DNA of 44,869 nucleotides, from contig JAQUMH010000014.1 of NCBI GenBank assembly GCA_028718185.1, forward strand, positions 1 through 44,869. The letters are read 5' to 3'. Source of the DNA: Elusimicrobiota bacterium. Its GTDB lineage: Bacteria; Elusimicrobiota; UBA8919. A program made the translations under genes and the position numbers. Of this stretch, positions 1 to 44,869 are shown one piece after another. The notes below the pieces were generated by a model. The model was not told where the DNA came from and ran no database searches. It worked only from the letters and a program-made list of their open reading frames with translations. Numbering within the stretch: position 1 is the stretch's first letter; each line of letters opens with the position of its first letter.

Positions 1-845
1 GCTTGACAAGCGGTATTTACACAATAGAGCCGAGTAAAACAGGCTGGCGGTTCTGGCCTAACAAGATGGAGTATACTATGTTTGATAGTAACCTAGTTAA
101 TCAGGATTATGTAGGCAGACCGTTTAGCGTAACACGGTTAGTTAATCCGATGGTGCAGGTGAGTAGTGGAATAGCAGTAACACCAATGAGAGGCAGCAGC
201 AGTATAGACAGCGAGATTGGTGTAACTGTGCCTTTAGGAGCATTTTCTTTAATAACAACTTTAACCTTGACCTCTACGGAAGTGCCTGAAAGTAATAACA
301 AAACGATAAAAGTAGTGGGATATGGAGTAGATATAGTGAATGACAAGAACTTGCAGCCGGTAAAAGGGATAATAATAACAATAAATTATGATGATAGTGC
401 AATATCAGGGTATAATAAGGACAATTTAGTAATAGGCAGGTATGATGATAGTGCTGAATGTTGGGTAGGATTACCTACTACAAAGAGCGGTACTAACAAG
501 TTGGTAGCCGGAAGTAATCACTTGAGCAAGTTTGCGTTGTTGGAATCAGCGTTAGTGATGGATTTAAGTAATATAAAAGTATATCCTAATCCGTATAACC
601 CGACAACAAGTCTCCATGGTAAGTTGAAGGTAACGAACCTGCCAATGAATAGTGTCCTGAAATTATATAGTGTGGCTGGAAGATTTGTCAGGGAACTCAA
701 AGAAGTAGATTATGGTAATCTCGGCTGGCTCGAGTGGGATGGCAAGAATAATAAAGGTGATGAAGTAGGCAGGGGAATATATCTATATCAGATAGAAGAT
801 GCTGCCGGTAATAAGAAAACAGGCAAGATAGGACTAGTCAAATGA
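1..845 (+). CDS. C-terminal part of a secreted protein with FlgD-like tail (5' partial)
   Basis: The frame is open to the left edge (first full codon at base 3, TTG), so this is most likely the 3' end of a longer gene. The visible 280 residues hold a beta-rich region (about 40-180) with a W-x-G and S-x-H-L-S-K-F pattern often found just before such tails. The FlgD-like C-terminal beta-sandwich (about 188-280) has the core YPNPYNP, then LKLYSVAGR, WDGKNNKG and GIYLYQIE. In related phyla such tails are sorting or anchoring modules on exported proteins; that role is inferred here. The last 95 residues are nearly identical to the tail of the next gene, and the match extends to the DNA, including a 27-base identical stretch at 721-747 and 6321-6347. 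The catalytic or binding part lies outside the window. Confidence 0.85.
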   Translation, partial: LTSGIYTIEPSKTGWRFWPNKMEYTMFDSNLVNQDYVGRPFSVTRLVNPMVQVSSGIAVTPMRGSSSIDSEIGVTVPLGAFSLITTLTLTSTEVPESNNKTIKVVGYGVDIVNDKNLQPVKGIIITINYDDSAISGYNKDNLVIGRYDDSAECWVGLPTTKSGTNKLVAGSNHLSKFALLESALVMDLSNIKVYPNPYNPTTSLHGKLKVTNLPMNSVLKLYSVAGRFVRELKEVDYGNLGWLEWDGKNNKGDEVGRGIYLYQIEDAAGNKKTGKIGLVK

Positions 846-891
846 GACAGAAAACAAAAACTGGAAATTGGAAATTAGATAGAAATTAAGA

Positions 892-924
892 TACAATAAA
901 TTTCCATAAATTACAATAAATTTC
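892..924. repeat. Short direct repeat in intergenic gap
   Basis: TACAATAAATTTC occurs at 892-904 and again at 912-924, a 20-nt period. It lies in the 123-nt gap before the 1824-residue gene. The same gap holds low-complexity text (GGAAATTGGAAATTAG near 863-878). No function is evident. Confidence 0.5.
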
Positions 925-968
925 ACAAAGTAAATTTCTATATCTTTACACATTTTTCAGGAGATATA

Positions 969-3900
969 ATGAAAAAGTTATGGTTAGTATTACTATACAT
1001 AGTATATTATTGTTTTTTTGGTTTAGCATTATATGCGGGTCAGCTCAAACTTACGATTGATCATACAAATGTAGATACGTCCCTATCTAATTTTCCTATC
1101 TTGGTACATCTTGGAAGTGCTTCTGGAATCAACTCAGCTAATACTACTACAGTATTCACTGAACTCGTGAGTGATGTTAACAGAAAGAAGATTTCTGTAA
1201 CAACTGAAAGTGGAGTAGAACTCTATGTTGAAATAGAAAAATGGGATACAGCCAACAAGCAGGCATGGCTATGGGTCAAGGTTCCAAGCATATCCAATAC
1301 CGAGGATACCATTTTATATCTTAATTACGATAAGAACAGAACCGATAATACAGCGTCTGTTGGAGATACAGGTTCAGTCGCTGCAAAAGCCGTATGGGAT
1401 TCTAGATTTCAAACCGTATTACATTTTGCAGAACAAGGTTCGGGTAGTACTGGAGAATATAAAGATTCTACAATGAAATTAAATGGAACAGCAAATACTA
1501 AATACTATAATTCTAATGATTATGGTCCAATAACATATGGGCCCCCAACGATGGTCACGAATAGTGGATTAATCGGGAATGCTCAATTTTTTGATGGTGT
1601 TAATGATTTAATTAGTGTTCCAGACGCTGATGGTTTGTCATGGAACCCGACAAAGGCAATAACGGTTTCATGGTGGTTTGTTCCAACGGTACTTACATGG
1701 ACAAAAGATAGTCAATCCAGCGAACATTATATAAATATGATGGGGAAAGCAGATTATGGTGATTACCCCACGGGTGATATGATTGGCTGGGAATGGGAGT
1801 TTGGACTAGGTAGTAAATATTCCGGTTCAGAAAAAAATCAGGAGATAACACATTATGTCCATCATCCTGCAGGAGGAGGAGGTGCGGGAGCCGGTAATTA
1901 TCCAGATGGCGGTGTTCATTATGGGTATATAGAAGATGGGTCAATTAGTGGGCCGGCGTATAATGTAGGAGATAAAATCCTAGTCGTTGGAAGAATGGAT
2001 GCCACTAATATATGGGTGGATACCTATTATCATAATGGCTATCATTTACAAGACGGCTCAGCTAACTTTGGAAATTCATCAGATTGTACTCCCGACACAG
2101 ATTGTACCCCTGCAAACACAGCATCAAATTTTAATATCGGAACAATGCCAACGCAAGGACAAATGTTTGAAGGAATAATGGATGAAGTTCGCGTTTCAAA
2201 TGTATTTCGGTCAGATGCATGGTTGAAAAGTAGTTACTATTCAGAAAGCGATAAATTATTAACATATACCGTAACTTCTACGCCATCCGACACAACACAA
2301 CCATTAGCGATAACTACATTGTCGACAGGTATTGCAACCAGTAACAGTGTAGTATTAAGTTGGACATCAGTGGGAGATGATGGAAATATTGGAACAGCAA
2401 CAACGTATGATATCCGGTATGCGACATTTAGCATAACAACTAACAATTGGAATAGCGTAACACAATGCAATACTGAACCGACCCCATTAGTAGCCGGAAA
2501 TAATCAAACTTACACTGTAAATGGATTAAATGCAAACACACAATATTATTTTGCAATGAAAGCAGCAGATGAAGCACCTAACTGGTCAGGAATATCTAAT
2601 GTAATAAGTAAAGCAACAACTTCTATAAGAATAATGCCACTTGGAGATTCAATAACACATCAGGCATATAGTTATCGAGTTCTTTTATGGACAAAACTAC
2701 ATGATGCCGGCTGGGATTTCGATTTTGTCGGTAGCACCCAGGTTGCCGGCGATCAGTGCGTCGATATAAATCAGGAAGGGTGGGGTGGATACAGAATTGA
2801 TACCAGTTCTAAATATCTTGATTCATGGATAACAAAGAATCCGTCCGATATTGTTTTATTGCATCTTGGAACTAATGATATCAACCAAAATTATCTGCTA
2901 CTTGATACAACAAATAGGCTTAGCACTCTTATCGACAAAATAACAACAAGATTACCCGATGCAAAAGTCTACGTGGCATCAATTATTCCATGCAAGGATA
3001 ATCCGGCAACCACCACACGTAATGAGGCTGCACAAACGGTTGCATATAACAACGGAATTCCCGGTGTTATATCAGCGAAACAAAGTCAGGGCAAAAAAGT
3101 TTATTTTGTAGATATCTATAACGAAGCCCATATTAGCACGACCACTGATTTTGCTTCTTACGAACTTCTCCATCCCAATTCTTTAGGCGCCGATAAAATG
3201 GCTAACGTCTGGTATAATCATCTTACAGGCATTACACCAAATAATCCGCCAATAGCGAGTGACCAAAGTGTTAATATATTCAAAGACACAACTAAACAAA
3301 TAACATTGACTGCGACCGATGCAGATAATAATTCTTTGATATATAGCACAGTCACCACGCCTGGTCATGGAACGTTGTCCGGTACAGTACCGAACGTAAC
3401 TTATACACCAGCCAGTGGATACACTGGAGCAGATAGTTTTACTTTTAAAGTAAATGATGGTGAGTCTGACAGTAATGTAGCAACAATATCTATAATAGTA
3501 AGTGAACTCCCAACACAGCAGGCGTATCCTGCAGGAGTAGCATGGGTGGTAGGAACAGGGACAACAACAATACAGTCAGAAGATTACGATATGCTAACAA
3601 CTGGTATAGGTGAGGGTGAGGCATATCATGATACAACAACCGGCAATAGTGGTGGTGGAGTATACAGAACAACAGAGAATGTAGATGTACAGGTATGCAC
3701 AGATACTGTTGTTGGGTACAATATAGGTTGGACAAAACCTGGTGAGTGGTTGGAATATAGTATAAATGTAAATCAAGGTGGCGAATACAAAATAATACTG
3801 AGGGGAGCCAATGGACTAACAACTAATGGTGGTCCTATACACCTTGAATTTGGCACTCACAAGGAATCAGCATATATTAAAACATCATCAGTAAGCATCC

Positions 3901-6443
3901 CGCCAACAGGTAGTTATGGTACATGGGCAGATGTAACACTATCAACAGGAATAACACTTACTGCAGGCAACCAGATAATGAAGTTAGTTATGGAAACTAG
4001 TGCAGCAGCCGGCTGTGGTAATTTTAACTACATTAAATTAATAAAAGTAACTGCAGACACACCAAATACAGTAGAAACACCTACAATAAGCCCCGGTGCA
4101 GGAACATATGCAGATTCTATCACAATAACCTTAGGTTGTGCAACCAGCGGGGCAGAGATAAGATATACTACAAATGGAACAGACCCGACATCATCGTCAA
4201 CATTATATTCTTCATCGTTTACGCTAACGACAAGTGCAACGGTTCGAGTACGTGCATTCAAAGACACTATGACCGACAGTTCTGTAAACAGCGTGGCATA
4301 TGTGATAACAATTGTCTCATCGCAGCAGTCATATGGTAACTCTGGAAATCCATGGCAGATAGGAACTGAAACAACAACTATACAGATAGAGAATTATGAT
4401 ACAGTAACAAGCGGTTCTGCATCCGGTGAGACATACAATGATACAACAACAGGCAATAGTGGTGGTGCATACAGGACAACCGAGAATGTAGATATTGGTG
4501 TATGTACTGATACTGATGGTGGATATTATATTGGATGGACTGCTCCAAATGAATGGTTGGAATACAGTGTAAATGTGAATCAAGGTGGCGAATACAAAAT
4601 AATACTAAGAGCAGCCAATGGATTGTCAAGTGCAAGTCCGGTACATCTTGAATTCGGTACGCACAAGGAAGCACCATATATTAAAACATCATCAGTAACC
4701 ATACCGTCAACAGGTGGATGGGATAAATGGGCAAATATAGAAGTCTCATCCAATGTGTCACTTACGCAAGGCAATCAGATAATGAAGTTAGTCATGGAAA
4801 CCGGTAGCGTATCCGGTAACGGCAATTTTAACCACATTAAATTAGTAAAACTAACTGCTGATACAACACCACCAACAATAAGTGTAGTAACACCAACGAA
4901 CATAACAGACACTGGAGCAGTGATAACATGGACAACAAATGAACCTTCGAACAGTAAGGTAGAGTATGGATTAACTGCAAGTTATGGAAGTGTAACTCCG
5001 GCAACAGATACCGCCGGTATATACAACCACAACGTTACACTAAGTGGTCTTGCTGAGAATACAGTCTATCATTACAGAATGGTATCCGTAGATATGAATA
5101 GCAACACAACAACGACCGGTGATTATATTTTTACAACAATTGCAAAAGATTCCAATCCACCTGTAATAAGTAATGTCCGGGCAAGTGTAACACAAAACAA
5201 TGCAGTAATAACATGGACAACCGATGAGAACTCCGATTCTCAGGTGGCATATGGAACTTCAACGGCACTTGGGTCTATAGCAACTTTAGATTCTACACTA
5301 ATAAGGTTGCATAGTGTTTCTATTAGCGGATTACAGAAAGCTAAAACCTATTATTACAAGGTCTACAGTCGTGATGCAGTTGGTAACATTGCAGAGTCAA
5401 CACAATATAGTTTCAAGACATCTAATATTAAATACAGAATATACACATATTACTATGATGATTTAAAAACTAATGCGGATTTGAAATTTAAAGTGCAAGT
5501 ATATAATGATGATAATAACGTAGCAACAGATTATGCAGGAACAGTAACTCTTAAAACCATAAACAGCAAAAGTAGTTTACTGGATAAAGTTGATGCAACT
5601 TTAATTGAGTCAGATTCGGGGGAAAAAGAGATTTCGGTCCCGCTTCGCAGTAATATAGATATGGTAGAACTAAGTGGCGATACAACAGCACCGATACTGA
5701 TAAATTTCAGTGATATGTATATAGCAAAGTTTGTAGGTTACCAGGGTGGTTCAATACGAGGTGCTAACGGGTTAAAGATACTTATACCCACAGGAGTTCT
5801 GCCCGCAAACAAGTTTCTTGCCGCTATTAAGACAAGTGCATCACCGGCAGTCCGGAATACAATGAAATATGTTAACACTATTAATCCGATATGTTATGAT
5901 TTTGGTGAGTTAACATTCAACAATAATGCACCGGTCCTGCAAAATCAGTTATTCACAAGAGCAGTAAACATAACATTACCTTATGCAAAAACTGATATTG
6001 GGACATTAAACGAAGATGGACTTAGAATCTATTACTGGACCGGAACAGATTGGGAATTAGTAGAAGGTGTGCAGATAATAGATAAAATAAACAAAACGTT
6101 AACTGCAACAGTCAAACATTTCTCAACATACCGTATATTGGGTAGTTATATTTCTGCTGATATGAGCAATATAAAAATTTACCCTAACCCATATAACCCG
6201 GATACAGCAGTTCAAGGTAAATTGAAGATAATCAATTTACCAATTAACAGCGTTATGAAGTTGTATAGTGTATCTGGAAGGTTAGCCAGGGAATTGAAAG
6301 AGGTCGATTTTGGTAATCTTGGCTGGCTCGAGTGGGATGGCAAGAATGACGATGGCGACAAAGTAGGCAGAGGAATGTATATTTACCAAATAGAAGATGG
6401 TGCCGGTAACAAGAAAACAGGAAAAATAGGACTAGTAAAATAG
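969..6443 (+). CDS. Giant modular secreted protein: DUF2341, LamG, SGNH hydrolase, two CBM6, FlgD-like tail
   Basis: This 1824-residue protein starts at ATG 969, with GGAGA six bases upstream and a signal peptide at 1-24. Domains in order: DUF2341-like (about 25-130); LamG/concanavalin-like (about 190-430); fibronectin III (about 445-545); SGNH/GDSL hydrolase (about 553-755); cadherin-like/Big_9 (about 760-845); CBM6 (about 850-1027); chitobiase-C-like (about 1036-1114); a second CBM6 (about 1118-1297); two fibronectin III domains like those N-terminal to purple acid phosphatases (about 1298-1485); a beta-rich region; and an FlgD-like tail (about 1726-1824). SGNH motifs seen are GDS with Ser561, GWGG, and GTND at 634-637. 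The usual DxxH near the end reads ExxH (Glu732, His735). The family suggests deacetylation or de-esterification of polysaccharide outside the cell; substrate unknown. The two CBM6 modules are close copies. Confidence 0.9.
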   Translation: MKKLWLVLLYIVYYCFFGLALYAGQLKLTIDHTNVDTSLSNFPILVHLGSASGINSANTTTVFTELVSDVNRKKISVTTESGVELYVEIEKWDTANKQAWLWVKVPSISNTEDTILYLNYDKNRTDNTASVGDTGSVAAKAVWDSRFQTVLHFAEQGSGSTGEYKDSTMKLNGTANTKYYNSNDYGPITYGPPTMVTNSGLIGNAQFFDGVNDLISVPDADGLSWNPTKAITVSWWFVPTVLTWTKDSQSSEHYINMMGKADYGDYPTGDMIGWEWEFGLGSKYSGSEKNQEITHYVHHPAGGGGAGAGNYPDGGVHYGYIEDGSISGPAYNVGDKILVVGRMDATNIWVDTYYHNGYHLQDGSANFGNSSDCTPDTDCTPANTASNFNIGTMPTQGQMFEGIMDEVRVSNVFRSDAWLKSSYYSESDKLLTYTVTSTPSDTTQPLAITTLSTGIATSNSVVLSWTSVGDDGNIGTATTYDIRYATFSITTNNWNSVTQCNTEPTPLVAGNNQTYTVNGLNANTQYYFAMKAADEAPNWSGISNVISKATTSIRIMPLGDSITHQAYSYRVLLWTKLHDAGWDFDFVGSTQVAGDQCVDINQEGWGGYRIDTSSKYLDSWITKNPSDIVLLHLGTNDINQNYLLLDTTNRLSTLIDKITTRLPDAKVYVASIIPCKDNPATTTRNEAAQTVAYNNGIPGVISAKQSQGKKVYFVDIYNEAHISTTTDFASYELLHPNSLGADKMANVWYNHLTGITPNNPPIASDQSVNIFKDTTKQITLTATDADNNSLIYSTVTTPGHGTLSGTVPNVTYTPASGYTGADSFTFKVNDGESDSNVATISIIVSELPTQQAYPAGVAWVVGTGTTTIQSEDYDMLTTGIGEGEAYHDTTTGNSGGGVYRTTENVDVQVCTDTVVGYNIGWTKPGEWLEYSINVNQGGEYKIILRGANGLTTNGGPIHLEFGTHKESAYIKTSSVSIPPTGSYGTWADVTLSTGITLTAGNQIMKLVMETSAAAGCGNFNYIKLIKVTADTPNTVETPTISPGAGTYADSITITLGCATSGAEIRYTTNGTDPTSSSTLYSSSFTLTTSATVRVRAFKDTMTDSSVNSVAYVITIVSSQQSYGNSGNPWQIGTETTTIQIENYDTVTSGSASGETYNDTTTGNSGGAYRTTENVDIGVCTDTDGGYYIGWTAPNEWLEYSVNVNQGGEYKIILRAANGLSSASPVHLEFGTHKEAPYIKTSSVTIPSTGGWDKWANIEVSSNVSLTQGNQIMKLVMETGSVSGNGNFNHIKLVKLTADTTPPTISVVTPTNITDTGAVITWTTNEPSNSKVEYGLTASYGSVTPATDTAGIYNHNVTLSGLAENTVYHYRMVSVDMNSNTTTTGDYIFTTIAKDSNPPVISNVRASVTQNNAVITWTTDENSDSQVAYGTSTALGSIATLDSTLIRLHSVSISGLQKAKTYYYKVYSRDAVGNIAESTQYSFKTSNIKYRIYTYYYDDLKTNADLKFKVQVYNDDNNVATDYAGTVTLKTINSKSSLLDKVDATLIESDSGEKEISVPLRSNIDMVELSGDTTAPILINFSDMYIAKFVGYQGGSIRGANGLKILIPTGVLPANKFLAAIKTSASPAVRNTMKYVNTINPICYDFGELTFNNNAPVLQNQLFTRAVNITLPYAKTDIGTLNEDGLRIYYWTGTDWELVEGVQIIDKINKTLTATVKHFSTYRILGSYISADMSNIKIYPNPYNPDTAVQGKLKIINLPINSVMKLYSVSGRLARELKEVDFGNLGWLEWDGKNDDGDKVGRGMYIYQIEDGAGNKKTGKIGLVK

Positions 6444-6478
6444 TCTTTAGTCCGAAATCTAATATCTAAAATCAAAAG

Positions 6479-6501
6479 TGTAGTTGCAAAGCTTGCTTTG
6501 C
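6479..6501. repeat. Palindromic repeat copy 1
   Basis: The unit is TGTAGTTGC running into the hairpin GCAAAGC-TT-GCTTTGC (7-bp perfect stem). It is the first of four related units in this window that share the TGTAGT[C/T]GC lead-in but use different stems. Confidence 0.75.
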
Positions 6502-6537
6502 TGCCACGAAATAAGTTCAATGTCCAACGTCCGAAGT

Positions 6538-6561
6538 TGTAGTCGCTTGCCCTTGGCAAGC
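6538..6561. repeat. Palindromic repeat copy 2
   Basis: TGTAGTCGC runs into the hairpin GCTTGCC-CTT-GGCAAGC. The lead-in, with the preceding CCGAAGT, matches copy 3. The stem sequence differs from copy 1, but pairing is kept. Confidence 0.7.
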
Positions 6562-6610
6562 ATAAGGGTAAGACCTATTTTGAGAAAAAACCAACTGAAA
6601 ATATTTTTAA

Positions 6611-6639
6611 TTGCCATTTTTTTTATTATTTAGTATAAT
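6611..6639 (+). promoter_or_regulatory. Predicted sigma-70-type promoter for the AraC-family gene
   Basis: TTGCCA (6611-6616), 17-nt spacer, TATAAT (6634-6639). It would give a 5' leader of about 55 nt before the ATG at 6701. This is a sequence match only. Confidence 0.5.
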
Positions 6640-6700
6640 CAACTTTCAGAAAACCAAACTAAACTATTCTATAAACTCATATTTCAGTTGTTACTAACAA

Positions 6701-7570
6701 ATGAAAGTAAATAAATATTCTTTCCCTTTCCCTGATAAAAATTTTCCTTTTCTTATTAATACAAATAAGATACTGAACAGAAAACACCATGTTCATCCTT
6801 TTGTTCTGGAATTCCATTATGTCCGTTCCGGCAAAGGATTTCTTTATATCAAAGACAGACAATATGCCACCAAACCCAAATCATTATTCATTATACACGA
6901 ACATGATGTTCATACCTATCTAAAGAAGGGGAATAAAATACCTCAAATAAATATAACCCTTTTGGTTTTTTCCAAATTTTTATTAGATAAATATACTTGG
7001 ATGCGACCTCTTATAAAAAGTATTATTAATTGCCATAAAAACTTTCCACACCAGTTGTTTCTTAACGAAAAAGAAGCAAATGATATAGAGTTAATTTTAC
7101 ATATGATTGAAACAGAGTGGAAAAAGAAAGGTGATAATAATCATGAAGCTATAAAAGCTTTACTTGTAGCATTTTTAATACAACTGAAAAGAAGCATGTC
7201 TAAAAAGAAAAAAAACATTGGTTTTATTGAAGAACACAATCCTATAATTGATAAAGTATTAGATTATATAGACAAACATTTTAAAGAACATATCACGCTT
7301 TCCGGCATATCAAAACAAGTTAAATATTCTTCTTATCATATAAGCCATTTGTTTAAGAAATTTACCGGATTAAGTTTCAAGTCATCTATCGCTAACAGGA
7401 GAGTGCTGGAAGCAAAACGTATTTTAGAGACAGATAATAATAAACATATAGTTGCTATTGCATCTGAAGTAGGTTTTTCAAATCTATTTAGCTTTAATCG
7501 TAATTTTAAACGTCTTACCGATACAACACCATCACTATATCGCAAATTCTGTATGTCAATTCGCAAATAA
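6701..7570 (+). CDS. AraC-family transcriptional regulator
   Basis: The 289-residue protein has an N-terminal cupin-like sensor region (about 20-100; HVHPF..EFHYV and IHEHDVHTY patterns) and a C-terminal pair of AraC-type helix-turn-helix motifs (about 185-285; ITLSGISKQVKYSSYHISHL, then IASEVGFSNLFSFNRNFKR). Family members of this layout bind DNA as dimers and usually respond to a sugar or polysaccharide breakdown product. The next gene, 26 nt downstream, encodes a secreted DUF4091 protein, so a local carbohydrate-responsive circuit is plausible but inferred. The ATG has no strong ribosome site upstream; the next in-frame start would cut into the sensor domain, so this start is kept. Confidence 0.88.
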   Translation: MKVNKYSFPFPDKNFPFLINTNKILNRKHHVHPFVLEFHYVRSGKGFLYIKDRQYATKPKSLFIIHEHDVHTYLKKGNKIPQINITLLVFSKFLLDKYTWMRPLIKSIINCHKNFPHQLFLNEKEANDIELILHMIETEWKKKGDNNHEAIKALLVAFLIQLKRSMSKKKKNIGFIEEHNPIIDKVLDYIDKHFKEHITLSGISKQVKYSSYHISHLFKKFTGLSFKSSIANRRVLEAKRILETDNNKHIVAIASEVGFSNLFSFNRNFKRLTDTTPSLYRKFCMSIRK

Positions 7571-7596
7571 GAAAAAATGAAAAAGGAGAATTGATT

Positions 7597-9387
7597 ATGA
7601 ACTGTAAAAAGCTTTTAAGTGTAGTATTGCCGGTAATTTTAGTTACTGGTTTTTTTGAAAGTGTTTCTTTTGCAGAAATATCTTACGATGCTTTTACAGA
7701 AAGTTCAATGCTAAGTGTATTCCGGGACAAAGAATTTACCGGTAAAACTAAAACAATAGAGCTATCATTAGCTAAAGACGAATATGAACCTGCACAGATA
7801 GTCATTATACCAAAAGGTAAAGAAGATTTGAAAGGTATCAAAATAGAATTTAGCGACCTTACTTATGCACTACCTGGTAACGACGAAGGTGATGTTTTTA
7901 AAATAAGTAAGGATAACATAGAGTATCATCCTGCGGCTTGGGTAAATGTAGATTCAGAATATGGAATGCTTAAAGCAAAAGAAAACAATAAATGGTACGA
8001 AGAACAAAGACAGAAGTTCCTTGCTGCAAGGCATCTTAAACAGATGGAAGATGTTATCGGTTTTCGTCCTGACCCATTAAGATTAGACAGAGTATTTGAT
8101 GCGCATCCCGGTAAGAACAATATAGTCTGGCTTACTTTTTATGTTCCGAAAGATGCAGTAGCAGGCACATATACCGGCACAGTTTCTATCATTCCAAAAA
8201 ACGGCAAACGAACAGAAGTAAATGTTTCTTTAAAAGTTTGGGATTTTGTTCTGTTGAAAGAATGTCCTTTAGGTCTTGTTCCATGGTCAGATAGCGGCTC
8301 TGCTGCTAAAGCAACAGGAATACCTGATTTTGAATATAAAAAGATGCTGGCAAAACACATGGTCAAGCTTCACCGAGGGAATTCATATTTTACGTGGAGT
8401 CCGTCACCTGAGGGTTCTTATGATACCTTTGATAAACAGACAGAAGAACTTATTCAACTTGGTATGAACAAATTCTGGATTTTCATAGATATGCGGTATT
8501 TTTATCCTGATGGACCGCTTCGAGTCAAGAACAATGATGAACGCATGGGACCGGAACGCCAGGCAATACTTAAAAAATTATATAAACACCTGAAAGAAAA
8601 AGGTTGGTTAGATAATTTTATTTTATATACTTGGGATGAACCTGATTTTCTAAAACCCGGTATTCTTGATAAGTGGCAGAAATCGCAACAAGAAATAAAA
8701 GATGCAGGATTTACAAATTGGCTGTCGGATTTTACCGGTCGTGCTAAAGGTGTTTTTAATCAGATGATAGGTTATACCGGTATATGGGTTGCTCATATGG
8801 GTCTTTGGGAAAGTGATGATAATGTCAGTTTTTTATTAGAACGTAAAAAAGCTGGCGATAGGATAGGTTGGTATTGGGGCGCCAACACGATTGCCCCCGG
8901 TTACATGATGTATCATCTTTTGATAGAACAGAGAAATATCTTTTGGCTTGCTTACAAATATAATATTGATTTTTTCACTATTTGGAATTATGATTACGGT
9001 TTCAGGGGACTTGATTATAATGCACCGAATATTTATTGGAAAACTCCGGAAGAGACATTTCCTGCAAGTGTTATGAAAAGCAATAGAAATTATATTCATC
9101 CAAATCCCGTACTTGATAAAAATAATCCATTTTTGGGTTCAATGCGTGAAGAAGTCCTGCGGGATGGCAGAGAAGATTATTGTTATCTATATATGTTAGG
9201 CAAATTGATTGAAAAGCAAAAGAAGGAAGGTAATGCACAACTGGCAAAAGAAGGAGAAGTAGCACTTGCTAAAAGTATGGATATGGTTGCTAAAAGTATG
9301 ACAGAATATTCAACAACTCCTTCTGATATATATCTAGCAAAGAAAACGGTCGCTGAAGCTATTTTAAAACTTTCAAATAAAAGATAA
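7597..9387 (+). CDS. Secreted DUF4091 glycoside-hydrolase-like protein
   Basis: The start is placed at ATG 7597 because AAGGAG lies about eight bases upstream; an in-frame TTG at 7591 is less likely. The 596-residue product has a signal peptide (about 1-25, ending near SFAE), then an N-terminal beta-sandwich (about 35-210; EYEPAQIVIIP), then a long TIM-barrel-like catalytic region (about 220-540; TWDEPDF, GWYWGAN, TIWNYDYGFRG). It ends in a helical segment with the motif LRDGREDYCYLYML, characteristic of DUF4091. Families with this domain are regarded as glycoside-hydrolase-like enzymes acting on polysaccharides; the substrate cannot be read from sequence. The acidic residues in WDEPD and the downstream DGRED are candidate functional residues by analogy. 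Confidence 0.87.
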   Translation: MNCKKLLSVVLPVILVTGFFESVSFAEISYDAFTESSMLSVFRDKEFTGKTKTIELSLAKDEYEPAQIVIIPKGKEDLKGIKIEFSDLTYALPGNDEGDVFKISKDNIEYHPAAWVNVDSEYGMLKAKENNKWYEEQRQKFLAARHLKQMEDVIGFRPDPLRLDRVFDAHPGKNNIVWLTFYVPKDAVAGTYTGTVSIIPKNGKRTEVNVSLKVWDFVLLKECPLGLVPWSDSGSAAKATGIPDFEYKKMLAKHMVKLHRGNSYFTWSPSPEGSYDTFDKQTEELIQLGMNKFWIFIDMRYFYPDGPLRVKNNDERMGPERQAILKKLYKHLKEKGWLDNFILYTWDEPDFLKPGILDKWQKSQQEIKDAGFTNWLSDFTGRAKGVFNQMIGYTGIWVAHMGLWESDDNVSFLLERKKAGDRIGWYWGANTIAPGYMMYHLLIEQRNIFWLAYKYNIDFFTIWNYDYGFRGLDYNAPNIYWKTPEETFPASVMKSNRNYIHPNPVLDKNNPFLGSMREEVLRDGREDYCYLYMLGKLIEKQKKEGNAQLAKEGEVALAKSMDMVAKSMTEYSTTPSDIYLAKKTVAEAILKLSNKR

Positions 9388-9423
9388 GGAAGTAAAAGAC
9401 AAAGGCAGCCCGTAACCCGAAGT

Positions 9424-9446
9424 TGTAGTCGCAAAGCTTGCTTTGC
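9424..9446. repeat. Palindromic repeat copy 3
   Basis: TGTAGTCGC runs into GCAAAGC-TT-GCTTTGC. It lies in the 162-nt gap between the DUF4091 and LamG genes, and CCGAAGT precedes it as in copy 2. Confidence 0.75.
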
Positions 9447-9549
9447 TTCCGTAATGGCAGCTTAAAGTCCGGTGTCAAGAACTTAAAATGGAGGTGATGA
9501 TTTTTTTTTCGGAATGTTATTTAAAATAAAACTATGGAGGAAATAAGCA

Positions 9550-10341
9550 ATGAAAAGATTTAATTTGTTATTAGTGTCAGCATTGTTTTTATCAAGTATT
9601 TGTATCACTGAAGGTTGGAGCGTACCAAGGAAAATTCCCAAGAAAAAAACAATTACACAATCTACTAAAAAAAGCGCAGTTGTTTCGGCTGATGGACTTG
9701 TTGGATACTGGAAATTTGACGAAGGAGCTGAAAACATTGCAAATGATTCTTCTGCTAACGGAAATAAGGGAACGATTATAGGATGTAAATGGGTAAAAGG
9801 AAAGGTAAACTCCGCTTTATTATTCGACAGGGCGAGTAAGAATTATGTAAACTGCGGTCCTTGTGCAAATTTGAATATAACCAATGCATTTACGATATCA
9901 GCGTGGGTTAATCCTGCAAGTTTTTCTAATGTTAGTGCAATTGTAGGTAAAAGACGTATGGGTGGTTACCTCTACGGGTATTTTCTATCACTTACTACCG
10001 ATAAAGCAACTGGCGGACAAATTGTTTGTACTGTAAGCGATGGAACAATTAACGGAAATTCAACATCTGCCTCTAAAGTTGTAGCAAACACATGGCAAAT
10101 GGTAACTGTTACATTTTTAGCCGGAAAGATTGACACTTATTACAATGGAGCTTTGCTTGGTTCAAAAACAGTAACAACTACTACAATTTTATCAGGAACC
10201 GAAAATTTGGGAATAGGCGCAAGTTCTGCAACTAATCCGCCATATTTCTTCGATGGTATGATTGACGAAGTCAAAATATACAATAAAGCTTTGACTGCTG
10301 AAGAAATTAAAGCAGAATATGACGCTGTTGCAGGAAAATAG
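9550..10341 (+). CDS. Secreted LamG/concanavalin-like domain protein
   Basis: The product is 263 residues with GGAGG about ten bases before the ATG. A signal peptide covers about 1-25. A lysine-rich linker is followed by a single LamG-like jelly roll (about 48-255). Typical motifs are LVGYWKFDEG, NAFTISAWVNP, WQMVTVTFLAGKIDTYYNG and FFDGMIDEVKIYNKALT, the last being the usual final strand and helix of this family. Such domains bind carbohydrate or other extracellular ligands. There is no catalytic domain and no FlgD-like tail, unlike the larger proteins upstream. The gene ends before a strong terminator and is probably transcribed alone. Confidence 0.85.
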   Translation: MKRFNLLLVSALFLSSICITEGWSVPRKIPKKKTITQSTKKSAVVSADGLVGYWKFDEGAENIANDSSANGNKGTIIGCKWVKGKVNSALLFDRASKNYVNCGPCANLNITNAFTISAWVNPASFSNVSAIVGKRRMGGYLYGYFLSLTTDKATGGQIVCTVSDGTINGNSTSASKVVANTWQMVTVTFLAGKIDTYYNGALLGSKTVTTTTILSGTENLGIGASSATNPPYFFDGMIDEVKIYNKALTAEEIKAEYDAVAGK

Positions 10342-10369
10342 TAATCAAACTAAAGATAAAAGAATTTAC

Positions 10370-10392
10370 TGTAGTCGCAGAGCTTGCTCTGC
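10370..10392. repeat. Palindromic repeat copy 4
   Basis: TGTAGTCGC runs into GCAGAGC-TT-GCTCTGC. Both arms differ from copies 1 and 3 at matching positions, so base pairing is preserved. Confidence 0.75.
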
Positions 10393-10461
10393 TTGTTTTA
10401 AGGTTTCGATTTAAATTGAAATTGATGCAGTCAGAAATCCAATTTCAGAAAACCAAAAAAT

Positions 10462-10493
10462 GTGTCCTGATATACATACAGGACACGTTTTTT
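10462..10493 (+). terminator. Rho-independent terminator after the LamG gene
   Basis: GTGTCCTG (10462-10469) pairs perfectly with CAGGACAC (10479-10486) across a nine-base loop, followed by G and seven T. An A-run on the 5' side means it could also work on the minus strand. Confidence 0.85.
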
Positions 10494-10495
10494 TA

Positions 10496-10523
10496 TTGCA
10501 TTTTTTATAATTTTTTATATAAT
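10496..10523 (+). promoter_or_regulatory. Predicted promoter for leuS
   Basis: TTGCAT (10496-10501), 16-nt spacer, TATAAT (10518-10523), directly after the terminator and about 55 nt before the leuS ATG. The -35 match is moderate. Confidence 0.4.
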
Positions 10524-10578
10524 GAAAACTTGGGTTTGTTTAGAGTTTAATATTATGGATTTAGGTTTATAAAATTAT

Positions 10579-13011
10579 ATGTCTTATGATTTCAAAAATA
10601 TAGAAAAAAAATGGCAAAAATACTGGGATGAACACCACACTTTTGAAGTTACAGAAGATAACAATTTCCCGGAAGACAAACGACTTTACATACTTGATAT
10701 GTTCCCGTATCCATCCGGAGAAGGGCTACACGTAGGACACCCTGAAGGATATATTGCAACCGATATATTAACTCATTATTATAAAATGAAAGGATACAAT
10801 ATACTAAATCCCATGGGTTGGGATGCATTTGGCCTTCCTGCTGAAAATTACGCTATAAAAACAAAAACTCACCCTGCAATTACAACTGCTAAAAATATTG
10901 GGGTTTTTAAGAAACAAATAAAATCGCTGGGATTAGCTTATGACTGGTCAAGGGAAATCAACACAACCGATCCTGACTATTATAAATGGACTCAGTGGAT
11001 TTTTTTAAAACTTTTTGAAAAAGGGCTTGCCTATAAAAAAGAAGCACCTATAAATTTCTGTCCTTCTTGCTTAACCGGAATTGCAAACGAAGAAGTTAAA
11101 GAAGGAAAGTGTGAACGGTGCGGTACTGTAGTTATCCGTAAAAACCTTCCACAATGGCTCCTTAAAATTACAGTTTATGCGGAACGGTTGCTTTCCGACC
11201 TTGAATTGCTTGACTGGCCTGAAGATATTAAAACTATGCAGCAAAACTGGATAGGCAAAAGTGAAGGTGCATATATAAATTTTGATATTGAAAACTTTAA
11301 CGATAGAATTGAAGTTTTTACGACAAGACCCGATACAATTTATGGTGTTACATATATGGTGTTGGCGCCGGAACATCCGCTCGTAGATAAAATAACTACA
11401 AGCAAGCAAAAAAAAGAAATTGAAAACTATAAGCACTACACTTCAACAAAATCAGAACTTGAAAGAACATCTTTAATTAAAGATAAAACCGGAGCATTTA
11501 CCGGTTCTTACGTAATTCATCCTTTAACAAAGAAGAAAATTCCAATCTGGATATCTGACTATATATTAATATCTTACGGTACCGGAGCTATAATGGCTGT
11601 TCCCGGACATGACCAGAGAGACTTAGAGTTTGCTCAAAAATATAATCTTGATATTGTTCAGGTAGTATCACCGCAAAAAGGAGTCATTTTTGAAAAATCA
11701 AATGAAGCTTTTATTGAAGAAGGGTTTGCTGTTAATTCCGGAAAGTATGACGGTCTAACTACAGGTGAATTCATACGTGAAATTATTAAATATTTCGAGG
11801 AAAACAAAATCGGCAAACTTGGTATAACATATAAACTACGTGATTGGATTTTTTCCCGCCAGCGATACTGGGGAGAACCGATTCCTATAGTTGAATGCAA
11901 AAATTGCGGTCATGTTCCGATACCGGAAAGTGACCTTCCCCTAAAACTACCTGAAGTAACGTCATTTTCACCTACTGAAACAGGAGAATCCCCGCTGGCA
12001 AATGCAAAAGAATGGGTAAAAACAACCTGCCCTAAATGTGGCGGTCCCGCACTGAGAGAAACCAATACAATGCCTAATTGGGCCGGTAGTTGCTGGTATT
12101 ATTTGCGTTATATCGACCCTAAAAACAAAACAAGTCTTTGTGCTATGGAAAAACAAAAATACTGGTTACCGGTAGATATTTACGTTGGCGGTAAAGAACA
12201 TGCAGTTTTACACTTGTTATATGCACGGTTTTGGCATAAATTTCTCTATGATATTGGATGTGTCTCAACGACCGAACCATTTATTAAGCTTAGAAATCAG
12301 GGATTAATACTCGGTGAAGATAACCAGAAAATGTCAAAATCAAGAGGTAATGTAGTAAATCCTGATGATATTGTTTCAGAATTTGGTGCAGACACATTTA
12401 GAATTTATGAGATGTTTATGGGTCCTCTTGAAGTTTCAAAACCATGGAATACAAATTCAATAAAAGGAATGCGCAGATTTTTAGAAAGGATTTTTACATT
12501 ATTTACACAGACAAAAATTGTAAAATCATCTGTTATTGATGACAAGCTCGAAAGACTTATGCATAAAAGCATACAGAAAGTATCTGCTGACATTGAATCA
12601 ATTTCATCTTTCAATACTGCTATTTCTCAGATGATGATATTTTTAAATGAACTTGAGAATTACGAAGAAATCCCGGAAATAGTAGCTATTAACTTCATAA
12701 AATTGATTGCTCCTTTTGCTCCTCACATTGCTGAAGAACTCTGGTCTATTCTCATGTCTAAAAACTCTATATTTAATGAACCTTGGCCTGATTGGAACGA
12801 TGATAAACTACAGCAAAAAGAAGTCACTATCGCAGTTCAGGTAAACGGAAAACTACGCGGACAAGTAAATGTTACAACTGAAACCTCCGAAAAGGAAATA
12901 ATAGAAATCGCCAAATCAAATGAAAAAATCAAAAAATATATTTCTGATAGGCAAATCATAAAAACCATTTATGTGCCGAAGAAAATATTAAATATATTAA
13001 TAGGAGGTTAA
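10579..13011 (+). CDS. leuS: Leucyl-tRNA synthetase
   Basis: This cytoplasmic enzyme charges tRNA-Leu with leucine. The 810 residues match the usual bacterial length. Visible features: the class I HIGH-type motif (PYPSGEGLHVGHPEGY, about 34-54); a Zn-binding CPSC..CERC element (about 160-180); the CP1 editing domain (about 220-410; TTRPDTIYGVTYMVLAPEHP, and GTGAIMAVPGHDQRD with the conserved Asp); the KMSKS loop at 584-588; an anticodon-binding helical domain (about 640-760); and the C-terminal tail. No strong ribosome site is visible before the ATG. The last codons carry the ribosome site of the following gene (AGGAGG at 13001-13006), so the two are translationally coupled. Confidence 0.97.
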   Translation: MSYDFKNIEKKWQKYWDEHHTFEVTEDNNFPEDKRLYILDMFPYPSGEGLHVGHPEGYIATDILTHYYKMKGYNILNPMGWDAFGLPAENYAIKTKTHPAITTAKNIGVFKKQIKSLGLAYDWSREINTTDPDYYKWTQWIFLKLFEKGLAYKKEAPINFCPSCLTGIANEEVKEGKCERCGTVVIRKNLPQWLLKITVYAERLLSDLELLDWPEDIKTMQQNWIGKSEGAYINFDIENFNDRIEVFTTRPDTIYGVTYMVLAPEHPLVDKITTSKQKKEIENYKHYTSTKSELERTSLIKDKTGAFTGSYVIHPLTKKKIPIWISDYILISYGTGAIMAVPGHDQRDLEFAQKYNLDIVQVVSPQKGVIFEKSNEAFIEEGFAVNSGKYDGLTTGEFIREIIKYFEENKIGKLGITYKLRDWIFSRQRYWGEPIPIVECKNCGHVPIPESDLPLKLPEVTSFSPTETGESPLANAKEWVKTTCPKCGGPALRETNTMPNWAGSCWYYLRYIDPKNKTSLCAMEKQKYWLPVDIYVGGKEHAVLHLLYARFWHKFLYDIGCVSTTEPFIKLRNQGLILGEDNQKMSKSRGNVVNPDDIVSEFGADTFRIYEMFMGPLEVSKPWNTNSIKGMRRFLERIFTLFTQTKIVKSSVIDDKLERLMHKSIQKVSADIESISSFNTAISQMMIFLNELENYEEIPEIVAINFIKLIAPFAPHIAEELWSILMSKNSIFNEPWPDWNDDKLQQKEVTIAVQVNGKLRGQVNVTTETSEKEIIEIAKSNEKIKKYISDRQIIKTIYVPKKILNILIGG

Positions 13012-13012
13012 G

Positions 13013-13624
13013 ATGAGAAAAAGTGGGATGTTGGAAGTGAAAAGTGGGAAGCAGGGACTGAAATGGAAAAAGAATGTTTATTTCTTATTTCTTATTTCTT
13101 ATTTCTTTATTCTTTTGGGTTGTTCTTCGCCGTATAAACCTGCACCGCAGAGTTTACCCCAAAATATAAAGAAAGTAACAATTGAGACATTCAAGAATTC
13201 AACTGTTTTTTTTGGTATCGAAGATAAATTAACAACGGCAGTTACAAATGAGTTCATGCGTGACGGACGCCTTGCTTTATCAAACCTAACAGAAGCCGAT
13301 GGAATTCTACGCGGTGAAATTACAAGATATATTATGGAACCATTGACATATGATGAGAATCACGTTGTTAAGGAATATAAACTTAGAATATTGCTCAATA
13401 TTTCTTTAATTGACAAAACGAAAAATGAAATAGTATGGCAGGAAAATAATATTGAAGGTAACTACAGGTTTTTTATATCACCGAATATCGGAGGAATAAC
13501 AGAAGAAGAAGCAAGAGAAATAATATGGGAAAAATTATCCAGAGATATCATAAAAAGGACAATAAAAGGTTTCGGTTCAGTGACTGGTATTAGTGATAAA
13601 AAAGTCCCTCCACCAGCAGAATAA
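13013..13624 (+). CDS. LptE-like outer-membrane lipoprotein
   Basis: A 203-residue predicted lipoprotein. The ATG is placed by AGGAGG six bases upstream, one base after the leuS stop. Residues 20-38 form a hydrophobic signal with lipobox LLGC, so Cys38 would be lipidated. The mature part (PQSLPQNIKKVTIETFKNST; IEDKLTTAVTNEFMRDGRL; DGILRGEITRYIMEPL) matches the LptE/LPS-assembly lipoprotein fold, the plug of the LptD lipopolysaccharide translocon in the outer membrane. Confidence is lower than for a typical LptE because the family diverges quickly. The first 19 residues come from a purine-rich repetitive stretch (AAAGTGGGA twice), and the hydrophobic core is encoded by repeats of TTTCTTATTTC, so the N-terminus looks recently remodelled. 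Confidence 0.75.
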   Translation: MRKSGMLEVKSGKQGLKWKKNVYFLFLISYFFILLGCSSPYKPAPQSLPQNIKKVTIETFKNSTVFFGIEDKLTTAVTNEFMRDGRLALSNLTEADGILRGEITRYIMEPLTYDENHVVKEYKLRILLNISLIDKTKNEIVWQENNIEGNYRFFISPNIGGITEEEAREIIWEKLSRDIIKRTIKGFGSVTGISDKKVPPPAE

Positions 13625-13767
13625 TTAATACGTTTATTAGTTGTTCGACTTTTTAGCATATTTTAGCGTGAATTTCTACTTTGTTCTGTTTCTAACAATA
13701 GAAGCGGATACATGGGGATTATATGAAGATTAACGCAGAAATATAAAAAATATTTATTATAAATCAT

Positions 13768-14796
13768 ATGATTATAAAATATCAGGATTTTAAAACAAAA
13801 CTTAAATCATTGAAAAAAAACGAATTGTCACCGGTATATTTGTTTTATGGATATGAAAATTATTTAAAAAATGAAATAATAACTCATATTGAAAAACTTA
13901 TCATTGAACCTTCAATAAAAGAATTTAATTATAGTATCTTTCATTTGCCGGATAAAGAATCTGCCGGTGTTTCCATAGAATCAATATTACAAACAGCAAA
14001 TTCATATCCTTTCATGTCTGATAAAAAACTGGTAATTATTAAAAATATTAATAAACTTTCAGCATCGCAGGATGATTTTCTTGAAAATTATATTGATAAT
14101 CCTTCAAAAACAACATGCTTGATTTTGGTTGGAGGTGATAAACTTCCAAAAAGAAATATTTTCAGCAAGATTGAAAATCTATACCCGACAATAAATTTTT
14201 ATCATTTATTCGAGCCTGCTATTTGTCAATGGATAATAGGCGAATTCAGAGCGTTCAAAAAAAATATTTCATACCCGTCAGCAGAAAAAATACTCGCAAT
14301 CACCGGTATAAATCTTGCTGATATAAAACAGGAAATTGATAAATTGGTTTTATATATTGACCAAAACACAGAAGTTACTATTGAAGATGTGAATATTTGC
14401 TGCGGTCACTACAAAGAAAATACGACATTTGAATTACTGCCCATATTAGCAAAGAAAGAAATTGATCAGGCGATGAGTATTCTGATAAATTTGTTTGATA
14501 ACAATGAAAACGAGTTTGCTGTAATGTCGGCGATAACCGACAGATATATAAAATATCTTAGGTTTTATGATGACGTGAATGCAGGCATGAGTGAAAAAGA
14601 TGCAGCTTTTAAGGCAGGAGTCAGATTTTACCAGAATGATTTTTTAAGAGATGCGAGGCTTTTGTCCGGCTCCGATTTAACAAAATATTTACAGAAAATA
14701 CTTGACACTGAATTGAAAATGAAATCAGGCGATAACAGTAAAATACAAATTGAAAAATTACTTTTTTATCTTTGCAAACCGTTGGGAAAGACGTGA
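13768..14796 (+). CDS. holA: DNA polymerase III delta subunit
   Basis: The 342-residue protein matches HolA, the clamp-loader subunit that opens the beta sliding clamp. The N-terminal region (about 18-50; LSPVYLFYGYENYLKNEII) is the usual start of the AAA+-like fold without a Walker A. Then come AANSYPFMSDKKLVIIKN-like core strands (about 75-95), the helical middle domain (ITGINLADIKQEIDKLVLYI, about 173-195) and the C-terminal collar domain. The neighbourhood agrees: lptE-holA-rpsT order is common, with rpsT convergent. The last 13 codons overlap the 3' end of rpsT on the other strand by 39 bp. No strong ribosome site precedes the ATG. Confidence 0.9.
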   Translation: MIIKYQDFKTKLKSLKKNELSPVYLFYGYENYLKNEIITHIEKLIIEPSIKEFNYSIFHLPDKESAGVSIESILQTANSYPFMSDKKLVIIKNINKLSASQDDFLENYIDNPSKTTCLILVGGDKLPKRNIFSKIENLYPTINFYHLFEPAICQWIIGEFRAFKKNISYPSAEKILAITGINLADIKQEIDKLVLYIDQNTEVTIEDVNICCGHYKENTTFELLPILAKKEIDQAMSILINLFDNNENEFAVMSAITDRYIKYLRFYDDVNAGMSEKDAAFKAGVRFYQNDFLRDARLLSGSDLTKYLQKILDTELKMKSGDNSKIQIEKLLFYLCKPLGKT

Positions 14797-15036
14797 TATC
14801 TTCCTGGAAGCTGTCTTCTTATGGATGATATTTTTTTTTGAAGCTTTATCAAGAATGCTTGATAAAGATTTTAAAAGTTCTGCAGCACCATTTATATTTT
14901 TCGCTGCCAAAGCCACAGTAAACTTTTTAGTCATTGTTCTGATTTGTGATTTTACTGACCTGTTGTCTAATCGTCTTTTTTGATTTTTCCGGGCCTCTTT
15001 TAATGCTGATGTGTGTCTGCCTGTTTTTAGTTTCAT
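14758..15036 (-). CDS. rpsT: 30S ribosomal protein S20
   Basis: Reverse-strand gene for a 92-residue, strongly basic primary 16S-rRNA-binding protein. The start is the ATG at 15036 because GGAGG lies eight bases upstream on this strand; a TTG five codons earlier overlaps that ribosome site and is rejected. Typical S20 text is present: KTGRHTSALKEARKNQKRR, VKSQIRTMTKKF, AAELLKSLSSILDKASKKN, IHKKTASRKISRLSQRF. The protein is three long helices. The leader has a small hairpin, TGCTGA-AAA-TCAGCA (15067-15081), which could take part in the feedback control known for S20 in other bacteria; this is inferred. It is the only minus-strand protein gene I support here. Confidence 0.95.
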   Translation of the reverse strand: MKLKTGRHTSALKEARKNQKRRLDNRSVKSQIRTMTKKFTVALAAKNINGAAELLKSLSSILDKASKKNIIHKKTASRKISRLSQRFAKIKK

Positions 15037-15103
15037 ATATTTTTCCTCCAAAACTTAGATAAGGTCTGCTGAAAATCAGCATCTCCTGAACAACACTGCT
15101 GTT

Positions 15104-15131
15104 ATTGCGAGGGACAAAGTCCCGTGGCAAT
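15104..15131. repeat. Dispersed palindromic repeat of the ATTGCGAG...GCAATCTC type
   Basis: ATTGC (15104-15108) and GCAAT (15127-15131) flank the hairpin GGGAC-AAA-GTCCC (15111-15123). From memory, repeats of this form (ATTGCGAG, variable hairpin, GGCAATCTC) occur in many unrelated bacterial genomes; I could not check this. It lies between rpsT and the murJ remnant. Confidence 0.6.
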
Positions 15132-15155
15132 CTCATTGTATAAAAATATAATAAA

Positions 15156-15459
15156 ATGTCAAGTAAAAATTTAAAAGAAGTTAACAAAGAATCAAAAGTA
15201 GCGAAATATATTAGTTATGTTTCTACGGGAACAATGTTTTCCAGGATACCCGGTTACATCCGGGATATGCTGGTTGGTTGGATTTTCGGCGCCGGAATGT
15301 CCGCTGATGCTTTCTATACAGCATTATGAATTCCTAATATGTTTAGCGACTTTAATAATGGATATATCCTGCTACTCATTGTTTACTTACTTATTTAGTA
15401 CCCTCATTCTTAAGGTGTTCGGTACAATTATTATAGAAATTATTATTTATACACTTTAA
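15156..15459 (+). pseudogene. murJ: Remnant of lipid II flippase MurJ (MviN)
   Basis: From ATG 15156 the frame reads a MurJ N-terminus for 57 codons: KYISYVSTGTMFSRIPGYIR, then DMLVGWIFGAGMSADAFYTA. It hits TGA at 15327-15329 exactly where family members continue with R-I-P-N; IPNMFSDFNN follows in the same frame after the stop. Further on, a different frame reads ISCYSLFTYLFSTLI, resembling the next helix (EGALSxSFIPVF), so at least one frameshift is present too. All later helices are missing before uvrC begins at 15518. Intact MurJ is about 500 residues and flips the peptidoglycan precursor across the inner membrane. This fragment cannot be functional, so a full copy elsewhere is expected. 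No other gene is supported between 15037 and 15517. Confidence 0.8.
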
Positions 15460-15517
15460 CAAAAATATTAAAATTATGTCATACTGTCAATTATTAAACG
15501 GGAAGAACCAATTTTAG

Positions 15518-16804
15518 ATGAATAAAATGAATAATGATTTAGTAAATCCTAATATAGATAACCTGCCCAAACATTCCGGTATTTACATAATGCGGGATAA
15601 CTCGAATAAGATAATTTATGTTGGTAAAGCAACTTCTTTAAAAAACCGGGTCAAATCTTATTTCTCCAACAGAGAAATCAATTTAAAAAATTCCATACTT
15701 ATAAAAGCTGTTAAAAACATAGAATATATTTTAACTAAAAACGCGAAAGAAGCATTGATTTTAGAAGAAGCATTTATAAAACGATTCCAGCCGAAATACA
15801 ATATAATATGGAAAGATGATAAACGGTATCCGTATCTTAATATAACAAAAGAAAAGTATCCTTCTTTGGAAATAGTACGTACAAAAAAAATAAATGGAGG
15901 TAAATATTTTGGCCCATATCCGGAAGCAACTGAAATGAAAAGTACATTGAAATTAATCTATAAAATCTTCGGTGTAAGACCTTGCAGATATAATCTTGAT
16001 AAAAGAAAAAATGAATGCCTTTACTATTTTATGAAAAAATGCCCTGCACCTTGTATAGGGAAAATTACTGAAAAGGAATATTTAAATATTATAACTAAAG
16101 TAAAAATGTTTTTGTCCGGAAAAAATAAACTTCTATTAAAAACTCTTGAAAAAGAAATGACTGCGGCAAAAAATAATCTTGAATATGAAAAAGCAGCAAA
16201 ATTGAGAAATACTATTTTTGCAATAAAAAACACGCTTGAGAAAGTGAATTTTAAGGAAATTACCATTGATGACGTTTTATTAAATATTGACATGCCTTCT
16301 TATTTGCAGGATTTATCTGCATTTCTAAATAAAAACATAAATAGAATTGAAGGTTTTGACATATCCAATATCTCGGGAAAAACTGCTGTTGGCTCAATGG
16401 TTGTTTTTGAAAACGGCGTTCCTAAAAAAATGGACTATCGAAGATTTAAAATAAAAACTGTTAAGCAAATTAATGATTTTGAAATGCTGGGTGAAATCAT
16501 TAACCGCCGTTATGGCGGTTCTCTTGCAAAAAATACTTTATTACCTGACCTAATTGTTATAGATGGCGGTAAAGGACAACTCACTGCTGCTGTTTCAGTT
16601 CTAAGTAAATACTTTACTGATAATCAAATGCCCAAAGTTGTTGCTATTGCAAAGAAGAATGAAGAATTATATTTCATTGGAAATTCAAAACCCGTAATTC
16701 TATCAAAAAATTCCTTAGCATTAAATCTGATAAAATATGTCAGGGATGAAGCCCATAGATTTGCAATATCGTACCATAAATATTTAAGAAAACAATCAGT
16801 TTAA
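15518..16804 (+). CDS. uvrC: UvrABC excinuclease subunit C, lacking the C-terminal HhH domain
   Basis: UvrC makes both incisions in nucleotide-excision repair. Present are the GIY-YIG nuclease domain (about 17-100; SGIYIMRD, IIYVGKATSLKNRVKSYF), the Cys cluster region (CLYYFMKKCPAPCIG, about 168-182), the UVR UvrB-binding motif (about 205-235; LEYEKAAKLRNTI), and the RNase-H-like domain (about 275-415; FDISNISG, DLIVIDGGKGQL, RDEAHRFAISYHK). The protein stops at 428 residues just after the YHKYLRK helix, whereas the usual protein of about 600 continues into a helix-hairpin-helix pair that binds DNA. Four bases after the stop comes an ATTCGTG-rich repeat. Truncation by repeat insertion or recombination is plausible, and 5' incision may be affected. 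ATG at 15527 is an alternative start. Confidence 0.88.
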   Translation: MNKMNNDLVNPNIDNLPKHSGIYIMRDNSNKIIYVGKATSLKNRVKSYFSNREINLKNSILIKAVKNIEYILTKNAKEALILEEAFIKRFQPKYNIIWKDDKRYPYLNITKEKYPSLEIVRTKKINGGKYFGPYPEATEMKSTLKLIYKIFGVRPCRYNLDKRKNECLYYFMKKCPAPCIGKITEKEYLNIITKVKMFLSGKNKLLLKTLEKEMTAAKNNLEYEKAAKLRNTIFAIKNTLEKVNFKEITIDDVLLNIDMPSYLQDLSAFLNKNINRIEGFDISNISGKTAVGSMVVFENGVPKKMDYRRFKIKTVKQINDFEMLGEIINRRYGGSLAKNTLLPDLIVIDGGKGQLTAAVSVLSKYFTDNQMPKVVAIAKKNEELYFIGNSKPVILSKNSLALNLIKYVRDEAHRFAISYHKYLRKQSV

Positions 16805-16808
16805 TACT

Positions 16809-16902
16809 CACGAATACACCCGAATAAAAGCAAATATCTCGAATTAAACACTAATATTCGCAACAAATTCGTGATGTGTTGTGAAATTCGTGATAATTCG
16901 TG
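16809..16902. repeat. ATTCGTG/CACGAAT repeat cluster
   Basis: CACGAAT at 16809-16815 and ATTCGTG at 16867-16873, 16886-16892 and 16896-16902, with degenerate CCGAAT and CTCGAATT copies between. It fills the gap between the shortened uvrC and the GT87-SLT gene and supplies the in-frame codons upstream of that gene's ATG at 16910. Confidence 0.6.
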
Positions 16903-16909
16903 TTCACTT

Positions 16910-18781
16910 ATGAAAAAAGAATATATTATTATTTTATTTTTTGCATTATATCTCGGATTAACAACCGGATATTCAGGGGCTGATTTTAATGTTTATTATT
17001 CTGCTGCCAAAAATTTCATCCAAAATAAAAATATCTCTTATTCTTCATTAAAAGAATTTCAAACAGCAGAATTTAACTACGCGCCTCCTTCGCTTTTACT
17101 ATTTCTTCCATTCTCATATCTTTCTAATGAAATAGCAGGAATTACATGGTATTGGTTAAACATTATTTTTATTTTTACCGGTATCTATATTGTATGGAAA
17201 TCCAACACCGGCAATAAATTATACATGTTGTTGATTTTTCTTTTATTAACAATATTTTTCTATCCGGTAAAATTCGGCCTTTTTCTCGGTCAAGCTTCAA
17301 TTTTAATATTTTTTATTTATACCTTATCTTTAGTACTTATACAAAAAAATAATGATTATGCAGCAGGATTCCTGCTTTCAATACCTGTACTTATGAAAAT
17401 ATTTCCTATAATATTTATTATTTATGGTTTGGTGACTAAAAGAAAGAAAATATTTTATTCTATGATTATTTCGCTTGTTTTATGGTTCATTATATCCTTT
17501 GTTGTTTTTGGAATACAAACTAATCTCAACTATTTCAAACATATTTGGTATTTGTGGTCTTATACAAAATGGGATACATATCCAAACTGGATTTCAATAA
17601 CTGCTTTTTTTAATAAAATATTTACCAACAACCTGTTGTCACATACTTTAAATTATCTAACAATGATATTACTGGTCTTTATAAGCATATTGTATACTTG
17701 GAAAGAAAACCAATTTCAAAAAGTATTTTATATATTTATACTATTATCAATTTTATTAAGTAAATTTTCTCAGATTCATTGGTTTATATGGACGCTTGCT
17801 CCGATGTTTTTTTTAATTAATACATTTATTAATGAAAAGAAGTGGGGCAAACTTTTATTTATTTTTCTTATTTATTCTATTATAAACACTTCAAATACTT
17901 CTTTTACAATATGCTTGCTCAGAAATTACTTTCCTGATATGACCATAGTTTTCTATTATTTACCTATATTTGGAATCGTTATTCTTTGGTTAACCCTAAT
18001 TCAGCCAAAAGTCTTTAGGCGAATATTATTCTTGGTTTGTTTTTGCAGTATCCTGATTCTGTCGCCGCAAATTTTATTTGCCCGAAAAGGAACCATGCTA
18101 TTACTTAACGGAAATGTTGTTACAGGAGATATTGTTTATACTGAAGACGGTGATTGTGTAGTTGAAACAAATAAATGTTCTATTGTATTTTCAGAAGATG
18201 AAATACAATCAGTAAAATTTGCAGCAAAATCCATTAAAAGCAAAGTAGGTAATAGTTTTATTCAAAAAATGAGAAACACAAAAAAAATAAAAGAAGAAAA
18301 AGAAAAGAATTATGAATATGATACTCTTATTTATATTTATGCTGATAAATACAACCTTGACCCTGCATTTGTAAAAGCAGTGCTTGAGACTGAATCTAAT
18401 TTTAATCCAAACGACACTTCATACAAAGGTGCTGTTGGATTAATGCAAATTATGCCGGAGACGGCAAAAGGCTTAAGAATCGACCCTAATGATGTTGAAG
18501 AAAATATCGCCGGTGGAACAAGATATCTTAGATATTTGTTTAAAACATTTGGTGACTCTAAACTTGCACTTGCCGGATATAATGCAGGACCTAATGCAGT
18601 AGAAAAATATGGGAGAAAAATTCCACCCTATAAAGAAACAGAAAATTATGTTCGTACAGTTCTGCAAAACTACCAAAAGCATAAGTCAGACAAACAAATG
18701 TGGTATTTTGTTGATGAAAATGAGGAAATTAATATATCTAACTACCCCAAAGATAAAAGATATCAAAGAATTGAGAAATAA
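16910..18781 (+). CDS. Fusion of GT87-type membrane glycosyltransferase and lytic transglycosylase (SLT)
   Basis: The start is set at ATG 16910 (623 residues); in-frame GTG and ATG codons at 16871 and 16874 lie in repeat DNA and encode a Cys-rich non-membrane stretch. Residues 1-370 form about ten membrane helices with GT87/DUF2029 marks: ADFNVYYSAAKNF, FNYAPPSLLLFLPF, GQASILIFFIYTLSL, and LSIPVLMKIFPIIFIIY. This family uses polyprenyl-phosphate-linked sugars to mannosylate lipids or glycans. At about 370-393 a signal-peptide-like segment (RRILFLVCFCSILIL) leads into a small beta domain, then a soluble lytic transglycosylase domain (about 465-595; catalytic Glu495 in ESNFNP, GLMQIMPETA, LALAGYNAGPNAVEKYG), which cleaves peptidoglycan in the periplasm. 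The two halves are normally separate genes; no stop separates them. Confidence 0.85.
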   Translation: MKKEYIIILFFALYLGLTTGYSGADFNVYYSAAKNFIQNKNISYSSLKEFQTAEFNYAPPSLLLFLPFSYLSNEIAGITWYWLNIIFIFTGIYIVWKSNTGNKLYMLLIFLLLTIFFYPVKFGLFLGQASILIFFIYTLSLVLIQKNNDYAAGFLLSIPVLMKIFPIIFIIYGLVTKRKKIFYSMIISLVLWFIISFVVFGIQTNLNYFKHIWYLWSYTKWDTYPNWISITAFFNKIFTNNLLSHTLNYLTMILLVFISILYTWKENQFQKVFYIFILLSILLSKFSQIHWFIWTLAPMFFLINTFINEKKWGKLLFIFLIYSIINTSNTSFTICLLRNYFPDMTIVFYYLPIFGIVILWLTLIQPKVFRRILFLVCFCSILILSPQILFARKGTMLLLNGNVVTGDIVYTEDGDCVVETNKCSIVFSEDEIQSVKFAAKSIKSKVGNSFIQKMRNTKKIKEEKEKNYEYDTLIYIYADKYNLDPAFVKAVLETESNFNPNDTSYKGAVGLMQIMPETAKGLRIDPNDVEENIAGGTRYLRYLFKTFGDSKLALAGYNAGPNAVEKYGRKIPPYKETENYVRTVLQNYQKHKSDKQMWYFVDENEEINISNYPKDKRYQRIEK

Positions 18782-18792
18782 TCCAAAATCCA

Positions 18793-19110
18793 ATGCCTAA
18801 AATTCAATGTAACCGCAAAGCAAAGCTTTGCCGAAGTATCGAAGAATCTGATTACCCTGAATTTCATAAAAAGGTTTGGTTGGAATGCCTCAAAATCCCC
18901 AAAGGTCAGACTATTTCATATTCTGAACTCGCAAGAAGAATTGGCAGTCCTGATTCAGCCCGTGCAGTTGGAAATGCACTTTCTAAAAACCCTTTTGCCC
19001 CAATAGTTCCATGTCATAGAGTAATCTGCAAAGATGGTAAGATTGGCGGATATTCTGGAAATATTAAAAAAAAATATAATTTATTGATAAAGGAAAGATA
19101 TTTGAAATAA
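18793..19110 (+). CDS. ogt: Short methylated-DNA-protein cysteine methyltransferase
   Basis: The 105-residue protein contains only the DNA-binding, alkyl-accepting C-terminal domain of the MGMT/Ogt family: FHKKVWLECLKIPKGQTISY, SELARRIGSPDSARAVGNAL, and the active-site PCHRVICKDGKIGGYSG. The acceptor Cys of PCHR is present, so direct reversal of O6-alkylguanine is possible; related ATL proteins have Trp instead. Full Ogt is about 165 residues. Residues 1-18 are encoded by repeat DNA containing the hairpin GCAAAGC-AAA-GCTTTGC (18815-18831), so the true start or a recent N-terminal rearrangement is uncertain. No ribosome site precedes the ATG, which lies 11 bases after the previous stop. Confidence 0.85.
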   Translation: MPKIQCNRKAKLCRSIEESDYPEFHKKVWLECLKIPKGQTISYSELARRIGSPDSARAVGNALSKNPFAPIVPCHRVICKDGKIGGYSGNIKKKYNLLIKERYLK

Positions 19111-19131
19111 AAATAAATATTAGAAACATCC

Positions 19132-19159
19132 TTGACAAAAAGATAACATGTTGTATAAT
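19132..19159 (+). promoter_or_regulatory. Strong predicted promoter for the kelch/PorV-CsgG operon
   Basis: A perfect TTGACA (19132-19137), 16-nt spacer, and perfect TATAAT (19154-19159). The leader of about 30 nt contains GGAGG seven bases before the ATG at 19197. Confidence 0.8.
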
Positions 19160-19196
19160 ATTAAATTGTTATTTTTAAATATAAATTGGAGGTTTT

Positions 19197-20726
19197 ATGA
19201 TAAGAAGTAAATTGATAGATAAATTGTTATTTTCTTTATTTTCTTTAATTGTTGCTCTTTCTATTTTTTCTAATAATGCAGATGCTATAACCGGAACGAT
19301 TTCAGGAACAATTCTCAGGCATGATAACAATGCAGGTATACCGGGGAATGACATAATCGTTGTATATAATGGAACAGCTGAAATAACCCGCGGGGGTAGT
19401 GATGGTTCCGGAGTTTATTCAATAATGGTGAATGAAGGGGTTTATGACTTGCACATTGGTCATGCAAATTACCTTTCTCAAACCGCAATTGGCGTAACGG
19501 TTACCGCAAATCAAGCTACACCATTAAATATTTCACTTTACAATGACAATTCTTTATTAGATTTTTCCTGGGAACAAAGAGTAACAACTATTTCTCCGGC
19601 AAGAGTTGGATTAGTTGCTGCAACAGTAAATAATAAAATCTATATTATCGGCGGTAACAATAACAGCGGTACCTTTCAAAGTGTAGAGGAATATGATCCT
19701 TCATCCGGCAATATAGTCACAAGACCAAGTCTTCCTCAGCCAAGAGATTGGGCAGCGGTCGCAGTAGTAAACAATAAAATATATGTAATCGGCGGTGGTG
19801 GCGGTGGTTATTACAATACTGTGTATGAATATAATATTGCTGGAAATACATGGACAGTAAGAGCACCTATGCCTACTTCAAGGAATAGATGCTCAGCAGC
19901 AGTTGTGGATAATAAAATATACGTAATCGGAGGTACAAACGCTAGTAATTTTATTCCTCTGAATAGTGTAGAAGAATATGATCCTCAAACAAATGCATGG
20001 ATAACAAAATCTTCAATGGGTGTAGCAAGGTATGGTGCTGCACTCGCTGTTTTAAACAATGAAATATATGCAATTGGTGGTGGTGGTATTAATGGTAATG
20101 CTGAACAGGTTAGTACCACTATGGTTGAAAGATATAACCCGTCAACTAATGTATGGGCAAGAGCTGAGGCTGTATTTACTGCAAGACGTGAACATTCTGC
20201 CTTTGTGCTAAATAACAAGATATATGTAGTAGGTGAATCCGCTTCTGTAGAGGAATTCGATTCTTCAACAGGACACTGGACAACAAAAACAAATGTAAAT
20301 CCTGCATTTCAAAAAAGCGGTTTTGGTGTAGGAGTAGTAAAAAATGAAGTATATTTAATCGGAGGATTTGGAACAAACAGTTATCAGTCAGGTATTGTAA
20401 AAGGTTCTCTTCAGGAAAGAGGTTTAATAGGTCCGAGTGGCAATACCAATTTGATAAATAGTGCATATTGCTATCCGGTTCCGGCAAATCTGACAAGAGG
20501 TGATACTATAAAATTTGTTAATTTAACAGGAAGTGCTAAGGTAAAGATATTGACAACTTCCGGAGTTACAGTAAAAGATCTTTTAGCCGATAGCAACGGT
20601 TCCCTTGCTCCCTGGGATGGAAAGGATAATAACGGTAACAAAATTGCAACCGGAACATACATCGTTCATGCTTCAGATGATTCCAATAGTAAACCAAAAA
20701 TATTCAAAATAATAATTATTAAGTAA
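19197..20726 (+). CDS. Secreted kelch-repeat propeller with FlgD-like tail
   Basis: The 509-residue protein has a signal peptide (about 1-30, ending near NADA), a carboxypeptidase-regulatory-like domain (about 32-118; GTISGTILRHDNNAGIPG), and six kelch blades (about 140-405). Each blade contains N[NK][KE][IV]Y.[IV]G followed by VEEYDP or similar and a Trp about ten residues on. An FlgD-like tail follows (about 420-509; CYPVPANLTRGDTIKF, VKILTTSGVTVKDL, PWDGKDNNGNKIATGTYI). Kelch propellers bind proteins or glycans. The tail is of the class used for sorting or anchoring, and a PorV-like barrel gene starts 14 bases downstream. That pairing suggests the propeller is cargo or partner of the barrel (inferred). 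It has its own strong promoter. Confidence 0.9.
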   Translation: MIRSKLIDKLLFSLFSLIVALSIFSNNADAITGTISGTILRHDNNAGIPGNDIIVVYNGTAEITRGGSDGSGVYSIMVNEGVYDLHIGHANYLSQTAIGVTVTANQATPLNISLYNDNSLLDFSWEQRVTTISPARVGLVAATVNNKIYIIGGNNNSGTFQSVEEYDPSSGNIVTRPSLPQPRDWAAVAVVNNKIYVIGGGGGGYYNTVYEYNIAGNTWTVRAPMPTSRNRCSAAVVDNKIYVIGGTNASNFIPLNSVEEYDPQTNAWITKSSMGVARYGAALAVLNNEIYAIGGGGINGNAEQVSTTMVERYNPSTNVWARAEAVFTARREHSAFVLNNKIYVVGESASVEEFDSSTGHWTTKTNVNPAFQKSGFGVGVVKNEVYLIGGFGTNSYQSGIVKGSLQERGLIGPSGNTNLINSAYCYPVPANLTRGDTIKFVNLTGSAKVKILTTSGVTVKDLLADSNGSLAPWDGKDNNGNKIATGTYIVHASDDSNSKPKIFKIIIIK

Positions 20727-20740
20727 TTAAGGGGGAATTA

Positions 20741-22156
20741 ATGAAATTATCAAGACATTGTTTTATTTCCATGGCAGTCTTTTTAATAGTTTTCAATTTG
20801 CTTAACAATTCTAATCTTCTCGCTGCTGCCGGTGATATTCCTACCGCACAGTTTTTAATGGTTGGACAAGGACCGCGGGCTGAATCGCTTGGCGGGGCGG
20901 TAGTCGCTAACTGTTTTGATTATACTTCAGCTTACTGGAATCCTGCTGCATCTGCTTTTTTAAAAAATCCGGAAGTCGGGTTCGTTTTTACCAGACTTCC
21001 TGCTGAAATAACCAATTCATTTATATCCGGTTTTTACCCGCATAAAAAATATAGTTTAGGTTTCAGAGTAATCCAGCAACAAACTAAAGTGGATATTTAT
21101 ACTTCCAGTGGACGAACTGGAGCGACAATATCCGATACAAGTAATAATTTTAATATATTAGCCGGTTACAGGCTTTTTGAAAAATTTGCTTTTGGTATTG
21201 GTACTGGTGCTACTAATTTAAAAATAGATAATCTAGTATGTGGATTCTTCAATGCGAATGTAGGTCTTATGTATAAAGGTGATAGATTAGGTATAGGACT
21301 TTCTGCTTCTAATATTGGAAACAGGAAAGCCTATAAGGGCGGGGTTGTAACTTCTACAGAACTCGAATCACAACCTCAGATAGTCAGGGCAGGCTTGGCA
21401 TATACTCTGCTTGAAGATAAATCTTTAACATTTTTAGCATCAATAGAAAAAGTTACAGAAACTGATTGGGGACAGATATTAGGTTTAGGAACCGAATTTA
21501 ATATCTTTAAAAAAACTCTTGCTTTAAGGACGGGATTCAAGAATAGTTTAGGTGGTACTAAGGACACTGCATTCCCGGTTTGGACCGGTGGTATCGGAAT
21601 AAAATATAAAGCACTCGGAATAGATACCAGTTATTCAGTGCCGATTCAAAATGTAAAAGGTATAGAAGTTCTGCGGTTAGCTTTATCGTGTAAATTTGGA
21701 AAAATTGAAGGTGAAACTTCTACGACAAAAGTAAGGTTAGCAAAACCCGAAAGAAAACCTGGTGAGATTATCAACATTGCTGTAGCAGATTTTGGGGGAA
21801 AGAATGTCTCCCAAGCGGACGGCTCAATCGTTGCGGATTTCTTAAGAACCGAACTGGTTAATACCGGTGTATATAATGTTGTAGAAAAAGCTAACATGGA
21901 TAAGATATTAGCCGAAGCGGCATTTCAACAGTCGGGTTGTACTACTTCAGAGTGTGCGGTTCAAATCGGAAAAATGTTAAATGTAAAACAGATGATAGTC
22001 GGCAGCTTGTCAAAACTCATGGATACTTATTACATAACAGTAAATTTAGTTGAAGTTGAAACAGGGAAAATTGTTGCATCGTACGACCAGGAAGCCATGT
22101 CCGCAAAAGAACTGAAAACTGCATGCAACACATTAGCGCAAAAACTTGCAGAATAA
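20741..22156 (+). CDS. PorV/PorQ-type outer-membrane barrel fused to a CsgG-like domain
   Basis: The product is 471 residues with GGGGG before the ATG and a signal peptide at about 1-30. Residues about 31-325 match the PorV/PorQ family: QFLMVGQGPRAESLGGA, SAYWNPAA, then repeated alternating beta-strands (FRVIQQQTKVDIY, GLMYKGDRLGIGLSA, GGIGIKYKALGIDTSYSVP). PorV shuttles tail-bearing cargo in type IX secretion. After a short linker, about 343-471 form a CsgG/LpoB-like alpha/beta domain (INIAVADFGGKNVS, VVEKANMDKILAEAAFQQSG, IGKMLNVKQMIVGSLSKL), as in curli secretion and surface-organelle assembly proteins. CsgG itself forms a pore through a barrel of its own; here the domain is attached to a different barrel. 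Probably co-transcribed with the kelch gene upstream. Confidence 0.85.
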   Translation: MKLSRHCFISMAVFLIVFNLLNNSNLLAAAGDIPTAQFLMVGQGPRAESLGGAVVANCFDYTSAYWNPAASAFLKNPEVGFVFTRLPAEITNSFISGFYPHKKYSLGFRVIQQQTKVDIYTSSGRTGATISDTSNNFNILAGYRLFEKFAFGIGTGATNLKIDNLVCGFFNANVGLMYKGDRLGIGLSASNIGNRKAYKGGVVTSTELESQPQIVRAGLAYTLLEDKSLTFLASIEKVTETDWGQILGLGTEFNIFKKTLALRTGFKNSLGGTKDTAFPVWTGGIGIKYKALGIDTSYSVPIQNVKGIEVLRLALSCKFGKIEGETSTTKVRLAKPERKPGEIINIAVADFGGKNVSQADGSIVADFLRTELVNTGVYNVVEKANMDKILAEAAFQQSGCTTSECAVQIGKMLNVKQMIVGSLSKLMDTYYITVNLVEVETGKIVASYDQEAMSAKELKTACNTLAQKLAE

Positions 22157-22183
22157 AAACAATGTTGGATAGGGGGTATTATC

Positions 22184-23587
22184 ATGAAAAAATATATTTG
22201 CCTTTTTGTTTTGTGTTTTTTATTTACTAGTATTACATCAGCAAGACCTGTTATTGGAGACAAGGCATCGGGATTTATTTTATCAGATTTAAATGACAGT
22301 AAAAATTCACTCAATACCATTCTTTTAAGCGATAAACCTGTGATTATTTCTTTTTTTGCTACCTGGTGTCAGCCTTGCTTGAAAGAAATACCGCACCTGC
22401 AAAATCTTCAAAAAAAAACCGATGCTACAATATATCTTATAAACATTGACAACTTAAGTAAAGAAAAGATAGCAGAATTTGTAAAAAACAATAATATAAC
22501 GCTTCCTATTATGTTGGACCCTGATGCAAAAATTACAGGAGAAAATTACGGTGTCCTAAAAGCAGGGAAAGCAAGCATTCCGAAACTTATTATGCTTTCT
22601 TCCAGTGGCATTGTAAAATACATTAAAGACGGTTATGATGAAAATATTGAAACAATATTGGAAGAAAAAATACTTGCTGTTGAAAAAGAAAGTCTCAATA
22701 GACCGAAAGAACTTGCAATATTCTTTACTAACTCACTTAACGGTCAGGTTGAATCTTGTGACTGTCCGCGTAATCCATTTGGCGGACTTTCAAGAAGGGC
22801 AACTTTACTTAAACAACAACGGGCGAAATATCCCAACAATTTGCTTTTAGATTCAGGTGATTTGTTTTCCTATTATCCTTCTTCTAATTCTGTTGCCGGT
22901 ATTTTAAAGATTTATGAGATATTAAATTATGACGCTGTTGGCATTGGAGACATAGAATTCTCGTATGCCGATTTTATAAAAACCATCGACAAGTATAAAG
23001 TCCCGTTTCTTGCTTCAAATATAAATTATTGTGAAGGAGATATTTGCAGGTTTATTACACCTCACGATAAGATAATTGAAAAACAAAACTTAAAAATTAA
23101 AATAATATCAATTATTTATCCGGATATATTTGGTCTCTACCCGGAAACTATTCTTAAAAATCTAAAGATTTTAACAGTAGATGATGTTCTAACTCAGGAT
23201 AAAAAGGACTGTGACCTTTTAATTTTAATTTCTCACGCAGGATATGACGTTGACAGAACGCTTGCGGAAAAGTTCAGAAATATTGATGTAATTATTGGCG
23301 GGCATTCACAGACTCTTTTAGGAAACCCTACTAAAATCGGCAACACGTTGATTGTTCAAGCTGGAGATAATGGTAAATATGTGGGGAAACTTTTATTAAA
23401 ATTTGATGAATCAAAAAAAATCATATCCTTTGAAAATGAACTCACACCACTTACTAAAGAAATTCCTGATGATAGTGAAGTGAAAAATTTAATTGCTGAA
23501 TATCATTTATCGCATAAAAATACCGCAGCCGGTGCAGTCGGTGCAATTGACACACCCACTGGCGGTCCTCATAGAATAGGACGCTAA
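22184..23587 (+). CDS. Exported thioredoxin (TlpA-like) fused to a UshA-like metallophosphatase
   Basis: The 467-residue protein has GGGGG before the ATG and a signal peptide (1-20). Residues about 22-165 are a TlpA/AhpC-type thioredoxin with active site W-C-Q-P-C at 61-65 and the cis-Pro loop near KASIPKL. Residues about 174-440 resemble the UshA/5'-nucleotidase metallophosphatase fold (FGGLSRRATLLKQQR, LLLDSGDLF, ISHAGYDVD, VIIGGHSQTLL, QAGDNGKYVGKL). Several metal ligands differ from the nucleotidases: the first D-x-H reads S-L-N and is followed by a C-D-C motif, and GNHE reads GDIE. It may therefore not be an ordinary nucleotidase. The stop codon is directly followed by the ATG of the next gene, also a thiol-redox protein, so they form an operon. 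Confidence 0.82.
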   Translation: MKKYICLFVLCFLFTSITSARPVIGDKASGFILSDLNDSKNSLNTILLSDKPVIISFFATWCQPCLKEIPHLQNLQKKTDATIYLINIDNLSKEKIAEFVKNNNITLPIMLDPDAKITGENYGVLKAGKASIPKLIMLSSSGIVKYIKDGYDENIETILEEKILAVEKESLNRPKELAIFFTNSLNGQVESCDCPRNPFGGLSRRATLLKQQRAKYPNNLLLDSGDLFSYYPSSNSVAGILKIYEILNYDAVGIGDIEFSYADFIKTIDKYKVPFLASNINYCEGDICRFITPHDKIIEKQNLKIKIISIIYPDIFGLYPETILKNLKILTVDDVLTQDKKDCDLLILISHAGYDVDRTLAEKFRNIDVIIGGHSQTLLGNPTKIGNTLIVQAGDNGKYVGKLLLKFDESKKIISFENELTPLTKEIPDDSEVKNLIAEYHLSHKNTAAGAVGAIDTPTGGPHRIGR

Positions 23588-25177
23588 ATGATAAAAAAAG
23601 TCTTTTATTTATTCTCCTTCACCAAATACCCCGTCAAGTTTCACTTGACGGGAATAAAGAAAAGGAGAACCCCCACGTCTAGTTTTGTCTACGACAAAAC
23701 TGTGCGAGGTGGCAATTTGATACCCCGCAGCTTGCTGTGGGGAGCTTTATTCTTTCCTTTTTTCTTTCTAACCTTTTCATATTGTCAAGCCATTGAAATT
23801 GATAAAAATATTATTGATTTAGGTTCTTTCAAAGAAGGGATTATAATAGAACAAACGCTTAACATAAAAAATACATCAAAAAATATTTTAAACATTGGTG
23901 TTCGCCCTTCTTGTAATTGTATAACTGTTACTCCTGAAAAATACAACCTTAAACAAAATCAAAATATTAATATTAAAGTTAAAGTTAATACTGCAGGATA
24001 TACAAGTAACATAAATGAAAAAATATTTATTCAGTCAAATGATTCTAAAAATCCATACATCTCAATTGATGTTAAGGGTAAATTAGTATCCAACAAAAAC
24101 CTGACAATTCCAATTACAATATTTGACTCCGTTGGTTGTCTTTTTTGCATTGAATTAGAAAAAAATACCATACCTTTATATGAAAAAAAATATAATGTAA
24201 AAATAGAACTTACCAAATATCCTGTTAGCGACCCCAAAAACTATTCTTCACTTGTTCTTCTTGAAAAAAAGATGGGTAAGACATTAAATAAAATTCCTGT
24301 ACTTTTCATCGGCAATGATATAATAGGCGGGAAAGAAGAAATTAAAAAGAATTTATCCTTTTTAATAGAAAAATATATAAAGCTTGGCGGGGCGAAGAAA
24401 ATAGACATTCCTTCAGGTGAAGTTAAAAAAAGTGATGTCACCTCAAAATTAAGTTTACTTCCTATCGTATCTGCAGGTTTAATTGACAGCGTAAATCCCT
24501 GCGCATTTGCTACAATCATATTTCTTATTACATATTTGAACATGGTTTTAAAAAAGCAAAAATACGAAATATTATTAACAGGAATGTCTTTTGTTGTCGG
24601 TGTATTTGTAACCTATTTTTTAATTGGCTTAGGGTTACTAAAATTCCTCCAGCAAATCAATCAAATTTTAATAATCTCAAAAATAATGTATTTATTAATC
24701 GGAGTACTTGTACTCTTCGTTTCTTTTCAGCATTTAAGGGAAGCAATAGCAATAAAGAAAGGTACTAACATATATGATAATACCATAAAACTAAAACTTC
24801 CCAATAAATTACGTTGGATAATTTATACTGTAATTACAAAATTAGCTGCATTGAAATATTTAATACCGATTGCATTTTTAATAGGTGCTGCCATTACTAT
24901 TTTAGAATTGTTTTGCACCGGTCAGATATATTTGCCCACAATAATGTATATTATAAAACTTCCTAATTACCACACACAAGGTATCCTCTATTTATTACTA
25001 TACTGTTTATTGTTCGTATTGCCTCTAATAATCATATTTTTCTTATTCTATTATGGTTTAGATATTGACTTACTTGAAGCAGCTTTTAGAAAGAAGATAT
25101 TTTTAATAAAAATACTTATGTCTGCCTTCTTCCTAACCCTTGGAATAATAATTTTCATAATAACATTTTTTACTTGA
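23588..25177 (+). CDS. DUF1573, thioredoxin-like and CcdA/DsbD-like membrane electron carrier fusion
   Basis: From ATG 23588 the product is 529 residues. After the signal region, about 78-160 form a DUF1573 Ig-like domain (LGSFKEGIIIEQTLNIKNTS, RPSCNCITV). About 172-270 form a thioredoxin/glutaredoxin-like domain with C-L-F-C. About 295-529 form six or so membrane helices of the CcdA/DsbD type, with conserved NPCAF and ELFCTGQIYLPT, whose paired Cys pass electrons across the inner membrane. The likely role is to feed reductant to the exported thioredoxin encoded upstream. The N-terminus is odd: three hairpin repeats encode about residues 12-53, splitting MIKKVFYLFSF from a second hydrophobic run (LFFPFFFLTFSYCQA). 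A TTG at 23717 (residue 44), preceded by AGGTGG, is a plausible alternative start giving 486 residues. Confidence 0.82.
   Translation: MIKKVFYLFSFTKYPVKFHLTGIKKRRTPTSSFVYDKTVRGGNLIPRSLLWGALFFPFFFLTFSYCQAIEIDKNIIDLGSFKEGIIIEQTLNIKNTSKNILNIGVRPSCNCITVTPEKYNLKQNQNINIKVKVNTAGYTSNINEKIFIQSNDSKNPYISIDVKGKLVSNKNLTIPITIFDSVGCLFCIELEKNTIPLYEKKYNVKIELTKYPVSDPKNYSSLVLLEKKMGKTLNKIPVLFIGNDIIGGKEEIKKNLSFLIEKYIKLGGAKKIDIPSGEVKKSDVTSKLSLLPIVSAGLIDSVNPCAFATIIFLITYLNMVLKKQKYEILLTGMSFVVGVFVTYFLIGLGLLKFLQQINQILIISKIMYLLIGVLVLFVSFQHLREAIAIKKGTNIYDNTIKLKLPNKLRWIIYTVITKLAALKYLIPIAFLIGAAITILELFCTGQIYLPTIMYIIKLPNYHTQGILYLLLYCLLFVLPLIIIFFLFYYGLDIDLLEAAFRKKIFLIKILMSAFFLTLGIIIFIITFFT
23612..23742. repeat. Composite of three hairpin repeats inside coding sequence
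   Basis: TTCTCCTT (23612-23619) and AAGGAGAA (23662-23669) enclose CCCGTCAAGT-TTC-ACTTGACGGG (23630-23652). Next come AGTTTTGTC-TAC-GACAAAACT (23681-23701) and CCCCGCAGC-TT-GCTGTGGGG (23723-23742, one mismatch). The last shares the AGC-TT-GCT core of the intergenic repeats at 6.5-10.4 kb. All three lie in the signal-peptide region of the DUF1573-CcdA gene. Confidence 0.8.
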
Positions 25178-25201
25178 CAAATATTATTAAATTTGTATAA
25201 T
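25174..25201 (+). promoter_or_regulatory. Strong predicted promoter for the cold-shock gene
   Basis: TTGACA (25174-25179), 16-nt spacer, TATAAT (25196-25201). The -35 box contains the TGA stop of the preceding gene. The transcript would start near 25208, giving a leader of about 80 nt, in line with the long leaders of cold-shock mRNAs. Confidence 0.75.
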
Positions 25202-25287
25202 TATAATTAAGTGGCAAATGTGTAGTTAATTTGTGGTTGTTCTGTAGTTAAGCTGCACGGATTGTTTAATAAGGAGGGCTAAAGTAG

Positions 25288-25488
25288 ATGCGTGGTAAAG
25301 TAAAGTGGTTCAATGACTCCAAGGGTTACGGCTTCTTGGCGAAAGATGATGGTTCAGGTGATGTGTTCGTTCACTTTTCTTCTATTTCCGGTGATGGCTT
25401 TAAAACACTGGCAGAAGGCGATGCAGTTGAATTTGACGTTACGGATTCTGATAAAGGTCCAAAAGCAACTAATGTGAAAAAAGTCTAA
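25288..25488 (+). CDS. Cold-shock-domain protein
   Basis: The 66-residue single cold-shock domain is a five-strand OB fold. RNP1 is KGYGFLAKD and RNP2 is DVFVHFSSI, with the usual [10 protein letters not shown] start and PKATNVKKV end. These proteins bind single-stranded RNA and DNA and act as RNA chaperones in the cytoplasm. AAGGAGG lies about nine bases before the ATG. It is flanked by its own strong promoter and terminator and so is a single-gene unit with a leader of about 80 nt. Which Csp paralogue it is, and whether it is induced by cold, cannot be told from sequence. Confidence 0.96.
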
Positions 25489-25505
25489 GAACATTATATA
25501 AAAGC

Positions 25506-25543
25506 AAAAACCAACCTCGATATATTCGAGGTTGGTTTTTTTT
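25506..25543 (+). terminator. Rho-independent terminator of the cold-shock gene
   Basis: AACCAACCTCGA pairs perfectly with TCGAGGTTGGTT across a five-base TATAT loop, followed by a run of T; the A-run before it extends the stem. Confidence 0.92.
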
Positions 25544-25550
25544 CTATGCG

Positions 25551-25804
25551 CGGAAGCCGGCTCTACCGAAACGGCTGAGTCTATTTTTTTGAGTCCCCTA
25601 CTGGAGACCAAAAAAATGATCCCGCAAAGCGTGGGCACATGATCCCGATTACAAATTCCATTATAAATAAAAATCGGGTTAGTGCTCGGAGGTCGGAGCA
25701 ACTGCACCGACCGAGAACACAATCCCGATTACATATTCAGTTATAAATAAAAATCGGGATGATCAATCGGAAGCCGGAGCTATCACACCGACCGAGCACA
25801 GATT
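25551..25804. repeat. Structured tandem repeat between csp and the propeller gene
   Basis: Two 80-nt units start at 25642 and 25722. Each opens with a 37-nt element whose ends ATCCCGATT and AATCGGG pair, enclosing TTATAAATAAA. Each then has a GC-rich hairpin ending in CACCGACCGAG (25684-25715 and 25766-25797). A third, diverged GC-rich copy lies at 25551-25579 (CGGAAGCCGG...CGGCTGAG). Between them, 25583-25617 is an imperfect inverted repeat bounded by T-runs and A-runs. In the GC-rich hairpins the 5' arm carries a three-base AGG or AAG bulge. The 334-nt gap from csp to the next gene holds no protein gene. Confidence 0.7.
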
Positions 25805-25822
25805 AAAAAGGAGATGTAACAA

Positions 25823-26377
25823 ATGAAAAAAATAATGTTGACAACGATAACAGTAATGCTGATTAGTATATGGCAAGTATGTTTAGCAAGTTCTATTGGA
25901 ACGATAAATCCTGTGTTGTTATGGGAAAAAAAATTGCCCTTTAAAATTGATGATATCAAAATGGCAAAGGGAAGCGGAGATATTATTTTTGTTTCTAACA
26001 GTCAAATAATACTTTATGATAAAAATGGTTACAAAAGATTTCAATGGGGACCTAGGGTAGATAGGGCACCAAGTGGAGTAGATATATCTGATAATGGAAG
26101 TATAATTATTTATCAAACTAATTGGACAGAGGATTATATTTGGGAAAAAGGAATAGATTTGCAAAAATCAGGTTGGGATATTAAAATACATTATGCTACC
26201 AGAAAAGGAAAAGAACTCTGGAATAAAAAAATGGTGGGAGCAGGGTATTTGTCTCCTGATGGAAGTATGGTAGCAGTTGGTCCTTCTGGTGGAGAGGGAA
26301 GCAACTTAACTCTTTTAGATTCCAATGGAAAACAAATTTGGGAATACATTTATGAAATTGGGGGGGGGCTAATATAG
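25823..26377 (+). CDS. N-terminal half of an exported beta-propeller protein, cut by a frameshift at poly-G
   Basis: The 184 residues begin with a signal peptide (about 1-23, ending LAS) after AAGGAG. Propeller-like blades follow, with repeats of D.KMA.GSGDIIFVS, YDKNG, VDISDNGSIIIY and LSPDGSMVAVG: the WD40/PQQ-like pattern of a hydrophobic strand, S-x-DG turn, then a strand. The frame ends at TAG 26375-26377, just after nine G (26360-26368). With one more G (or two fewer) the sequence would continue as GANIAFSPDSSF, D-G-G turns and on into the next reading frame without a stop, giving a protein of about 377 residues. I did not recognise a specific function. Confidence 0.8.
   Translation: MKKIMLTTITVMLISIWQVCLASSIGTINPVLLWEKKLPFKIDDIKMAKGSGDIIFVSNSQIILYDKNGYKRFQWGPRVDRAPSGVDISDNGSIIIYQTNWTEDYIWEKGIDLQKSGWDIKIHYATRKGKELWNKKMVGAGYLSPDGSMVAVGPSGGEGSNLTLLDSNGKQIWEYIYEIGGGLI
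26360..26368 (+). repeat. Nine-G homopolymer causing a frameshift
   Basis: (G)9 inside the propeller gene. Ten or seven G would join the upstream and downstream frames. Tracts like this change length by strand slippage (phase variation) and are also common sequencing errors. Confidence 0.85.
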
Positions 26378-26421
26378 CTTTTTCTCCAGATTCTAGCTTT
26401 ATAGGGTTATCTGATGGAGGT

Positions 26422-26955
26422 GTGGGTGGTGATTTACGATTATTTAATAGATATGGTAATCTTATGTTTGAAAAAACACAATGTGATGGAATTGTATCAC
26501 TTTCTGAAGATGGTAATTATATTTCAACTTATCCTCATGAAGATGTAATACATCCTGAATTTTCTCATCATGGAAAAGTTTATGATAAGAATGGAAATGT
26601 AGTTATAGAAGGTTTTGGTTCAGTATCAGCAGACGGAAAAAGATTCGCTCTTTTACTTGATACTACAACCATTATTTATTCTCTGCCAGATAAGATAGTA
26701 ATAAAAGAATATCCTATTCAGGGGACAGATGTAGTATTATCTTCTGATGGAAGATTTATAGTGGTGGTGGGAACAAAGACAGATACTGCGTCTACTAATA
26801 ATATCATTGTTATTGATTCGCAAGAAGATAGAATTTGGGAGACATATGCATCATATACGAATACATCTCCACATATTTTTCTAACGAAAGATGGCAAGTA
26901 TTTATTGGTTATTAGTTATCAAGAAAATAAACTTTTTTACTATAACCTCTACTAA
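26422..26955 (+). CDS. C-terminal half of the frameshifted beta-propeller protein
   Basis: The reading frame is open from the poly-G tract (in-frame codons from 26368) to TAA 26953-26955; the first formal start is GTG 26422. Residues continue the same propeller pattern (LFNRYGNLMFE, VSLSEDGNYIS, GSVSADGKRFALL, VVLSSDGRFIVVV, FLTKDGKYLLVIS), about four blades. No ribosome site is near the GTG and there is no signal peptide, so on its own this piece would not be exported or well translated. It is best read as the second half of the gene starting at 25823. Confidence 0.78.
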   Translation: MGGDLRLFNRYGNLMFEKTQCDGIVSLSEDGNYISTYPHEDVIHPEFSHHGKVYDKNGNVVIEGFGSVSADGKRFALLLDTTTIIYSLPDKIVIKEYPIQGTDVVLSSDGRFIVVVGTKTDTASTNNIIVIDSQEDRIWETYASYTNTSPHIFLTKDGKYLLVISYQENKLFYYNLY

Positions 26956-27067
26956 ATAAAAATATAAAATTATGTTAAAATACAAATGGTTTTTAATTTC
27001 TTTTGTTGTTTTTAGTCTTAGGGGAGTTGACTTGGTTGACTTAGGCGATAAAACAATATAAAAAAAG

Positions 27068-27119
27068 TCCTCAGTAAAGTTGCATAGTAATGCAACCGCT
27101 ACAAATTGAGGATTTTTTT
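27068..27119 (+). terminator. Terminator between the propeller gene and secA
   Basis: TCCTCA and TGAGGA form an outer stem followed by seven T. Inside it is a second perfect hairpin, GTTGCAT-AGTA-ATGCAAC (27079-27096). Confidence 0.85.
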
Positions 27120-27120
27120 A

Positions 27121-27148
27121 TTGACTTTTTTTAACAGATGAATATAAT
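27121..27148 (+). promoter_or_regulatory. Predicted promoter for secA
   Basis: TTGACT (27121-27126), 16-nt spacer, TATAAT (27143-27148), immediately after the terminator T-run and about 47 nt before the secA ATG. Confidence 0.65.
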
Positions 27149-27195
27149 GAGAGTGTTGTCCGAAGTATAAATAACAATCTCTAATTGCATACCTT

Positions 27196-29814
27196 ATGAT
27201 AAATTTCATTTTCAGAAAACTGTTTGGAACAAAATCAGAACGGGACATCAAAAAACTCCAACCTTTAATAGAGCAAATTAATCTTTTGGAAGAACAAATC
27301 AAAAAACTATCAGATGATAGTTTAAAGTTGAAAACTACCGAATTAAAGAAACGCCTTTCGGATGGTGAAACTATAGAAGATATTTTACCGGAAGCTTTTG
27401 CAGTTGTAAGGGAAACCTCAAAACGCACGATAGGTTTAAGGCATTTTGATGTCCAGCTCATCGGAGGAATGATCCTGCATCAGGGTAAAATATCTGAAAT
27501 GAAAACCGGTGAAGGAAAAACACTTATTGCTCCTCTTGCGGCATATTTAAATTCCCTGACAGGGAATGGCGTACATATAGTAACTGTTAATGATTATCTT
27601 GCAAAACGTGACCGTTACTGGATGGGTCCTATCCATGAATTTTTGGGGTTAACCGTAGGCTTTATCCAGCATGATACCTCAGATGAAGAGAGAAAATTGA
27701 TGTATCAATGTGATATTACATATGTTACAAATTCAGAACTTGGTTTCGATTATCTGCGTGATAATATGAAACGTTCAAAAGAAGAAAGAGTCTTGCGGGA
27801 ATTAAATTATGCGATAGTTGATGAAGTCGACTCAATTTTAATTGACGAAGCAAGAACTCCTTTGATAATTTCCGGTCCTGCCGAAGAATCAACTGACAAA
27901 TATTATATTATCAATAAAATAATTCCGCACCTTAAACGAAAAAAAATTACTGAAGCAGAAGAGATAGATGCAAAATACAAAGGAGTTGATTTGGCTGTCG
28001 GTTATGACGCTATTATAGATGAAAAAAATCACACGGTCACATTAACAATGCAAGGTGTACAAAAATGCGAGAAAATGCTGGGTATAAAAAACCTTTATGA
28101 TGATGTACAGTCAGAATGGGTCCATCATATAAACCAGGCACTAAAAGCGCACGACCTTTTCAATAAGGACATTGATTATGTTGTTAAAGACGGTGAGGTT
28201 TTAATTGTTGATGAATTTACAGGACGACTTATGCCGGGTCGCCGCTGGTCTGAAGGTCTTCACCAGGCGGTTGAGGCAAAGGAAAATTTAAGAATTGCCG
28301 AAGAGAACCAGACACTTGCAACTATAACCTATCAAAACTTTTTTAAACTCTACAAAAAGATATCAGGTATGACAGGTACAGCAATGACTGAAGCACATGA
28401 GTTCTGGCATATATATAAGCTGGATGTTGTTGAAATACCTACGAACCAACCAATGATACGCAGTGATTTTCCGGACGTTATTTATCGAACTGCAAAAGAA
28501 AAATACGATGCAATTTTACAGGAAATAGAAGAACTCCATAAAATTGGAAGACCTATTTTAGTCGGCACCCGCTCAATTGAAAAAAACGAAAAACTTTCGG
28601 CAATGTTAAAGAAGCGAGGCGTACCGCATCAATTACTAAATGCTAAATTTCACGAACAGGAAGCTCAAATTATAGCACAGGCGGGAAGGAAAAAAGCAGT
28701 GACGGTAGCAACAAATATGGCGGGAAGAGGAACCGATATTGTTTTAGGCGGAACTCCTTCAGAACCTTCAGAACAGGAAGAAGTTAAAAAACTTGGCGGA
28801 CTTCATATAATAGGAAGTGAAAGACATGATGCGAGAAGAATAGACAATCAATTAAGAGGCAGGTCAGGCAGGCAGGGAGACATGGGCTCGTCAAGGTTTT
28901 TCTTATCGCTGGAAGATGAACTAATGCGGCTTTTCGGTTCAGATAGAATTGCACCTATTATGGAAAGACTCGGTATGAAAGAGGGTGAGGTCATTGAGCA
29001 TCCGCTTGTTTCACGTGCTATAGAAAATGCACAGCGAAAAGTAGAGGAAATGAATTTTGAAATACGAAAAAATTTACTTGAGTACGACAATGTAATGAAC
29101 AAGCAGCGGGAAGTAATTTATGCACTGAGAAATTCTATACTTGAAGGTGATAATATTTCCGAAAAGATTTGGAATATGATAGATGAGACTGTTGATGAAA
29201 AAATTGAAATCTACTGTCCTAAAAAAGAATATCCTGAAAAATGGGAAATTGATACAATTTTTATATGGGCAAAGAAAACTTTTGGACTTGATTTAAAACT
29301 TTCCGGTGAAGAAATACAGAAACTTAACCAGGAATCATTCAAAGAATTACTGATAGATAAAATAAAGAATATCTACAATCAGCGTGAAACAGAATTTACA
29401 AAAGAAATAATGGAAAACATAGAAAAACAAGTCATGCTTCAGGTGATTGATAATGCCTGGAAAAATCATCTTTATGATTTAGACCAGCTGCGTAAAGGTG
29501 TAGGACTCCGTGCGTATGGGCAGAAAGATCCTTTAGTTGAATATAAGAAAGAATCGTTGTCTCTTTTTATGATGATGATGGACAGAATACGAGAAGAAAG
29601 CGTTGAATATATTTTTAGAGTTCAGGTAATGCCCCAGCCAAGAACGAGACCTGCACCACTTCCACTTGGCACACAAAAACCAAAAATAGAAAACCAGTTT
29701 AATCAAACACAACAGCCACAGTCAGATATTCCAAAAACTCTCAAAAAAATTGGAAGAAATGATCCTTGCCCTTGCGGTAGCGGTAAAAAATACAAGAAAT
29801 GTTGTGGGAAGTAA
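27196..29814 (+). CDS. secA: Preprotein translocase ATPase SecA
   Basis: SecA pushes unfolded preproteins through SecYEG. The 872 residues show nucleotide-binding domain 1 with Walker A (MKTGEGKT, about 100) and DEAD-like VDEVDSILIDEARTPLIISG (about 208-227), the preprotein cross-linking domain, nucleotide-binding domain 2 (TNMAGRGTDIVLGG, about 505; GRSGRQGD, about 555), the helical scaffold and wing, and the C-terminal zinc tail CPCGSGKKYKKCCGK used for SecB or lipid contact. Length and order are normal. It has its own promoter and starts a run secA-yjbQ-nadE-lnt with small gaps. The many signal-peptide proteins in this window depend on it. Confidence 0.97.
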   Translation: MINFIFRKLFGTKSERDIKKLQPLIEQINLLEEQIKKLSDDSLKLKTTELKKRLSDGETIEDILPEAFAVVRETSKRTIGLRHFDVQLIGGMILHQGKISEMKTGEGKTLIAPLAAYLNSLTGNGVHIVTVNDYLAKRDRYWMGPIHEFLGLTVGFIQHDTSDEERKLMYQCDITYVTNSELGFDYLRDNMKRSKEERVLRELNYAIVDEVDSILIDEARTPLIISGPAEESTDKYYIINKIIPHLKRKKITEAEEIDAKYKGVDLAVGYDAIIDEKNHTVTLTMQGVQKCEKMLGIKNLYDDVQSEWVHHINQALKAHDLFNKDIDYVVKDGEVLIVDEFTGRLMPGRRWSEGLHQAVEAKENLRIAEENQTLATITYQNFFKLYKKISGMTGTAMTEAHEFWHIYKLDVVEIPTNQPMIRSDFPDVIYRTAKEKYDAILQEIEELHKIGRPILVGTRSIEKNEKLSAMLKKRGVPHQLLNAKFHEQEAQIIAQAGRKKAVTVATNMAGRGTDIVLGGTPSEPSEQEEVKKLGGLHIIGSERHDARRIDNQLRGRSGRQGDMGSSRFFLSLEDELMRLFGSDRIAPIMERLGMKEGEVIEHPLVSRAIENAQRKVEEMNFEIRKNLLEYDNVMNKQREVIYALRNSILEGDNISEKIWNMIDETVDEKIEIYCPKKEYPEKWEIDTIFIWAKKTFGLDLKLSGEEIQKLNQESFKELLIDKIKNIYNQRETEFTKEIMENIEKQVMLQVIDNAWKNHLYDLDQLRKGVGLRAYGQKDPLVEYKKESLSLFMMMMDRIREESVEYIFRVQVMPQPRTRPAPLPLGTQKPKIENQFNQTQQPQSDIPKTLKKIGRNDPCPCGSGKKYKKCCGK

Positions 29815-29820
29815 ACATTC

Positions 29821-30219
29821 ATGTTTCATAAAATAAAATTAATTACTAATAAAAATGTTGAATTTATTAATATTACATCTATTGTTGAAAAGAATATTTT
29901 AGAATCAAAATCCAACAATGGTACTTGCGTTGTCTTTGTTCCGCACACAACTGCCGGAATCACAATTAATGAAAATGCTGACCCCGATGTAGTGGAAGAT
30001 ATTTTGATGATTTTGGATAAAAAAATCCCGTTAAACGATGCTAATTATAAGCATTCAGAAGGAAACTCTGCAGCTCATGTAAAAGCATCATTAATGGGTT
30101 CATCTGTAACAATAATTATTGAAAATGGAAAATTTCAGCTTGGCATGTGGCAGGGAATATACTTTTGTGAATTTGACGGTCCAAGAACTCGTGAATTTTG
30201 GATAAAAGTAATTTCTTAA
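29821..30219 (+). CDS. yjbQ: YjbQ/UPF0047 family protein
   Basis: The 132-residue protein matches YjbQ/UPF0047 throughout: VVFVPHTTAGITINENADPD (about 38-57), NYKHSEGNSAAHVKASLMGS (about 79-98), and LGMWQGIYFCEFDGPR (about 107-122). The conserved His, Asp and Glu line a putative metal or substrate site. A member from E. coli has weak thiamine-phosphate synthase activity, but the real role is unsettled. It starts six bases after the secA stop and is probably co-transcribed with it. Confidence 0.92.
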   Translation: MFHKIKLITNKNVEFINITSIVEKNILESKSNNGTCVVFVPHTTAGITINENADPDVVEDILMILDKKIPLNDANYKHSEGNSAAHVKASLMGSSVTIIIENGKFQLGMWQGIYFCEFDGPRTREFWIKVIS

Positions 30220-30243
30220 TCTTGCGACAAAGGAGCTTATTTT

Positions 30244-30945
30244 ATGAACTACAAATCTTTAGAAAATCAGATTGTTAAATGGTTAAAAAAGAAAGTTAAA
30301 GAATCCGGTCAGAAGGGAATTGTTTTAGGACTTTCAGGAGGAATTGATTCTTCTGTTGTCGCTGTTTTAAGTAAAAAAGCGGTGGGAAAAAACAATTTAT
30401 TATGTATTATTTTACCTTGTCAGTCTCAGAAATCAGATATTAATGACGCAAAGAAAGTAATAAGAAAATTTGGTCTTAACTCTAAAACGATTGATATTAC
30501 AAAAATATTTGATAATTTTATTAAAATATTGCCGACAGGAAATAAGCTATCAAATGCCAACTTAAAACCCCGGCTAAGAATGCTTGTATTGTATTATTTT
30601 GCAAATAAATTAAATTATGTTGTTGCCGGCACAGGTAACAAATCTGAGCTTTCAATCGGCTATTTTACAAAATATGGCGATGGCGGAGTAGATATACTTC
30701 CGATAGGCAACCTTTATAAATCGGAAGTCAGAGGGTTGGCTAAAGAATTAAATATACCGGAAGAAATTATAAAAAAACCGCCGACTGCCGGGTTATGGGC
30801 AGGGCAAACTGACGAGAGTGAAATTGGAACAACCTATGACGAATTAGAATGGCAATTAAAAAATAAAAAATATACTAAAAAAATAAGTAAATATGTGAAT
30901 CGCGCAAAGCACAAGTTGTGTACTCCCTCAATATTTAAACCATAA
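30244..30945 (+). CDS. nadE: NAD+ synthetase, ammonia-dependent type
   Basis: This enzyme makes NAD+ from deamido-NAD+, ATP and ammonia, the last step of NAD synthesis. The 233 residues contain the PP-loop SGGIDSSV (about 30-37), the substrate region TGNKSELSIGYFTKYGDGGVD (split as TGNKSELSIGY and TKYGDGGVD, about 137-157), and KPPTAGLWAGQTDESEIG near the C-terminus, with the family's KxPSAxLxxGQxDE pattern. There is no glutaminase domain, so free ammonia is the expected donor. AAGGAG lies upstream. The last base overlaps the first base of lnt, so the two are coupled. Confidence 0.95.
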   Translation: MNYKSLENQIVKWLKKKVKESGQKGIVLGLSGGIDSSVVAVLSKKAVGKNNLLCIILPCQSQKSDINDAKKVIRKFGLNSKTIDITKIFDNFIKILPTGNKLSNANLKPRLRMLVLYYFANKLNYVVAGTGNKSELSIGYFTKYGDGGVDILPIGNLYKSEVRGLAKELNIPEEIIKKPPTAGLWAGQTDESEIGTTYDELEWQLKNKKYTKKISKYVNRAKHKLCTPSIFKP

Positions 30946-32423
30946 TGAAAAAAATACTTTTATGTATTTTATCATCAATACTTTTAATTTTATCATTCCC
31001 AAAAACATCATTATGGTTTCTTGCTTGGATTTCACTTGTACCGCTTTTTGCTGCAATTCAAGATGAAAAACCGTTAAAATCATTTTTATACGGAATTTTC
31101 ACCGGTCTAATTTTTTATTGTGGAATTTTATATTGGCTTGCTACGACATTTTCTGCCGCCGGCGAATCAATAATAGTCAGCATAACCGTTCTTATTTTAC
31201 TTTCTTTTTATCTTGCAATTTACTTTGGACTTTTCTGCCTTTCATATTCCTTACTTCCTACTACCCACTCCCTACTTCCTGTTTTTCTTCCTGCCTTTAC
31301 CTGGGTTTCTTTAGAACTTATTCGTACACATCTTTTCACAGGCTTTCCTTGGGCACTTTTAGGCTATACACAATGGAACTTTCTTCCTATAATCCAGATT
31401 TCAGAATTCACAGGGGTCTATGGAATATCGTTCCTTATTGTTATTACAAATTTAACAATTTTAAAAATTATTAATGAACGCTCTTTAAAGAATATTTCAA
31501 CAATTGTAACTTGTTTTCTTTTTTTAATCAGTTTACTATTCGGTTTTTTTAAACTTAACAAATCAACGAATGAACAAATGAACAAATCAACGATTATAAG
31601 TATTTTGCAAGGCAACATAGATCAGTATAAAAAATGGGATAATACATATGAACAGGAGATACTTGATACGTATTCACAACTGGCTAACTTGTGTCCGTCA
31701 AAAACCAACTTAATTATTTGGCCGGAATCAGCGATTCCGGAGGATTTGGTAAATAACAAAAATATTTCCAATTGGATTAAGAATCTTGCAAAAAAAACAA
31801 GGACCCAACATTTAGTTGGTTCAAACGTTTTTAGAAACAATGAAAATTATACTTCAGCTTTTTTAATATCTAATGACGGTAAGATTATAGATGAATATTC
31901 TAAAATTCATCTCGTACCATTCGGAGAATATGTTCCTCTAAGACATATTATAGGCAAATTTGTAAAAGCAATAAATGAAATAGGAGAATTTACACCAGGT
32001 AAAGAATATAACGTTATTAATTCTGCAATCGGAAAGATTGGAGTAAACATCTGTTTTGAAACAATATTCCCAAACGAAACAAGAAAATCAATCAGAAATG
32101 GAGCTGAAATAATAGTAAATATTACAAATGACGCATGGTATCTTAAAACATCTGCACCGTATCAGCACTTTACGATTAATATTTTCAGAGCGGTTGAAAA
32201 TAGGCGCGAAGTTATAAGAGCGGCGAATACAGGTATTTCAGGATTCATAGATTCTTGCGGTAGAGTAAGATTAAAAACAAATATTTTCACTAAAACAATA
32301 CTTACTGATTCTATCCAACTTTCCAGCAAATTAACTTTTTATACAAAACATGGAGATATTTTTGCATATATTTGTACTTTATTAACTATTATCATTTTAG
32401 TTAAAAAATATTTCAATTTTTAA
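30945..32423 (+). CDS. lnt: Apolipoprotein N-acyltransferase
   Basis: Lnt adds the third acyl chain to lipoproteins in the inner membrane of diderms. The 492 residues have about six membrane helices (1-200), a periplasmic nitrilase-fold catalytic domain (about 215-460) and a last helix. The catalytic triad is recognisable: Glu in IIWPESAIP, Lys in the region around SKIHLVPFGEY, and Cys in GKIGVNICFET. Its presence agrees with the LptE-like lipoprotein in this window and an outer membrane. A short low-complexity stretch (AACAAATGAACAAATCAACG near 31571-31592) encodes the NEQMNKST linker between the membrane and catalytic parts. Confidence 0.95.
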   Translation: MKKILLCILSSILLILSFPKTSLWFLAWISLVPLFAAIQDEKPLKSFLYGIFTGLIFYCGILYWLATTFSAAGESIIVSITVLILLSFYLAIYFGLFCLSYSLLPTTHSLLPVFLPAFTWVSLELIRTHLFTGFPWALLGYTQWNFLPIIQISEFTGVYGISFLIVITNLTILKIINERSLKNISTIVTCFLFLISLLFGFFKLNKSTNEQMNKSTIISILQGNIDQYKKWDNTYEQEILDTYSQLANLCPSKTNLIIWPESAIPEDLVNNKNISNWIKNLAKKTRTQHLVGSNVFRNNENYTSAFLISNDGKIIDEYSKIHLVPFGEYVPLRHIIGKFVKAINEIGEFTPGKEYNVINSAIGKIGVNICFETIFPNETRKSIRNGAEIIVNITNDAWYLKTSAPYQHFTINIFRAVENRREVIRAANTGISGFIDSCGRVRLKTNIFTKTILTDSIQLSSKLTFYTKHGDIFAYICTLLTIIILVKKYFNF

Positions 32424-32439
32424 TTATTTATTAAACCTA

Positions 32440-32467
32440 TTGAAAAATAATATTATTTTGATATAAT
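32440..32467 (+). promoter_or_regulatory. Predicted promoter for the sigma-54-like gene
   Basis: TTGAAA (32440-32445), 16-nt spacer, TATAAT (32462-32467). It predicts a leader of about 150 nt before ATG 32629. Confidence 0.6.
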
Positions 32468-32556
32468 GAGGTTGCTTAAAAACCAACAATTTCTAGTTAC
32501 CTATTAAACGACAGATTATGCAGATAGTTCTTGTGTAACCGTTGTTAAAAATTCCC

Positions 32557-32577
32557 ATCCCGATGTTACATCGGGAT
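32557..32577 (+). promoter_or_regulatory. Hairpin in the leader of the sigma-54-like gene
   Basis: ATCCCGATG-TTA-CATCGGGAT, a perfect 9-bp stem about 50 nt before the ATG. It has no T-run, so it is not a simple terminator. The ATCCCGAT arm resembles the hairpin arms at 25642 and 25722, so it may instead be a dispersed repeat. Confidence 0.5.
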
Positions 32578-32628
32578 AGATATAATCAGTAGCTGTTAAT
32601 CGTTTTTCCAACAGCCACATAATACAAA

Positions 32629-33675
32629 ATGAAACAACAATTAAAACTGAATCCCGCAATAGGAACAAGCATTTGTCAGATATTAGGAACGCGATTAACT
32701 AATATGGTAAAACTATCTGACAATAGATTTAATCAACTCATAAATGAACTGGAAGCACATCCCTTTTTTGAAAAATTAAAAAATGAAAATATTGTCAGAT
32801 ATAAAAAATTTCACAGAGGGGGATTTTATTCACAATTTTTAGAATTGAACGAAAACCTCTCTACCGACCACACATCTCCTGATGTAGAATTAATTTTAGA
32901 AACAAAACAAAAGGCAATTCAAATAATCAAAAAAATAGGATTATCAAATTTTCAAAAGTACTTCCTGTACGCTACAGATAATATTTCAAACAACGAAATG
33001 GCAACAAAATGCGGAATATCCGTTAATGAAATAAACATCGTCGTCAAGTTACTAAATGAAATATCCATTCATTCCGAATTTTATAATCCTTCGAAACTTG
33101 ATATAAAATCACAAATTAAATATAACAAACTTGCGTTAGTGGAGAGAACCAGTAACGATGATTTTACAATAAATTTTTTTTCGCCGAACTTAGCAAGAGG
33201 AAAATATGAAATTGATTATGAAAAGCTTGAAATACTAAAAAATAAAAAAATAAAATCATTTGTTCGCAAACTTGAATTGGTCAACATAAGAAAAACGGTT
33301 ATATATAAAATATTAGAAAGTGTAATATTGCATCAAAAAGAATTTTTATTTTCAAGTGATTTAGATAAAAGAAGATTATTGACACAAAGGGAACTTGCTG
33401 AACATATTAATGTAAACCCGAGTATTATTTGCCGTAGTATAATGAACAAAAGCATTGAATTTAGATCCGGCAAAGAAATTCCTTTAAAAAATTTCTTTTT
33501 AAACAAGAAAGATATAAAAATATCACTCATTAAAACAATTATTAACAAAAATAAAGCAAATATTAGTGCTGAAAAAATAAAGAAAATTATTAAAAATGAT
33601 TATCGGATAGATATCCCGAGAAGAAGTATTTCTTATTATATGAATGAGTTAAGCACAAAAACTAACATAAATTAA
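32629..33675 (+). CDS. Divergent, shortened RNA polymerase sigma-54-like factor
   Basis: The 348-residue protein has the RpoN plan in reduced form: an N-terminal activator-contact-like region (MKQQLKLNPAIGTSICQILG, then VKLSDNRFNQLINELEAHPF, about 1-48), a core-binding-like middle (about 85-150), a helix-turn-helix (about 250-278; LLTQRELAEHINVNPSIICR), and a C-terminal segment ending in PRRSISYYMNEL (about 330-341) where RpoN has its ARRTVAKYR box. Normal RpoN is about 450-500 residues, and the box is degenerate. An NtrC-type activator, the class that works only with sigma-54, starts 12 bases downstream, which supports the assignment. It could be the genome's true RpoN in divergent form or a specialised second copy. 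Promoter specificity is unknown. Confidence 0.72.
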   Translation: MKQQLKLNPAIGTSICQILGTRLTNMVKLSDNRFNQLINELEAHPFFEKLKNENIVRYKKFHRGGFYSQFLELNENLSTDHTSPDVELILETKQKAIQIIKKIGLSNFQKYFLYATDNISNNEMATKCGISVNEINIVVKLLNEISIHSEFYNPSKLDIKSQIKYNKLALVERTSNDDFTINFFSPNLARGKYEIDYEKLEILKNKKIKSFVRKLELVNIRKTVIYKILESVILHQKEFLFSSDLDKRRLLTQRELAEHINVNPSIICRSIMNKSIEFRSGKEIPLKNFFLNKKDIKISLIKTIINKNKANISAEKIKKIIKNDYRIDIPRRSISYYMNELSTKTNIN

Positions 33676-33687
33676 TCTTAAATAATT

Positions 33688-34896
33688 ATGATGAATAAAA
33701 TACTAATTTTAGATGATGATACCGGAATCTGTAAAGTATTAGATAGTATTCTATCTGAAGAAGGTTACGAAGTTATTGTTGCAAATAACGGAAAAGAAGG
33801 ACTTTATAAAATAAAAAATGAAAAACCGGATGTTATTTTAGTTGACATTAGATTACCTGATATAAATGGTTTATCTTTGATTGGCGAACATCTTCAAACA
33901 TCTACAAATAGTTTCATAATCATTTTAACGGGTTATGGCACTATTGAATCAGCAGTACAATCTATGAAACTGGGCGTGTTTGATTACATGACTAAACCAT
34001 TTGATGAAGAAAAAATACTTCTTACGATAAGAAACGCTCTAGAAACAAAAGTACTTCGTCAAAAGGTACAAGATCTCAGCGAACGGTTATACGAGACCTA
34101 TAAATTTGATCGTCTGGTTGGGAGTGATTCAAGTATTAAAAAAATACTTGAAATTGTGCAAAAAGTAGCTCCTACTAATATTACGGTTCTTTTAGAGGGT
34201 GAAAGTGGTGTTGGTAAAGAATTAATTGCAAGGTTGATACATTATCATAGTTTAAGGAGAGAAAAACCATTCATCGTAATTGATTGCGGAACATTGCCGG
34301 AAGGGCTTATTGAAAGTGAATTTTTTGGCCATGAAAAAGGCGCATTTACCGGTGCTGACAGGAGAAAAGAAGGCCAGTTTGAGACTGCAAATGGAGGAAC
34401 ATTGTTCCTGAATGAAGTTTCTAACTTAAGCATTTCAGCACAAGCAAAATTATTAAGAGTATTACAAGAAAGGGAAATTCAGCATATCGGCGGAAACAAA
34501 ACAATAAAACTAGATATAAGAATAATTGCAGATACTAATATCCCATTAGAAGTAAAAGTAAAAAACAAGGAATTCAGGGAAGATCTTTATCATAGACTTA
34601 ACGAATTTGACATCACAATCCCGCCGTTAAGGGAAAGGGGAAACGATATATTTTTGTTAATAGAATATTTTCTTGAAGAAGCAAACAGAGAGTTTAACAA
34701 ACAAATTACTGGTTTTTCCGATGATGTTAAAGAACTATTTATTTCATATAAGTGGCCCGGAAATATCCGCGAGTTAAAAAATACTGTTAAAAGAGCGGTA
34801 CTTCTTGCAGATAATATAATTTTGCCGAAACATTTACCGTTAAATATTAAATCTGCAAATCAGGACTCAACTAAATCTATCAATATAAATTTGTAA
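33688..34896 (+). CDS. NtrC-type response regulator and sigma-54 activator without DNA-binding domain
   Basis: Residues 1-118 form a receiver with phospho-acceptor Asp53 (VDIRLPD), an acidic pocket at 8-10 and the conserved Lys near TKPFD. Residues about 140-380 form an AAA+ sigma-54 activator domain: Walker A GESGVGKE at 171-178; GAFTGA at 218-223, which contacts sigma-54; FREDLYHRL arginine-finger region; and WPGNIRELKN. Two oddities: Walker B reads LFLNE (Asn242) where LFLDE is standard, and the protein ends at 402 residues with no C-terminal Fis-type helix-turn-helix. Activators lacking that domain (FlgR of Helicobacter, CtcC of Chlamydia) act from solution. Pairing with the divergent sigma factor upstream suggests a dedicated couple. 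No cognate kinase is in the window. Confidence 0.88.
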   Translation: MMNKILILDDDTGICKVLDSILSEEGYEVIVANNGKEGLYKIKNEKPDVILVDIRLPDINGLSLIGEHLQTSTNSFIIILTGYGTIESAVQSMKLGVFDYMTKPFDEEKILLTIRNALETKVLRQKVQDLSERLYETYKFDRLVGSDSSIKKILEIVQKVAPTNITVLLEGESGVGKELIARLIHYHSLRREKPFIVIDCGTLPEGLIESEFFGHEKGAFTGADRRKEGQFETANGGTLFLNEVSNLSISAQAKLLRVLQEREIQHIGGNKTIKLDIRIIADTNIPLEVKVKNKEFREDLYHRLNEFDITIPPLRERGNDIFLLIEYFLEEANREFNKQITGFSDDVKELFISYKWPGNIRELKNTVKRAVLLADNIILPKHLPLNIKSANQDSTKSININL

Positions 34897-34912
34897 AAGT
34901 GCTTGCTTTGTT

Positions 34913-36061
34913 ATGAAAATATTAGTCGCTCCAAACAGTTTCAAGGAATCGCTAAATTCTATTGCAGTTGCAAAGTATATTTCTCAAGGATTAAAAAAAG
35001 GAAATAAAAAATTAACAATTAAGACACTCCCACTTGCTGACGGCGGCACCGGTACGTGTGAAATTTTAACATCTTCGATGAAAGGAAAATTTATTAACCT
35101 TAAAGTTTCCGGACCATTGACAAAATCTGTTGTAGCAAAATACGGAATAATAAAAGATACTGCGATTATAGAACTTGCGGAATCTTGTGGTTTAAAACTT
35201 GTACCGCCTAAACTAAGGAACCCGCTATTAACAACAACTAAAGGTGTGGGTGAACTTATTTTAGATGCTGTAAACAAAAATTGCAAAAAAATAATTTTAG
35301 GTATCGGAGATAGTGCTACAATTGATTGCGGTGTTGGAGCTTTATCTGTTCTGGGTATAAAATTTTTAAATAAAAGAAAAAAATCCATAGAACTAAATGC
35401 CAGGGGATTACTTGAACTTAATGAAATCAACGCTCATAATATTAACCAGAAACTTCGTAGTGTGACAATAATTGTTGCTTCAGATGTTACCAACCCTTTA
35501 ACCGGTATTAATGGAGCACTAATGTTTGCTAAACAAAAGGGTGCTACTGAAAAGATGATGCTTACTTTAGATAAATGTTTAAAACAATTTAAAAAAGTTT
35601 TAATGAGTAGTTATAAGGTGGATATTGATAAAGTTGCCGGTTCAGGTGCCGCCGGTGGAATTGGCGGTGCTTTAAAAGTAATAATGAATGCAGAAATTTC
35701 TTCCGGTTTTGAAATTCTCAAAGATACAACTCATTTAGAAGAAGAGCTTTGTCATTGTGACTTAATTATAACAGGTGAAGGAAAAATTGATTCCCAAACC
35801 CTTTGTGGAAAAACGGTCAGAAAAATAGTTGATTTAGCCAGAAAACATAATAAACCGGTAATTTGTATTACAGGAAGTATTGCTGAAAATGCAGATATGT
35901 TATATTCATATGGTGTAAAAGGAATCTATAGCATAGTTGATTCCCCTATGAATTTAAGTGAGGCTTTTCTTAGAGCACCAAAACTAATAAAACGTCTATC
36001 TGAATCCATCGGTAGAACTATATCTATATCAAGACCGTTTGAAAGTCCTAAACGGTCTTGA
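34913..36061 (+). CDS. glxK: Glycerate 2-kinase (GlxK/GarK family)
   Basis: The 382-residue protein matches the type-1 glycerate kinase family, which phosphorylates glycerate using ATP: VAPNSFKESLNSIAVAKYIS (about 4-23), LPLADGGTGTCEIL (about 39-52), IGDSATIDCGVGALSVLG (about 125-142), GSGAAGGIGGAL (about 243-254), and ITGEGKIDSQTLCGKT (about 286-301). It feeds glycerate into glycolysis. It precedes the sugar-uptake cluster by 49 bases, so it may process a product of the imported sugar. The C-terminal codons and stop lie in a 13-bp inverted repeat (36028-36062), giving an unusual tail RPFESPKRS. There is no ribosome site; the upstream bases TGCTTGCTTTG resemble half of the intergenic palindromic repeat. 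Confidence 0.93.
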   Translation: MKILVAPNSFKESLNSIAVAKYISQGLKKGNKKLTIKTLPLADGGTGTCEILTSSMKGKFINLKVSGPLTKSVVAKYGIIKDTAIIELAESCGLKLVPPKLRNPLLTTTKGVGELILDAVNKNCKKIILGIGDSATIDCGVGALSVLGIKFLNKRKKSIELNARGLLELNEINAHNINQKLRSVTIIVASDVTNPLTGINGALMFAKQKGATEKMMLTLDKCLKQFKKVLMSSYKVDIDKVAGSGAAGGIGGALKVIMNAEISSGFEILKDTTHLEEELCHCDLIITGEGKIDSQTLCGKTVRKIVDLARKHNKPVICITGSIAENADMLYSYGVKGIYSIVDSPMNLSEAFLRAPKLIKRLSESIGRTISISRPFESPKRS

Positions 36062-36062
36062 T
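36028..36062. repeat. 13-bp inverted repeat across the glxK stop codon
   Basis: ATCAAGACCGTTT and AAACGGTCTTGAT pair perfectly around GAAAGTCCT. It includes the last nine sense codons and the TGA of glxK. With no T-run after it, it is either an mRNA-end hairpin or a repeat insertion. Confidence 0.75.
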
Positions 36063-36071
36063 CAAATTAAT

Positions 36072-36090
36072 ATTGTGATGATGTCACAAT
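36072..36090. promoter_or_regulatory. Palindrome upstream of the ABC ATPase, possible operator
   Basis: ATTGTGA-TGATG-TCACAAT, a perfect 7+5+7 palindrome 19 nt before the ATPase ATG and just before AAGGAGG. It resembles a CRP/FNR-superfamily half-site pair (TGTGA/TCACA) but with a 5-nt rather than 6-nt centre. Function is inferred. Confidence 0.4.
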
Positions 36091-36109
36091 TTAAAAGGAG
36101 GACGTATCT

Positions 36110-37216
36110 ATGGCAGAAGTAATCTTAAAGAAGGTGTGCAAGTCTTTTTTCAAAACGGAGGTAGTAAAAAGTGTTGATCTGGAAATTAAAGACAAAGAGT
36201 TTTGTGTTCTGGTAGGACCCTCCGGGTGCGGAAAAACTACAACATTAAGAATGATAGCAGGGTTAGAGGAGATAACAAGCGGCGAAATTTATATAGGTTC
36301 CAGGTTGATTAACGATGTAGTACCTAAGGATAGGGATATAGCTATGGTATTCCAGAATTATGCATTATATCCGCATATGACCGTCCGGGGAAACATGGAA
36401 TTCGGATTGAAACTTAGAGGGTACCCTAAAGAAGAAATTGAAAAAAGAATAGAATATGCATCAACGATGTTAGGAATAAAAGATTTCTTGAATAGGAAAC
36501 CCAAAGAACTTTCTGGCGGTCAAAGACAGCGGGTTGCAGTAGGAAGAGCTATAGTCCGCAAACCGCAGGTTTTTTTATTTGATGAACCGTTGTCAAATCT
36601 TGACGCAAAACTGAGAGTACAAATGCGTGCAGAATTAAAGAAACTTCATCAACGGCTTCAAACCACTATAATTTATGTTACCCATGATCAGATAGAAGCT
36701 ATGACATTGGGAGACAAAGTTGTAGTTATGAGAGACGGGATTATTCACCAGGTAGCAGATCCAAATACAATTTATGATAGTCCGGCAGATAAATTTGTAG
36801 CAGGTTTCATAGGTTCGCCGCCAACAAATTTTATGGAATGTACAGTAGTAAAAAAAGATAATGTAGCACATTTAGACGAAGGTACATTTTTAGTAAAGAC
36901 AAACGATAAAATGTCAGGTATTTTGTTGGAAAAATATTTAAACAAAAAGGTTACACTCGGCGTGAGACCGGAAGATATCTATGATAAATTTTACTATTCA
37001 GGTACTAAAACTGAAGGCAAAACACTAATGGCAACAGTTGAAGTAGTAGAACCCATCGGTGCAGAAAAATATCTTTACCTTAAAACAGGTAAAAACTCTT
37101 TTATATCAATAGTAGACACACACAATAAAGTTGAAGTAAATCAGGATATTGAAGTCGTCTTTAACATGGATAAAATACATGTTTTTGACATAGAAACCGA
37201 AAAAACAATTGCATAA
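36110..37216 (+). CDS. Carbohydrate ABC transporter ATPase (UgpC/MsmK/MalK type)
   Basis: The 368-residue ATP-binding subunit powers CUT1 sugar importers from the cytoplasmic face. Visible: Walker A GPSGCGKTT (about 37-45), Q-loop MVFQNYALYPHMTV (about 82-95), signature LSGGQRQRVAVGRA (about 135-148), Walker B VFLFDEPLSNLD (about 155-166), H-loop THDQ, and a C-terminal OB/TOBE regulatory region (about 240-365; LGVRPEDI, VVEPIGAEKYLYLKTG). AGGAGG precedes the ATG. The permease partners are encoded at 39019 and 41548. Such ATPases often serve several permeases, so it may not be exclusive to these. Confidence 0.96.
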   Translation: MAEVILKKVCKSFFKTEVVKSVDLEIKDKEFCVLVGPSGCGKTTTLRMIAGLEEITSGEIYIGSRLINDVVPKDRDIAMVFQNYALYPHMTVRGNMEFGLKLRGYPKEEIEKRIEYASTMLGIKDFLNRKPKELSGGQRQRVAVGRAIVRKPQVFLFDEPLSNLDAKLRVQMRAELKKLHQRLQTTIIYVTHDQIEAMTLGDKVVVMRDGIIHQVADPNTIYDSPADKFVAGFIGSPPTNFMECTVVKKDNVAHLDEGTFLVKTNDKMSGILLEKYLNKKVTLGVRPEDIYDKFYYSGTKTEGKTLMATVEVVEPIGAEKYLYLKTGKNSFISIVDTHNKVEVNQDIEVVFNMDKIHVFDIETEKTIA

Positions 37217-37229
37217 ATCTATAAGTTTA

Positions 37230-37241
37230 ATAACCGGTTAT
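37230..37241. promoter_or_regulatory. Palindrome ATAACCGGTTAT, possible LacI-type operator
   Basis: A perfect 12-nt palindrome with a central CG step, as in LacI/GalR operators, in the 77-nt gap between the ATPase and esterase genes. No LacI gene is in the window. Only one copy was seen. Confidence 0.3.
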
Positions 37242-37293
37242 ATTGTTATTATAAACGTATACACATTGTTTTCTATCGGAAAGTTATAGTTTT

Positions 37294-38067
37294 ATGTATG
37301 GCAAAAACAGTTTAATTGAAATTGTAAAAGTTAAATCTAGTATTGATAATTCCATAGAAGAAGTTTTTTTTATACCAGCAAAAAGAAAAAATGCACCGCT
37401 TCTTGTAAAACTTCATACTTGGAGTTTTAGCAAGGAAGCTGAGAAAAAAGAGATCAAAAATATTTTTAAGTCTACCGGATGGAACATACTTGCTCCGGAA
37501 TTCAGAGGTCCCAATTTAGCAAATAATCCAAGAGCAAAAGAAGCTTGTGGTTCTAAACTTGCAAAACAAGATATAGCAGATGCGGTTTACTTTATACAAA
37601 AGAAGTATCATTTAACATCTAAACAGGTATTCCTTCTTGGAGGAAGTGGTGGCGGTCATATGGCATTGTTAATGGCTGCGTCCTATCCTTCTCTTTGGAG
37701 TGTTGTATGTGCTTGGTGTCCTATAACAGATTTAAACAAATGGCGATTTGAAAATTTACATTATAAAACACATATAGAAGCTTGTTGTGATAGCAAATAT
37801 CAATATGCAGCTCGATCTCCAATAAATTATATTGATGAAATATCTAAAGCTCGAGTATATATTTCTCATGGTAAATGTGACAATAGTGTTCCATTTACAC
37901 ATAGCCTTGAACTTTATAACAAAATTATTAAAAAACATCCTAAAGCAGATATATTTCTTAACATTTTTAGAGGCGGTCACGAAATTAAAGTAAAGGAAGC
38001 TTTAATAGTTTTTAAATCTTTTCTTACTGCGAATAGTAAGAAACTACATTCAATACTATCAAAATGA
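37294..38067 (+). CDS. Alpha/beta-hydrolase (prolyl-oligopeptidase/esterase-like)
   Basis: The 257-residue protein has the serine hydrolase layout. The nucleophile elbow is LGGSGGGHMAL with Ser118, the acid is probably Asp196 in HGKCDNSVPFTHS, and the base is His229 in GGHE; the oxyanion strand is PLLVKLHTW. No signal peptide is visible, so it is probably cytoplasmic. Placement inside a sugar ABC importer cluster suggests it removes acyl or other ester groups from imported oligosaccharides, as acetyl-xylan-esterase-like enzymes do; the substrate is inferred. No ribosome site is obvious before the ATG. Confidence 0.82.
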   Translation: MYGKNSLIEIVKVKSSIDNSIEEVFFIPAKRKNAPLLVKLHTWSFSKEAEKKEIKNIFKSTGWNILAPEFRGPNLANNPRAKEACGSKLAKQDIADAVYFIQKKYHLTSKQVFLLGGSGGGHMALLMAASYPSLWSVVCAWCPITDLNKWRFENLHYKTHIEACCDSKYQYAARSPINYIDEISKARVYISHGKCDNSVPFTHSLELYNKIIKKHPKADIFLNIFRGGHEIKVKEALIVFKSFLTANSKKLHSILSK

Positions 38068-38115
38068 AATTTAAGTTTTAATCTTTGATAATTTTAGAGA
38101 AAACAGAGAGGCAAT

Positions 38116-39012
38116 ATGAAATTAGGTTTTTTAACTGCTTGTCTGCAGTTGAAGTTGGAAGATATTGTTAGTTGGGCAAAACAGGAAAATTTTGAAACGC
38201 TGGAAGTAGCTTGTTGGCCAAAAGTACATGGCCGTGATTTTGCTTCATCTCACATAGATGTATTAACTCTTGACAATAAAAAAACAGATGAAATAAAAAA
38301 ACTATTTAATAAGAATAATATCACAATATCTTCACTGGCTTATTATGACAACATGCTGACTCCTAAACCTGACGAAAGAGAAACCAAAATTAAGCACTTG
38401 AAAAAGGTAATTGATGCAGGAAAACTATTAAACTGCGATTTGGTAGGAACTTTTGTCGGGCGGGATCCCGGTAAGACTATCAAAGATAACTTAAAGGAAT
38501 ATAAGAAAGTTTTTACAGACTTAGTTGAATATGCTGAGAAGAAAAACATAAGATTAATGATTGAAAATTGCCCAATGGTAGGTTGGCAATTTGAAGGTTT
38601 GCCCGGAACAGTATCGTTTTCACCTGAACTTTGGGAAGAGATGTTTAAAATGATTCCAAGTAAAAATTTCGGTTTAAATTTTGACCCGTCACATCTTTAC
38701 TGGTTACATGTTGACTATTTACAGGCAATAAAAAAATATAGTAAATATATTTTTCATGCTCATGCTAAAGACACAATAATAAAAAAAGATTTGTTAAGTC
38801 AAAAAAGCATTTATGGTGATGGATGGTGGCAGGCACGAATGCCGGGACTTGGTGAAATCGATTGGAGCAAGTTTATCTCTACTTTAAAAGAAGCAGGTTA
38901 TGATGGTGTATTAAGCATAGAACATGAAGATCCGGTATGGTCTGGTAGTGAAGAGAAAATCAAAAAGGGGTTAGTACTTGCAGCTAAACATCTTAAACCT
39001 CTTTTAGTATAA
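38116..39012 (+). CDS. Sugar phosphate isomerase/epimerase (xylose-isomerase-like TIM barrel)
   Basis: The 298-residue AP-endonuclease-2-fold protein has typical metal-site motifs: LMIENCPM (Glu, about 153), LNFDPSHL (Asp and His, about 195-200), FHAHAKDT (His, about 215-222), and LSIEHEDP (Glu, about 275). GEIDWSKFISTLKEAGYDG is the standard segment before the last strand. Members isomerise or epimerise free sugars, keto-sugars or inositols in the cytoplasm. GAGAGG precedes the ATG. It lies six bases before the SBP-permease fusion gene, so it probably acts on the imported sugar; the exact substrate is unknown. Confidence 0.9.
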   Translation: MKLGFLTACLQLKLEDIVSWAKQENFETLEVACWPKVHGRDFASSHIDVLTLDNKKTDEIKKLFNKNNITISSLAYYDNMLTPKPDERETKIKHLKKVIDAGKLLNCDLVGTFVGRDPGKTIKDNLKEYKKVFTDLVEYAEKKNIRLMIENCPMVGWQFEGLPGTVSFSPELWEEMFKMIPSKNFGLNFDPSHLYWLHVDYLQAIKKYSKYIFHAHAKDTIIKKDLLSQKSIYGDGWWQARMPGLGEIDWSKFISTLKEAGYDGVLSIEHEDPVWSGSEEKIKKGLVLAAKHLKPLLV

Positions 39013-39018
39013 CTGCAA

Positions 39019-41460
39019 ATGAAAAACAAAAAGGTTGATTTTATCTTAATAAAAAAGTTCTGTATTCTATTGTCGCTTACATGGTTATTTAATGTTTTCT
39101 GTCAGACAGTCTCCTCTGGTCAAGAAACCCACAAAAAAATAACAATCTCCATAGAAAAAGGAGCCGCTCTCCCAAGACCTGACGATTCAAGACCACCGAC
39201 AATGTGTAACAGAAATGTTCTCAAGGCGTTCAAAGAAAAATATCCCTGGATAGAAATTGTTGAATCGGGTGGTATAGCTTCCAGAAATTTACCAATAGGT
39301 TCAGGAATATTGATGTCAATAGCAGGTGGAATCGCACCTGATATATTTTATGTTAATTTTGCAAGGTCAGATAATTATATCCACCAGGATTTTCTATATC
39401 CGCTTGATGAATTCGTGGAAAAATTACCAAAAAAAGAACTTAAAGAGAGGGTTTTACCGCAAGCACTTCCCGTATTATACCGGGAAGGAACTGACGGTAA
39501 AAAACACTGGTGGGCGTTCCCGCATAATTATTCAATTATGGGATTTGCATATCGTAAAGATTTATTTTATGAAGCCGGGCTTGACCCTGAACACCCTCCA
39601 GAGACATGGGATGAATACTTGGAATACGCCCGTAAAATTACTGACCCAGATAAAGGCATTTATGGAACTGAGTTTGTAAACGAAGGTATAGCTTCCTGGT
39701 ATTTTTACTTCCTGCTTTTATCAGCCGGTGGAAAAGCGGTAGTACAAAATGAGAAAGGCGAGTGGCGGGCAGTTTTTAATACTCCGGAAGCGGTAGACGC
39801 AGTTTATTTCTATACCCGTATTATACAAGAACCTTTTGTTAAAAATGGTAAAACCGTTTATGGTGCAGCGTTTAACGATAAGGATATGAATACGAAATGG
39901 GGTGCCGGTAAAATAGGTATGCGCATATTTTATTTTAACCCGGACACGATAGCTGAAGTAGACCCACAATTTATCGGGATATGCCCGGTTCCAAAAGGAC
40001 CTACAGGATTAAGAGGTTCGGAACTTAATGCCGGTTCACTGGCAATATTTTCAGGAGTAAAAGACCCTGAAGTCCGTGATGCATGCTGGAAATTCATATA
40101 TTTTTGGGGTAGTGCTGAAGCGGAGAAAATCCGCACTAAAGTATATGTTGAAAATGGCTTCGGCAATTTTGTTAATCCTGTACTACTAAAGAAATATGGA
40201 TATACAGAATATTTAAAATACACTCCTAAAGGCTGGGAAAAAGATTACAAAGAAACCCTGAACAATGGTGTTCCTGAACCATATTGCAGAAACTGGCAGT
40301 ATGGTTATATGTCCAAACCTTTAGATTTAGCACTGATAGAAAAACTTGGCACCAAACCACCTGAAATTGCAAAGAAACGTATAAAGGAACTGTTAGATGC
40401 CGGAGTTAAAGAAGCTAATGAAAAGATGTTGGGGATAATTCCTCCTAAGGAAATGAAATTTAGAAGAGGAGTAGCATTATCTCTAGCTGCCATTATATTG
40501 ATAACCTTCGTTTTTGCGTTTAGATATATTATAAAAGCATTTACACCAGAAGGAGTCAAATCAAGTTGGGGATTCAAAAAATACTGGGTTGCATATTTGA
40601 TACTTATTCCTGCTATATTAAGCATGGCAGTATGGCAGTACGTTCCAACGCTTCGCGGCGCTCTTATGGCATTTATGGATTACAGGATAATCGGTGAAAG
40701 CAAGTTTATAGGATTAGATAATTTCGCAAATGTTCTATTTGATAAAGTATTCTGGCAGGCATTGGGACATAGTTTATATTATGCAGCTTTAAGTCTTGGC
40801 TTAGGTTTTTTCTCGCCGATATTTCTTGCGATAATGTTACATGAAGTACCGAAAGGCAAAGTATTTTTCAGGGTAATATTTTATTTGCCGCATGTAATAA
40901 GCAGTATAATAGTAATATTTCTATGGAAAGGTTTCTATGACCCGTCAGCCGGTGGTTTATTAAATAAGCTTTTAGATATTGTTTCAGGTGGTAAAATACT
41001 TCCTCAAGCATGGCTCAGAAACCCTGATTTGGCTATGATATGTATAATAATACCTATTATATGGGCGTCTGTGGGACCCGGTTGTCTAATTTATCTGGCT
41101 GCGTTAAAAACAATACCTGAGGATTTATACGAGGCAGCGGAAATAGATGGTTCTAATTTATGGCATAAGTTATGGAATGTAACTATTCCTACAATAAAAC
41201 CGTTAATCACAATAAGTTTTGTAGGTGCATTTATAGGAGCGTTCAGGGCAGCCGATTTTATATTAGTAATGACAGGCGGTGGACCGGCAAAGGTAACAAC
41301 GGTCCTGGGATTAGAAATATTTTATAATGCATTTATGGATTTAAAATTCGGGATAGCAACCGCAATGAGCTGGATATTAGGTTTTATATTGATTGGATTT
41401 ACTGTATATCAATTAAAACGCTTAACCAGAATGCAGTTCAGAACATCAGATAGTAAATGA
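39019..41460 (+). CDS. Fusion of extracellular sugar-binding protein and MalF-type ABC permease
   Basis: The 813-residue protein has an N-terminal signal or anchor (about 10-35). A family-1 solute-binding domain follows (about 40-465; VLKAFKEKYPWIEIVESGG, APDIFYVNFARSDNYI, WWAFPHNYSIMGFAYRKDLF, EHPPETWDEYLEYARKIT, AGSLAIFSG). Then comes a membrane helix (about 481-503) and a complete MalF-type permease (about 518-813; YWVAYLILIPAILSM) with the EAA cytoplasmic loop EAAEIDG at 705-711 that docks the ATPase, and the usual FRAADFILVMTGGGP. Topology is consistent: the binding domain outside, the extra helix returning the chain to the cytoplasm, then the permease. In classical CUT1 systems these are two genes. 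Partner of the permease at 41548 and ATPase at 36110. Confidence 0.93.
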   Translation: MKNKKVDFILIKKFCILLSLTWLFNVFCQTVSSGQETHKKITISIEKGAALPRPDDSRPPTMCNRNVLKAFKEKYPWIEIVESGGIASRNLPIGSGILMSIAGGIAPDIFYVNFARSDNYIHQDFLYPLDEFVEKLPKKELKERVLPQALPVLYREGTDGKKHWWAFPHNYSIMGFAYRKDLFYEAGLDPEHPPETWDEYLEYARKITDPDKGIYGTEFVNEGIASWYFYFLLLSAGGKAVVQNEKGEWRAVFNTPEAVDAVYFYTRIIQEPFVKNGKTVYGAAFNDKDMNTKWGAGKIGMRIFYFNPDTIAEVDPQFIGICPVPKGPTGLRGSELNAGSLAIFSGVKDPEVRDACWKFIYFWGSAEAEKIRTKVYVENGFGNFVNPVLLKKYGYTEYLKYTPKGWEKDYKETLNNGVPEPYCRNWQYGYMSKPLDLALIEKLGTKPPEIAKKRIKELLDAGVKEANEKMLGIIPPKEMKFRRGVALSLAAIILITFVFAFRYIIKAFTPEGVKSSWGFKKYWVAYLILIPAILSMAVWQYVPTLRGALMAFMDYRIIGESKFIGLDNFANVLFDKVFWQALGHSLYYAALSLGLGFFSPIFLAIMLHEVPKGKVFFRVIFYLPHVISSIIVIFLWKGFYDPSAGGLLNKLLDIVSGGKILPQAWLRNPDLAMICIIIPIIWASVGPGCLIYLAALKTIPEDLYEAAEIDGSNLWHKLWNVTIPTIKPLITISFVGAFIGAFRAADFILVMTGGGPAKVTTVLGLEIFYNAFMDLKFGIATAMSWILGFILIGFTVYQLKRLTRMQFRTSDSK

Positions 41461-41547
41461 AATAGAAAAAATAAATTAAAGATTGAAAGATTATTAAATT
41501 TCATTACACATAACACATAACACAATTTCAAACAGGAGGAAAAAAAC

Positions 41548-43425
41548 ATGGGGTTACTTCGAACGCAGGGGAAAAAAGACTTGGGAACAATTATAGTTAT
41601 TGTAATAATGTATTTTCTGCTTATAACCGGTGGAATAACAATGATTTATCCTTTTCTTATCATGATATCGGGGTCTTTTAAAAGTGGAGTGGATATATAT
41701 GACTACGATGCAATTCCCAGGTATTTTTATTCGAATGAAGCATTATATCAAAAATATATAGAAACAAAATATAATGAATCATTAACAGAATATAATGAAA
41801 ATGCCAGGGATGATAAATTCAATTTTGCTAAACTCACCCTGCCTGATAAAATACATGAAGGAAGAATAAAAGACTGGCAAGAATTTACTGATAAAGTAAA
41901 AATGCCGTCAACATATGGTATCCTCGGAAATTTCATTTCGTATAACAATAAAATGTTACCTGAGATGGGAAGAAAATACCGGAAATGGTTACAGAAAAAA
42001 TGGAATAATTCCTTAAAAGAATATAACCGTGTTCATGACGCATCCAGCACGTCCTGGCTGATGGTAAATCCTCCGCCTATTAATTCAGTAGCAGGACGTT
42101 CATTCACATTAGCAGCATCAAAAACCTTAAGTTCAGCGTTCGAATTTAAGACAGAACAACCAAGTCGTTACTATTATTATTTATCACTTGATGGCAGATA
42201 CGTCCGTACTCTTTTATACATGAAATATGGTAAAAATATAGAAACTTATAATAAAGCACATGGCACTAATTATAAGAGTTATAATGAATTTATTTTGACC
42301 CGAACAGTGCCGGAAAACAAAAAGCAAGCAGAGGATTGGACAGAGTTTGTGCAAAAACAATTGAACTTACGGTACATTAGTGTAAGTCCCAAAGCAAAAG
42401 CAGACTTTTTGAATTTTTTAAGTAAAAAATATGAAGGTTCAATATCCTTTTTGAATAAAATTTATGGAACAAAATATAAAAATTTTGAAGAAGTACCTTA
42501 CCTTGAAGATGCTTTAAAAATAGGCGGCACCGGGTTAGTAGACTGGAATGTTTTTGTTATGCAGATATCACCAAGATATATAACATTAACAGGTCCGGAA
42601 TTTCTATGGCAAGATTATCTAAAAGAAAAATACAAAAATATAAAAACATTAAATCAGGCACATGAAGCTGAGTATGCATCATTTGAGAAAATCCCAATGC
42701 CGACTGAAGATGTAAATTATCAGAATATGTTAAAACATTCCAAACAAATACGCTGGGAATTTATAACACGTAATTATATTCATGTGTTTCAATATCTGCT
42801 TTTACAGGGCAGGGGAATATGGAATACTTTTGTATATTGCCTTCTGTCAATTTTAATAACGATTACAGTTAATCCTATGGCAGCTTATGCAATGAGCAGA
42901 TTTAATCTGCCTTCAACTTACAAAATTATCTTATTCTTATTAGCAACAATGGCATTCCCACCCATGGTAACAGCAATTCCAAACTTTCTACTACTTAAAC
43001 AGTTAGGGATGCTAAACACATTTTGGGCATTGATTCTACCCGGAATGGTAAACGGATATTCAATATTTTTACTTAAAGGTTTTTTTGATAGTTTACCAAG
43101 AGAATTATATGAATCAGCAATGTTAGACGGTGCAAACGAATGGGTGATGTTCTGGAATATAACAATGTATTTATCAAAACCAATATTAGCAGTTATAGCT
43201 TTAGGCGCATTTAACGGAGCGTACGGAGCCTTTATGTTTGCGTTTATAGTATGCCAGGATGAGAAGATGTGGACGATAATGGTATGGTTGTATCAGCTAC
43301 AAGATCTCACGCATCAATCGGTAACCTTCGCTGCTCTTATTATTGCTGCTATACCAACATTTATAATATTTGTTTTCGCTCAAAATCTTATTATGCGCGG
43401 CATTGTTGTACCAACCGAAAAATAA
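41548..43425 (+). CDS. MalG-type ABC permease with large repetitive periplasmic insertion
   Basis: The 625-residue protein is more than twice the usual MalG length (about 280). Residues 10-45 are the first membrane helix (IVIVIMYFLLITGG...MIYPFLIMISGSFK). The remaining helices begin near 415 (NTFVYCLLSILITITVNPMAAYAMSRF split across 421-447) and include the EAA loop ESAMLDG at 522-528 and the usual NLIMRGIVVPTEK end. The roughly 360 residues between them would lie in the periplasm and consist of about five imperfect copies, starting near 63, 140, 215, 285 and 349, of a module like KYG-x-I-x-x-LN-x-A-x-GT-x-Y-x-SF-x-E-x-P. CAGGAGG precedes the ATG. It probably pairs with the SBP-permease fusion; the insertion may contact the binding domain, the glycan or the cell wall. 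Confidence 0.92.
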   Translation: MGLLRTQGKKDLGTIIVIVIMYFLLITGGITMIYPFLIMISGSFKSGVDIYDYDAIPRYFYSNEALYQKYIETKYNESLTEYNENARDDKFNFAKLTLPDKIHEGRIKDWQEFTDKVKMPSTYGILGNFISYNNKMLPEMGRKYRKWLQKKWNNSLKEYNRVHDASSTSWLMVNPPPINSVAGRSFTLAASKTLSSAFEFKTEQPSRYYYYLSLDGRYVRTLLYMKYGKNIETYNKAHGTNYKSYNEFILTRTVPENKKQAEDWTEFVQKQLNLRYISVSPKAKADFLNFLSKKYEGSISFLNKIYGTKYKNFEEVPYLEDALKIGGTGLVDWNVFVMQISPRYITLTGPEFLWQDYLKEKYKNIKTLNQAHEAEYASFEKIPMPTEDVNYQNMLKHSKQIRWEFITRNYIHVFQYLLLQGRGIWNTFVYCLLSILITITVNPMAAYAMSRFNLPSTYKIILFLLATMAFPPMVTAIPNFLLLKQLGMLNTFWALILPGMVNGYSIFLLKGFFDSLPRELYESAMLDGANEWVMFWNITMYLSKPILAVIALGAFNGAYGAFMFAFIVCQDEKMWTIMVWLYQLQDLTHQSVTFAALIIAAIPTFIIFVFAQNLIMRGIVVPTEK

Positions 43426-43447
43426 ATTTTAATATAAAATTTATTTT
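43419..43447 (+). terminator. AT-only inverted repeat at the end of the permease gene
   Basis: AAAATAAATTTTA-ATA-TAAAATTTATTTT, a perfect 13-bp stem with a three-base loop that includes the stop codon. It is AT-only and ends in TTTT, so it may act as a weak terminator or 3'-end stabiliser. Confidence 0.45.
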
Positions 43448-43571
43448 GAGTTATTTAAAATTGCTAAAAACCAGTATTGAAGATTCATTGATTTGTTAAA
43501 AACAACGAATTGGCAATAAAATTGCTACATAAACAAAGAGAAGTTGAATATGTAAAGAGGTTAAAAATATA

Positions 43572-44869
43572 ATGAAAAACATGAGGTTTATGATAAAAAG
43601 TTTAAGAACGCATAAGAAGTGTTTTGTGTTAGCCTTAGCAATTTTATTGGGTTTTGCTAATTTTAGTTTATTAACAGCTATTGTAACACCGCAACCTAAC
43701 AGCGATTCAACATTCCAGAATGCTACTTTGATATACAAATCCAGAGAATATACCTGTTCTCCTGAACATGCTGATGGTGATTTCCTTGCTGCAGATCTTT
43801 TAACGAGCGACTGGCCTGTTGCGTGGGCAGATATCTCACAATACGTTACAGCAGCTCATAAGGCACAAGGTTTTATAGATATTCTGCTTACAGTAGACAT
43901 GACGCCTAAAGTGAATGGCGTTGATCCAAAAGTATATGTCACCGGAGATATAGATAATTATACTGACCAAGATTGGCTGGCTTCTGCAGATGGTGATTTA
44001 TATGATATGATAGATACAGATCTTGATGGTAATACCAACATTTGGGACAGTTATATACTTGAATGGAAGGTAGCTGATCCTATATATGGTACCGTTACTT
44101 ACAATTACATGCCGAACGATTATTATATATCGTTAAGATTCGCAGTACCAAAGGAAGTAAACAATTACTATAAGTTATTCTTAGGCCGAACCAACATAAG
44201 ACCATATGAGTCATATATCTCTTTTTCTGATTTTTACCAGGTGGACTTATACACTCCTGCGCTACCTGCGGGACCATATGCTTGTCCTGATATTAAGGTC
44301 TCCGAAAGATATAGAAGCCCGTATGATCCTGTTTATCAAGTATACCATACGCCTATGAAAAGTCGTTCTGTAATTGTAAATAAGTCTGTTACTTTTGATG
44401 GTTCAAGGTCACTGGACACTTCGGGTGCTACGATAACCAAGTATGAATGGGATTTTGATGGCGATGGAATATATGATGCTGAAGGAATTTCACCAACATA
44501 CACTTATACTGCGGTTGGTCTCTATACAGTTATCCTTAAAGTAACTAATAGTAATAACCAGATATCAATATCTAAGGGCAGTATTAGAAAATCAGAATCT
44601 TCTGACCCATTACCATTAGTCGTAAATGTAGTTGCCGCAGCACCTGAAAACAAACTTTACCAAAACGGTCCAAATCCGTTTATACCCGCAAAAGGTGATG
44701 TTAAAACGACCATTAATTATGATTTAACAACTGACAATCTTCCTGTTTCATTGAAAGTTTATACAGTTTCCGGTGAATTAATAAAAACGTTGGTAGATGA
44801 ACCTAAGCCTGCCGGGACATGGTCAACTGAATGGGATGGGACGAATGAGAGCGGCGAGAAGGTAGCGAG
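43572..44869 (+). CDS. Secreted PKD-domain protein with FlgD-like tail (3' partial)
   Basis: The frame opens at ATG 43572, after AGAGGT, and runs without a stop for 432 codons to the right edge. A long signal peptide (about 1-36; FVLAILLGFANF-like hydrophobic run, ending LLTA) is followed by an unrecognised beta-rich region with many Asp, Asn and Tyr (about 37-255; DTDLDGNTNIWD, YYISLRFAVP). A PKD domain (about 262-340; VTFDGSRSLDTSG, YEWDFDGDG, YTYTAVGLYTV) follows. An FlgD-like tail begins near 360 (YQNGPNPFIPAKGDV, LKVYTVSGELIKTLVDE, WDGTNESGEKV) and is cut by the window end. It is the fourth protein here with this tail type. Its position downstream of the permeases suggests a surface role in the same glycan uptake, but it may be a separate unit. 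Confidence 0.85.
   Translation, partial: MKNMRFMIKSLRTHKKCFVLALAILLGFANFSLLTAIVTPQPNSDSTFQNATLIYKSREYTCSPEHADGDFLAADLLTSDWPVAWADISQYVTAAHKAQGFIDILLTVDMTPKVNGVDPKVYVTGDIDNYTDQDWLASADGDLYDMIDTDLDGNTNIWDSYILEWKVADPIYGTVTYNYMPNDYYISLRFAVPKEVNNYYKLFLGRTNIRPYESYISFSDFYQVDLYTPALPAGPYACPDIKVSERYRSPYDPVYQVYHTPMKSRSVIVNKSVTFDGSRSLDTSGATITKYEWDFDGDGIYDAEGISPTYTYTAVGLYTVILKVTNSNNQISISKGSIRKSESSDPLPLVVNVVAAAPENKLYQNGPNPFIPAKGDVKTTINYDLTTDNLPVSLKVYTVSGELIKTLVDEPKPAGTWSTEWDGTNESGEKVA

Follow-up and report, generated by a model that had tools for sequence, protein, structure and literature searches.

A tailed kelch protein and a PorV-type barrel with a CsgG-like domain form a probable type IX-like cargo-carrier cassette in Elusimicrobiota

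Results

The gene pair and its surroundings

The window, by which we mean the whole stretch of 44,869 nucleotides that was analysed, is contig C14 of a 3.03-Mb Elusimicrobiota genome assembled in 27 contigs, and the named sequences that match it best are Elusimicrobia MAGs. At its centre of interest lie two genes on the forward strand, ORF1 and ORF2 (Table 1). An earlier note on this DNA had described them as two genes 14 bp apart behind a shared consensus promoter, and both statements are correct: 14 bases separate the stop of ORF1 from the start of ORF2, and a TTGACA-16-TATAAT sequence that agrees with the consensus at every position precedes the pair. Since a consensus scan of the region scored 8 promoter-like sites versus 14.1 in shuffled sequences, only this perfect match is notable.

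Table 1 Features of the gene pair in the window, with positions counted from the first letter of the window
Feature	Position	Strand	Basis
Promoter, sigma-70-type (TTGACA-16 nt-TATAAT, 12/12)	19132..19159	+	consensus match only
ORF1, 509 aa, secreted cargo: N-terminal signal-like stretch, CarboxypepD_reg, kelch propeller, tail	19197..20726	+	ORF and domain profiles
ORF1 kelch propeller, six Kelch_1 stretches	19569..20396 (approximate limits)	+	Pfam
ORF1 C-terminal T9SS type A-like sorting tail	20445..20723	+	NCBIfam PorZ, tail profile, AF2, structure matches
ORF2, 471 aa, PorV-type outer-membrane barrel and CsgG-like domain	20741..22156	+	profiles, AF2, Foldseek
ORF2 PorV/PorQ-family barrel, 14 strands in model	20843..21697	+	NCBIfam, AF2, Foldseek
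ORF2 CsgG/LpoB/TolB-N-like alpha/beta domain, predicted periplasmic, invariant Cys400 and Cys405	21770..22150	+	Pfam, AF2, alignment

Several other features of the window were recorded. Directly downstream of the pair, positions 22184-23587 encode a TlpA-like thioredoxin domain fused to a UshA-like phosphoesterase, and a similar reading frame follows the pair at a second locus of the phylum, L019. At 23588-25177, DUF1573 is fused to a glutaredoxin-like part and to a region that spans the membrane several times, and this frame, too, has a similar counterpart in L019. The frames at 25823-26377 and 26422-26955 look as if a single gene for a secreted propeller had been broken in two at a G run around 26360, which could be a slip of the assembly or a tract that can switch. 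Two more tailed reading frames, one of them of 1824 aa, occupy 3-845 and 969-6443, where no barrel is adjacent. At the far end, the contig stops inside a tailed gene (43572-44867) that appears to be the same as the one in which another contig stops (L013:7510-8760); as both frames end in the same last residues, the contigs probably break in a repeated cargo gene.

The passenger protein and its tail

The N-terminus of ORF1 is hydrophobic and signal-like as read from the sequence, and is followed by a CarboxypepD_reg domain at residues 34-114 and by six Kelch_1 stretches (168.9 bits, Pfam). The protein had been described as a secreted six-blade kelch propeller with an FlgD-like tail, which our profiles bear out for propeller and tail, with Pfam FlgD_ig matching residues 446-496 at 24.9 bits, below its 27-bit cut-off. 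The NCBIfam PorZ model matches the tail at residues 417-509 and our own tail profile, A1, matches it at nucleotides 20466-20723. When a profile of 16 tails was compared with the PDB, it retrieved FlgD, PorZ, PorU and translocon-bound C-terminal domains (CTDs), among others. The AF2 model of the tail, calculated from an alignment of 52 tails, reached a pLDDT of 91.8; in Foldseek the CTD of PorZ ranks first (1.2e-6), and in VIA-align the model scored Z 12.8 against PorZ (rmsd 2.5, 95 aligned), 10.6 against PorU and 9.0 against the translocon-bound CTD of NucA. The last value is by itself not decisive, because unrelated complement C5 rows reach Z scores of up to 9.7 against the same model, and a family's absence from these matches does not speak against it.

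The consensus of the tails reads YPNPFNP...IKIY...G...WDGKN..G..V..GxY...KI.V.K, and 45 of the 52 carry a lysine as the sixth residue from the C-terminus. This position may correspond to the near-invariant and functionally important lysine that type A CTDs have near their C-terminus according to a passage of PMC10994853. By profile and predicted fold the tail of ORF1 is a sorting domain of the type IX secretion system (T9SS), type A-like in character, which bears out its earlier interpretation as cargo signal of this system.

The barrel

ORF2 also begins with a signal-like stretch. NCBIfam PorV_fam (NF033709) matches its residues 35-319 with 90.8 bits at a cut-off of 90, while the equivalog model of PorV proper (NF033710) stays with 42.2 bits under its cut-off of 250. 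Pfam PorP_SprF likewise remains under its cut-off (19.5 versus 22.3 bits), which other barrels of the same genome pass, for example the one at L076 with 46.0 bits. Compared with the PDB, a profile of eight PorV-CsgG fusions found solved PorV (6h3i_F, 1.4e-21). The AF2 model of ORF2, based on a 30-row alignment and with a mean pLDDT of 85.4, has N-terminal helices followed by 14 strands (residues 78-318), from which a linker of low confidence leads to an alpha/beta domain (residues 344-470). Foldseek ranked PorV structures first and second (8gl6_F and 6h3i_F), with FadL structures after them. Solved PorV is therefore the best match by both sequence and structure, ahead of FadL and UPF0164, the porin families with which the earlier note had considered that the barrel might cluster instead.

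The C-terminal domain of the barrel protein

The addition of a CsgG-like domain to the barrel, as the earlier note had read it, was also recovered: Pfam CsgG matches residues 354-425 with 38.1 bits against a cut-off of 20.8, covering only positions 30-100 of the 210 in the model. LpoB exceeds its 22.3-bit cut-off as well, with 25.7 bits in ORF2 and 34.0 bits in L011, and because the models of CsgG, LpoB, FlgO and TolB_N overlap on this domain, we assign no single function to it. The pore of CsgG is formed by membrane beta-hairpins. In the AF2 model of ORF2, residues 344-470 form an alpha/beta core only, with none of these hairpins.

Cys400 and Cys405 are present in all 30 fusions aligned. A role as a link to a track, comparable to that between SprF and GldK treated in a portion of PMC12635249, was rejected for these cysteines, as they occur equally in L010, where a PorV barrel is lacking, and in L020; for the same reason they are probably a trait of the domain. 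L010 (9669-11111) carries the domain with its twin cysteines behind an NHL propeller, and in L020 (529-1761) the domain is preceded by an fn3-like N-terminal part and followed by a C-terminal stretch that, as read from the sequence, resembles a small barrel.

The topology of PorV places a C-terminal addition on the periplasmic side of the outer membrane. Sister barrels of ORF2 end in OmpA (L012), LysM (L075, L077) or TPR domains, and OmpA and LysM domains bind peptidoglycan in known proteins. From the topology of PorV and the ends of the sister barrels we infer that the CsgG-like domain would be periplasmic.

Pairing of barrels and tails within the genome

PorV_fam matches the genome 53 times (44 matches over the cut-off, two of the 53 within one reading frame) and the tail profile 87 times. 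A tailed reading frame adjoins 41 of the 53 PorV-family matches on the same strand within 500 bp, with the starts of the frames taken stop to stop in this count, whereas 2000 random placements on the same contigs averaged 3.1 and never exceeded 10. No tailed neighbour was found on the opposite strand. The barrel comes after the tailed gene in 24 cases, before it in 19 and both in 2. Because an adjacent tailed frame is missing for 12 of the 53 barrels and many of the 87 tails are without an adjacent barrel, tails may also use shared carriers.

For 28 cassettes of this genome, the distances among tails correlate with those among barrels (Mantel r 0.60; none of 5000 permutations as high), a result also to be expected if cassettes had been duplicated as units. 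The nearest tail and the nearest barrel belong together in 7 of 28 cassettes, compared with a permuted mean of 1.0 and a highest value of 8 in 1000 permutations.

Pairing across the phylum and exchange of modules

At E <= 1e-75, PorV-CsgG fusions were found in at least 19 of 340 Elusimicrobiota genomes and at least 15 of 100 genera, with at least 34 matches; these counts are lower bounds because four candidates were scored per genome. An open reading frame with the tail ends at most 443 bp upstream of the fusion at 28 of 30 loci, the exceptions being L040 and L045. Four of these 28 tailed genes had also supplied rows of the tail profile, and leaving them out gives 24 of 26. Two further fusion loci, with which 32 of the 34 matches are covered, have the tail upstream in one case (L086) and none in the other (L087), and in a separate MAG from Hainich the tail profile matches three of four upstream frames at E <= 1e-3. 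Among the 28 upstream frames, FlgD_ig is present in 26 and Por_Secre_tail in 6.

The co-occurrence of the fusion with tailed kelch genes, which the earlier note had put forward as a check, thus holds for the tail and not for the propeller: kelch is found in 3 of the 28 upstream frames, most of which lose their N-terminal part at the limit of the 1.5-kb flank. As NHL, RCC1 and unassigned passengers also occupy loci of the window type, we rejected kelch as the constant partner. At the four loci whose barrel proteins are 46-53% identical to ORF2, the tails are 41-56% identical, and the passengers are an NHL protein (L019), an RCC1 protein (L096), a kelch protein (L095) and an unassigned protein with CARDB (L094). 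With L095 as the only exception, no similarity to the passenger of the window is detectable in them.

In a tree of 57 barrels, the fusion state needs seven label changes, of which at least three are forced, and a single origin of the fusion was rejected, with one change in 0% of bootstrap trees; the deep branches of this tree are weak and its non-fusion rows come from the genome of the window only. Across these sequence comparisons, tail and barrel persist, and both the passenger and the inner C-terminal domain vary.

SprA and other type IX components

The search for SprA, the outer-membrane translocon of type IX secretion, revealed a homologue. TIGR04189, the SprA model, gives weak but colinear matches in an open frame of 1733 aa on contig C12. 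Seven of seven SprA frames from Elusimicrobiota match it, below its equivalog cut-off (119.8 of 200 bits). A match is present in 292 of the 340 genomes, in none of them over the cut-off, and the 19 genomes that carry the fusion all belong to this group. A profile of the seven frames retrieved SprA only from the PDB (2.4e-30). No SprA domain of Pfam was detected in the SprA frame, and phmmer with the single frame gave no match in the PDB. We regard these frames as distant homologues of the SprA translocon.

On C12 and in three related genomes (L083-L085), a FadL-like barrel, a tailed gene and a PorV-CsgG fusion stand in this order, followed by a pair of LptF/G-like genes that run on the opposite strand and then by SprA, the last being broken by unknown bases in L084. 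LptF/LptG-like genes, so named from a reading of their sequences, adjoin SprA in L009, L083-L085 and L092. In L092 (7138-9311) they do so in another family of the phylum, and a link between the translocon and lipopolysaccharide export is possible from this neighbourhood.

GldM was detected neither in this genome nor in any of the 340, GldL not in this genome and GldN in none of the 340; since no positive control was available for GldN and none passed the cut-off for GldM and GldL, these results do not show absence. The same holds for PorU: among the 51 of 83 candidates that were given a score, model NF033707 matched only by its tail region, again without a positive control. The C25 domain PF01364 had no match, and its controls gave none either.

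Discussion

The computed domain make-up of both proteins, the folds of tail and barrel, their pairing within and across genomes, the distant SprA and the presence of one PorV-CsgG type in the SprA locus lead us to propose that the pair is probably a single cargo-carrier cassette of a type IX-like system, in which the tailed kelch protein is kept on the cell surface by its own barrel and the CsgG-like foot of this barrel docks in the periplasm. The kelch protein would be exported by Sec, its type A-like tail would be recognised by the SprA-type translocon in the outer membrane, and the cargo would be handed over to its own PorV-like barrel next door, which would bind the tail and might hold the protein at the surface permanently. 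The CsgG-like domain, on the periplasmic side, could dock to the cell wall or a partner in the periplasm.

Much of this scheme has counterparts in Bacteroidota. With the type A and PorV branch of the T9SS it shares the type A-like tail, the 14-stranded PorV-type barrel and a SprA homologue. Unlike the single shared PorV of Bacteroidota, many barrels are present here, most of them paired with a tailed frame and some extended by C-terminal domains, and GldL, GldM, GldN and PorU were not found, a comparison that had no positive control. Sections of PMC9143113 and PMC12618676 describe the type B cargo of F. johnsoniae, for which dedicated PorP/SprF carriers are encoded next door and are proposed as surface anchors; they also present PorE, with TPR and peptidoglycan-binding domains, as the proposed tie between PorP and the wall. 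Judged by these sections, type B systems (SprB-SprF; PG1035-PorP-PorE) have in common with the loci studied here the carrier gene directly downstream of the cargo gene (28 of 30 fusion loci, 24 of 53 PorV-family matches), the proposed anchoring by the carrier, and a periplasmic element of the PorE kind, with TPR or peptidoglycan-binding domains. They differ in that here the tail is type A-like, the barrel PorV-like and the periplasmic domain fused to the barrel, whereas PorE is a separate protein. The alpha/beta domain itself is shared by profile with CsgG, LpoB, FlgO and TolB-N; here it stands behind a complete barrel and lacks the hairpins of CsgG. The earlier note had seen in the pair an export or attachment module distinct from either standard system. 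That is right in part: the pair appears to be a variant of the cargo-carrier scheme of the T9SS, and not a third kind of export.

Carried further, the cassette model would give a type IX-like system of Elusimicrobiota without the Gld motor. Every cargo would be served by a PorV-like carrier of its own, whose periplasmic foot (CsgG/LpoB-like, TPR, OmpA or LysM) would grip the wall or a wall synthase and in this way extract the loaded carrier from SprA by pulling or trapping it. Such an anchor would stand in for the motor step as well as for the sortase, and the modules at either end of the cassette would be freely interchangeable. We offer this extension as speculation that is unlikely to hold.

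Other explanations have to be weighed. The barrel might act as an ordinary PorV-type shuttle that takes the cargo over from SprA for a short time only, until it is released or attached to lipopolysaccharide, with the CsgG-like domain aiding folding or oligomerisation of the barrel. The resemblance to PorV and type A CTDs and the LptF/LptG-like genes beside SprA would fit such a shuttle; however, the dozens of barrels that each belong to a particular cassette, in place of a common PorV, the missing C25/PorU match (obtained without a positive control) and the peptidoglycan binders among the C-terminal domains make it rather unlikely. Coupling to wall growth, in which the LpoB-like domain stimulates or recruits a peptidoglycan synthase beneath each displayed cargo, draws on the LpoB scores and on OmpA or LysM at sister barrels, but the overlap of LpoB with three other models on this domain counts against it, and we give this coupling only a small chance. 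Propellers often bind ligands, and together with the FadL structures that come after PorV in Foldseek this would suit a FadL-like uptake channel whose ligand is captured by the propeller protein; such a porin is improbable, as PorV outranks FadL, the tail has a T9SS sorting fold and unrelated propeller families are swapped while the tail is kept. Lastly, the idea that the CsgG-like domain is a curli-type pore exporting the kelch protein, for which the Pfam match above the cut-off speaks, was abandoned as very improbable in view of the partial match, the hairpin-free model and the occurrence of the domain on NHL and fn3-like proteins (L010, L020), both without a PorV barrel.

According to the part of PMC12618676 that deals with distribution, the T9SS is confined to Bacteroidota, and an excerpt of PMC11285876 allows for its presence in further phyla of the FCB group and none elsewhere. 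Among the open-licence PMC papers listed in our searches, no description of a T9SS in Elusimicrobiota or of a PorV-CsgG fusion was found. Finding SprA in Elusimicrobiota, together with sorting tails and PorV-type carriers, would push the origin or the spread of the T9SS well beyond Bacteroidota and the FCB group. A lineage in which translocon, cargo and carriers are found while the motor goes undetected would offer a test of which type IX parts are essential, and the fused periplasmic feet suggest how the carriers of Bacteroidota are held, with PorE as the case in point. With propellers swapped on a fixed tail, the cassettes resemble a natural display platform.

Follow-up and report, generated by a model that had tools for sequence, protein, structure and literature searches.

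A MalG-type permease with a long, probably periplasmic insert

Why would a membrane subunit of a sugar importer carry a large insert between its first two transmembrane helices? The question is raised by a gene on a contig of 44,869 nucleotides (C14), which was analyzed whole and is called the window here. The contig belongs to a genome of 3.03 Mb, which falls together with named Elusimicrobia records. The gene run and the parts of the permease are as follows.

36110..37216, + strand: MalK/UgpC-type ATPase, same gene run (ABC_tran, OB_MalK, and TOBE_2; UgpC subfamily above cut-off)
37294..38067, + strand: alpha/beta-hydrolase, esterase-like, same gene run (Pfam)
38116..39012, + strand: sugar isomerase/epimerase-like TIM barrel, same gene run (IolO/IolE-like, below cut-offs)
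39019..41460, + strand: SBP-MalF fusion, 813 residues (Pfam, hydropathy)
41548..43425, + strand: long MalG-type permease, 625 residues, with a five-module insert between TM1 and TM2 (PF00528, paralogue, and MalG 2r6g_G)
41590..41646, + strand: TM helix 1, residues 15-33 by hydropathy (AF2 helix 12-42)
41716..41934, + strand: module B1, residues 57-129 (module HMM, profile comparison)
41953..42177, + strand: module B2, residues 136-210, conserved R184 in a long loop (module HMM, profile comparison)
42175..42384, + strand: module B3, residues 210-279 (module HMM, profile comparison)
42382..42588, + strand: module B4, residues 279-347 (module HMM, profile comparison)
42595..42777, + strand: module B5, residues 350-410, running into the membrane core, with PF02449 at 354-404 (module HMM, Pfam)
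42808..43422, + strand: MalG membrane core, residues 421-625 (Pfam, AF2, Foldseek)

At 43426-44869 of the window (+ strand), an ORF runs off the contig end; by eye, it looks secreted, with a PKD-like stretch and an FlgD-type-like end.

The long MalG has a PF00528 (BPD_transp_1) match at residues 462-618, and the nearest solved membrane domain to its predicted core is that of MalG 2r6g_G (Foldseek E 5.5e-8, TMt 0.61). A paralogue on contig C1 of the same genome is 70% identical. Hydropathy places TM1 at residues 15-33 and the next transmembrane helix at 428-446; about 360 extra residues had been noticed after helix 1 by the sequence-only reading from which this work started, and the insert indeed measures ~365. 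The ordinary MalGs of the phylum are mostly 270-345 residues in total and have a short loop at this site. From the permease topology, the insert should be periplasmic. The only other Pfam match is to Glyco_hydro_42 (PF02449), at residues 354-404; it scores exactly at the curated cut-off and spans only positions 154-206 of the 376 in the family model. Because Pfam and NCBIfam report only ordinary permease matches and a near-cut-off GH42 match in such genes, the architecture is easily overlooked.

Two BPD_transp_1 subunits, an SBP_bac_1 domain, and a MalK/UgpC-type ATPase are encoded together, which is the gene content of a CUT1 importer of the MalFGK2 kind. A separate binding protein, which is typical of CUT1 but not strictly required, is replaced here by a fusion of SBP to MalF. 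Unless experiments show a different mode of delivery, the system counts as a structural variant within a known transporter class, not as a new class.

Five tandem modules and their predicted fold

The insert of the window MalG consists of five tandem modules of ~70 residues each. Internal repeats had been placed by the sequence-only reading near residues 63, 140, 215, 285, and 349, close to where the module HMM starts its copies (57, 136, 210, 279, and 350), and the module consensus carries every motif on that reading's list. A profile-profile comparison had been set beforehand as the test of the repeat signal. We cut the insert of 69 aligned relatives into blocks 58-132, 133-208, 209-278, 279-348, and 349-412 (window numbering). 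All ten module pairs matched with hhalign probabilities of 96.8-99.6% and scores of 47-107, while the controls gave no such match: column-shuffled profiles scored at most 17.3, and blocks of the permease core reached probabilities of at most 1.6%.

Five modules are found in 48 of the 69 proteins and four in 13, the rest having two to seven; for the most distant members, these numbers probably fall short. Several members are irregular. The long MalGs at L093:6001-8298 and L139:3600-6014 have seven module matches each, and the alignment suggests an internal duplication in the former. A 969-residue MalG from Hydrogenedentota (L116:4264-7173) carries further insertions, apparently including one inside the membrane core, and the long MalG at L094:6001-7882 is split into two overlapping ORFs, which suggests a frameshift or an assembly error.

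AF2 modeled the whole long MalG with a mean pLDDT of 87.5 and the insert alone with a pLDDT of 94.0 and a pTM of 0.90; per ten residues, the insert ranges from 79 to 98. Two helices, then a loop and a third helix, make up the repeat unit, which usually closes with a short strand; the insert as a whole is predicted to be an ordered, rigid helical solenoid. An insert that was disordered and not conserved had been named in advance as evidence against the repeat claim; the model is ordered, and the insert is kept across phyla. A Foldseek search with the solenoid returned no match at E<=0.001 in the PDB or among viral models, and its weak matches were mostly GH42/GH14/GH50-type glycosidases at TM-scores of about 0.13-0.16.

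Kinship of the modules to GH42-type glycosidases

Sequence comparison points to the same enzymes. Searched against the PDB, the module profile finds GH42 beta-galactosidases first (1kwg residues 151-214, E 1.6e-6), followed by GH50, GH14, and GH167, and 44 of 50 full-length relatives match PF02449 (best E 4.7e-20). The sequence-only reading had been reminded of short motifs in GH42-type enzymes. The likeness is real homology; what is shared is not a scatter of short motifs but one defined segment of GH42/GH14/GH50-type glycosidases, located after the acid/base residue. Each module is homologous to this single segment and differs from the enzymes in being tandem and in having no catalytic barrel, acid/base, nucleophile, or sugar-contacting tip. 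That the insert is itself a GH42 enzyme was considered and rejected, as it has a single type of segment and neither a complete TIM barrel nor a catalytic Glu pair.

The insert sequence gave only single-module glycosidase matches in the PDB, and none of the glycosidases in the genomes examined showed a tandem array. Both multi-module ORFs inspected are long MalGs beside SBP-MalF, with no tandem modules elsewhere among the ORFs inspected; of the two single-match ORFs inspected, one was a GH42 and the other a glycosidase-like protein, and the remaining single-match ORFs were left out. The segment was probably transferred from enzyme to permease.

Does the solenoid still bind sugar? The modules could form a carbohydrate-binding antenna that catches oligosaccharides near the entrance and hands them to the binding domain. 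Their glycosidase homology speaks for this, as do the aromatic residues that make up 14-16% of the loop and the glycan-related genes beside several long-MalG loci. Pfam samples of these neighbors include sulfatases, heparinase II/III, PL8, GH106, GH123, and GH38, with a GH20 near the paralogue in the same genome, and they suggest oligosaccharides from complex or sulfated glycans as substrates; about half of the sampled neighbors are not glycan-related. In the GH42 enzyme BiBga42A, Trp-200 and Phe-221 act on the substrate site of the neighboring subunit (PMC10688820), and by the residue numbering of its structure 8ibs both lie inside the segment homologous to the modules. Against an antenna, 321 of the 324 modules lack the sugar-contacting tip Trp together with its loop, and the Phe-221 column is empty in 293. 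What is conserved in the modules is mainly Asn, Leu, Phe, and Pro, with a few charged residues, and is likely structural in type. Judged from these alignments, the module appears to have kept a fold element of the glycosidase and lost its sugar-contacting tip, and we regard an antenna as unlikely.

Spread, ancestry, and selection

A pattern-based scan across the GTDB species genomes found 77 loci, one of which (L120) is an ordinary permease; this is a lower bound, and the records are nearly all metagenome bins. The phyla are Elusimicrobiota, Lentisphaerota, Kiritimatiellota, Verrucomicrobiota, Planctomycetota, Armatimonadota, Firestonebacteria, Hydrogenedentota, Sumerlaeota, Latescibacterota, Coatesbacteria, and Spirochaetota. 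The insert is present in about 69 relatives from about 12 phyla. In a membrane-core tree, built by a quick method with short MalGs sampled narrowly from the phylum only, the long MalGs form one clade against 27 short ones (support 100, one change), which points to one origin of the insert and its retention in about 12 phyla.

The modules have also kept their places. In 487 of 660 comparisons, a module finds its best match in another phylum at its own position, and mean scores are 1.29 for the same position in other species versus 0.54 for the other modules of the same protein. Since same-position modules resemble each other more across species than the modules of one protein do, the array had already become differentiated in an ancestor. 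A fixed shape making distinct contacts would lead one to expect such positional identity. Of ten pairs compared, eight gave an NG86 dN/dS of 0.02-0.24 for the insert, and the remaining two gave 0.32 and 0.46, in every case higher than in the membrane core; these figures are rough, as dS is near saturation in several pairs. On these values, the insert is under purifying selection.

These results bear on whether the insert has any specific role at all. A module number that varies from two to seven is what one might see if a glycosidase segment had expanded neutrally or selfishly, but the signs of purifying selection on the insert, the positional identity of its modules across phyla, and its long retention after one origin make this explanation highly improbable.

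Pairing with the SBP-MalF fusion

The partner subunit in the window has a signal peptide at ~6-24, SBP_bac_1 at 96-369, a transmembrane helix at 487-505, and BPD_transp_1 at 614-803. By hydropathy, its MalF part lacks a large extracytoplasmic loop of P2 size, and no modules were found in the SBP-MalF fusions. Of 68 long-MalG loci, 55 have such a fusion directly beside the long MalG and 4 have one at a distance of 1.5-4.3 kb; a further 6 have none in the available flank, and in 3 the flank is too short. Thirteen of the 15 genomes with no fusion adjoining long MalG in the flank examined have a convincing match elsewhere, some of these truncated by contig ends, and the genomes of L081 and L090 gave no convincing SBP-MalF match elsewhere. 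In the phylum, 199 genomes were compared: a long MalG occurs in three of them, and close relatives of the window fusion are encoded in exactly these three.

The pairing is one-sided. The co-occurrence that the sequence-only reading had proposed to survey holds in the direction from long MalG to fusion and not in reverse: divergent fusions in other Elusimicrobiota (L142-L145), about 30% identical to the window fusion and likewise joining SBP_bac_1 and BPD_transp_1 in one chain, pair with ordinary, module-less MalGs of 278-291 residues. The rule that any SBP-MalF implies a long MalG is therefore false, and tethering alone needs no solenoid. Partial distance correlation showed that all transporter parts covary, with loop and SBP not singled out.

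Other features of the fusions were seen along the way. Some of L142-L145 lie beside genes with GH35-like N-termini, by eye. The window's own genome has four fusions of this type and two long MalGs; on its contig C4, two fusions (L121:15559-18000 and L121:7202-9691), 70-71% identical to that of the window, have no adjacent MalG and adjoin ~900-residue proteins with fn3, CBM6, and Big_7 domains. In 33 of 53 relatives (for example, L048:3219-5996), the membrane domain of MalF contains an additional insertion at 655-662 (window numbering), with two predicted hydrophobic helices in 28 of the 33; the window fusion lacks it.

The solenoid could instead bind a third partner, such as an outer-membrane component of the porin or TonB type, an enzyme on the surface, or peptidoglycan, thereby coupling import to sugar release. 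The phyla with long MalG are mostly diderm, protein binding is common among helical solenoids, and CBM6/fn3 proteins stand beside other SBP-MalF genes of the same genome. Gene lengths and Pfam samples revealed no constant third gene beside the MalG/SBP-MalF pair, however, and the fusion is the only constant partner found, so that we consider a third partner distinctly unlikely.

A proposed scaffold for a tethered binding domain

Comparison with known systems suggests what the solenoid may do for its constant partner. The E. coli MalFGK2-MalE system shares the MalG membrane core, the MalK partner, and an SBP_bac_1 binding protein; in the window, the fusion joins SBP to a MalF part without a P2-like loop, and a 365-residue, five-module solenoid stands where E. 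coli MalG has a short loop. In E. coli, MalE touches MalG through its N-lobe and is also contacted by MalF-P2 (PMC3150292); the titles of references in PMC3328499 also support contacts between MalE and MalFG. SBP fusions occur in other importers, and GlnPQ and OpuA belong to other transporter subfamilies with other binding-protein types. As in the window system, a covalent link holds their binding domain to a membrane subunit (PMC8025302, PMC11065425), and in the text consulted no solenoid is reported on a partner subunit. Searches of open papers turned up no description of the present architecture, which agrees with the sequence-only reading's view of it as a candidate for an undescribed one.

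Because the MalF part of the fusion has no large loop, whereas MalF-P2 and MalG contact MalE in E. coli, we propose that the system is a CUT1 oligosaccharide importer whose solenoid serves the tethered binding domain as a rigid scaffold or cap in the periplasm, a reading to which we give even chances. The long MalG would be the second membrane subunit of a MalFGK2-like oligosaccharide importer. A glycosidase segment (helix, short helix, loop, helix, and short strand), set in tandem after TM1, usually five times, would fold as a rigid solenoid standing over the translocation entrance. With the binding protein tethered to the partner subunit SBP-MalF, the solenoid would cradle this domain over the translocation path and supply the contacts that MalF-P2 and the periplasmic face of MalG give to MalE in E. 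coli. Gene content, modules, homology, pairing, and selection are observed here, the fold is predicted, and the docking role and the oligosaccharide substrates are what we infer. The scaffold is supported by the tandem repeat, the confident fold, the SBP-MalF pairing, the fixed module positions, the dN/dS values, the P2-less MalF, and the glycan-degrading neighbors; against it count the fusions with ordinary MalGs, the lack of singled-out loop-SBP coevolution, the six fusion-less loci, and the roughly half of the sampled neighbors that are not glycan-related. Somewhat short of even, we place the stronger form of this proposal: that these are a distinct class of sugar importers, whose MalG solenoid and MalF-fixed binding domain form a permanent periplasmic capture chamber, in which loading and delivery take place in one assembly, not by SBP diffusion.

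The system would be an example of an enzyme's segment being recycled as a repeat protein within a transporter. The long MalGs define a subfamily of sugar importers kept in about a dozen little-cultured phyla, in which nature offers a way to ask why docking loops are needed by binding proteins that are already tethered.
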